DNA of 64,000 nt, taken from contig NC_060112.1 in the NCBI RefSeq assembly GCF_021155765.1, positions 1,364,001 through 1,428,000 of the forward strand, in the 5' to 3' direction. Below the pieces are notes generated by a model. It had not been told where the DNA came from. It did no database searches and was given only the letters and a program-made list of their open reading frames with translations. Within the stretch, counting starts at the first letter, position 1; the number at the start of each line of letters is the position of its first letter. Below, piece by piece: positions 1-64,000 of the stretch. The stretch comes from Diprion similis (lineage: Eukaryota; Arthropoda; Insecta; Hymenoptera; Diprionidae). A program made the position numbers and the translations under genes.

Positions 1-706
1 CTCTAAGAATCATATACTCGCTATATAGGTTATGTATGGTAGAGGTACCCTCTATGTACCCTTCATAGTTTATGCTTGACGTCGGTGCACGTACGTCAGT
101 GAGGCTAATTGGCGGTCATTTTGTTAAAATCAGAATTTCTGGTCGATCGGTAATTGTTTTAATGAAATGAACTTTGCAATGTCAAATTGGAAAAAAAAAT
201 ATGGCTGAAATTTAGCATGGAAACAAAATTGAACAAAAAAATACGTGGAAAAGTAATCGATTAACGAAAACCGATGTTTCGATCGGTCTGTAACCTACGT
301 GAGCGTATGTTACCCACATTCAACCCCTGATTAGATTTGAATCGCGGGAGTAGTTCGTGCACACGTAATGGTGGCACTGCGGTACGTCGCTATCACAACA
401 TCGTGGAGTCGAAACCGACGAAAAGTTGATCTTCGATGCCTCAGTCCCTCAACGTTTCATGCACAGAATACCAGCTGTAAAAATTGCCTTAGATTTGACA
501 TTGTGGCAGTTTCGCTCCGGAAAGAACCTAGATAGTCGTACGAAAATAAACGACACATAACTATATAATAGATATATCAAGAAGAGGAGGGCAGAAGTAG
601 CACAAGATACTTTTGAGATCGTTCTCCCTGTCACTCGTCTACTACGTTATACCCCCTACTCACATTTTTTATCTTTAAAAAGAAGAATAACACCAAAAGG
701 TCTTCC
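1..706. other. Upstream flank of YME1L, no gene recognised
   Basis: Non-coding sequence before the YME1L start codon. It probably contains the promoter and 5' UTR of that gene, since the first coding exon begins at 707. I saw no convincing open frame, RNA gene or repeat; the only open frame of 60 codons or more is antisense and resembles no known protein. Confidence 0.4.
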
Positions 707-4207
<3,501 letters not shown>

Positions 4208-4422
4208 TATTAAAGGATAATAGTACACAAAAATATTGTACAGAAATTGAATTTTTATTTCTTTTTTTTCTTCACTCAGCTCCAACGTGCTAGATCTTTA
4301 CTGTATTTTTCATGATTCGTTAGTCATTCACTTACGCTCTGTCAATATCTTTGAGGGAATTTTTGAACTTGTATCATGAACAATTGTTACCGGACTAAGC
4401 AACGTTTCGAGCGTTGTCCGTC

Positions 4423-4428
4423 AATAAA
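4423..4428 (+). terminator. Probable poly(A) signal of YME1L
   Basis: AATAAA about 215 bases after the YME1L stop codon, followed closely by a second near-copy. No other strong signal lies between it and the stop, so it probably ends the YME1L transcript. Confidence 0.5.
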
Positions 4429-7400
4429 CAAATAAACGTATCCTAGAAAGTATGGTATTATATTGTACATAAAATATGTTGAAAACCACATGGATTTGGT
4501 AAATCTATAGAAACCAAGTGGAGCCAAGTTCATTGAGTCTGTTTGAAATGCGCTTTACCTTACTTTTACAGAATGTTATTTTCAGGAAGAGAAGAATTTT
4601 AACCAATATATATTTGTAGTACGTTACCGAAGAAGTAGACAGATAGTAAGCATGAATAATCTTAGAGTTTTTTTACTCGGTGCCAAGCAGCTTTGGCACT
4701 TTCGTGAGATAGTACGTTGTTGTGACGCGTTGAATACAATTTTTTTTTAACTGACAAACTCTTCCTCATAGAATTCAATATTTATAGAATCGGATTTTTT
4801 GATCTGTGAATGAAATTTTTCCATGATATTCCAAAACTTTTCATTACCTTCACGAGTATTCTGAACTTTTGGAAAATAAAAAGGGTTAGGCAGAGAAATG
4901 AAGAGACTCTCGATTTAGAAATTTTTGATATATATATCTAAATTTATTGTTTTATTAAGGTTTATTTTCACTGTTGTTTCATCGCAAAGGATTGATTTGC
5001 TTAAGAATTAAGGAACATATGATCGTCTTTAGGGGAATTTTCGTTTTCTAAAGATAAATGTGTAAAATAATTGTGGTCTGAGCGGGGGGGAGGGTAATTG
5101 TTGAAAGTGCAACTAATTGTTTATTCCAAATATCAATTAAAAGCACACCCTGAATTAAAGAGATATATATTTTCAATCCCTGGCAGACGTACTGCGTGCC
5201 GCAATTATAGGTAGTATACCCTGTCTTCTAATATTGAAACATTTTTCATTATACTTAGAAACAATATAATGTTGTAATCTATGATGACGGACGAGTAAAA
5301 ATTTGCAACTCTTATGAAAAAAAATATACAATTTGTAAATTTAACGAATTAAAATAGTTATTATAAATTTATAAGTAACTAATTGTAGGAGGAATCACAT
5401 TATTATATTTTATAGAATTTGTTGCCCTCACATTTTTTTTATATATTTTTTCTTTTGTTTAGTTTTTTAAATTTAAGTTTCTCCTTTTTTTTTTTTCTTA
5501 TAACTGTATATTTAGTCGAAAATATTAAAAATTACCTCTGGTTAAAGCTAGGTCGTTGAATTAAAATACAGTAATAATAATAATAATAAATCGATTTAAC
5601 TATCGATAGCTAAAAATCGTCAGACACGATGAAAAAGAAGGTACCGGCATTGAGACGTCAATGAATTATTGGCATCATGCTATAATTATTTAAAAAGAAT
5701 AGTAGAAGCTAAAAATACTTGCTTCAGAAGAATTAAACGTAATAACGAGAATATGACAGAATAAAAACCTACAACTTGAAAAGAAAAAAAATTCAGTCCT
5801 ATTAAATAATTTGTACATATATAATGATCGATCACTTCTTTATAATAATAATATTCTCAATTCAGCTAAATTCAATTTTTAAATTTTAGAAGCATGATGA
5901 GAGAATTGAAATATACATAGCTTCCGAGACTTTAGCAAGAAAAAATATTTAATTCAAAATATGAAAATAAGAAAGTAAAAAGATGAAGAAGCGTGCTGAT
6001 TAGATTCTCGCTCTTGACCATCAATTGAGTTCAAATCTAGTGTCACACGTGCACTCGATAATGACGATGAAAGTTCAACAATTAACATTTGTAAAGAAGC
6101 AGTTAAACTTTCACTCGTTTTATTTTTAAAGTGATTTTTAAATCGTTTCACGCATTTTGTTGAGTTATAATATTTACTAAACAATTTTTCTTTGGATTAT
6201 GTAAATCCAAACATTTCAATACATCATCCTTCGCATTTTATGCGTACAAGACGTTTACCTAGTTTCATCATCTTTTCACTTGTTAGCTATATATCTCGAT
6301 TCAATTTGTTTTATTTTCTTTCAATTTTAATTTTAATTTTTATTTCTATCGCTAGTAACATTAAGGTATGTTTCATAGTACGGTTTGATACATTCAACTC
6401 TGCTCAATTCATTCAAACGGAAGAAACAACCAAACAAAAATAGCTGCTTTGCTTGTTCAATCTATCAGATTAATTCTATTGTAAACAATATTTATGAAGC
6501 GTTTCTTCCGCGGTTGTGTTTTAACAATTATTATGTTGATGATAGGTAATGGAGGGGAGTTTGTATCTCGCAACAATTATATATTTGCGATCTAGATTAC
6601 TGGAGAAAATGAAATATATGACAACGCAGTTGTACAGTTACGAATATCCTGGAAAATTATCCTTGAATTATCTACAATGTGATACATGATACTTCGTGTA
6701 TGTGTGTGTTTCAGTATGTGCATTTGCGTGTGCAGAGAGATAAACAGCGTGCTCGAACTGAAAGAAAGAGAACGTAAACCAGAAAGCAAGATCTGATAAT
6801 TATGTCTAGCATAATTGTTTTCAAGTCTCACACGGGTGTTTACCAAAACAGAGTATCGATGCCTTTTACGAAATTATATATTCAGCACTTTGTGCTTAAC
6901 ATGTACATGTGTGCTAATGATTGCTGCAATCTTCATTATTATTGGATCCAAAGGCGATGCGAAACATTTTGAAAAAAGAACTGCTCTAAATCCTACTTTC
7001 AAATCGTTCCACTTTGAATTTCAAAGATGTGCAATATTAATCTCAACTAACTAATAAATTTTCTCAACGAAACATAATAGCGACATGAGGAGTAACAATA
7101 ACGAATGAACTTTTAATAATCATTGAAATACTGATTTCTTACCAAAAATGGTTTTTTTTTTTTTACTAACTCAAATCGATTCATTCTCATGTTCACATTA
7201 ACAAAGAGAGAGTAGATATCATTATCGAAAGCATGTCATAAATACATTTCCTGTACCTTGATGGTTTAATTATTTTATGCAATATTCTATGACCATAATA
7301 ACAATATATTAATGCCTGAGGTTGACAATTATTTGTAAAAGATTTTCACTTCTACAATTTTTTAGTACCACGTGGACAAATATTGGTCTAGAAAATGGAT

Positions 7401-9534
7401 CATCGTTGTCGTTTTAACGTTATTGCGACTGATACAAACCACTATTGCGACCATGTAAACAAAATATGCAAGTAAACGCACGTACATACATTCGTTAATT
7501 ATTCTTCGTAACAACCGTAATTGATCCCAATAGTCATATAATTTCTCACTATCTCAAAGATACGCTTTCTTCAATGGATATTCATTTTCAAAACTATATC
7601 CAGCACCATTCCTTGTTAATTTAATACTTTGCATCTTTTAAAGATAAATTTTACAGGGTTTTCGAGTATAATGGAAACGAAAGATCTCTCCGTCCTCTAT
7701 TTGTATATTTTATAATTTAAGTGAGATTAAAATTGATTGAAAAATTTCTAGTCCCTGAAAGCAAAAGGTTTATTTAGTTCATCAGATGAAGTAAAATGAA
7801 AATTTAAACCCTGGAATATTACTTGGTATATTTTTTAGGGTTGTGATACAGGAAGAAAAACTCAGTATCTACTATTATCTACAATTTTCAATTAGAATAA
7901 CTGGTACTACCGACATTCGATGTCAAGCTCAGACTACACAGTGGGTCCCCTATTTCCCTAAAAGTACCCTGGTTTGTTTCCTTCCTCTATAAGCTCTCTA
8001 AAACTGAAAGTTTCCCCTAAATGTATCCTAAAGCAGTCAATTTCACCTTAAAACTCCCCTATTCACATCAGTCCATTTTTTTTCTTATGCTAAAATTGAC
8101 TGAAAAAATCAATTTGATGTTTGAGAACAGTGTTCATACTTCTGACTTAACATAGTAACAAAAAAAAAAAAAAAAAAAAAAAAAACACCGAATCTCAAAA
8201 CTCTCTTATATTTCAAAAGCCCACAATTTGTACAGCTTAATTGAGGTCGTTATCCACGGAATACAATTCCAAATTAATTTATTCCTACATTTAGTTAGAA
8301 ATATAAACATTGTTCTCAAGCATTAAGTTGATATTTTCACTCTATTTTAGTGTATAAAAAAAAATTTAAAAAACATTGAAAGTTTCAATGTATTTTACAT
8401 TCAAAATCCCCCTCTCGTACGTTTTCAGTATTATCCGGAAAATTTTAATACATACAGGGGATTTTTTTAGTATGAACATATTTTTGGAGTGCCATCGAAA
8501 AATTTCCACAACGACCAAAATAACGGACACCCTAGTGTGCGTCTAATTTTGCTCTATTATGTCAGTATTATGAAAAAAGTATTGGAACCCTAATACCCCC
8601 TTATTTTCACAAAGCTTTCCCCTGTTTTCCCTAAAATTACCTGGCTTGAGCACTGTGAAACCTGCAAACCTCTTGAATTATAGTACATTAACTTTTGTAC
8701 TACTCTGTGGGCAGTTAATATCTCGTCTGAATACAAACTATGTAAATTAATTATTTATGAAAATTGCGTTAAACGATCCGTTATAACGGCATTCACATTT
8801 TTATTGCTATGCACTCTTCCTACTATCTGGAAAATAAGAATAGTTTCATGCTACGGAATGAAATAAAATAACTATTCGCTCTTTATTTTTCCTTTTAGTT
8901 TTTACTCTTGTCGTGTGATTTTTTGGTTCTGTTTACTACGTATACAGTACCAAACGTTTGGCTAAAAGATAAAAATTATCGGATTGCTATGGTATATTCA
9001 TAGTTGGATAATATGAACTATTCTCGACAGTTATTAGTATATCACTATATTAGGCAGTGCTTATTAAGACACAAAATTGTGACGATTCCAGGTCTACATA
9101 AAACTTTGTATGTATATTACTTTGTCTAAGCACTCTGCAGGCTCTAAAATTTCTGACCATTCTATTTCACTTCCAGAAATATGAACGAAAAAAAAAAGTA
9201 AATATTTCTTCAGCCTCGAGCTGTGTAAATTGATTGTGATTTATAGTTGTATGTACAAATAATTGATTCCATCGAATATCTTATAAATTATGCAATTCTA
9301 TTGCTACTTGTGAACTTGGAATGTTCCAAAAATGAAACAATATTTTATATTCTAGATTGTGTGTGTGTATACGACGGTTGAATTTGCTAATTGAAATTTC
9401 GAGTTGACGGCATCTTCGTACTTCCATTATACTCGTGAGATCTTTGCACCTATTTTTATGTAAATATATGCACGCATTCGCAAATATTAAGAAACATACT
9501 TAATATTCAGATAACACTTGACGATTTATTCGCT
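4429..9534. other. Convergent intergenic spacer between YME1L and RFX
   Basis: About 5.1 kb of AT-rich DNA between two converging genes, the right part probably the RFX 3' UTR. Open frames here are short and show no recognisable protein. It contains the poly(A) run and inverted-repeat element listed separately near 7.9-8.7 kb, and simple TA- and AAT-rich patches. I see no RNA gene. Confidence 0.5.
7925..8660. mobile_element. Degenerate inverted-repeat element (MITE-like)
   Basis: Two inner arms, roughly 8085-8160 and 8275-8365, are imperfect reverse complements (for example TTTGAGAACAGTGTTCATA against its diverged complement). Near the outer edges, at about 7940-7980 and 8620-8650, the motif TTTCCCTAAAAGTACC occurs in similar form but in direct orientation. 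The centre holds a 27-base poly(A) run at about 8160-8186. The ends are not well defined and there is no coding sequence; probably an old non-autonomous transposon. Confidence 0.4.
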
Positions 9535-12500
9535 TCAGTGGTTTGTCTCTGATACATCGTTGAAGAGGGGTGCCAACGAGTCGACGTCTTGCAGGCCGTC
9601 GAAATTACCCAACGGATCTAGGCTGTCAGTTTCACCTTCGTTATCAGCAAGAAAGCTACTTTCTAACAGGTCTGTAACGTTGCGACAAACGTTATTTGAC
9701 GAAGAATCAGAATTCACCGTTTCCCCATGAAGCTGCAACGAATTTAGGTTTAGACTCGAAAGCATTGGTTCGCTTGACTCTGTGTATACTTCCTTCAATT
9801 CGATGGGATGCAACGGTGTTGAGGGGTACGATTTTGATCCACTGGTAATTTCGTCAGCGTAAGGAGAAGCGTACGACAGAGCCATAGGCAATGGAGTGTT
9901 AGGATAAGATCGAGATTGCATCATTCGCTGCAAAGTAGAAGATTCCGACGAGTCCAAAGCTGTTTCCGATTCCAATATATCCCCAACATTGAGGTTTAAA
10001 TGCGTACTCGGTAAACTATTCAGGATTAGGCTATTTGACACTATTGGCTCATCACTGGTGTTATGCTCAGGCAAAATTTCTAGGCTCTGAGAGCTCTGGC
10101 TATCCAAAATGTTGAAAATGTTTGTCAAATTTTCATTGCTTATATCCTTGTCGCCTATTATGAAGTTGTCGTCATTCGGCATGATGTTTCCATCTGCGTC
10201 ATTAAGCAAAAAGCTACCGCCATCTATGTGGCCGATAGGACCAAAGTCATTGAATTCACTGGGAACGGGAGTAGGAGCCACAGAGCTGCTTGTGGAAGGA
10301 TTGAAACTATGACTTTGGAAACATATCGGATAGTGTTGGGATGATAACGGAGACATGAGTGTGGGGTTGACCATCCTTCGCAGAGGAACGGATTGCGACC
10401 TGTAAAACAATTGCTCTGTTGTAAAGTTCTTTTCGTCGTGAAAGAGCTCACTTATCTCTTGGTCAGGTGCCTTGGTGGTTTTTTGATACGAATTCTTTAT
10501 TTCTTGCAGGTTTTCCTGGCTCGGATAATTGATTAGCAATTGTTTTTGAGGCGTAAAATCGGTCGGCAAAATGCTAGAAGACGCTGGTCTCTGCGGCTCG
10601 TCTACTTTAGCAAGGATGCTCAGAGTGTTGGCGGCCGTTTGCAGGTCACTCAGTTTACTGCCACTCGGGGGTGACTGAGAGGCTGATATGGGCCTGGTTA
10701 CTTCCGTAGGCACGACAAATGTGTCGTTTCTGTTCGTGTAAGGCGTGCTGCAGGACATCGATCTAGAGAACGATTTTTGGGAGGTACGGGATCTGGAGAC
10801 ACTCGACTGAACGTTACTCCGCGAACGAGGAACGGGCGTGTTTCTAGGAGAGACGAACGGACTTCCGTTGGCGGAGTTGGGCTTGGAGGCGCGTCCGTTG
10901 ATCGGGGATAAGGGACCAGGGGAAATTGGGGTGAAGTTGAATATCCTGCGGCGTGTGTTCGGACTTTGAGGGACGGTCGAAACCTGGCTACTGTGATCTT
11001 GGAAGTGTTCCACCACGTTCGTTTCAAAACTTACTCGACGCCTGGTGCCCGATTGGCTTGGATAGTTGAGGAGCGAAGACAATATTGCATTGGATTTAGA
11101 AGCGATGCCAGTTTTTTCCGACACCAAGTTTATTCCTGGACTGAGAGCGGTGATGGGATCTTCCGCTGCTGGATGCCCAGTTGCGTTAACTTTCAAATTT
11201 TGCTGGAGGATTAATCGTAACTGGGAAACTTTGTCAGATCTTGATACAAGATCGACATCCGTCGATAAGCTGTTTACCTCCGTGTCAGAGCTGGAGGAGC
11301 TACTCTGTTGAAAATACTGTAAAAGCTCTTCTTCCTGCTCTTGAGAGTTATTTCCTCCGTTTAAATAGTCGTCTAGAGCATCGGAGTCGAGGGTGCAGGT
11401 TTTGCTGGTTTTATTCAAAGTTTTAGAACTCTCTTGTAATTGCTGAGCCTGTTTGTTAACTCTTGTTGAGACGTTAGTTGTATCGGAGACATTCTGGCAG
11501 CCGTTCAGCTTGGCGCAATTGTTAGACCGATTAGAAGATTGGATATCACAGTTTTGCTCAGGCTGATTAAAAGCCTGTATCACTTTGAATTTTGTCAATT
11601 TCACGCTGTTTGTAGACACCGCGGATTTCCTACTACCAGTCCTCTGAATCGATGCAAGTCTTGGCAGCTGGTTGTCATTCGCCGTTTGTACGTTATCCGG
11701 TGAGTTTAATAATTTTGGTTGCTTTTCTACAACTGATTCAGATTTGATAGATCCTACGTTCAAATTGGCACGCTTCCGAGGATTTCTTATTTTAGGATCC
11801 TTTGACGATATTGCTGTACTAGTAGCAACCGCCTTTGCCTCATTGTTACGAGACGCAACTTCGCTCGTTTTTACCACTATATTATCACAGTTAGATTGCA
11901 GGGAGATGCTGTTGCACGCGTAGTTGTTGCTAGATGATTTAAGAACCTTTTTGTGCCGACTCGTCGTTACAACAGATAAATTACACTTGGTTGGTATGGT
12001 TCGTACCGCTAACGGACCTCCTCCTGTACCTTGTAATGACTGACTCGCTTTACTCTTCTTGCCGCTCTTTCCCCCTGCTCCCTTAATATCTACAGTCTTC
12101 TCTTTGTTCTGGTTCTGAAATTCAGTCGAAAATTATTTTTACTATCGACAAAACACTTGCGCTCAACTTATACATGTCAACATTTGGGTTCATTTCTTGC
12201 ATTATTTAAGCCGGCAAATTCATGGATAGTGTCATCATCAGTTCACATTACCTGCGTAATTGCGTCATGATTACGATGTTTTTGCTCCCTTATATGCTCA
12301 CGAAGTTGCAATTTCCGTTGTAGCTGCAACTGTGCTTCCCTAAGTTTTCCCGGTTTGTCACTGCTCAATATTGTTGGTGACGGTGACGGAGCTTCTGTCA
12401 AATTGAAACGAATTTGCATTAATTTGTAAAATTGGGATTTCTGTTGCTTCTTGCTTCACATGTGTTTCAGAAAAACGAACACTATTCAAGATACCTAAAA

Positions 12501-14394
12501 TATGTCCGTATCGCTAGATAGTTCTAGACTAACCTTTGTTACCTACAGGCTGGGGATCAGGGGCAGCACACAAAATGCATACTGCGGCGAGTGACCGTGT
12601 GTCTACGCAAAGATTGTTCACCAGATGCCGAGCTAAAGCACTCAGCGAAGGGAACTTCGAGCCAAGTAAACTCTCCGCCCATTCCCTTATCAGCGTTGAA
12701 GCAGCACCCAGCATCTCTTCGGTGATCTCATCTTCCTCCTCGAGCTAAGTGAGAAACAGGAGTGATGTTAGTGAATTTTGAAGAATGGAGAACTGAATAC
12801 ATATGAGATTACGCTTTTTGTAATGCTATACTTTCTTTTTTTTTTTTTCCCCCTAAGAAGTAATGCATTATCCAAATCTGTGTATATATATTATATAGCT
12901 AATTCACCGGCTGTTCTCCGGTTATAGGAGGCAGCATCGGCGGATCCAGTTTAATCTTCTTCCTCATTCCTGCGTAACAGTAACGAGAGTTACCACGTGT
13001 TCCGAGGCGCCGTGGCCTGACTCGGGGGTAAACTTGTTTCATGACTTTTCCAAAGTCAGCGGTAGATAAAGGCTTCATAGAATTCTTTATGCAGAACATG
13101 CTAAAATAACAGGTAGTGCGGATCAGTTTATTACAGCTTATTCTTCGCAATTACCAGTCGTCCTTTGAACAAAAATTAGGGCTTAACTGCACTCCAAAAA
13201 ATATTCAACTAGGGACCCACTTGTACTCGTCGTAAACTTCTTGCTTGGGTAAAGAGACATCTGGGTCTTCTTCAAGATGAGTTTTTATCCACATTATGGT
13301 CTGGTGAATTTCATAACGGTTTCCTAGTGGATTTAAAGGCTGCCTCAAAGGATCCACATTCTCGCCAGACTTGGTCAATGAAGCAGGTAGTTTCAAGTAC
13401 AACAGGAGTTTTTCCTCTATCCGCAATTGTTCTACTTGTAAGTAAATTCCTTGTACTCTACATTTCGAGTCGTCGCTGTTGGATAGATAAATAAAACTAT
13501 GAGTACACAAGATGAGGAGTAAGTTTTTTTCTGACACATGCAACACAACAAATAATTTTCTAATGCACATGTGCGTGCGTGTGTGTATGTGTACACACAT
13601 ACCTATCCATACATGAATGAATACTGTACATAATTGTATTTATAAATTTGCTTCATGAATTGCCATTGATTTTTTTCCAAAGTAAAAGTTAGTTAAAAAA
13701 GCAAATAACATTGATTGAAAATATTACAGGAATGCATTTCTCGGCCCAAAATATTGATAAGTGATATGAAAATCGTCTGTAAGGGAAGAACGTAATGACA
13801 GAGGGCGATGATGAGTTATTCAATTGAGTAAATAATTCGGTGTAATAAATCGAAATTTGTCAAAGAATCGGGATTCAGGTGAACAAAAAATGGAAATAAC
13901 GATTGATCGATACAGCGAGAATATGCTGGAAATTGTATAAGCATACATACACCGGCACACCGTGTTGATAAAAATTACGGAACGTATAAGTAATACCGGC
14001 ATAGGCGGGGAGTGGATGGAGAGAAATATTTGAAATGTTCGAATGAAACTGACCTGATGGCATCTTCTAGCATTTGTTTAATTTTATCATGTTTATCGAT
14101 GGGACTGTGGGCGATGCTTGTCATTTTCCCGGCGAGAATATCTTTGACGAGTTCACCGGCTTGATGAGGACCATTGTTAACGCATGCGGAGGAGGCATTG
14201 TTGTAGCTGAATATTCTGTTCTGTTGAGAGCCACTACTGTCACCGATCGGCGGCTGCCCCCCATTGTCACTGTAAACGTCAGGTCTTTCTCGTTTTATTT
14301 TCTTACTGCCGATCAAGCTATCATCTACTATATTTACAGATTTCGAGCTTTTTAATGCCGGCTGTTGTACTTGACCATGGCTATCAACGTTCAT
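9535..14394 (-). CDS. RFX7: RFX-family transcription factor (RFX5/RFX7 type)
   Basis: Winged-helix DNA-binding protein of the RFX family. Coding exons in transcript order: 14394-14054, 13475-13221, 13100-12908, 12744-12543, 12394-12252, 12114-9535; total 1237 aa, near the size of RFX7. The RFX domain spans about residues 165-248, split over exons 2 and 3: IMWIKTHLEEDPDVSLPKQE, then PLSTADFGKVM...RRLGTRGNSRYCYAG. The preceding helical segment (LRIEEKLLLYLKLP) is typical of RFX5/RFX7, and I do not recognise the dimerisation region of RFX1-4. The remaining ~900 residues are Ser/Asn/Gln-rich and probably disordered; the 860-codon last exon holds most of them. Exon 2 is best ended at the GTGGGT donor, which restores the family spacing. 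The gene points away from DDX23. The symbol is by family; RFX5 cannot be fully excluded. Confidence 0.9.
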
Positions 14395-15176
14395 TGTTCC
14401 TTACGCGGTAATATATACAATTTGATCACCTCTCGTTAACCGAGAATGCCCTACCATTTTGTCACAGTCAGCTGCGATTTACTGCTAACTTTAACCCGTG
14501 ATCGTTGCTTCCTCCACCCGAGAGGAGACTCGCCTCTAGATAACCGGCCATTCTCACTTAGCGCTCTATGCAACGTTTTATGCTCTATGGATATATTTTG
14601 AGAGGTAAGTCCTCGGCCTTGGAGCATACACTGGGTGCGTTCCGATATTGACTCCCGTGCTGGCAACAATCTTTTATCTCTTTCGCACTCCCTAGTTAGT
14701 GAATAGCTCTGCCTCTGTTCTAGGGAATTTTTGGCGCTGCCAGCTAATTTCGGAACGCACCGACTACTCTAAGGGCTCTAAGGGTATATCGCGTTCATCT
14801 TCTTTCTACGATTATTTATTCTGTGCTCCAGGACGTCGAGTAAACCGAGTAAACGTTGTTTTATTTATTCATTGATTAGGTTAAATATCTGCTTTACAAT
14901 TTCACGATGAAATAAAGAAAGTTGTTTCATGTGCGATAACTGTCTCTGATCATTCCAACCCAAGGAACAAGGTATTTCTTTCATACTTTCTTCACGATTC
15001 AAAGTACAATTAATGTGTATCTGCGCACCTAAGCGGCAATGGTGACAGTAGACAGGTTATGAACAGTTTTCTTCTCTCCACTTGTTCACCAAATTGACGT
15101 ATAAAACAATCTGGGCCAATAATAATATTGTCTTAGTTATTGCCTTTGAACATTCTTTTAGGGTGAGTTCTCTGCC
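14395..15176. promoter_or_regulatory. Divergent promoter region between RFX and DDX23
   Basis: A 782-base spacer between the start codons of two divergent genes, so it must hold both 5' UTRs and both promoters or one shared bidirectional promoter. An AG acceptor at about 15160, just before the DDX23 start, hints at an upstream non-coding exon for that gene. I see no clear TATA box. Confidence 0.5.
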
Positions 15177-18417
<3,241 letters not shown>

Positions 18418-19696
18418 ATGTATTGCTTTTTGTTCTTTAATGTTTACTATTCGATTCAATCTTTTTCATATAATTGAGTCCGTCAATAATATTTTACAAT
18501 AAACCTTGTTTCATGTGAATATTTTCAATAGATATAATGTATGTGATATATATGTAGATATTTCACTGTATTCGTTTGAAGTTACATTGGTTCATGAACT
18601 AGTTTCCACGGGTGATGTTCCGTACTTCTACAGGGATTTATTTAATCATTAAACAATCAACATCTAAAGCTGCAGCCAACCGATATTTGCCGGCTTTTTA
18701 CAAAGACATTCCAGCAGTTCCAGCGTTGGACTGCCTATCCACGAAAAAATGATCAAACACGTTTGAATTTTTCCGCGCATCAGCCGCCATCAATTTAATG
18801 GCTTGAGAACTAATCATATATGTAATACTGAACTAATAATGATATACGTGTACAGAAGACCGTGCGTGAAACAGATGAAAGTTACCGACCACAATACTGC
18901 TACACACATAGGTTGAAACCACTTTTTAAATTTCTTTCTGTGAAGGTGGATCGGGTAGGTAATGGACAATTTTCAACCGATCAACTGACTGCATCCGACG
19001 GACAAGCGTCCTTGAACAAAAACTTAAATTCGATGAATTTCTCATTCTATATTTATCTCCTGAAAATCTCTAAAGCGCTAAACCCCAATCCCTCCACCCG
19101 ATATGCTGCAATGTCAAACATAGTATATGCATCCTTTGATCGTTACAAATGCAGAATAAAATTAAAGTTCCTGAACGATCGTAATTCTGTAAAAAAAAAA
19201 ATATATATTTAAGAAATTATTGCCACAAAGCCAACGGCCTGTTTTTCTATGGTATATTCTTTTTTTGGCGTACATACGTTCACGTGAATTGAATTGTAGT
19301 ACATAGATATAACCTGACTATGATCACGTAGCCTTCAGGAAAATTACTCGAGGGGCGAGGAGGGACCAAAACGTCCTAAATATAAACTGTAAGGACGGAA
19401 AATATTGTTGATCGTGACAATCGTGAAAGGTGCATTTTGGAGGGGGAAGGCTTTTCGTTATACCCCGCCTGCGCGGTGCGCTACCAAGTACCAAGAATTT
19501 CGATATACATTATAGGAGAGTGCAGAGGATTCGGCGGTAGTTGGTTAGCCATTCATTTGATGGTCTAGAGCCGACTCAACAGTTCCGCGACATCCGGACG
19601 AAGATACAGATATATAATCCCAGCACCAACACTTGTGCCACCAGCCACAGAAAATCCTACATCCTTGGGTGGGGTATAAAGGCATAACACGTAACA
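18418..19696. other. Spacer between DDX23 and P5CDH
   Basis: The DDX23 3' UTR is followed by the P5CDH promoter and 5' UTR. A poly(A) signal AATAAA sits at 18498-18503. A short antisense frame near 19560-19690 reads like a hydrophobic segment but has no start codon or context and is not called. No repeats stand out. Confidence 0.45.
18498..18503 (+). terminator. Probable poly(A) signal of DDX23
   Basis: AATAAA 80 bases after the DDX23 stop codon, the first such signal downstream. Confidence 0.55.
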
Positions 19697-22600
19697 ATGC
19701 TAAGCGTATGTCGACAAGCTGTCATCTCCGGCGGACAAAAGTGAGTCTTAACTATTACAAAAAATAGCAAAAGAAATTTGAACTATCGATAGCCCGTTTA
19801 GCAATTCTTATCAATTCAGGTTCGTCGTCGGTATATTCTCGATTGTTTCAATGCCGTCACACTCACATACCTGTTCGGTACCTGCATTCGATTTACCCAT
19901 AGCTTATACATTCGCACGTACATGCGTACTACATGCATAGGTATAGGTATATGCATGCAGAAGTGCATAATTGGCTTGAAGTGTAATAGATGTAGCCCGA
20001 TTGCACATATTCAGATAATACCGTGAAATACCGATGCTATTTCACTACGACTGATTACTGTCCCTTTTTTGTTATGCTTTATTTATTCTTTTTAAATTTT
20101 ACTAACCATACCATACTTTGGCTATCATAAATGCAGATTTCCCATCACCATGATAACTTGATCCTCAGGTGTTAAAAAGGCTAGTTATGCAATGCCTGTT
20201 GTAAATACATTACACAGCTTGGTACACTGGTTCTGCTGACACACATATGCTGAAGCGTTTTAAAATACCACGTACCAGCTACCAAGATAAACACTGATGC
20301 ATCCAATGCTGCAACCCACACTTGCTGCATCTGCAAATAATTTGCAACGCACTATTTTAAAATATATCAAATATACATATTTTTCTTCTGATTACTCTTA
20401 TAATTTTGAATCTGTAAAGGATTATTGTTCATTTTATTTGCCATATTACCAACATATTATATATATACTATGCACTTTTCATTCCAAATTCTTTGTAGGT
20501 AGAATATCCTATATGAATACTTATCGAGCAATTTATTTTCAAGTCTTATTTGGAAAATTTATCCTTGAGGTTTTTCTAAATATTGTTTTTTAAAGTAATT
20601 TGAACTTAAGTGAAGAATTTATAGCTCACCTGTTCTATCCAATATCATGTCTGTGAAATTTATTGAGAGAGTAGCAGCAGCTTGAGCATTCGGCAGTGGT
20701 CTCCAAAGTGTGAAATTCTACTAATGAACAGTCAAAGCCGATTGATAAGCCCGCAATGGTTGGCAGATAAAACTCATTGCTATCTTGAAACTCCATGTAT
20801 CAAAGTTCAAGTAGTTCAAGTAGTATGCACTGTAAACAGTTTCATTGTATTAAGCACATATTCACGTATAAGGTTGATGTAATAGACAGTGACAGCTTTG
20901 ATGGATAATTGATTTTGGAAGATATTTCTCGCTGTTTTTACCCATTTTCAAATGGCTCGATCTCATTATTTTACTGTTTCTTCTTAGAGCTGGAATACGG
21001 TCATTGTCGAGTGTCGTGCCGGTGGTATGTCCCCCGGAATTCCCATTGGAGAATGAACCTGTCCTTGGATATGAAAAAAACAGTAAAGAGCGGGCAAATC
21101 TCCAGGCTGCTCTGAAGGTTATGAGCAGCGAAGTTGAAGATGTCCCCATTGTCATCGGCTCAGAGGAATTTAGGACTGATAATTACAAGTATCAAGTCAT
21201 GGTGAGTAAGAGGAGTACCAATCAAACTTTGTTTAATGTCTAATACAATATTGTATTGAATGTAATTACATCATCTATGAAGTTTGGAATATTTTCATAT
21301 TAGAAGAAGTTACGAAATCAATTGTCATTTTGGGTTTTCAGCCTCATGATCACAAGCACAAAATAGCTAAGTTCTATTACGCGACTCCTGAGCTGGTCCA
21401 GAAAGCGATCGATGTGGCTGTGAAAACTCAGCGGGAATGGGAAAGATGTCCAATTGAAAAACGGCTTGAAATTTGGCTAAAGGCTGCCGAACTAATGCAG
21501 AATAAGTACAGACAGAATTTAAATGCAGCTACTATGCTTGGACAGAGCAAAACCGTTATCCAAGCCGAAATTGACAGCAGCGCTGAGCTGATAGACTTCT
21601 TTAAAATAAATGGATACTTTGCCAAAGAGGCTATAAAGTACAAACCGATTTCACCAGATCCCAAGGAAACTCTGAACTCAATGAGGTATAGAGGTATGGA
21701 TGGATTCGTCGCTGCAATTTCTCCCTTCAACTTCACCGCTATTGGGGGTAATCTTAGTTACACACCGGCACTTATGGTAAGCATTTTTATTTTGGTCCAA
21801 TCCCATAAAAGATGGCGTTTCACGTCACAAATAGTGTAAATACGAGTGAACTCCATTGGAAATAGCTGTTGGCATATTCTTAAGAGAAATACATGTTTTC
21901 CAATTATTCTATTCTTTGCTTAGGGTAATGGCGTTTTGTGGAAGCCATCCGACACTGCGCTACTCTCCAATTGGTGGATATTCAAGATCTGCAAAGAAGC
22001 TGGGGTGCCTCCAGGAGTTGTAAATTTCATTCCGTGCGATGGCCCGGTATTTGGAGATACGATAACTGCGTCCCCATACCTTTCCGGTATTAATTTCACT
22101 GGCTCCGTGCCGACATTCAACAGGCTTTGGACCCAGGTCGGAAATAACATAAACAAATATAAGAATTATCCAAAAATGATCGGTGAATGCGGTGGAAAAA
22201 ACTATCACTTTGTTCACCCAAGCGCTGATATTACCACCGTCGTTAATGGCACTATCAAAAGCGCATTTGAATATAACGGACAGAAGTGTTCGGCATGTAG
22301 TAGGATGTATGTTCCTCAATCTCTATGGGGAAAGGTGAGATATCAAAGTATAATTCTTTACTTATTATTAATTCAATTACATGTTTGGATTCAAACATTT
22401 TGCAGATCATTATTTTATACTCTGATCTTTTGAGGATTTTAGTACTTAAATTGTAATTTATTATATTTGTGATGCTACGTTAGATTATTATGTACATTAT
22501 CTCTTACGAAAGTATTGAACATATCTAGATCAAGGAAGGTCTTCTCGAAACCCGTGACAAATTGAAAATTGGGGACGTTCAAGACTTCACTTCGTTTACC

Positions 22601-23363
22601 TCGGCTGTAATAGACAAAAATGCATTTAAGAGAATAACTTCTTACATCGAGCATGCGAAATCCTCAAATACCACCGAAATAATTGGAGGTGGTACTTATG
22701 ATGATTCGTAAGTTGTTATTGCCAGATATTTGATCGTTTTCACCGTTATTATTATGTTCCACCCAGATGCATCATTGTTCTCATTATTTTCAGACAAGGT
22801 TACTTTGTCCAACCAACGATCATTGTGTCTAAGGATCCTAAGGACAAGCTGATGACTGAGGAAATCTTCGGCCCTGTTCTAACAATTTACGTATACAAAG
22901 ATGCGGATCTTGAGACAACCCTGAAATTGATTGAGACTTCAACACCGTATGCACTGACAGGAGCAATATTTTCCAAAGACCTGTGAGTGATGTTTGGGCA
23001 GGTTTTTTTTTGGATATTGTGTAATACTGAAATCAGTAATCTTGCACAACATTCTAATCCCCCGATCACTGTGTCAGTTATCGAGCTTTCTCCCGTAACA
23101 TATTCCAATCGTAGATCAATGTTTGCAGAAAGTGGGCTCGATATGCTTTAGACGAACTAAAGTATACGGCAGGAAACTTCTACATAAACGACAAATCGAC
23201 AGGATCTGTGGTAGGTCAGCAACCGTTCGGCGGAAGTCGGATGTCTGGTACAAATGACAAAGCTGGCGGGCCTCATTACGCCCTACGTTGGGCTTCTCCG
23301 CAGGCCATAAAGGAAACGTTCGTGCCTCAGACGACCTACGACTACAACTATATGCGATCTTAG
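19697..23363 (+). CDS. P5CDH: Delta-1-pyrroline-5-carboxylate dehydrogenase, mitochondrial (ALDH4A1)
   Basis: NAD-dependent aldehyde dehydrogenase of the mitochondrial matrix; it oxidises glutamate-gamma-semialdehyde/P5C to glutamate, the last step of proline breakdown. Coding exons: 19697-19740, 20988-21201, 21342-21776, 21924-22334, 22529-22707, 22794-22982, 23129-23363; 568 aa (human 563). The first ~25 residues (MLSVCRQAVISGGQK...) are basic and hydroxylated with no acids, as for a matrix targeting peptide. Seen: the NAD-site segment SPFNFTAIGGN, then WKPSDTA, the catalytic Glu in GECGGKN (about residue 319), the catalytic Cys in GQKCSAC (about 353), EEIFGPVLTIY and QQPFGGSRMSGTNDKAGG. 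Nothing essential is missing. Intron 1 is 1.25 kb and holds no recognisable gene. Confidence 0.97.
19741..20987 (+). other. First intron of P5CDH
   Basis: A 1.25 kb intron separates the targeting-peptide exon from the body of the enzyme. It is AT-rich, with an open but unrecognisable 98-codon frame at 20297-20593. I see no element or nested gene in it. Confidence 0.5.
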
Positions 23364-23594
23364 ATGCGTGTTCAAGGCATAATAAGAAGCGTATAACGGA
23401 TCGTTTATTAAGAATCGACCGTTATTCCTGTGATGTGGAAGGAAGCCAGGATAGTATTAAAAATTGACCATGATGACGATTAGGGAGCGCGTTTAATTCT
23501 GAGTTGATAAAAGGTAAATTTTGACAAAAAACAACAATGCGTTGTGTACAAGATTTAACGCAAAAACACAATTTCCTAGTCCAATTTGAATATA

Positions 23595-23600
23595 AATAAA
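23595..23600 (+). terminator. Probable poly(A) signal of P5CDH
   Basis: AATAAA about 230 bases after the stop codon. A second AATAAA at 24217-24222 could serve a longer 3' UTR. Confidence 0.45.
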
Positions 23601-24299
23601 ACGCTGTTCTACTTATCTATCGAATCTCAAGAGGATTCAAGGTTTATCTTAGAAAATTATTTTCCAATTTCTTTTTTCTCTCGAAAAAAAAGATCCTTGA
23701 ATTGATGGCTCAGGTTGCTGTAGCAAACATAGATGCTTAAACAAAGACTACCACGTCACTATATTAAGAACGAATATATTCTTAATATTTTCATCAAAGA
23801 TTAATATCATCATCATGTCTTAGGACAATACGAATGAATAGTCTTAAATGTTTACGATACGGTGCGAGATAAAGTTGGTATTTCATTCTTAGTATTCTAC
23901 GAGCATATCAATTTGTATTCATGATTGTTTCGTCGTAATTTATTATGTAAAGTTGTCATATTTGAATTATTCAAGTTATGGCAGAGAAGTTGATTAGATA
24001 TTTTTTCAATGGATACTTGGATATATCAGAGTTGAAGAGATTTATTACAATTTTGTAATCGTGAACTGAATATGGATAATAGTAACAACAAAGTATATGT
24101 ATGCATACATATATATATATGTATATACTTACATGTGTGTATATTACGATATGCACCGTATAATGCTGATGTAGTGGCTAATGTTCGGATGTTATTTATT
24201 CTATTTGTAAAATAGCAATAAAGTGTAAAAACGATTAACTATAATGACTGCAATAATTATTGTATATTTTATTTGCTCATGCCTACATTCATTGTTATA

Positions 24300-24475
24300 A
24301 TATATAGGGTGAGTATCGAGAGTGGGAGGGTCTTAGTCGACACGAAGGCATATCCCTTCAGCTAATCGACGGTCAGAGCAATTGCGTCAATCTGTGATCG
24401 TGACGAGAGAAGGATACTCAATTTTTTGTCACAGGGAAGAAGTATCAACAATGACTAATCAGGCTAACGTGTTTA
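24300..24475. mobile_element. Diverged partial copy of the 27601-27886 MITE
   Basis: The left end (GTATCGAGAGTGGGAGGGTC...) matches the terminal repeat of the element at 27601-27886 with several changes. The right part (AACAATGACTAATCAGGCT) matches that element's interior as its reverse complement. It therefore looks like an older copy inserted in the opposite orientation. The far end is not clear. Confidence 0.45.
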
Positions 24476-24587
24476 TTATTAATAGATCTCTGAATAAACG
24501 TTGCGCGGATCTCTGCTGATCGCAAGAGCTTTCGATCAGACTCATCAAAATGTAGTAGGGGAACTGACTTTGATTACATCGGCATGC

Positions 24588-25087
24588 ACACAAAAAAACG
24601 TGGTCTGTACCAAAGACTAGACCCATGAATTTCTATTTATTTTGACGTGCTGAATACGATTCCGAGGTTAAAAATGATTTTAGACACATCATTTTTTTAA
24701 ACATTAAAAAGCCACCCTTAAAAACGGAAAATTCACCATCAAGGGTATCAACATTAGGAAGCCGACTGAAAATTCCTGCAAGATCCAATCTTTATGTAAA
24801 ATGACGCACTAAGACCGAATCCGGAGTAAGGAATGCTTCAAGCACGCCTTTTTTTTAATATTAAAAAGTAAAAAAAAAAAACTGGAGTCAGCGCATCTAA
24901 TTACATACAGATTAGATATTACATTCATTTTCAGTCGGTTTCCTAATGCTGATCCCCTTTATGGCAAATTTTCCATTTTTAAGGGTGGAGTCATTTTTAA
25001 CCCCGGATTCGGATTCAACATGTCAAAATACATAAATATTCATAGGTCTATTCTTTGGTACAGAGCACTTTTTTTTCTTTGTGTACC
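24588..25087. mobile_element. Inverted-repeat (foldback/MITE) element, ~500 bp
   Basis: Left arm 24588-24777 and right arm about 24935-25087 are imperfect reverse complements. Matching landmarks are GTACCAAAGACTAGACCCAT on the left with its complement near 25045-25065, and the CATTAGGAAGCCGACTGAAA block. The loop between them is ~155 bases with no coding sequence. The arms differ by small gaps and substitutions, so it is not recent. Confidence 0.7.
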
Positions 25088-26332
25088 GGTGTTATCAATC
25101 GCGAGATTGGTACCGTTTATCATCTGAAGAGTTGTGCACGTGCAATGGCTGCCGAAAAACGTAGGTTCGAGGAAAACGCGTTTCAAGGGTTGAATGAAAT
25201 TATTGATACACACTGGTAGTCATCCAATTAGCCGGTCCATAAATGGCTGTTTTTGTGTCTCGAAGCGGAGTGATGATGATTCCGATGACGGAATATATTA
25301 GGGACACGCGCGGCTCATCTCGACAGGAGCCGCAGCTGCACCTGGATCACGCTCGCCGAGCGTACTTCTTATATTTTCTATAACTCGGCTATAAATTTTA
25401 CAATTATACGTTTACGATACACGTTTCTCGGGTTTTAATTAGTCTGAAAAGGATAAGGCAAATCGATTCTGAGACGAGATTGTTTGCTGAAAAAAGTGAG
25501 GCTAACCTCTAGATTTTCGCTGAATTATTTGACGGTTTTGAATAATGCTGGAATCGATTCGTCAAAGTCGTGTCTGAATACGCTGCGAGAAACGAATCAA
25601 GAGTTACAGCGATAGAGCGAAAATTTTTTTTCGTAATTTCTCGGCTGCTGATCCTACGATGTTCGAGATACCATTTTTTGTTTCTTGGTGGTCTAAATAT
25701 TCTGGAATCTAGCAAATTGATTCTGAGATGAATAGAATTTTAGTTCCAAAAGTCGCAAAAAAGGAAGGCCAACCCTTTGGGTCTGTATCGTGAAATTTTG
25801 GCAGATTTGCAAGAAGACTAAAATCAATTTACTCACAATCGGATCCTACGTCACCCAATAAAATGTCTTTCTAACATGATATTCGAAACTTATAATCTAG
25901 AAAAGGAGTACAATATCAAGGAGCAAAAGAATTTCCACAATCACATAGACTTGTGTCACATCAAATTCCGAAATTTAAGTCCTGACGCACAGTAGTGCTG
26001 AGAGTCACATGCATTTATTATCGATGTAACATTTCTATCAATATGCAAGTTATTGTCAATATAAGATTGTTAAAAACAAAAACCGAGATATCGTCATACG
26101 GAAAAGAATTTGGTCAATTTATTACTCCAAAAATCATTCCCTCGCCTTGTCTCTCGGTCCGAGAACAATGATAAAAATGCTGTTATCCCAAATACAACAA
26201 TATTATTATTGGTTAAATATTGCTAAAATATTAGAAAATGAGTGGTGATTGTATGTCAAAGCTTTTATTGCTCTACGACAAATACATAAAATGGATAATC
26301 AATTTTACATACATGTTGCGTGAAATAAAACC

Positions 26333-27300
26333 ATGGATTTTTCGTGATTTTTTCAAATTTTTACGTTTGGTGCGTCATTGTCAAAAAAATCAAAAACTGA
26401 CATTCTTAACTATTTTATGGGCACGACTTCAAGATAAGGGCACAGCTAGATAGGCCGGTCAAAAGTGCCTTTTCACCACACGATTCGCGGACTAAATTTC
26501 GTTCCGAAGCAAGTGAAATACATATTTTCACATGAAAGTTGATGACCCCTTCTTCTCGTTTTTTTTTTCGATGCGACACCTATCATTAGAAAAAATCGGC
26601 CAGAATAAAAATGTTCCTGTTTGTGGAAAAAGTGAATGAGTGAATGGAATTGTGAATACGTGATTCACTAATTTTACAAAACCACACTATGCAAATCGGC
26701 ATAGCACATGCCCTTGGAGGGCGATAGCCATGATGGCGTTCGACATGCTATCTGGAGGAGCTACACTTTGACCAATTTTCCTCCAGTAAATCATCTATCT
26801 GGAGGAGCTGCAATTTGACCAATTCTCCTTCAGAAACTCATCCATCTGGAGGAGCTACACTTCGACCAATTTTCCTCCAGAAAATCATGGCGAACGCCAT
26901 CATGGCTATCGCCCTCTAGAGGCATTTGCTATGCCGATTTGCATAGTGTGGTTTTGTAAAATTAGTGAATCACGTATGCACAATTCCATTCACTCATTCA
27001 CTTTTTCCACAAACAGGAACATTTTTATTCTGGCCGATTTTTTCTAATGATAGGTGTCGCATCGAAAAAAAAACGAGAAGAAGGGGTCATCAACTTTCAT
27101 GTGAAAATATGTATTTCACTTGCTTCGGAACGAAATTTAGTCCGCGAATCGTGTGGTGAAAAGGCACTTTTGACCGGCCTATCTAGCTGTGCCCTTATCT
27201 TGAAGTCGTGCCCATAAAATAGTTAAGAATGTCAGTTTTTGATTTTTTTGACAATGACGCACCAAACGTAAAAATTTGAAAAAATCACGAAAAATCCCAT
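26333..27300. mobile_element. Large foldback element with ~410 bp arms
   Basis: Left arm 26333-26743 and right arm about 26890-27300 are near-perfect reverse complements over ~410 bases. Examples are GGCACGACTTCAAGATAAGG on the left with its complement on the right, and GATAGCCATGATGGCGTTCG next to the centre. The ~147-base apex is occupied by three tandem hairpin units (separate entry). No transposase frame is present; open frames in the arms are mirror images of each other. It looks like a non-autonomous foldback transposon, fairly young to judge by arm identity. Confidence 0.8.
26752..26880. repeat. Three tandem 47-bp units, each a small hairpin
   Basis: Units start at 26752, 26799 and 26846, an exact 47-base period. 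Each carries a 35-base core that begins CTGGAGGA and ends TCCTCCAG (unit 2 slightly altered, TCCTTCAG), so each can fold on itself. The array sits exactly at the apex of the foldback at 26333-27300. Confidence 0.85.
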
Positions 27301-27338
27301 AATTGCAGATGTTTATACTGTAATAAGAAAAATAGCGG

Positions 27339-27381
27339 AGTTATCGCAAAACGGCTGAAAATCACGTTTTTTGCGATAACT
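27339..27381. repeat. Short perfect-stem hairpin
   Basis: AGTTATCGCAAAACG is followed after a short loop by CGTTTTTTGCGATAACT. The stem is near-perfect, just outside the right arm of the large foldback. It may be a remnant of an element end. Confidence 0.5.
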
Positions 27382-27600
27382 TCGAACAAAATGGAGGTAG
27401 AAGGCTAAAATTTGGTATGGGTCAGACATTTACGAAGAGGAAACAGTTGGTCATCAAAAGAATCCATTTGGTGAAAGGGCACTTTTGGCATGCTTATTCG
27501 GCTATGCCCTTTAATTTCCTACAAATTTGTCATTTACTTATTTTCGGCAAATTTTTGGATAAAAATCAACTTTAGTGATTTGTACCAACTCACCAGTGTA

Positions 27601-27886
27601 TACAGCCTGTTTCATTCCAAGTGTCGAGAATAGGAGGAGCTTAGTCGGAGCGAAACTACGCCCCTAACAAACGCGAGAGAGCATTGAACTCAATAAATAC
27701 CTGTGAATGAATAACAATCGGATTAGCCGTTGTTGACATTTTCTTCCTACGCTAAGATGATGTATTGTCTATTGTCGTTGTATTCCGACTGTCGATATTT
27801 TCCTAGTTGTTGATTGGCTGACGGGGCGTAGTTTAGCTCCGACTAAGCTCCTCCTATTCTCGACACTTGGAATGAAACAGGCTGTA
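27601..27886. mobile_element. MITE with ~60-bp terminal inverted repeats and TA flanks
   Basis: The ends are reverse complements over about 60 bases: CAGCCTGTTTCATTCCAAGT on the left, its complement on the right, with very few mismatches. Both CAGCCTG ends abut the dinucleotide TA, the target-site duplication of Tc1/mariner-type transposons. Total ~286 bp with no coding sequence, so non-autonomous. A diverged relative lies at 24300-24475. Confidence 0.8.
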
Positions 27887-29738
27887 TGTTATACTTACGT
27901 CGCAATGAACACTTTTCTAGATCGTTTAATTCTGTGCATATTACGATCTGGTTCTATATGATAGTATACAATGCCACAAAGATATAGAATTTGGAAAAAA
28001 AAATTCTCAATTTACATGTATTTTAGATGGTGAATCTTTTCAGGCTAAGTGAAATGAGAGCTATAACTTTCAGGGAATTTTTATTTCCACATGTTCGATA
28101 AAATTTTAGGACAGGAGTGGAAAAAAACCGTCGTCTCAAACGAAGCACCCTAGTATATGTGCATGTTTTAATTTTTTTTTAATGCGTTTCGGGCAGTAAA
28201 ATGCACACAAATACACAAAATGCTAAAGCAATTTGAGGTAATGTGCCAGTGTTTTCTGTAGCTTTTGTTAGAATTCGAGGAAATAATTTATGCAATAATA
28301 TATATTAATAACTTTATATAAAATTATCGTTTGGACTTCATTGTTTTTCTTCAGCTTAAATGACATGTGACTTTTAATTTTCAACAGATATATGTATAGC
28401 AAAGGAAATGGCAAGACAAAAGAAGTTTTCCCCCATAAAATATAGAAGACCATTACTTTTAAATAGATCTTATTTGGTAAAACTTCGTAACACTTTCTGT
28501 GATAAAAAATGTTTCGCTCGGTACAAAAAAACCTTGATAAAACCCCAACTGAAATTTCGGAATTTCATGAAAAATATCCATACGCGTTCCCGCGTAAAAC
28601 TGTGGTCTGAAAAAGTGCACGTGATAGGAGAGATTTTTTTTTGACGAGAATGGGATAATTTTGATAAGACACATGTAAATTAATTTCCTACATGTTTATT
28701 TTTACCATACGCAATGCAGTTTTACAGCGTCTTTAACATATCTTGTTCACCGAGTTTGTTTTTGCCTGCTAAAGTTTATTATGCGTATGGATATGTGTAT
28801 TGTGTACACTATTTTATGCATATAATTCTAGTATCGATTGTTCATTTTATTTTCCTGTTTTCAAGTTCTCTTTTCATACATAATATATAAATATGATCAT
28901 GTATGGTAACATATATACATACGCATATGTATATAGTTGCGAAGTCTATTTTAGGCATTATATGCATATAATTTATAATGTATTCGTGTATCACTTTACA
29001 ATAATGGTTCGTTTCTCATTCTGTTATCCAATATAATATGTGTATAATATATGTATGTATATTATACATGCTTCGTGATGCATTCTAAATGTCATTTTTT
29101 TCTTCTTTTATGAATCATTGTATATAATTTATTTTGTTTTATGTTATTACATGAATTTATTCTTAAACACAAGGCATTTTAAAGAGAAGATACCTATAGC
29201 ATTACTACTATCCCTTCTAGAACATGAACCATGTTTTTAATATCAAGTAGGGGTCATGATTCGTTGTAAACAGAAAATATCATCCTTGCAATAACAACGA
29301 ACAATAAATAGGACTGCTTTAAGAAGAGGCTATTCGCATAGAGAATCCTCGTCACATCATAAGAGGACTGCATTCAACGATTTCTCCAACCTTTGTGAAT
29401 TAGGCCGTTTTTTATTTTTTTTTATTTATATATTTTTTTTTATACATATATAGATAATTTCCTTTCAGCTAGAATCTGAAATTACAATCATCTGAGAATC
29501 CTATTAAACGTCCGTATTTATAAGAGTTATGCGATGTGTCTCAATAATTTGGGAAATTCGTCACATGAGATGTAAAATAAAATCACCGATGATTTGTTAG
29601 TCAGAAAATAGAAGCAGAGAACAGATATATGCTAGGATTTCTGAATGTCATTTTGATCTATTCAGAGTGCATTCGCAAAATATTCAACAATGGCAGTCTT
29701 CAAAATGCCTTGCATTCATGTACGTGGGCGTGTATGTA

Positions 29739-29744
<6 letters not shown>

Positions 29745-29796
<52 letters not shown>
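29745..29796. repeat. (TA)n microsatellite
   Basis: About 52 bases of nearly uninterrupted TA. Confidence 0.95.
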
Positions 29797-29797
<1 letters not shown>

Positions 29798-30299
29798 CTT
29801 ATAGTACATATACGTCTTTTATTCATTATTATATTGTATATTATATTATTTTGTTTTACCGCAGCTACGCTACAATATATGATGTATATATAGTACTATA
29901 TTTTTATCTTAATATAATATGTATACCATGACGCGTATTTATATATGTATATTTGTGTGTGTGTCTGTATATATACATATATGTGTGTGCACACCTACAC
30001 GCACACGCACAAATATACTTTATATTGCCTCGACTGAGCCCGTATTCAGAATTCAACTTCAAACCTGACAGCGAAAAATGCAATTTAGTAGTCGCATCAG
30101 AACAGCATTTCGTTTGCCCGGTTGAGTTCTAAACGAGTTGGCCTCTGCGTTCTGTGAAATCATATTTAGGATCACGTTATGCTGCTTTCATTTATAATTA
30201 TTCTGTCTGCGTGATTTTAAAAAGGGTGAAAATAATGAACAAGTTATTAACAAGACTGTATTGAATGCAGGATCAAGCGATTCATCGATATGCATACGT

Positions 30300-31062
30300 G
30301 GCATTCCACGTCAAATCAGCATACCGTATCCCGCACCTCCTTCGATTTTGATAATTTCTTAGAATGATGTTGTTATCGACCGAAACGGGTTTTGAATTTT
30401 TTACAAATTTTTTTGACAGGTGATATTTGAAAAAAAAAAAAAAAAAAAAAAAATCCAACACGATTTTTATAAATCTGAAAAAAATTCACACCGATTCTAT
30501 GATTTAAAATATGATTTTTAAACAGCACACGATAATGAGATCTCAATATTGGCTATGTTTTTCGTAAGTTTTCCGTTTTTCAATGAAGGTATTGAAGTTT
30601 TTATTTTATTGACCGTTCATAACATTCTCAAATATTGATGGATTTAAATTTATGTGAAATTTGGAAAACCAACAGGAAGGTCTGAATACAGTTAGTGCCA
30701 TTAAATTTTTTTCCGCAAATTATCGGATCATAAAAACACAACTCCAATTTCGACATGGAAAAACTGAAAAAAAAAACAACAAAAAAACGAAGAAAAAAAT
30801 AGCGACTATTTAGATCCCATTATCTTCTGGTGACTCAAAATCATATTTTGAATCATACAATCAGTTGTGAATTTTTTCGGAGTTTGACAAATGGCGTTTT
30901 CGGAATTGATTTCTCGATTTTTCTTAAATTCTGGTGGTTAAAAAAATCTGAAAAGAATTTCGAAACCCCTTTGGATCAGTAACAACATCATACTAAAAAA
31001 AAAAAAAAATTAAAATCGAACTAGGTGTGGGACATGAGCTGCCGATTTGACGTGGAATCCCC
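30300..31062. mobile_element. MITE-like element with ATTCCACGTCAAATC ends
   Basis: The ends are ATTCCACGTCAAATC...TTCGATTTT and its reverse complement, matching with scattered changes over about 50 bases. The inner flanks (ATGATGTTGTTATCGACCGA on the left, GGATCAGTAACAACATCAT on the right) also pair. The interior is AT-rich with a ~25-base poly(A) run near 30430. No transposase. Confidence 0.65.
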
Positions 31063-33220
31063 GATACACATATGCAAATATATCTGAATATCGTTAATTA
31101 ATATTATTTGAATATTGCTGAGTATGTTGGGTTTCTCGTGTGTATTATACATATAGAAATAGGTGTCGAAATGAGCTGCTGTTTGTTTAGCGCCACGCTA
31201 GCATGACTCGGTGAATAAATGTATAATATATAATAATAATAATAATTTATAGAGTTTAACTTATATTTTATACTTTATACGCATATAATATGTATACATT
31301 TTTTTTCTTATTTCACTCATTCTTCCTCGTTACTTCTGTCTCTTCATTTTGTTTTCTCATATTCTATTCTACTTTATATATCCGCCATAGTCACCTTAGT
31401 ATCGTATATTACCAAATTGCCAACGCAAAAATTTTCTGTCTTTTATCGTTTTTTGATTTTTTTTTCTTCATTTTAAATTTATACATCCAAAAATTCGCTG
31501 GGCTTTTATTACTAGGCTGTCACAGCAGCCCATAAATTAATAAATAAATAGAGGAACAACAATATTCAAACATTTTTTTTTCTCTTTCTTTCTCGCATCT
31601 ATAACAACATTATTAGAGTCTCTTGGGAACGTAACGCAACTAATGTATAACAATACAACCACGAAAACAAATAGAAGGCACTCTTATTTTTAACAAATTA
31701 TCAATTTCTTCGAAACGACCTAACGACTTTTAGGCCTTCGACACGTTGCATTATGATCGATCGTTTGTCGCGTTGTCAGTGCTATTTTTTTTTCCATTGT
31801 TTTCATTTTTTTTTTCCCCCCGTTTTCCTTATCTTATAAACGCTTGAATCTACACATCAAGTAGATCGATCGATCGATCGACTCATTTATTACCTTACCA
31901 TATAATATTTTATGTTACTAGTTATTTTTCTCAACATTTTTTTCGTAAACAGAGAGTAACAGTTCATACGCGACAATAGTAGATAATAACAAATTTCTCA
32001 ATACAGTTTGTAGAAATTCATTCTCATAACCGTAAGAGATTAGGAGTAGAATATCGGTCAACTTTTCTTCATAATATCATTATAATAATTTAATTATTGT
32101 TATTTGCTTGGAAGCTCACAGCCGACACATTTTTTATGGTATTTTTTTTTGTGTTTTTTTTTCATGTTTTTTTTTCCCCTTAGGTAATTTCATTATTCAT
32201 GTATATATTTTTGTTTATCTGTCTTCGAATTATTATTTCTTTTTCCCTTATCTTTCATTCCTACATTTCATTGTATAATTTAGTCACTCGGAATTAAGAG
32301 ATGATACATAGCACGTTTATTTACTATTTTTTTCTATCATTCCTTCCGGCTTTATATATCATTACCATTACCATTACCTTCATTATCATCATTAACGCTG
32401 TAACCGTCAAAAATTATTGTAAAATATTATTAATACTCATAAGATAATGAAATTCATGTTCGCTTCGATGTGAGGTGATGTGAGAGATGTGCAACAAGAC
32501 CTGGGATAGGGCTGAAAATAATAATAATAATTCCAGCTAGACTGCAAATACAGCTTTAATTCTCTTCATGATGGGAAAAGAAAAATATGTGGCAGTGCCT
32601 TGAGCAACCGTTATACGAATACTAACTCCACCATCTGTGTCTGTTGTTAATTATCTGTCCGTGTTTGTGTATAATGTATGTATGCGTGTAATAATGAGTA
32701 ATTATTATTATTGTTATTATTATTATCGTTACACCATTAATTAATATCCTTATTACACATTTATTTATTATCGCTTTTTTTCCCTCTTAATGCTTTTTCT
32801 GTATCCTTCTTTATATTCGTTTTTTTTTTTTTTCTATTATTACTTCAAAGGTATCTCTATTTAATTTTCTTATTATTATCGTTACAATCATTTTTTTTCT
32901 TCCTTTTTTTTTTTTTTTTTTTTTTTGAACACATGACCGATCGCTCGTTTTGTACGATTACAAATATTACTTACTTAGATCATACTACCGTTCTTCGTTT
33001 TATCTGTCTACTACAACTAGTCTAGCCTTGCTCGTGAGATTCGGAATTGCTGTCTTGTTTTTAAAGATGTTTTTAGATTTTTTTATATTCTTCTTCATCT
33101 GTCTTTCGAGCCTATCATGCATGCTTCGATTTATCAGATACCATACAACACTGTGGTATTCTAACTAACATTTACTTTTAGGTAAGTAAATGTACGAATG
33201 TATTTATGAATGTATGTATG

Positions 33221-33870
33221 TACGTTAGACTGGTCTTTATTTGCGGTTCGAAATTTTTTTTTATTGAGATACCTCCCAGATCTTTTCCAAATCATTAGAA
33301 AAAAAAATCTGTACAAAGTTTGAAGCCTCCACTTCGACTGGAACACGTGCCCCTAATCTGTAAAAGTTTAAAATGTAAAATACATGTAGATTTTATAAAC
33401 AGTTATTTAGTTTTGTATGACTGTGATATGAATTATTTGTTGTTGTTATAAGTTGTTCTTTATAATGATACGAACAAACCTTGAAAATATCAAAATTTTG
33501 TCATAATTTTGTAATATATCTCTTTTTATATAGAATCCTCACTTTTATTAGGCTTATACTATATAAGTGATCAATAACTATAAATTTTTTAAATTTTCAG
33601 GATTTGTTTCTGTCATTATAAGCAACAAGTCTGCCAAGGTTCAAATTGGTCCCTTAATTTATACCAAAGTCAATACAAAACGAAATAACTGGTTATAAAA
33701 ACTACATGTATGTTACATTTAAAACTTTCGGATATTATGGGCACTTTGTCCAGTCGATGTGGTGGCTTAAAACTACACACAGATTTTTTTTAATGATTCA
33801 AAACAGACATGGGAGGCATCCCAATAAAAAAAATTTCCGACCCTCAAACAGGGGACTACCCTAATGTACG
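33221..33870. mobile_element. MITE-like element, ~650 bp, diverged inverted repeats
   Basis: Left arm from 33221 (TACGTTAGACTGGTC, then GATACCTCCCAGATC, then GGAACACGTGCCC) pairs with a right arm ending at 33870 (GGGCACTTTGTCC, then GGGAGGCATCCC, then GACTACCCTAATGTACG) over roughly 140 bases at moderate identity. A TA dinucleotide flanks both ends, fitting a Tc1/mariner-like origin. No coding sequence. Confidence 0.6.
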
Positions 33871-34627
33871 TATAGAGACATGTATATAGGGTGTAACATA
33901 ATCGGGACGATTGATTCCATTAATTCAATACGCAAATAATACGGCTATCGATGACATGGAGACATGAGGACAAGCTATATGACGTTTCTTTCTTACTTCT
34001 TCGCGTTGAAGAATTTCTTTATAACATTGAACAAATCAATCGCATCGATTGCCTGTGCGCACATACACACACGCACACACAATATATACGAATACTAAAC
34101 TCACAATACATAGTGTGTGTGTGTGTGTAATCGAACTTTTTACTGCAATTATTACATGTCAAAACATTTCTTTCATGGTTTGCAAGTGATGAAATATTAG
34201 GGTATGTATTTAGCTGATTTTACAGCGGTGATTCATAAGTATTTATACCTATTCGTATTTTCGTATAATATGTAATAATATGCTATCTAATATATCATAT
34301 ATCATATATCATATACATATACATGCATACGTACACATATACATATGTATATATATTATCTCGTGTATATCGTATATATGTGTAATATATCGCATCTCTG
34401 AATATTGCATTTTAAATAATAATATATTAAATTAGCATAACTATTTGTATTATTGTATCTTATATATCTAGGACCTTTATTACATCCATATCTTTCATTT
34501 CTTATATATATGCATATACTTCTATATATCATTTTATTCCTTTCGTTTTTTTTTCTGCCAACGGTTCGTTATTAATAATTTTTCGTAATTATAAATATTC
34601 AACAACTTATACTGAGTGGGAGCTGCT

Positions 34628-34645
34628 TTGTGTGTGTGTGTGTGT
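34628..34645. repeat. (GT)n microsatellite
   Basis: Short uninterrupted GT repeat followed by an alternating purine-pyrimidine CGCG stretch. Similar GT tracts lie near 34109-34128 and 35230-35249. Confidence 0.9.
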
Positions 34646-35436
34646 CCGCGCGTGCGCGCATAGATATATATCGTTGCAAGGAATCGTTGAAAATAAATTT
34701 GGAATTTCGTTGTCTCACACTCGTGCTTTCCTATAAGGAATGAGCAAAGAGACCGTTGAGAGGATGACGAACATATCTACACGATACATCAAGAGCGTTC
34801 GAATTTTTTTTCAAATTTCAACCATGAACACGCAACATGCAGCACTTTAGAAAAAAATGCAAAAGAAACAATATTTGTAAAAAATAACATGCACCGCCTC
34901 GACGTTCGAGAAAAATTTAATCCCCCTGAATCTTTTCTACAACGGTTCGAGGAATGAGATAACGAAAATGAAAAAAACAAAATATGGTTCACGCCCGCGC
35001 GTCTTTGTTTCTTTCAAACCACAAAGTTTGTCATCAGCTTTTGAGATTGCTGAATGATTAGATATACAGAATACATAATTTATGTATGCGCGCGTACGCA
35101 CCCACACACACACATACATCTCTTATAGTTTTTATTAAATATTTCTTATTATCGCTATTATCGGTCTAGTTATTGATGTTATTATTATTCTTCTGTTAAT
35201 TAATATAGATTTTTTATATATATACACATGCGTGTGTGTGTGTGTGTATATTTATGTTGTCTTTAACCAGCTGAATTTTTATATAATTATTATATCTAGA
35301 TAACTAAGTGTCCAACTAACTAGCTGGCTAACGTATTTTATTCACTTACTTTATTTAGTCGGTTAATTACTTGCTCTTGATTAAACACTATCATACCACT
35401 GGTACAATCGAGGGGCAGATCTGAGTCGGGAAAGTG

Positions 35437-38400
35437 CTAAAGGCTCAATGCCTGCATTTGATGAGTGCAATCGCTGATTTGGTTTTGATCACCACCGGAA
35501 TGTCCCCCAGTGTGAGTGTTCCTCGGGGTACCAGGCGGGGTAATCGGCATGCGACCGACACCAGGCGGCGCGTCACCTGCTCCCCCCAAGCTATCGTCAC
35601 CAGATTTACTGCCCGACTGCATCATGCCGTTAGGCTTATACTTGTGCTGTCGCAGCATCGAGCTCTGTGCCGGAGCGGTTGAATATTTTTCTGAAGGCTT
35701 CCTCCCCGCTGGCAGAGGCGGTGCAACTGTGTACCGCCGCTGCGCCGGTTGTTGTTGATGTTGATGTTGATGTTGTTGTTGTTGTTGCTGCTGCTGCTGA
35801 TGTCCAGGCGTGTTGCTGGACGGCACAGTCGTCTGGTAACGGTTTTGAGCCGGAGCGTAGAACTGGACCTGAGGAACGGGAGGCGAAAGGTTTGGGAGAG
35901 GACGAGTCATGGGTGAGTAAGGGGCGGGTGGTGGACTGGACGACTTTTCGGAAACGATCGTCGTGCTCGAGGTCGTTGTAGTTTCTGTGGAGTTATCAAC
36001 GTTTTGCGAATCCGATTGCGCACCGTACTTTTCCCCGGTCTGACCGTTGCTACAGTTGTTATTGTCCAAGATCACCCGTTTAGCCGTGCCACTAGTCCGA
36101 CCCGCGGCGGCTTGATTTTTATGCGAATAATTTCTCGACGACCTCGAATTGTTACCGCCGCCCTCGAAATACTGATCGGTACCGTAGTTCTGATGACCGA
36201 CGGTCAACTTTTGAGATCCCGGATAATTCAGACCGTTCAAAACCACACCCGTCGTCGGACCAAACACCATTGACTTGAAAGAGCCGTATCCCGACCTTTG
36301 ACCTGAGAAGTAAGCCGCTTGGCCGGCGTTGGCGCACAATGATCGCTTGGCGAGTTGATGTTGAGGAGGAAAATGAGTCGTTGACAAAACGTTGCTTGTG
36401 AGTTTGTGAAAGTCCGACGCGTTCGCGTACTTCTGACCCTGCGTCGACGAACCGTGAAGCTTACCGTGATTGTGAACACCGGAGGATGAGGAGATCAATG
36501 CGATGCTCAAATTTTGTGACTTGACGTTATAGCTGCCCTGCGCCCCGGCTACGACCGCCTTCGAATAGTCGCGCTGATGCGAGACGATGCTTTGCAATTT
36601 TGGATTAACGGTGGACTGAACGGAGCGATGATGGTGGTGGTGGTGATGATGATGGGATGATGCAGACGTCGGCGTCGGCAGAAGGCTAGGACCTCTCGAC
36701 GAAGACGGATGATATTGAGATGACGAATGGGTGTGAGGAATGTAGACGGCTGCTGGATGATAGACAATCGTTCTACAGTGCATCTGAGCTACGCTACCGG
36801 CGTCGCCCGCGTCTGCGTTATCGCTTAAGCATGTCTGCGAACCGTGTAAATTGGTGGTATGAATCGCGACTGGATGGTGATAGCTGCCTGGATATCTATT
36901 AGTAATTGGGAATTTAATGGGCACCAAAGGAACCAGCGGTGTCACTGAACCAGACGTATCGCCGTGCTGCGGCTGTTCAGAGTGGCTTGACGTCGACCGA
37001 GAATCCTACGTTTTTATTCAATTTTTTCGTTAACTCACATCAGTTTTGTTCTCATTAATACAATTCATCTAGCGCTATAGAAATGACCTCTCATTTCATT
37101 CGTCATCAAGGTCCAACATGCTCAAGAAAAAAAAAACTGTCCAATCATCAGGGAATACTAAAGGTAAACAGTAAAATAGTAAAAACTTGCAAAAGTGTAT
37201 AGACAAGGAAATGACGCGTGAGGCAATTCTAAAACACTATCTTGTTCAATCTGCTACAAATCTTGAACGGTTATCTTACCTCCTGCGGCTGTGCCTGAGT
37301 GTCGTTTGATTGTTGAGATTGACATGAACCGTCCGTCGCGTACAACAGTAACTGCTGATCGGTGAGGCCTATCGAAGCGTGTGACGGCGGCAGAGGCGGA
37401 GGTCCAGCAGTGCACGAGTAGTACACGTGATCAAACTGTGACTGCGGAGGGCCGGCGGGTATCTGGGGATGATGATGAGGCGGCGGGGCTGCTGAGGTGT
37501 AAAAATGTTGCGGCTGCGGCGGGGCTGGAAGAGACGTGAGAGCAGGCGGAGGGCCAGCCGGTGGACTGGTAGCTCCGTTTGTACCGCCCCCGGAACCCGT
37601 TCCCCCGCCATTAGTAGTGCTCTGAGAGCTACTAGCCGTGTACAGGTACTGAGGCGCGCCGGCCGCCGTTGCCCCTGTGTAATATGGCTCGTACTGTAAG
37701 TATAAATAAATGTATTTCTCGGGGGAACACAATAGAAGTACTTGAGGAATATACACAAGCATCACAAGGATCGCTACGAACCTTCAATGAGTTCTGTACA
37801 TGGCATTGAACACTTGAAATTTTTCAACTTCGTAGCGACCCAGATTTCCTTGTTCATTTATCCCATTATTTATTCTATTAAGTTTTTGAGACAGTTAATT
37901 TGAAAAAAGATATCAAACTGTCGTTTGCTTTGGTCACATGCAACGTGAGATAAAGTAGAAGTGTACAATGGCAAATAATGTATTAAAATAATAACAAATA
38001 AAATATTGTAATTGTAGCTAATATGCATAGTTTTGCAAGATTGATCAAATTAACACCCCCCCCCAAAAAACATTTAAATCTTGCTTGATCGTTAATTGAA
38101 TGCGAAGGAAACAAAAAAATATTGAGTCAAGGCAGTTAAGTTGATGTACGATAGTGGTCGGAATATCTAAAACGAAACATAAGAAATCGTAGCTCGAATC
38201 TTTGCAAGATTTGTTATTTGACATTGGAGGAATAGTGAAATGTTGAAGTGAGAGTAAAAAACGATGTGTAACGAGAAGAAAAAAAAAAAAAATTTGATAG
38301 TTTCAAGACGAAGCAGTGTTAACAAGAGTTCGGGTGTTAGGAATAATGCGAAAATACTGAAATATTGCATTTCGAAGATGATTTAGGAATAAAAAAAAAA

Positions 38401-38966
38401 AAAAGTGAGTACGACCTACCGATGCAAAGACGTCGACAAACACGAAAAATCAATGATTATACACGCAAAAAAAGGATAGAATTTGCGAAATTAACATATT
38501 CACACAAAGTGATGCAGCGAGTGTAAACTAGTGATAACACACACGAAAGAAAGAAGCGGTACAGCAATGTTATTGAAAAAAATCGATTAAGCGGGACATG
38601 CTGATTAAAAATACGTGCAATGCCGCACCCTGTGACACAATGAATTCAGTAAAGAATATGCTGAGAGATTGCAATGCATGCTTGACACGTAGCATAGACC
38701 ATATACCTTCAGACCTCAATACTGTATAGCGTCGAGAAGGACGTAAGTGGGCAGTTGTTGAGGGTTGGGTAGAAACGCTGGTGGGATGCCTTCGCCCATC
38801 AGACCGTTTGTCTGTCAACCGTAACCGATATACCATACATATATATGCATATGTATATATATATATATATATACATATTGAGTGTAGTGCGGACGAAAGT
38901 AGAGAAAAAAATTTTCGTATACCAAAATATATCTCTTTCTTCTTCTTTTAATCTTCCGAGAGAGAT

Positions 38967-39001
<35 letters not shown>

Positions 39002-41269
39002 GAGAGAAAGAGAGAGAGAAAGGAGAGAAAGGGAGACAGAGAGAAAGATGGGTATGGTAATAGAGTACAATCTTCAAAAGAGACAATGTGCAGCCAAAAT
39101 ATCTTTGATGTTATTTTTTGTTCTCTCGTTTTTATGGTTTTATCGAGTCAGGTACTCTAAGTACAGATTTTCATTCACAGGGTGGCCACTAAATCTCCAT
39201 CTCAAAATCCCTTGGCTTTTCCAGTTTTTCCAGATAAAAATCTTGTAATTTTGACTGACCCATTCAAATTGAAAAAATTAGGTATTTTCCATATAATTTT
39301 TTTCTATGAAAGTATGAACTGTCATTGTCCCATCTAGCCGATGCACTCAATCATTTGTGAGGTAATATTTAGAAATATTCAAAATTTGAAGAGAACCTTT
39401 TGGTGATGGTAAAAAATTTATGTTCGATCTGATTTATCTAAAGCTTAAAAAAAATGGTGGACGTATTTGTATGAAAAAAGAATATAGCGAACCATTCTGA
39501 ATTTCCGCAAAAATCTATGACATTACCCTGACTATACATAATTTCAGAATTCTATGACATTTACAGCTTTTCCAGAATTGCCTGATAAGTGGCCACCCTG
39601 ATTTACCACAAGAAACTAGAAAATTCTGTTATTTCATGGAAAACTGGCTTACCGACATCGGCGTGTACTGGTATTGCTGCGGGACGTACAAAGAAGGTGC
39701 TGGGCACGGGTACATAACCGGAGCGAATGTTTGGTGTCCAGCGGTTGCTTGCGGCCCTAAAAAAATGAAACAAGTGCTTGGGTTCTAATTTAACTTCCCT
39801 CTGGAATATTCTCAACTTATAAACTTCGGGATGTGGCCAAAGAAGGTGAAACTTGTTTCACATCGATCTGGTTTCGCGAGTTACAAACACTTACCAAATA
39901 CACTGGTAGCTTGATATATGGTTGCAGGATCGGCGGGAGGTGCCACTGGAGTTGCAGGGGCTGGAGCTCCGGCATTGTAGAAAGTCATGCCGTTTTGGTA
40001 CGTTAGACCCATGCCTGAAAGCAAAAACGTTTTCAGGATTTCCAAATCATGAAAAATATCTCCCAAGAGATCGGAAAAACGTGGAACTACCGATTTGATT
40101 TACCGTTTGTGTAGTAATAGGTGTTTGTCGGTACTGCAGGGGGAGAGCCGGAACTACCGTCGTAAGATCGATTGAAAGGCTGTTTCTTTATTGCGGGAGC
40201 AATGTTGAGCTTTCTTTCCCTCAGCACGATGCATTCCGACTGTAAAACGGACGGATTTGTGCACGTGACATTGGGAAAAAGAAAAAATTCGCAATCGAAA
40301 TATGCTCTATCGCTGCGAATCTACCTCCTGTTGAAGTCGTTTAGCCTCCTCCTCCGTTTCAAAGGTGACGAAACCATATCCCTTGGAGACACCAGCTCTG
40401 TCCGAAATTATTTTAGTTGCCTTGACATTGCCATAGGTTGAGAATAACTGGGCAAGTTCTGCTTCGCTTGTGTTTGCCGAGATACCGCCGACGAAAATTC
40501 GGTTTGGGACTAGTGTGCCGTACTTAGGTGCTGCCATTGCAAGACTTGCTGCGGACGCAGGGCTGGAGGCTGGACTAGACCCCTCTGTACCCCCAGTCGA
40601 TGCTGAACTCTGAATAAAAACGAAAGAAATGGAATAAGAAAATTAAGTGAAGTCATTGAAGCCGTTGAGAATAGAAAAGCAAGATGGATTAATGATCCGA
40701 TTTAAAATTATGTCTCGCCCTTGTCTGACCTATGTCATCACAATATGTTCAGCCCTCAATTTTCGAGTGAAGACACTATAGAGGGGAAAAATAAAAATCA
40801 GCCAAACGATAATTAACGAGTCAACATCAATAGTCGGGGTCTGTACAGGAATTTCGTTATTCGACTTGCCATAACATTGTTACCTCAAAGAAACTGACGC
40901 TAGCCAAAGTAAGTGGATATCAAGTGATTGTAAAAATACACAATTCCCACACATTGCACATAGATATATCTGTATAAAAAAAAATATTGACACAATCGCG
41001 GTAGCACGAGTTTCTTGTTTTCCTTTTTTTCGAAGGGCATAAATTTGGTGTGACGGCACGGAAAAAAAAGGAGGATAAAGAAACATTCGATAATTCTATC
41101 AATCAATTGTGAAGAAATGTGAAGAAATGTGGAGGAAAAAAAAATAATACAAAAACATATCTTAAGCCAGTCAATCAATGGAAAATAGGTTTCGGTGATG
41201 AAACAATACTTTTCAACGTCAAATAATAAAAATCCCCGAGAGAAAATGTTGAAAAACTCGTCTCACCAT
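35437..41269 (-). CDS. boule: Boule (DAZ-family RNA-binding protein) with long C-terminal tail
   Basis: Germline RNA-binding protein that in animals promotes translation needed for meiosis, mostly in males. Coding exons in transcript order: 41269-41267 (the ATG alone), 40609-40325, 40239-40104, 40014-39895, 39756-39653, 37693-37280, 37005-35437; 876 aa. One RRM sits in exons 2-3: KYGTLVPNRIFVGGIS (RNP2), SKGYGFVTF (RNP1), then RKLNIAPAIKKQ, all hallmarks of Boule. Exon 5 has a DAZ-repeat-like stretch (YVPQQYQYTPMS). The last two exons add ~660 residues rich in Pro, Gln, Ser, Tyr and His with a Gln/His run near 35750-35800, far beyond the usual 230-300 aa of Boule. A methionine at 40537 is an alternative start. 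A stop-containing exon lies in the intron after exon 5 (separate entry). Confidence 0.9.
38707..38811 (-). CDS. boule: Alternative boule exon with in-frame stop
   Basis: Bounded by an acceptor (TTGACAG) and a donor (AAG|GTATAT). Joined in phase to the exon ending at 39653, it reads TNGLMGEGIPPAFLPNPQQL and on to a TGA at 38716-38718, 32 codons in all. The Pro/Leu-rich peptide suits a Boule C-terminus. Used as an exon it would give a short Boule of about 247 aa, the usual family size; if also spliced onward, the early stop would mark the transcript for decay. It cannot be read through into the next exon. Confidence 0.6.
38957..39050. repeat. Imperfect (GA)n/(GAAA)n microsatellite
   Basis: About 95 bases of GAGA- and GAAA-type repeats inside a boule intron. 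Confidence 0.85.
39178..39600. mobile_element. MITE with CAGGGTGGCCACT ends in a boule intron
   Basis: The ends are CAGGGTGGCCACT at 39178 and its exact reverse complement ending at 39600. The short pairing TTCCAG...CTGGAA follows on each side. Length 423 bp with no coding sequence. I could not see a clear target-site duplication, so the superfamily is open. Confidence 0.65.
40610..41266 (-). other. First intron of boule
   Basis: Separates the proposed lone ATG exon at 41267-41269 from the RRM exon. AT-rich, with no recognised element. Its donor GTGAGA directly follows the ATG. Confidence 0.45.
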
Positions 41270-42082
41270 CTTCCCGAGGATTCAGCAGTGTTTGTGTTGG
41301 TAGGCAGAAGTCCGAGATTATCGGGAGGTCCCCTGGCTTCGCGGGATGTCACCTGGATGCCCAGGGACTGCCAAGGACCGCTAGGAGGATTTCAAAAGGA
41401 CTCCCAGCCTCTGGCGAAGCTCCTGTTCTTCGCAGAACCTCCAAACACCACACAGAACCACTTTTACAAGATGGCGACCCGCGCGCCCACTTTTGATCAA
41501 TTTGAATCAAATGCGCAAAACAATATAAGCGGTGGTGTACTAAATCGTGTGAAATATTCGGAAACTTGAACCACCCTGTTGCACGATTGAAACTGAATTC
41601 ATCCTCATACCGTCGATAAATATTCAGATCGATTAATTTGGGATATTATCTTCTTTATTATGATTATTTTTTTCTTAGATATCTTTTTTCTCTTCGATTT
41701 GTTTTTGTGTCAGCCTTTACTGTACTGGCCTGCGCGAATGTGTATTATCGTCGATGCGTGCGTAAGTCATCTACACGTATGTCGTACGAACGTAAACGCG
41801 CACACGCCACTTTAAGAAAAATAGAATATTCGATTTTACGTCGACAGTAGAGCACGCGGGTGTATAGAGGAGAAAATTAATTGGTTACGTTCGACGTGAG
41901 ATAATTATACGCTAGTAATTGCTACCGAAATACTGTCATGTACGAAGTTATAAAATCTACGAATAGAAGAAAACAAAAAATAGGTAGTGTCATTGATGAA
42001 ATTTCGAAAATTCAACACGGCAGCAACTCCGCTAGATCCTACGCTCTTGTTCCAATTTGTAAATAAATTTTTCGATTGCTTG
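41270..42082. promoter_or_regulatory. Boule 5' UTR and promoter region
   Basis: Upstream of the proposed boule ATG exon. The sequence around 41270-41500 is richer in GC than its surroundings and includes AAGATGGCG near 41469, a motif common near metazoan transcription starts. Beyond ~41570 it is plain AT-rich spacer. Confidence 0.4.
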
Positions 42083-42092
42083 ACATAATACA

Positions 42093-42959
42093 CACGGACT
42101 TAGGAAATAGAGAGACGGAGCATAACGCTTGTGGGTTGAAGCGTTAGACGTAAGGGGGGAACTCACGTAGCGCCGCCTACTGTGAGCATGAACTATCCAT
42201 CAAAACAATAAAAACCACCGTGTCGAGCGAATTTCTAACCTCTCGAACACGAATAGAATAGTGAAAATGGTGCTATGGGTAGCGAAAAATTGTTTCAACA
42301 GATCATCGCATAAATCGGTACTCCAAAATAAAATCGAAAACAATAAAAAAAAATTACATCCCACAAGTTGGATGTTGACCATTCAGTTCAGTTGAAAATT
42401 AAATATCATGTAATAAATGTATAATGTATTACTGTACTACCTAGATATTACTCTAATCGATCTTTTAGATTCCCGAAAGATGTTACAATTCGACAGATGT
42501 GGCTCAATAATATGAGATTATTTGAAGCTTTATTACCACCCACTCTATTTCTGCGTTTGACTCACTTTTCAGAAGAAGCATTTGATAGGACATCAGTCAA
42601 TATGATTCAATTGAAACCAGGCAGTATTCCTCAGGTTAAAATAATATTTTGCCAACCACGAATATAATTGATTTCATATTATTTATGCATCTATTGACCT
42701 ATGAGTTTGAATTGAACAGATACAGTTGAGACTCTCTCCACGGACTCATCATTTTTCGCTACCGTTCTTTTATCCTATATTTCAGTAGTCAGGCACCCAT
42801 TGACACATCTTTGAATATAGCGCGCGAACTGCTCACAGGGCATGGCTGCCATGCGTGGTTGCATATCGTCTGTGTGCTATTCCCCCCTTCCGTCCCGCGC
42901 GTCACTCCATCGCCCACATTATTAGCTTATGCTCCGTCCCTTTATTTCCTAAGTCCGTG
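42093..42959. mobile_element. Non-autonomous TIR element carrying THAP-domain remnants
   Basis: The terminal inverted repeats are 33 bases with 31 matching: left 42093-42125 starts CACGGACTTAGGAAATA, right 42927-42959 ends TATTTCCTAAGTCCGTG. The 10-base sequence ACATAATACA lies directly outside both ends (42083-42092 and 42960-42969), a clean target-site duplication. Inside, on the + strand, are two fragments of a THAP zinc finger. THAP domains sit at the N-terminus of P-element-type transposases, whose insertions make 8-base duplications; the 10-base repeat could be 8 plus two chance matches. No transposase catalytic region is present in the 867 bp, so it could only have moved with help from elsewhere. 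Confidence 0.85.
42267..42634 (+). pseudogene. Decayed THAP zinc-finger sequence (two exon-like pieces)
   Basis: Piece 1 begins with an ATG at 42267 and reads MVLWVAKNCFNRSSHK, which matches a THAP start (M-V-x-C-x4-C-x-N-R) except that the first zinc Cys is Trp (TGG, 42276-42278). Piece 2, from an acceptor-like TTTTAG at 42463-42468 to a donor-like CAG|GT at 42634, reads FPKDVTIRQMWLNNMR, then LTHFSEEAFDRT and QLKPGSIPQ. These are the conserved FP..., W, HF..F and L.PGA.P positions of THAP. The Cys expected three residues before the HF is Arg (CGT, 42554-42556), one transition from TGT. Two of four zinc ligands are lost, so it should not bind zinc. I could not join the two pieces in phase with good splice sites. 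Confidence 0.7.
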
Positions 42960-42969
42960 ACATAATACA

Positions 42970-44354
42970 ATAACGGCACAAGAGTATGCTGAAAGAAGTG
43001 TATAATGATCAATGATCAGGATACAAGTTAATGGTCGTGCCTAGACGATCAGTAAAATGACGCGTTACGCCTAATCTAATCCTCTTTGGCGTTACGTACG
43101 ATCGATCCCCGGACAATCCAATCACTATTGTATTAAGGTTATGGAGCGCTGGTTAATGAGATTATATCGAGTGGGTAGGACGAGTTGATTGTTATCGCGC
43201 AGAGAAAAAATGGAAATAATCGTATCGTTAGTTTTCTCAAAGTAAACAATTACATAACACCAAGTAAATACCTGTTTGTCAGCATTTAAATTTCCTTGCA
43301 ATTATCCCACTGTCAAATAGTTAGGAATTACGCGCGTTTCGAAATATTTCTTAATCATGAATCGTGCAGCGCTAAGGATGTGAAACTCGACGAAACTGTA
43401 GTTCTAAAAAGATCCATCTGCGCTTCAGTTCGGTAGCTAGCGTCTAACTATACAGAAATCGGATGTGACCAAGCTAGCAAGCGCGCAGTGGCAGCGATGA
43501 TTTCCGAATTTTCAAAATACGATAGTCATTTTTCGGTCATAAATATGCGAGCAACTTCTGAACCGATTACGTACTTTCAACCATTCTTATTATTTAATGG
43601 TCTCTTGAAGGGTCAATGACACCCTGACGTAGGGTATGCATACCTAATTGGTTCGTATTATTTCTGATTGCACACAATGAAATAGAAAATATACAATACA
43701 GATTGAAAAATTTCTAATTCAAGAATAATATTATCTTGCAATGCGATGTATATGCAAAATGAATAAAAATAAAGGAATAAGAAAACTGACGAACAGTTAA
43801 ATATTGCTTATAAATTGATTATATTAAGTATGATAAAAGATAAACAGTAGAAAAGATGGATTGCTGGATTATTTTTTGTAACATCTATTTATTACCTCTG
43901 TGGCAAAATCTTTCGTATAATGGTTGAGCCCAGTTCGTTTTATCGCGGTTGCTATGAAACCGTAAAAATGGCATAAGTTTGAAAAAATATATCTCATCTC
44001 ACCTAATGAAGTTCCAACCATGAACGAAGGTTATTTTCTGTGACAAACATGATTCCAATTTCTTGCTACAGGTGATAAATAACCAAATAAAAACACTGAA
44101 ATGTGGAACGGCAAACGAGAACGGGGAGTAACACCAAAACGTCTTTCCTCACTGCATTGTCGGCTATGCGAGAGACCAAAACAAATACTGCCGAAAGTGC
44201 GTTGGTGCATTTTTCCTCTCCGACTGTCTTTTCTTTTACGCAAACTAAGTCAACATTAGGGTAGATTTTTTACTTTCGTTACATTAGTAATCGTATTTAC
44301 AATTAATATACATAAGCTCGGATATCTATCGTGCATTTCTATAAAAACTTATAT
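42970..44354. other. Spacer between the THAP element and the TCF15-like gene
   Basis: About 1.4 kb; the right end is probably the 3' UTR of the TCF15-like gene. No coding sequence or defined repeat seen. Confidence 0.45.
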
Positions 44355-45795
44355 TTAATATATCGGATCCAAGTCGAAATATGACGACGAACTCGACGGA
44401 AGTATAATGTATTGCGAGCCTTCTTGACTTTGACAGTCCGCGATTGTTTGAGAAGCGACGTTCAAGTTCTGAAAAACACAAAACTTATTTATTCCGGTTC
44501 CAATCATCAAGTTTCTATGGATCATCGCATAAACCGGGAAATTTCACGTTGTCAAACAACAAATACAAACACATCTTTACACATTCTATTCATATCGCGA
44601 TTATAGTTATATTTTCATAGAAAAACTATACTCACGTATTTTTTATGCGTTGCGAGGCAAAAAGTACAGACCTGAGGTCTGCCTGTATGAGTTTCATTAT
44701 TACCCCACGAATTGTTCAACGTTGACGATCGTAAATGATTTTCCTCCAAGCGTAAGCAGGGTTGATCAGCAGCACCGACAATTAGCACAGCTCCTAAGTG
44801 GCTGATGTAGCTGCTTGCCAGTCGCAATGTTTCGATTTTAGATAATTTTCTATCAGCGGGTTCAGTGGGTATCAATGTCCTAAGAGCGGTGAACGCTGTA
44901 TTTACGCTGCACAGTGAAGATTGCGATTCTTGAGTTGCGAACCTGCATTTGTTTTCACTTGAAATACGTTTCTATACTAACAAGCGCAATTAGACTATTT
45001 TTTCATTTAAATTTTAGATAATTTGAAAAACAATGAGGTCGATAGCTGCAGGTCCTCTCAAAATTCTATAAATCGACAGAGCAGAGATCTTTTTCGTCTA
45101 TCAAATATTATACCGACGATAGAAAAGTTTTTAAATATGCGTGCATGCGGCGTACACGTTTTGCATGTTTAATGTTGCAATTCTAAGACTGGATTATTTA
45201 TTTCCGATTATGGCGAATCATTGATTAAGAGCAATCGAGATCATGATATTTATTCATCTTACACCTCCCACCCCAGTTATTTCACCGCATTATTCACGTG
45301 TAGATACTGCACGTAGGTGTGCTCCACACATACGTTATTGTATCATAAATATCACGTATGCCTTAAAGCATACATATGCACGTTCAGTTCCAGTCACATT
45401 GAATTATTTCACCGTCGCAATATATGCACGGCAACTATAAATACATAAGAAAAAACCACGAACAATATGATCCCTTTCTACATACTTATTTTTAAGTTCT
45501 TTCGTCGAAAAGAATCATCAAAAAACCATTTACACACAAAGATTCTCGTAAAATCTAAGGGAAAAAGAAAGACCTCTATTCCGTTGAATAAATTTCCTCA
45601 CAGTACAAGGAAACAAAAAAGCGGTCATAATCGAAAAAAAATTAATCCACGGTGTACTTAACGTAATCAGCATGCTTGTAAATACGAGCAAATTTACATA
45701 ATTGAAATCAATTATTACCTATGTGTCCGATCCCGTTCTCTAGCGTTAGCTTGATACCGTTGTTTACCAGGTTCATCTTTTTTCCTAGCAGCCAT
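44355..45795 (-). CDS. TCF15: bHLH transcription factor, paraxis/scleraxis (TCF15) type
   Basis: Nuclear bHLH factor; vertebrate relatives act in somite and tendon development, and Drosophila has one relative. Three coding exons: 45795-45719, 44906-44636, 44468-44355; phases close to 153 aa. Exon 1 encodes [20 protein letters not shown], holding the basic region with the E-box-contacting Glu. Exon 2 starts in mid-helix 1 ([16 protein letters not shown]), then the loop and helix 2 ([19 protein letters not shown]), nearly identical to vertebrate TCF15/scleraxis, followed by the shared DQPC and [11 protein letters not shown] tail motifs. Exon 3 adds a Ser-rich, acidic C-terminus ending DLDPIY. 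The bHLH spans about residues 11-65. Exons 1 and 3 are short. Upstream neighbour on the same strand is Gug; no sign of shared regulation. Confidence 0.92.
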
Positions 45796-47574
45796 TCCTA
45801 GCTACGTTTTTCTTCCCTCTCCCTCTCAATAATGATGACCAAATTAATAAACTTGGTTATTAGATAGTTCAGTTGGTTTAAGACTCGGCGGAATACGTCG
45901 AATGAATTGTTACGAGATGCTCTTTACTTCAGGAAGACTGATTTATGAATGAGTAAGGCATCTACTATGCGCTATCCTCGTTCTCTTTGGTTCTTTCCCC
46001 TCCCCCACCCCCTCGGCAAGCCACGCTGACATGTGTGTACCACATGTTGATGTGTGTAATATCCATATACGCATAGACGCACACACGGAAACGTTGGTAA
46101 TACGTTGATGGTGGGCCATGGGGTGTGGGTGAGACTCCCACAACAAGTGGTCAGAGTCTGCATCTCACATTACACTCAATAAAAACAAGGGACCAACCAG
46201 CACCGCTGGCGGCAGCGGCTCCAAAAAAAAGCATCTGCTAAACTAATTAGAGAATAGTGGCTCTTCGGTCGAAGTATTCATGTATTTTTATAAAATTTAA
46301 AGTTAAACCATTCGGTACACACAATACAGTATTATAGCTTCTTTTTTCCTTGTTTTGTTTCTTTCTTTTAATAAAATTTTTTCCCTCCTATGATTTGTTG
46401 GTATTTTTTCACTCAATGACTATAATTACTGCGATCATTTATGCACACGCATCAGCTGTTTTTTCTATCAAATAATTTTACTTAGGTAATTTAAATTGTG
46501 TTTTTCATCTCCACTTTTTTATGTTGCTTTTAGTCTATGTATATGTATAATCATGTATGTTTGTATGTAGGTATTTATGTTTATGTCAAGTAATTTTTTA
46601 CTATTATGATATAATAATATGTATGTATATGTAAATTTCTGTGTGATTATACTCACTATCATTATCCTTATCGATACTATTATTCTTATTATTATTCCTA
46701 TTATTGTGTTGTATACGGTACAGAGCAGTACTGAAGTTTTATTAGTTTTTCCTTTTTGCTAATTAAAAAATAGTCCGGCAATCCTTATTCTGCTATCTGC
46801 ATCGTTTGTAAATAAAAAAATAAATAACATTGCTCAATCATTTTGTTTCGTTTAAACATTATTATGATTATTTCTATATATATTCATTATTTCATATTAC
46901 TAGGTAATAATTATTATACGGTATTATGTCACTGTGCTAGTTCTCATCTTGAAAACTTGAAACTGAACAAAATAATACTTTACACATGATTGTTTAACAT
47001 TACCGAATGCCATTTGCATAGTGCTTGAATAAATAAAAAATTTAATCAAGCTCGGTTACAAAATTTCTTTTCTTGGAGTACCAAGAAAAAAAAAATTATT
47101 AAAAAGTGATAACATTAGGGAAGTATTGCAAAAAAAATGTATCACTTGAATTTCTGCGAATTCCTAAAAAAAGAATTTAACCCTGTGGTGAGAGTTTGTT
47201 AGCAAGTCTCAATCGTCACATTTTAACTTGAACAGTTACATTGTGAAAGAAAAACAGAAGACAAAAACTGCCATGATTCGTCCAACGAAGATAATAATCT
47301 ATTCGGGAATGTGTAAAATTCTTATGGTATAAAGATAAAAGGAGGCAGTGGTGAAGACAACTAACGAATATCGCTATCCCAGCTCGTGTGCTATACAACC
47401 GTACGTAGCTTTGAGTTATTTGTAGAAAAAAAAAGAAATAAAAAGAAATAAATGTACAAAAGTTCGTAAAAAATCTTTGCATTGTACTAGCATAATGACA
47501 TGCATACTTTCTTATAACTATGCTACTTGCGTCCCTAACTTTTCAAGACAATTATAATAGAAATAGAGATTTAC
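45796..47574. other. Spacer between TCF15-like gene and Gug 3' end
   Basis: The left part should hold the TCF15-like promoter and 5' UTR, the right part the Gug 3' UTR. The right half is very AT-rich with TTATTATT tracts. No gene or transposon recognised. Confidence 0.45.
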
Positions 47575-50500
47575 TCAAGGCCGTGATCCTCGCGCAGCTT
47601 CTTCCAAAGCGCGTACCTTTAACTCACGTTCGCGTTGTTGCCTAGAAAGAGATGGGAAAAAAAAAAAAAAAAAAAAGCGAACAAAAAAAACGTATTTTAT
47701 TAATTTGGAATCAGGAGAATAACATTTTGTTTCTTGCGTCAAGGATTGATCGCTAATTATTAATAGGAATAAGAGGTACGATTTTTTCTTACAACACAAA
47801 CCTTAGGTAGTCTTCATGATGGGCAACAAATGAAGGATGATGAGGATAACGTTCACGCTCCATCATCAAGTGACGCTGAAGCTGTTCCTGATGCACAGCC
47901 ATTTCCGCGTAGGGTCGACCAAGGAGATCGGCAGGATGCAGGCCTAGCGAGGGATCGCGAGACATCAGTCCTGGCCTGGGGTAATTGGCGCCAGCGGCGG
48001 CTGCGTGAAACAAAAATGAAATAATTCGATTGTAGAGCGAGGACCAAATTCAGGAAGAAATATGTTACGATTAATAATTCGACGACATGAGGGGGGAGTT
48101 GGCGAGGGTAGGTCGTTTCTGTTCTGTGAATGTTGTTGTACAATTTGAATAAATACTAATGATAATATTACATGATTAGGATTAAGACGCGGGCTGAAAT
48201 TTTGAGAAATTCGACACGGGATAGAGATTTGTTTGTTAACTAACGTCGAAGATCCTATCACCTACCAGGCAGGGGGAATCCAGCGGCAGCAGCAGCTGCT
48301 TCCTGCTGTTGCTGAGCCTGTTGCTGAGCGGCCTGCTGCTGTCCCGGATGTAGGTGCAAGTGAGTGTGCGCGTGCGTATGCGCGTGAGTGTGAGCGTGAT
48401 ACTCGGGCGAGATGCCAGCCATCTGCAACCGGACCATCGGGTCAGCAGCCAGAGCCAGCCGCTCGTCCAGCTGGCCGTGGTGGTGAGCTGGATGACCACC
48501 CCCTCCCCCTGCTGGCCCCCCGCCGGCTGCCGTCGGTATCCCTAAACCCGACAGCGCCTCCGTGAAATAACCCTACTCACTGGTTTTATGGGGGTGGAAA
48601 TAAGGGAGCTCGGAAATTCCAACTCATCGTCATATTTCCAATATTGATCATCAATTTCTGATCCAATTCTGTGTGTTTATCACAATTCGATACAAGGGTG
48701 GGAATTTCATTTACAGATACTTCAAGGAAACACATTTCTTTGAGACTTAATTGGTAACTCGATTACGCCAAAAGAGTTAGTTTCCCTTCAAATGCGGCAT
48801 GTCGGTTTCAAGTCACATCACATAGCTATCAACAACCCGGATCTCTACAAAGCTATAGATGTAAAAAGACAAGTGAAACAGACTTTTCACAAGACTTTAT
48901 AATACGTATGCATAAACATTTACAGATTCAAGCTTTAATTATCAATAAAGTATTTTTCCAAAGACTACTAAAACTGATAATTGTTGATAATATATCGATT
49001 GCTTCGATTGAAACAACATGAATCAAGGCAACGGTAGCAATTGCTAATAAAATATTAATTTCCTTCAAAAACGTGATTTGAATATTATTTAACTGCCTGA
49101 AACCTGAAACCTTATCTACTACACATGTAGACTATTGTACTACTACTACTACTGGAAATTATTATGTATGTACATACATCACATCCAAGGGGGTATATAC
49201 GTCTCGAAAGGATATATGTTTCACAACAAGCGTGTCCAAAGTGAATGTGGTAATAACGAAGTTTGATAACGCATAAAATCTATGGAAATCTCATTGCAAA
49301 ATATTCCTTTGAGGCACACGAGTCTTCCAAACACAATTTCTAACGAGATGTTTATATCTTGACTGATTCTTCAACAACGGCAAATCAATTTCAAACCTCA
49401 GTGTCTTTTTTCAGCATAGGTAACTAATTGATTACATTGCATTTTTTCATGCACTTTATTGAGATTTGGAAGCAAAGTTATGTGGACTTTAATGAAAATC
49501 GATCATGGATACACCTCTCTGATTGATCATTGGCGCAGTAAACGTCGCAAGATATTGTTTCCGCCACTTCAAAGAGCCACTGAGTTAGAAACAGAATGAT
49601 AAGAAAAATGTTTCGTACCTAATCGTTCTAGACGTTCCCTCTCCAGCTGGCTAGGACCTGGAGGAGCGCCGTAGAGACTGAACTGATGCAACGCTTGGGG
49701 AGGACCAGAGGGACCGGGACCAGCGAGACCAGCAGCAGCGGCGTATCGTCGATGCATTTCGAGCCAGTGCGGATCCACGCTGCCAGGTATGGACCTGGGG
49801 CCTCCCTTGAGCAGTTCCTCCTTGAACCTGTCGTTTAGTTCGCGATCTCTGAGTTCCCTGATTTCCCGCTCTCTCTTTTCCCGCTCCAGATGTTCCAATT
49901 CGAGGCGCTCTCTTGCTACTGGACCGTACATGTAGTGCAGCATCGGATCAGGTGGACCAGGATGCCTTGCCGGGGAAAACGCAGCGTGTGGTCTCGCGTA
50001 TTCGGACAACTGCCTGAGCGCCGGGGTGTCGACGTAAGATCCTGGCCTAGCCGCATAGCGGTCGTAAGGAGATACGACAGGTTCTAGAGGCCCTCGACTT
50101 GGTGGCTTGCAAGGCTCCGGCTGTTTCTCAGGAGTCGACATTTTTCTAACCTGTTGAGCAGCTGCTCTGTCTCGCTCCCTCTCCGCCTCACGTTCTCTTT
50201 CCTTCCTTGTTCTCTCCTCACGTTTTCTTGCCAATTTTGAATCCGGCACTGGTTTGAATGTGAGATCGGTCCTAGTGCAAGAATTATTTTCACCTCGATT
50301 CCAATGCCGGAGAAAAATAGCCGACTGAGATCTGTGACACTCGGAATCCTCCATCTGTGGCTCTGGTGATGGTCCTCGAGGACTCGGAGGCTCCTCAGGC
50401 TCAGGCTCCACCATTTCCGGCTCGGGTTTCGGCTCCGGCGGAATGGGAGGCTGCAGTTGAGGTGGACGATGATGATGGTGGACAGAGCTGCTGGACGTTA

Positions 50501-53500
50501 GACAGGCCGACACTAGAGCGGGCTTGCGTTGTTGGTTGTGAGAACTGTGCGAAGATTGGCTATGCGAATGGCTGTGCGAACTGTGTGAGGATATAGTCAG
50601 AAGTTTGTCGTGATGCAATGTCGTTGCCTGATGCATGCTGGACGAGTGATGATGCGTGGCGATCAAATTATCGCCCTCGTCTCTAGTAACACTGGAGCTG
50701 GTGCTCGAGTGATGAGCAGTCATCATTGTAGTGCTCTCTTGGCTTCGTTGTGGAGAAGGCGGCGGAATAGCGTGAGGAACTGGGCCGTATGGATAGGTGG
50801 GAAATGGGGGATACGATCCAACGGGCGGATAACCGGGGTAAGCCATTCCTCCGTGATGGTAGGGATGCATGGCTGCTAACAACGAGTGATGAATGAACGG
50901 GTGGTGAGGATGGAAGGGGTGAGCCATGTGTGGACTCGGCTGCTGAGAGGGATGCATCACTGGCTGCGGAATGGACGTCGGTGGCGGTGGCAAACTCGGA
51001 GTCGGGGAAGCGGCGACCGACTGAATCTGAGCAACCTGTTGGCTATTTTGCACCAGAGGGTGTTTGCTGGGCGTCGGAGGCTTGCTGGAACTGTCTGGAT
51101 CTTTCTTGATGTTGTCCAAACTTGGGCCGGGGAATCCAGTTTGAAATCCAGGGACTTTCACCTCCTTCAAGCTCTGCAACGGGTCGGGTTCGGGCGGAAT
51201 GATTTCCTGCTTTATCTTCAAATTCTGTGGCTCCATGGGGGGCGTGGGTACCAATGAGTAAGGCGCGATGGTCGGAGGCTTCTCCAAGGGCATCATACCC
51301 TGGGGTGGAGGAATTGATTGGAATAAATTCTGAGGCTCGGGTCTATCCAGTTCTCCGTTTCCGTCCTGTCGCTGCTCCTGCAGCCTATCTGACATTCTGT
51401 CAAGCATTCTGCTGTCCCTGTGTCTCTCCTGAGGCATTCTATCCTCTGGTATTCTCTCCGGCATTCTGATGTCGGGAGGTAAAACGGGCAGGCCTAAGGG
51501 CTGCGGCGAATTCGACAGTTGCGGTATCTGCGAAATGTTGGTGGAGAGGTTTTGAGGTATGCTAAGATTAAGCGAGGACGCAGACATGTTCTGCTGCATG
51601 CTGTGGGGATTTCCCATGCTTGGCGGGCCGACCATGTTCTGTGGGTTTCCCATGTTTTGAGGTAAATTTGACGGTACGTGTAGATTTTGGGATAAATTCT
51701 GCGGCACGTTTTGGCTTGCCAGTATATTCGGCGGGGGATGCTGCATGTTTAGGGGCATGACTTGCGGAGGTTGAGGAGGTACCTGAAGTGTCTGCAAGTT
51801 TTGCGCACAATTCTGCGTGCTCACCATACTGGTTTGCGATAAATTTCGTATACTTGGACCGATATCGCTGACGTTGTTCATTGGCTGCTGGTTGCCAGCA
51901 TTCATGGGCTGAATCATTTCCTTGGAATCTTCGACGACCGGCGACATGTTTCTCTCTATTTGAGGAAGCACCTCGACCAATTTCAAAGGCTGGTTCATCA
52001 TCATCGGCATTTCCTCCAACTGTTCTTTGGTCTCTGGCAATTCTTCTATGATCGGTTTCTTTTCTATTGCGTGAATAACCGGAACCGATATCGGTAAACT
52101 TTGAATGGGTGCCGGAACCGGCGTCGAAACTGGAGTCGGCTCCAGTGGTTCTTCCGGCGTGGTTAAAACGGGACTGGGAGGTTCGTCGACTTGGACGGTA
52201 ACCGGAACCGAATGATTATCGTTCGTTTCACCCTCGGTCTCCCGCTCGGGTTCATCCATTAACGAGTTACTGTCTGTAGTAAGAGATTCGGACGGACTTT
52301 CCGGCCTCTCGCCGCGTTTACGCTTTTGCAATTCCTTGTCCTCCTCAGGATCATCGGCTTGCGGACGTTTCTGTCCCTTCCTCGGCGTCTCTGATTTACC
52401 AGATGATTTTTTCTTCGTCTTGTCCGGAGTCTGTTGCTGCTGCTGTTTCTCCTGATCAGGTGTGTCAGTTCCACCGGCTCTCCTTGATCGTGCGGGTCTG
52501 GGCGTCTCTTTGGCCTTGTTGCGAGTTCTCATCCTGCCTGGACTGTCAGGAGATTCGGCCGGCACTGGGCGAAAGAGGTACGGAGGAGCAGGTGGAAGTT
52601 CTCCGGTTTTCTTTAAATGCGCGCGACATTCGGCGCAGAGTAATAGCCTGTCCTTACCGGCGATTTGGTAGTCTTTTGAACTGGTCGAAAAGCAATGTTG
52701 ACAGGATTGCGCAGTTCCGTTTGTATTCGTGTCCCTGGAATCACTGTCCTCTTCCGAATTATCATCTTCCGTAACCGAGCTGACTTCACCACCTGGATTA
52801 TTGCTGGCTGGCGTGCCGACAGGTGCTGTCTCTGGTTCGGACGCCGGCTCCTTGGGGTTCGGCGCTGCGGGAGAAGTGTCTTTTGTCGGGGTTGGTATCT
52901 CCTCTTTGGGAGTACCAGCCCGAGAGTTACGGGTGTTGCGAATTCTGCGCAATGAACCCTGCCTGCGTCGCCTGTGGGGTCGATTATTATTCGCGCCAGG
53001 CGTCTTCTTCCACAGGTAGTAGAACTCAACTAGTTCAGGCTAAATGGACCAAAAAATTCCCAACATAAAACAGTTTTCACAATTTGTTTTTCATTTCTTT
53101 TTACCAACTATTGTACGCGTCTCAAATTACTAGTCCACATTTTCATAATCACCGTATCTTTGTGAGGCAGTAAATCCTTCCTGATGCGGAAGAAATTCTT
53201 TCCAAACTGACGAAGACCCTTTACAAAACGTTTCTGTAATGGAGAACATTGCGTTATTTATCAAGTATCGATCTTCGATTATTCTGTTCTACATAATCAC
53301 GCCTCGACAATATACTCACAGTTTCTTCCTCGGACCACTTTTTGTCGATCCCTTTGGGTACGGGACATTTGACTAGTGCTTGAAGTGCCCTGCCAGGGTC
53401 ATAGCCAGAGTCATGTAAAATGTCCAGAGCGTTGATCGTGGTGTCGTCGCGAGAGGCAGCTACACAACCATCATCGGGAGATCCGCCGTCACACATTCCT

Positions 53501-54148
53501 GCAAAGGCAGCCATAGATCGGGCAGCTCTTAAGTACATCAACAGATCTCCGTCCAAAGCCATGGCCGGGACCCATCGTAGTTCCTCACGTTCTTTGGAGA
53601 ACTCAGGATCCGGATGAAGATCTCCAGGAGGGATGCCCGGCCTGTACTCAGGCAACCGGGCCTGGCAAGAAACCAACTCCTGTACCCAAAATTCAGGGTA
53701 GCGCGCGGTTAGCACCACTGCCAAAGCGAGTTAGTCATGCACACATGTATACTGGCTTGCTTATTCAAAGTGCTAAGCTGAATTTCATAAGGCAAAAACG
53801 GCTCAACAGAATTTGTTGAAACTTTGCTAAGTTTAATTTTCGTCTTATTCAGCCGATACAAGTTTACTCGCATTGTTCTATTGTCAGTGCGATGCTAAAG
53901 CGATTGTGTATTATTAAATAACAAAAAAAAATTGGTTATCCCCGTTAACTTATACAAAATTATTATCCTTTGTACATTCATTAGTTATTAGATGTTATGC
54001 GTTGAATTATATTAGTCTTAAAATGAACAAGCCTGAATAAAATCCCATATTTGCAAGGTAGCTACGAAGCAGTGAGGTTTTTCCAAAGAATCGGGCAAAC
54101 CTGGTGGGATGGACCGACCCGAATCTCGCCTTGGGTACCAGCAGACAT
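47575..54148 (-). CDS. Gug: Grunge / Atrophin (RERE-like) nuclear corepressor
   Basis: Transcriptional corepressor that recruits histone-modifying enzymes; the insect counterpart of vertebrate RERE/ATN1. Coding exons in transcript order: 54148-54101, 53661-53320, 53233-53153, 53039-49619, 48541-48266, 48000-47802, 47641-47575; 1477 aa. ELM2 covers about residues 5-110 ([19 protein letters not shown]... to DILHDSGYD), SANT about 120-170 (KKWSEEE...[16 protein letters not shown]...FYYLWKK), and a GATA-like finger with CQHC...CAEC about 270-295. A long Pro/Gln/Met/Ser/His-rich middle follows, then the conserved atrophin C-terminus with Arg/Glu-rich runs, a His/Thr repeat (HTHAHTH) and [20 protein letters not shown]. 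Start: an in-frame TAG lies ~70 bases upstream and no other ATG intervenes. No BAH domain was found. The 3.4 kb exon holds two thirds of the protein. Confidence 0.94.
48542..49618 (-). other. Gug intron
   Basis: A 1.08 kb intron between the large exon and the His-repeat exon. AT-rich, no element recognised. Confidence 0.6.
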
Positions 54149-55764
54149 CTCCCCCTCCTCCAAAGCTCCACCGTCTTTCTCCAGTGTTTTAACCACTGTC
54201 AGTCTCCAAGTCTCAGTAAAGTGCTACCTTCCACCCCTAGGAATTAGTTGGGCGTATAATACATTTGGCACAATATTTTTACGTGTAACATTAAACAATA
54301 TAAATCTGTAGGCGAACGATCAGATTTGCCATTTATTGACAACAGACGATATATAAAGACATAGATCAAACTACGTATATTTTGAATTTAAAGTCAAACA
54401 TGATCGCCAACATGTATGGAAATGAATAAGTTTTCAAAAGCGTGATATCGCAATTTGACAGGTACTGGTTTTGAGTCAACGTCAACGTTTCGATGGAAAA
54501 TCAAGTATTGTTGTTAGGATTTACCCTTCCGTTAGGATGCAAATTATATTTGTTACTCGGATAGTTAGAGCGGTTCAAAAGTTATTCTGAGAATTCAGCA
54601 AGAAAGAATAGAATTTCAACACTACACATGCTCGACTACTACATTATCGCGAAAATGAAATAATGAAATGGAAAGTTAGCATTAGCTCGACGCAATTAAA
54701 CCAAAGCAAAGTGTTGGTTAATTTTACATCATAGTTAGCGAGAAATATATTTCGCGTATATTCCTCAATGCATTTTGAATATCTTATTGGATATATAATA
54801 TCGACGAGGACTCTGAATAGCTATAAAACGGAGTGGCTAATAATTGGATGCCTTCTCTTAAGCCCAGAAGTAAGTTCCATGCAGATAAATCGACAATAAA
54901 TAACAAATCTGACAATAAGACTAGTAACAAAGGATTTTATGAGATTTGAGACAGTTCATCAAAGATTTCAAAGTGAAAAATTTTCAACTCATTTGTAGTG
55001 ATTAACTCTGCAAAAAATTGGGGAAAGGTAACAAGAAAGCTTTGTGGTTAAAAGTTTGTAATTTCTTCTATTGGCGTGCTGTAAATAGCAATATGTGAAA
55101 GGTATCTGTGGTATTTGCATAACAATTAGTAATTAGCAAAAGGGTATGAGAAGAATTTCTGGATCTACATACCTCTAGTAGCCATGCCAATGCATCATTT
55201 GCGGGGATCAGCGGAGTGTCACGGATTCATTTAATTGCACGACTATTAGACTAGTAGTATCGGCGAACAATGAAGGATTAGAATATCCTCCTGAGGTAGA
55301 TTTATCTCAATGGGTTATTGTGGAGGAAAAAAACGGTAAACGGTGACCTAGGTGAGAGCAAAGATGGAATTTGTTCAACTACGTTGTAAAATAATGATAA
55401 TAAAAATAGTAATAACAGTGATGTGGATGATAATAATAATAAGAGAACATTCGGCAAATTCACAAGGAAAAAGTAATGCATGTACCTATGACATACATAT
55501 ATCGCCTGAGAAATTACGGATAACTTTAGTCGAAACTTTTATTGCCTTGGCGTTATCTAACAGAGCGTGATATGAGGCTGTATTTATTCGTTCGGTGATT
55601 TGTTGTTTTTTTTTTCTCTCCAATTTCATGCATTTTCAGTCAGTTATTCGATTGAATGGGGAAATAAAATCGATGAAATATGCGTAAAAATAGATGTGTG
55701 TATGTGGTAAGTATAGATATGTGTAGTAAAACTTGTGGGAGAGGAGGTAACGCTCGGCACTTAC
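54149..55764 (-). other. Gug 5' UTR exon edge and 5' introns
   Basis: The first coding exon can extend to an AG acceptor at 54212-54213, and the sequence up to the ATG stays open. A GT donor (GAG|GTATGT) near 55173 and another (GTG|GTAAGT) at 55759-55764 suggest one or two non-coding upstream exons. I could not find a BAH-domain exon here. The rest is AT-rich intron-like sequence. Confidence 0.4.
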
Positions 55765-56480
55765 CACGCTCCCGACGCCTAGCATCCTTCCAACGTTACG
55801 TACAAACTTCCCCGCCCATTCGTTATTTTATGCGACAGAGTGGCTACGGCAATATTAACACAACTCCGGGCACATTATTGTTTACCAGTTGCGAAGTTCA
55901 GGCCTTCCGAATATCACACACTACCCACAACACCCAGGCGCGGCCATATTGTCTTCAATTTTTTTCTCTCCCAATTTTTTTCTGGTCCCTCCACTCGTTC
56001 TTTTTTCTCGCTCTCTTGCTCCTCCTCCCTTTCGTTCACTCGCTCTCGCTCTCCGTTTTATTTCATTTGGATACAGTCAATCAAGATGTCAATCCCCCAT
56101 TGTCGTCGTCACGAACTAACAATTACCGATAGAAATGCAACTACGGTTGCCAAATGGGTATAGCTGGTTCAAGCAGGAAGTTCCGGAGGTAGAATTGTTG
56201 CCTCGTAATTCGGGTGAATGTAATAGTGAAACACGGAAAAACGTAAAGAAATAGAATAAATAAATGATGTGTCGAAACAATGAGGATGAAATTCTCATCA
56301 ACTTGATCAATAAGTTTTCGAAACTACTCGAGGAACTTGGATTCGTCTAACTACATTTTCACCACTGGGTCGCTCGTCTGTATCGTAACTCATCTGTATT
56401 CGCGGGGTAGTCGATGACTGAATTTCGGATGCGACTCTAGTTCATCGTTTTTCCGTGTTGGCGCGAGCCTCCATATTCTA
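55765..56480. promoter_or_regulatory. CpG-containing region: likely Gug first exon and divergent promoter
   Basis: From 55765 upstream (minus-strand sense), a donor GTG|GTAAGT closes a stretch richer in GC and CpG than its surroundings, as expected of a first exon. At about 55940-55955 the minus strand reads ACAATATGGCCGCG, a start-region motif of the YY1 kind. At 56480 the plus strand begins the possible first exon of the next gene, so this segment may serve both directions. Confidence 0.4.
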
Positions 56481-56755
56481 CCAAAATGGCGTCGCGTCAG
56501 ATAGCCAAGAAACTCGGGATGGTGCAGAGGAGTATATCGCTGACTAGTGATGTTTGGTAATCAAAATTGTTGTTTACCACGATTATGAAAATGAATCATT
56601 ACACCAACCTGACAAGCAGCAGTGTGGTGACAGATATCAGTGATTTCACGCTTAATTAGATATGTGTGTGTCGAACATAAGTCGTGCTACCTTTCAGTGA
56701 TCGGATGAAGAAGTGTAGGTAATTGTGGGTGGGCAGGCTGGTGAGATCTTTTCAG

Positions 56756-56854
56756 GATTAAAATATCGGAGAAGACCAAGCTATACACACGTACCTTCGA
56801 TGGAGTTGAGGGTAGCGCTGATCTCGCTGGCTTTGTTGACGTTCGTCGGCCAAG
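56756..56854 (+). CDS. First coding exon of a putative secreted/membrane protein (partial)
   Basis: An ATG at 56800 opens MELRVALISLALLTFVGQG, a textbook signal peptide (short basic start, hydrophobic core, small residues at the cut). It ends at a donor CAAG|GTAATT at 56854/56855. An acceptor TTTTCAG at 56749-56755 supports an exon start at 56756. No further exon could be found before 64000, so the rest lies beyond the window or in exons too short to see. A competing reading also exists: an upstream ATG at 56486 (MASRQIAKKLGMVQ...) splices in phase into this exon in another frame and stays open. I favour the signal peptide. The gene cannot be identified. Confidence 0.5.
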
Positions 56855-57976
56855 GTAATTCCATCGCTGGATCAAATTTAATATGTTCAACGTACGTTTA
56901 TTCCATTGCAGCGTTCGAATTTTGTCTAAAATTCGCGCTAATTAAGTCGATTCGCTAATCATCAATCAAATCGCTCCCCACTTCAACTGTTTTCTCCTAT
57001 TTTATTGTCGATTATAAATAAAAATACAATTACAAATAAAACTTCTGATTACTCCTAGCGTAATCTAGGATCTCGAGATTTTATTATCTTATTTCGTAAC
57101 AATCTTGTGTAACAGGGATGAAAAAAACGGCAAATAGAACGTTCGAATATCAGTTTACAAACAAAAATTGTATATATACAGTATCTACGCATGCATACAT
57201 ACGGTTTCGCATGTACATACATACAACTTGCGTGTCGATTTACGCAACGCGAATTTGTCTTGGGTATAATCACCTAGTGTAAATTTACCTGATGATACAA
57301 CGCGCATGAATTGATTGTATTTTCTGCTCAAAGATCGGCTAGAGAGAGAATCTTCTAACTGTCAATATATTCATTTTTTTCTCAAATACTCGGTGTGAAG
57401 CGTTCTTGTTGCATATGTGTGTGTATTTCTCTTGTTTGACATACAACTGCCTCAAATTTCACGTTCTCGATATCTACATACATACATACATGCTTAGGCA
57501 TGAATTTCCATACATGCAGTCTTGTTTGCCCGGGTAAATATTTACCGTAAGACTACACGGAGCACGGAGAGGAGAAGATACACATACAGGTGTAATAAGC
57601 CTCGCGAGGATCCCTGAAAATATCTTCTACAGACTTCTCTACCAGTCGACGCTCGTTTTCACCCCGACATACCTGCAGAAGTTTTCCATTATTATGGCAT
57701 CTAATGTTCACCGTTTAAAATGACCAATTAAAACGTGGAATCTTCGAGTCGTTATCATCATATTGTGTGTCCTCAAGCTAGAACCTGTTCAAATTTCGAA
57801 TCAATGCAAATATCAGGAAAGTACAAAGAGAGAATGATGCAGATAAACCAGGATCATCGCTTTCGCGCAGATTCGTGAAACAGAAGAAGGGAGAGGGTGG
57901 GTCGTTCGGGGGTTATAGCAGTATAAACTGCACGTATATATAGGGGCGTGAGTGAGCTGAAAGAGGGAGGGAGAGC

Positions 57977-58003
57977 GAGAGAGAGAGAGAGAGAGAGAGA
58001 GAA
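57977..58003. repeat. (AG)n microsatellite
   Basis: About 27 bases of uninterrupted AG. Confidence 0.95.
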
Positions 58004-59568
58004 GTTATCAAGTTGCGTATAGGCCGAAGAGGCGGGCGGGGGAGGACTCGTGCAGGGTTGCCAATCGCCCGGCACTCTTTTATTCTTCTCGTTGCACCCT
58101 CGTTGCGAATACGTTGGGAATTGCTAGTATACTGTAATTTTTATCCCCCCCCCAGAGTTCAAGTCTATTTGGGGATAAAAATTGTCATCATCGTCGTCGT
58201 TGCGTCTCCATTGTGCGCCAATAGAGAAATAATTGCCTCGCTTTAATAAGAAGATTTGCCCCGTCGGGTCGGGAGGAAAGAGAGAGATCAACTACGGCAA
58301 TAATCCGACTCTCTCGAGCTGTTCTACCGTCGTCGACTGTGACAAATCGAGATATACAATATTATTCTAACGATAAATGAGAAATGAGAGAAATTTAATG
58401 AGGATTCTTATCGCGATGAACCGTTAGATTATGCGAATTTATGATTTTTAGCGTGTTGTATAATAAAATTGTAAGGCGGTGCACTGTTTTTCTCGATTTC
58501 TTGTGAGAATCATGTTCGTAGCCATCAAGCTCGTCTTCTTTTTTTTTTATTGTGCCCCTTTTAGTCTTACATCGCACTAGGTATACGGGTTGTTCTTGCT
58601 GTGTATGGCTGTGTATTAGTAGAATCCGCACTCTCACAAAACAACAACAACGCAACCCGCCAGGTGTACGAAAACAGTCGAGAGATGGTCGAGCGTAGTA
58701 AATAATAATAAGGTATATGGTATATGTATAGCGGCGGTTGAAGGTTTTAAATTTCATCCTTCATGTCCGCTTTCTTGGTTGCCGGAGAAGAGGGAGAACA
58801 AGAAGAAGGAAAGGCGATCTAGTTACTGCGGGGTTGACAATTTAATTACACGTAGCGTCTATATTACCCAAATGAAACGCTGATCCGACGGGCGGAGTGT
58901 CGAAGGGATTATGATTTTACAAATTTTTCACACGCCTCATGATTAATGAATTATTAACGCGCGTTCTCTTGCGTTTTAACTCTTTTAATCACACATTGTT
59001 CTGAAACAACTTTTATAAGAATATACTTCCCCTGAAGTTCTCAGGATTGCTGCTAACAAATCTAAAATTACATTTTGAACATTGATGACGGCGGATCCAA
59101 CACGGTCAAGGAAATCATCTAATTGTAAATCTAGATCCAATATCGTAGACAAACGGCTTTTCGGGGTCACTGTTCACGAATCTGAGATCAGATTTTGAAA
59201 ATTCAAGATGGCTGATCCAATATGGAGAACATAAGTTTGGAAAATTAATTAAACTTCGATAAATATCTCAGTGCAGGAGTTTTTTGGGTCGCTTATGACG
59301 AGAATCCGAATGATCAAAATTGAAAATAATAGATCCAGTAGTTGACACGATTTTTCAAAATTTATCCAGTCCATGTCCTGAATTTAGAAAATTACGCATT
59401 CCATATTAGGTCTGCCGTTGTGAATTATCGAAATCTGTCTTCAGATTCATAAGTAGCGTCCCCAAAACCCCAATTAACAATTTTTGGTCCAAGTTCGTTC
59501 AAATTTCAACCTCTAGTCCGCCATATTGGATGCGCCATCTTGACTTTTGACAATTTAACCTCAGATTA

Positions 59569-59854
59569 TGGAGGGTAGAGAGGGGAGGCTCAACCCGGAG
59601 CTACACGTGATGCCAAAACTCGAGAAAATAGTAACTCCTCTTTTCGCCGCTAAGTGGCGCCCACAACGCTGTTTCTCGATGTATATATGTATATGAAAGA
59701 ACACAGTGTTACCTCCACTTCGAATTACAAACCTGAGAATAATCTGCGCCAGCGCTGCTGTCGACAAGAATTAGAACTATTATTTGCCGAAATTTCAGCC
59801 GCAGCTGGCTTCGTATAAGAGGCGCCGAGTTGAGCCTCCTGCTCTCTACCCTCC
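59569..59854. mobile_element. MITE with GGAGGGTAGAGAG ends
   Basis: Left end GGAGGGTAGAGAGGGGAGGC and right end, the near-complement finishing CTCTACCCTCC, pair over ~28 bases with three or four mismatches. Length ~286 bp. No protein-coding capacity is evident. Confidence 0.65.
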
Positions 59855-60598
59855 GTACTTCAGATCATGATTCAATGACCCCGAAAACATATAATTGATC
59901 TATCTTTAGTATACTTTGAAGGGAAATTATTCAGCAAATGAATCATTTCTGCAATTTTAATGAACTTTTCAATCAATTTATTTAAAGCAATAACAATATG
60001 TATGTACAATACAATATATCGGCATACTTACTTTTGAGTTTTTAAGACATATTAGAATAGTCTCAGAAATAGCAATCTCATCAACTTAGAAAAAGTTTAC
60101 TCAATATTTTGAAAATGCATATGAAATAGGTGGTAAGAATACCTGGTACTATGACTCAAAGGGTTAATTAAACACCGCACACCGCATTATATTATATTAG
60201 ACGGGAATATTACATATTTAAATGTATGTGTTACGCAGTATATACGTACAATGAACGTGTAGGAGAGAATAGGAATTTAGTAAAAGTATAAAAACTTCTT
60301 CTCGTCGTCGTCGTCGTCGTTGTCGTGCTGCTCGTGGTTTACAGACCGTGACGCTAAGATTGCTGCTGCTTGCACTAGAATATCTAAGGAAGGTGGCTTT
60401 TGCACGTTGTACAGGAATCTCTAACCACCGCTAGAAACTGGAAGCAAGAAAGAGGACAGATTTTCTGATCGAAATTGCATGTGTCGATCTCTGCAGATTC
60501 ATTCTACACGATTATACATAGTTATAATTATATTCCGTCGATAACATCAATTCAACCCAGAAGTTAAAGAAAAAAAGAAGGTGACAAAAACGCAAATA

Positions 60599-61721
60599 CA
60601 CTCGCGGAAAAAAATAAACCCCCACTCGCACCCCCGCACCGGGTTTTTGGTTGAGAAAAGCTCCGACTTTAAAAAGTGGAAAGTTGAATCAAAAACGATT
60701 TTTAAGCTGAAAATCTTGGCTTCAAGCTCCATTTCCCATATTTAGTCTATACGCATTTTTCTTGAGAGTAATCTTATTTTTGACCATTTGCCTGTTTGTA
60801 AACTATAGTGTACGATCTTGATTTTCGTTTTTTACGATTTTCTTGAGGTATAATACTGCATATTAAATAATTGTCAAGAACATGAAATAGAAAATGGTTC
60901 TTTTGAAATTATGTCTGTGATTTTTTTCACCCCAAGTTATCCAATATCAAAAGAAATAGTGTCCGAAAAACTTTGATCCTATCGTAACAAGTGAAAAAAC
61001 TATTGTATAGAAATTAACAAAAAGGAAATTGAGCCTCGATACGTAGCCTCTTTGAATCTTTAAAAAACCATCCACAACATCACTGGCAAACTTGAAAACT
61101 TTCCAAAGATGATCCTTAAAATTTAGTGATCGAACATCAAACTCTACCGCGACACAGCTTCCGTAAAAATACCTAGTGATCATGTTTTGAAGAATAGAGA
61201 TTTCCCTTTGAAATCCTGAATTTTAATTTTCAAAAAAGATATTGTAGTTCACTTATATTGTAGCACTCTTATCTCCGATTCAGCATTACTCAAGTTTTTT
61301 TTTTTTTACATTTTATCTGGGATCAAAGTTTTTCGAATATGATATTGAATAACTTTGCAAGAACAAATGTGAGACAAAATTAAAAAAAAAAAAAAATCCG
61401 TTTCGAAGGGAAAATTCCAAGCTACAAAATTGCCATCTTTAAAATCTATCAAAAAATTCTGCTCATCGCGTATGAGCGCGCCAAGTCGAAGGTTCACCTT
61501 ATAAATTTGATATAAGCGACGTAAACGTAGAATTACTCGAGAAAAAATTTGTATAAATTAAATCTGGAAAATGGAATTTGAAGTCAAGATTTTCAGCTCC
61601 TGAATCGTTTTCGTTTCAAGTTTCTACTTGCAATGGACGCAAAGTTACAGCGGTTCAAAGTTGGACCTTTTTCGGTCAAAATCCCGGCAGGGGGGGGGGG
61701 GCTGCTAATTTTTCTCGCCAG
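60599..61721. mobile_element. Long inverted-repeat element, ~1.1 kb
   Basis: Outer arms, about 60599-60740 and 61565-61721, are diverged reverse complements (CTGAAAATCTTGGCTTCAA pairs with its complement near 61580-61600). Inner segments also pair, for example CCGAAAAACTTTGATCC at ~60963 with GGGATCAAAGTTTTTCG at ~61320. The right arm has a 12-base G run. No transposase seen. Confidence 0.65.
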
Positions 61722-62552
61722 TCTATAGATGTGTATGTACGCACGTTTTGAAAAGAGACAAACATTAATCAAGTATTATATCTAATAAGAGTTAATTTGA
61801 AACTCAGTAGCTGCGTATGTAACATTTTATATAAAAGTTAAAACGCTTAGCATACGTATCTTCCTACGCTCCGTAGTAAGTATAGTTCGTTTCAATTATC
61901 AGATTTCTCAATTCCTTATACCGTATACCTATAAGCGCGAGGTTGCCGCGTTCCTTAACTTCTCGGCAGGCAAACGGATTATTTATTATAACCCTGCAAT
62001 AGCAACAACAGCAACGACACGAGCAACAGTAACGTTGTGCATCAATCCGTATACCGCACTCATACTTATGCGATACGTGTCTCTTATAGCTGTTGAGGGG
62101 AAAGTCTCTCCGCGTATACTTCGGTGTACTAAAATGCTTACCAATGTCGATTTATAATTTGCGTGGGCGCTAATGCTTCAGGGTGTGGTCTGCCCGCGAC
62201 TGCTGCTCTTGCGGACGACTCTCTTCGCCTCCTTGTAGCAGCTTTAGGATTTTGTATTCACGATTTTAAACGCTCGCGACATTCGACGGGGGAAAGAGAA
62301 AAAGAGAGACAGAGGAAGACGACGGGTCCTTAACTGATCTTACCTCGGCACGCGATGTAATAGGAGTGGTAGTATAATTGGTGAAGAAAAGTCCAAACGC
62401 ATGAATGAATGGATGAATGAACGAATGAATTATGAATACCCGTCTATACTAGGGTGGTCCAAAAAAATCGAATATTTGTTTCCTTTTTTTCAAACTCACA
62501 CGCTTAATAGTTATAGAAAGAGGAAATAACACGTCTGTTATAATTTGAGCCC

Positions 62553-63361
62553 TTAAGGTGCATATTAAGACTCGTTGTACACTTCGAAAACGCGGGGATG
62601 CAAAACTCCTATACCGCTCAAGCGATCAGAGTGAAACTTGGGCAGTTAATGCTTTATTTTGGCAAAAAGTAGAGCGTCTTTTTACTTTTTCAAAATTTTG
62701 AAAAAAAATTTACAGATTGGTTACCACCCACAGAAATTGGCCAAATTTTCACAGTTACACTTAATTGATTGAACTATCCGGTATGATGCCACTCGGCGGT
62801 GATGAAATACACATTTTGAGCCCAGTTCCATGAGATTTGATGGTGAATTGACGAAATGGCAGCTAATCTGGTTTTCGATGACGAAGAACACCGAAATCTC
62901 ATTTTGGCGACATTTGTTACCGACCTTTCATGCATGCCGGTAATGTCTTACCGACATTACACGCATACATTACCGGCATGCGCGTAATATCGGTAACAAA
63001 TGTCGCCAAAATGAGATTTCGGTGTATTTCCTAATCGAAAACCAGATCAGCTGCCATTTCGTCATTTCACCATCAAATCTCATGGAACTGGGCTCAAAAT
63101 GTGTATTTCATCACCGCCGAGTGGCATCGTCCCGGATAGTTCAATCAATTCAGTGTAGCTGTGAAAATTTGGCCAATTTCTGTGGGTGGTAACCAATCTG
63201 TAAATTTTTTTTCAAAATTTTGGAAAAGTAAAAAGACGCTCCACTTTTTGCCAACAGAAGGCATTAACTGGCCAAGTTTCACTCTGATCTCTTGAGCGGT
63301 ATAGGAGTTTTGCATCCCCGCGTTTTCGAGGTGCACAATGGGTCTTTATATGCACCTTAAT
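62553..63361. mobile_element. Near-perfect ~810 bp palindrome (foldback element)
   Basis: The sequence reads as its own reverse complement, with few mismatches, around a centre near 62957. Landmarks on the left are AAACGCGGGGATGCAAAACT, GTTACCACCCACAGAAATTG and GAGCCCAGTTCCATGAGATT, each with its complement in mirrored position on the right. There is almost no loop: the centre is a GC-richer run with GCCGGTAATGTC and its complement. No coding frame other than mirror-image short ones. Confidence 0.85.
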
Positions 63362-63616
63362 GGTAATATTTGGTGGTTTCTGAACGCAATTTTCCATTCT
63401 CCATTTAAGGGGAGGGTAAGGTTAATTCGATCAAAAAAGAGCATATTTTTAGGAATTTTTTTCAAAAGTATGGTTAATGTATGTACATTTATTTATTAAT
63501 AAAGTATGTAATAAAGTGACATTCTGAAAGTAATTTCTAAAATTTTTATTTAAAAATATGAAGAAATGAGCTGGCGACAGCAACTCTTGTTGGGCGCTTC
63601 AGAAAAATGGTGCTTT

Positions 63617-63943
63617 GCGGTGGACACGAGAACTCATTGGATCATCAAAATTGAAAAAGAATCAATATTATTTTATTAGTTGATAAGTTTTTTAACGTAA
63701 CGCTGTCAAGTCGCTTTTCTTTCTTCACTTTTGGATTTTTAGTAGCGTTTAGAAGTCAAAAACACCAATTTTTGACTAAAAAGTCAGCTATTCTAAAAAT
63801 GACTTAAAATTAAAAATGAGAAAACAAAAAAAATAAAGAAAGAAAAAAACTCGACAGCGTTACCTCGTTGGTAATGTGTAGAAAGATTGTGCAAAGTTTA
63901 AAAAAGATCGGTGCAGTAGATTTCCACTTGCAGTGTCCACCGA
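63617..63943. mobile_element. Small inverted-repeat element near the window end
   Basis: GCGGTGGACAC at 63617 pairs with GTGTCCACCG at 63934-63943, and inside these GTAACGCTGTCAAG pairs with CTCGACAGCGTTAC at 63850-63863. Interior AT-rich. Likely a non-autonomous element; the extent is approximate. Confidence 0.45.
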
Positions 63944-64000
63944 CTTTGAAAACGCAAGCTGTGAAAAAAACGCAAATTTGAAAAATTGAACATCAATAAA

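Follow-up and report, generated by a model that had tools for sequence, protein, structure and literature searches.

A probable internal-deletion derivative of a P-superfamily transposon that retains decayed THAP exons

In Drosophila, P-element derivatives of the KP kind are presented, in the parts of the literature dealing with them, as repressors, or as putative ones where they have kept the DNA-binding domain (PMC7776569, PMC12393704). THAP is introduced in the sections concerned as a C2CH zinc finger (PMC7776569, PMC3688188), and the lengths given there for the terminal inverted repeats of P elements are 31 bp in D. melanogaster, 27-31 bp in Anopheles (PMC1562414) and 13 bp in zebrafish (PMC7776569).

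Here we analyzed an 867-bp element (42093-42959) within a window of 64 kb, i.e., the whole stretch of DNA under study (C8:1364001-1428000 of a 269-Mb assembly). We assume, with a probability of about 94%, that it derives from a low-copy transposon of the P superfamily (THAP9-like) by an old internal deletion, that it decayed without visible constraint and that it is probably inert now. The inverted ends typical of the P superfamily are present and complementary at 94% of their positions (Table 1). A direct repeat, TGACATAATACA, is found at 42081-42092 and 42958-42969, and since the inverted repeat finishes with the TG of the right copy, a flank repeat of 10/10 is left. The original prediction of an 867-bp element with 33-bp ends and a perfect 10-bp duplication was confirmed in this respect, and the element is real and not a product of chance. 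A pattern of the 33-bp end (N in place of the two bases that differ between the ends of the window copy, up to three mismatches allowed) has seven matches genome-wide, all within the four loci described below, and the reversed control pattern has none. The pre-insertion (empty) site would read TTGACATAATACAATAACGG. The nearest open frames of at least 130 amino acids are both located on the minus strand, at 35437-37783, with no match in Pfam, and at 49569-53039, with a match to the Atrophin-1 family in Pfam.

Table 1. Positions of the element's parts in the window and of the related copies elsewhere in the genome.
Feature	Position	Strand	Remarks
Left flanking duplication ACATAATACA	42083..42092	.	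10/10; may be 8-bp ACATAATA followed by an additional CA adjacent to that of the element
Left terminal inverted repeat	42093..42125	+	33 bp, 31/33; similar ends in both long copies (C10, C14)
THAP exon 1 remnant (MVLWVAKNCFNRSSHKS...)	42267..42366	+	Alignment with C10 and C14 copies; limits inferred
First zinc-ligand Cys codon	42276..42278	+	TGG (Trp) in window; TGT in both long copies
THAP exon 2 remnant (FPKDVTIRQMW...FLRLTHFSEEAF...)	42469..42634	+	Pfam THAP and alignment; limits inferred
Third zinc-ligand Cys codon	42554..42556	+	CGT (Arg) in window; TGT in both long copies
Internal-deletion junction (AG then ATACAG)	42718..42725	+	Alignment with C10 copy
Right terminal inverted repeat	42927..42959	-	33 bp
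Right flanking duplication ACATAATACA	42960..42969	.	10/10 with left
Long copy C10	C10:1033018-1036846		3,829 bp; both ends
Long copy C14	C14:1615082-1618513		3,432 bp; both ends
Solo right end	C10:1816264-1816502		Without THAP sequence

A DNA search of the genome, in which the query comprised the element plus both flank repeats, revealed four loci of this family, namely the window copy, two long copies on C10 and C14 and a solo right end; counts of repeats from the genome search are to be read as lower bounds. The window copy is about 9-12% diverged from its relatives, and blastn revealed no second stretch of the family in the 64-kb window. A shorter pattern of 20 bp with up to three mismatches matched 22 times vs 13 times for its reversed control. 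The three best places beyond the four known loci are located on C7, C2 and C9 (1, 2 and 2 mismatches), and each consists of an isolated end-like stretch of 20-29 bp with no second end (up to five mismatches, 6-7 kb), and in none of them did blastn reveal an internal match to either the window element or the C10 copy. The lone stretch at C9:8749456 (L064:2456-2484; 29 bp, 26/29 to the end of the family, no second end nearby) may be what is left of another related family.

The long relatives, for which a search with the 33-bp ends had been proposed, provide the coding content. In the C10 copy, whose open pieces were searched separately, THAP (41.1 bits), the HTH of Tnp_P_element (PF12017), a TNP-like RNaseH_N, a GTP-binding domain (GBD), RNaseH_C and THAP9_C all scored above the Pfam cut-off (THAP, PF12017, PF21787, PF21788, PF21789 and PF22824), which identifies a transposase of the P superfamily; the window copy has only the THAP part of this set. 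The view of the element as a non-autonomous derivative of P type that kept the DNA-binding half therefore stands, with the catalytic part lost. Both long copies are broken as well: the main frame of the C10 copy contains three in-frame stops within 3169-5406 of L009, the transposase frame of the C14 copy is also split into several pieces, and an intact transposase of the family was not found in the assembly. A 397-amino-acid piece of the C10 transposase matched 66 places in the genome with a best identity of 48% beyond the family, indicating that other P-type families are present, some of them with long open frames.

Alignment of the window copy with the C10 copy revealed matches to positions 1-636 (88.8%) and 3587-3829 (90.9%), so that the element corresponds to the first ~0.63 kb and the last ~0.24 kb of the long copy. 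The motif ATACAG is located at both breakpoints in the C10 copy (631 and 3587, ~2.95 kb apart) and occurs once in the window copy, in which everything but one or two bases at the junction derives from P. Together, the match at both ends and the position of ATACAG argue for a P-superfamily transposon shortened by an internal deletion. At the junction the fit is slightly imperfect, with AG beside ATACAG in the window copy vs T in the left parent sequence, which calls for a second small change. Short matching stretches are common at the breakpoints of internal deletions in P elements. A relative of ~3.8 kb would thus have lost ~2.95 kb between two such stretches, as the alignment indicates, probably when an excision was repaired by incomplete copying, as in Drosophila P, and would have kept its two termini together with the 5' part that holds the two THAP exons. 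Since a single copy with this deletion was recovered, the deleted form may never have moved, and the deletion could have arisen in place.

Two pieces of a THAP domain had been predicted inside the element, and both are present. The second was recovered by Pfam (42425-42664, 30.0 bits at a cut-off of 23.9; 41.1 bits in the C10 and 30.4 bits in the C14 copy), and the first, MVLWVAKNC..., has no Pfam THAP match on its own, like the corresponding piece of the C10 copy; it was recognized solely by its alignment with the matching stretch of both long copies. All three two-ended copies carry THAP sequence at the same place and in the same order, which indicates that THAP is ancestral and was not captured. 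A chance capture, for which copies with the same ends and no THAP sequence had been suggested as a sign, was rejected on the ground of this shared position; the only family locus of that kind is the solo right end.

The state of the THAP exons bears on the idea that a truncated THAP product binds the ends of the family and competes with the transposase, and that the copy was kept for this reason. The architecture fits such a KP-like repressor, with the DNA-binding part present and the catalytic part deleted, and Drosophila P derivatives of similar shape are, in the passages devoted to them, repressors or putative repressors (PMC7776569, PMC12393704). Against this, two of the four ligands of the C2CH zinc finger are lost (Cys to Trp and Cys to Arg). 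The window copy reads MVLWVAKNC and FLRLTHF, whereas both long copies have MVLCAAKNC, followed by FLCLTHF (C10) or FLCSTHF (C14). In two sister families, C-x4-C and C-x2-H are kept as well (MPHCLAKDC and FLCSYHF in L024, MPYCVAPNC and YLCSCHF in L028), and the losses are therefore specific to the window copy. A phmmer comparison of the C10 THAP half with known structures gave weak matches to THAP2 (E 0.042) and THAP11 (E 0.17), and in the THAP2 alignment a Cys lost in the window copy falls on the Cys of FLCSKHF. The context of the splice donor of exon 1 is also damaged: the GT is kept at 42367-42368, with CAA/GTTGGA in the window copy vs CAG/GTGAGA and CAG/GTAAGA in the long copies. Exon 2 is followed by a donor-like site, CAG/GTTAAA, and then by an in-frame stop ending at 42667.

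Changes specific to the window copy, i.e., at positions where both long copies agree, with gap columns excluded and exon limits within two bases of those in Table 1, affect 16 of 260 exon columns (8/98 in exon 1, 8/162 in exon 2) vs 28 of 598 columns elsewhere (including the inverted ends), so that their share is not lower inside the exons than outside them. Classified by hand, ten of the 16 exon changes alter the amino acid, four are silent and two were left unclassed, as they are located beyond a run of A at which the copies diverge in frame. Judged from these substitutions, the THAP exons of the window copy show no sign of constraint, with the small number of 16 changes to be kept in mind. 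Clean splicing from exon 1 to exon 2 was considered and rejected, because the aligned donor and acceptor, judged by eye in the frame of exon 2, are out of frame in 3/3 copies due to the variable length of the run of A in exon 1. As this applies to all three copies, an incorrect exon model, rather than decay of the window copy alone, may underlie the frame argument. Furthermore, only a single copy was found, and as both long copies are broken, the assembly contains no family member we could find to repress. A repressor retained for its function is therefore very improbable, and the suggestion that the element could supply a competitor for transposon ends finds no support in the window copy, with its two lost ligands and its exons that show no sign of constraint. 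The reading as a decayed deletion derivative instead implies later decay without visible constraint, in which two zinc ligands and the donor context were damaged; under the inferred exon limits, exon 1 also lies out of frame with exon 2. Most likely, the window copy now does nothing.

The 10-bp flank repeat is the one feature that agrees with the 8-bp rule of the relatives only with an added assumption. With regard to the 8-bp target-site duplication of the P superfamily, the C10 copy is flanked by GGGTGGCC with 8/8 matches, and the flanks of the C14 copy, GTGCATAC and GTGGATGC (6/8), are best read as a decayed 8-bp duplication; the 10/10 of the window copy can be read as 8+2 or as a true 10-bp duplication. 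For the sister families with the end CACGGACTTATGGACGGAGC we obtained 51 end matches (up to two mismatches) vs 2 for the reversed control. Ten end pairs, drawn from 18 of 30 loci fetched among these 51 matches, showed duplications of 8/8 in six cases, 7/8 in two and 6/8 in one and none (2/8) in one; a 10-bp duplication was found in 0 of the 10. In addition, an 8-bp duplication results for two other P-type copies, L029 and L030, when the ends may move by a few bases. If the window copy has an 8-bp duplication, ACATAATA, and a second CA at its left end next to the terminal CA of the element, a CA must follow the right copy by chance (local CA frequency ~0.06), and the flank repeat does match at 10/10. 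On the other hand, none of 11 other pairs (ten from sister families, one from the same family) shows 10 bp, and a doubling of CA is easy, since the element begins with CA. A true 10-bp duplication by an aberrant stagger at the window insertion, a side question separate from the odds of the main reading, is thus possible but somewhat doubtful. In a literature search on this point, none of the publications retrieved dealt, by its title or the beginning of its abstract, with odd duplication lengths of P elements, and we do not claim that they are unreported.

The original prediction took the 10-bp duplication as a hint of an unusual family, which did not stand up to the 8/8 of the C10 copy, the 6/8 of the C14 copy and the ten sister-family pairs without a 10-bp duplication. 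The same data bear on the assumption that the element belongs to another family, which duplicates 10 bp of its target and acquired a THAP fragment by chance. Apart from the 10/10 flank repeat, which would suit it, this assumption is contradicted by the common place and order of THAP in the three two-ended copies, by the 8/8 duplication of the C10 copy, by the 6/8 match of the C14 copy and by the full set of P transposase domains between the same ends in the C10 copy, and we consider it extremely improbable.

The genome is rich in P-type elements, with at least 121 THAP-domain stretches (E ≤0.001, any host THAP genes included) and 66 P-transposase stretches. Two of the six sister-family pairs with 8/8 are located on C3 and seem to derive from a single insertion through duplication in inverted orientation: the copies L024 (C3:18274752-18279603) and L025 (C3:18551902-18556888) are ~280 kb apart, and their flanks are reverse complements, including the 8-bp duplication. 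Either an inverted duplication carried a single insertion along, or the pair is an artefact of assembly. A sister element at C10:2165183-2170154 has perfect 20-bp ends and unmatched flanks (2/8), as expected if two insertions recombined or the flank was rearranged. A sister family also contains a short derivative of 975 bp, present in whole length at C2:2770136 (L034:1501-2475), C4:8218987 and C13:11289004, with the C4 and C13 copies 91-92% alike to the C2 copy. Its bases 1-690 and 687-907 match separated parts of a 4.75-kb stretch (C14:5017983-5022736), with a 4-bp overlap at the junction and the last 68 bases unmatched there. This internal deletion removes the second THAP exon, so that THAP exon 1 is kept at most, which is the opposite outcome to that of the window element after the same kind of event.

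A more elaborate course of events is conceivable, in which the deleted form arose during activity of the family, a then-intact THAP peptide helped to silence it and the copies decayed later, with a transposase that occasionally used a 10-bp stagger; we regard this as improbable. For a P-rich genome, our results provide a further low-copy family of the P superfamily, together with one deletion derivative of KP shape, and they illustrate that retained THAP exons alone are not equivalent to a usable DNA-binding domain. Beyond annotation little changes, as the element has the look of an ordinary fossil and not of a working repressor.

Like KP and other deleted P elements of Drosophila melanogaster, the window element retained ends and 5' THAP part, with inverted ends of ~31-33 bp, and lost the catalytic middle. 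In contrast to KP, it was found as a single copy, is ~9-12% diverged from its relatives, has lost two zinc ligands and is flanked by a repeat of 10 instead of 8 bp. The P elements and P-MITEs of Anopheles gambiae, as far as they are covered in the sections of PMC1562414 concerned, are similar in their inverted ends (there 27-31 bp), in long copies with THAP and transposase, in the low copy number of long families and in short derivatives with the ends of the parent. The P-MITEs differ, according to the same sections, by a centre without relation to P, by copy numbers of 44-571 and by duplications of 8 bp (PMC1562414), whereas the window copy is single and its interior, apart from the junction, derived from P. 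Finally, the zebrafish THAP9 transposon, in the account given in the pertinent part of PMC7776569, also combines internally deleted P-like copies with inverted ends and a long element of THAP9 type, to which the C10 copy corresponds in its match to THAP9_C; the zebrafish system differs in its 13-bp ends, 8-bp duplications and multiple deleted copies (PMC7776569).
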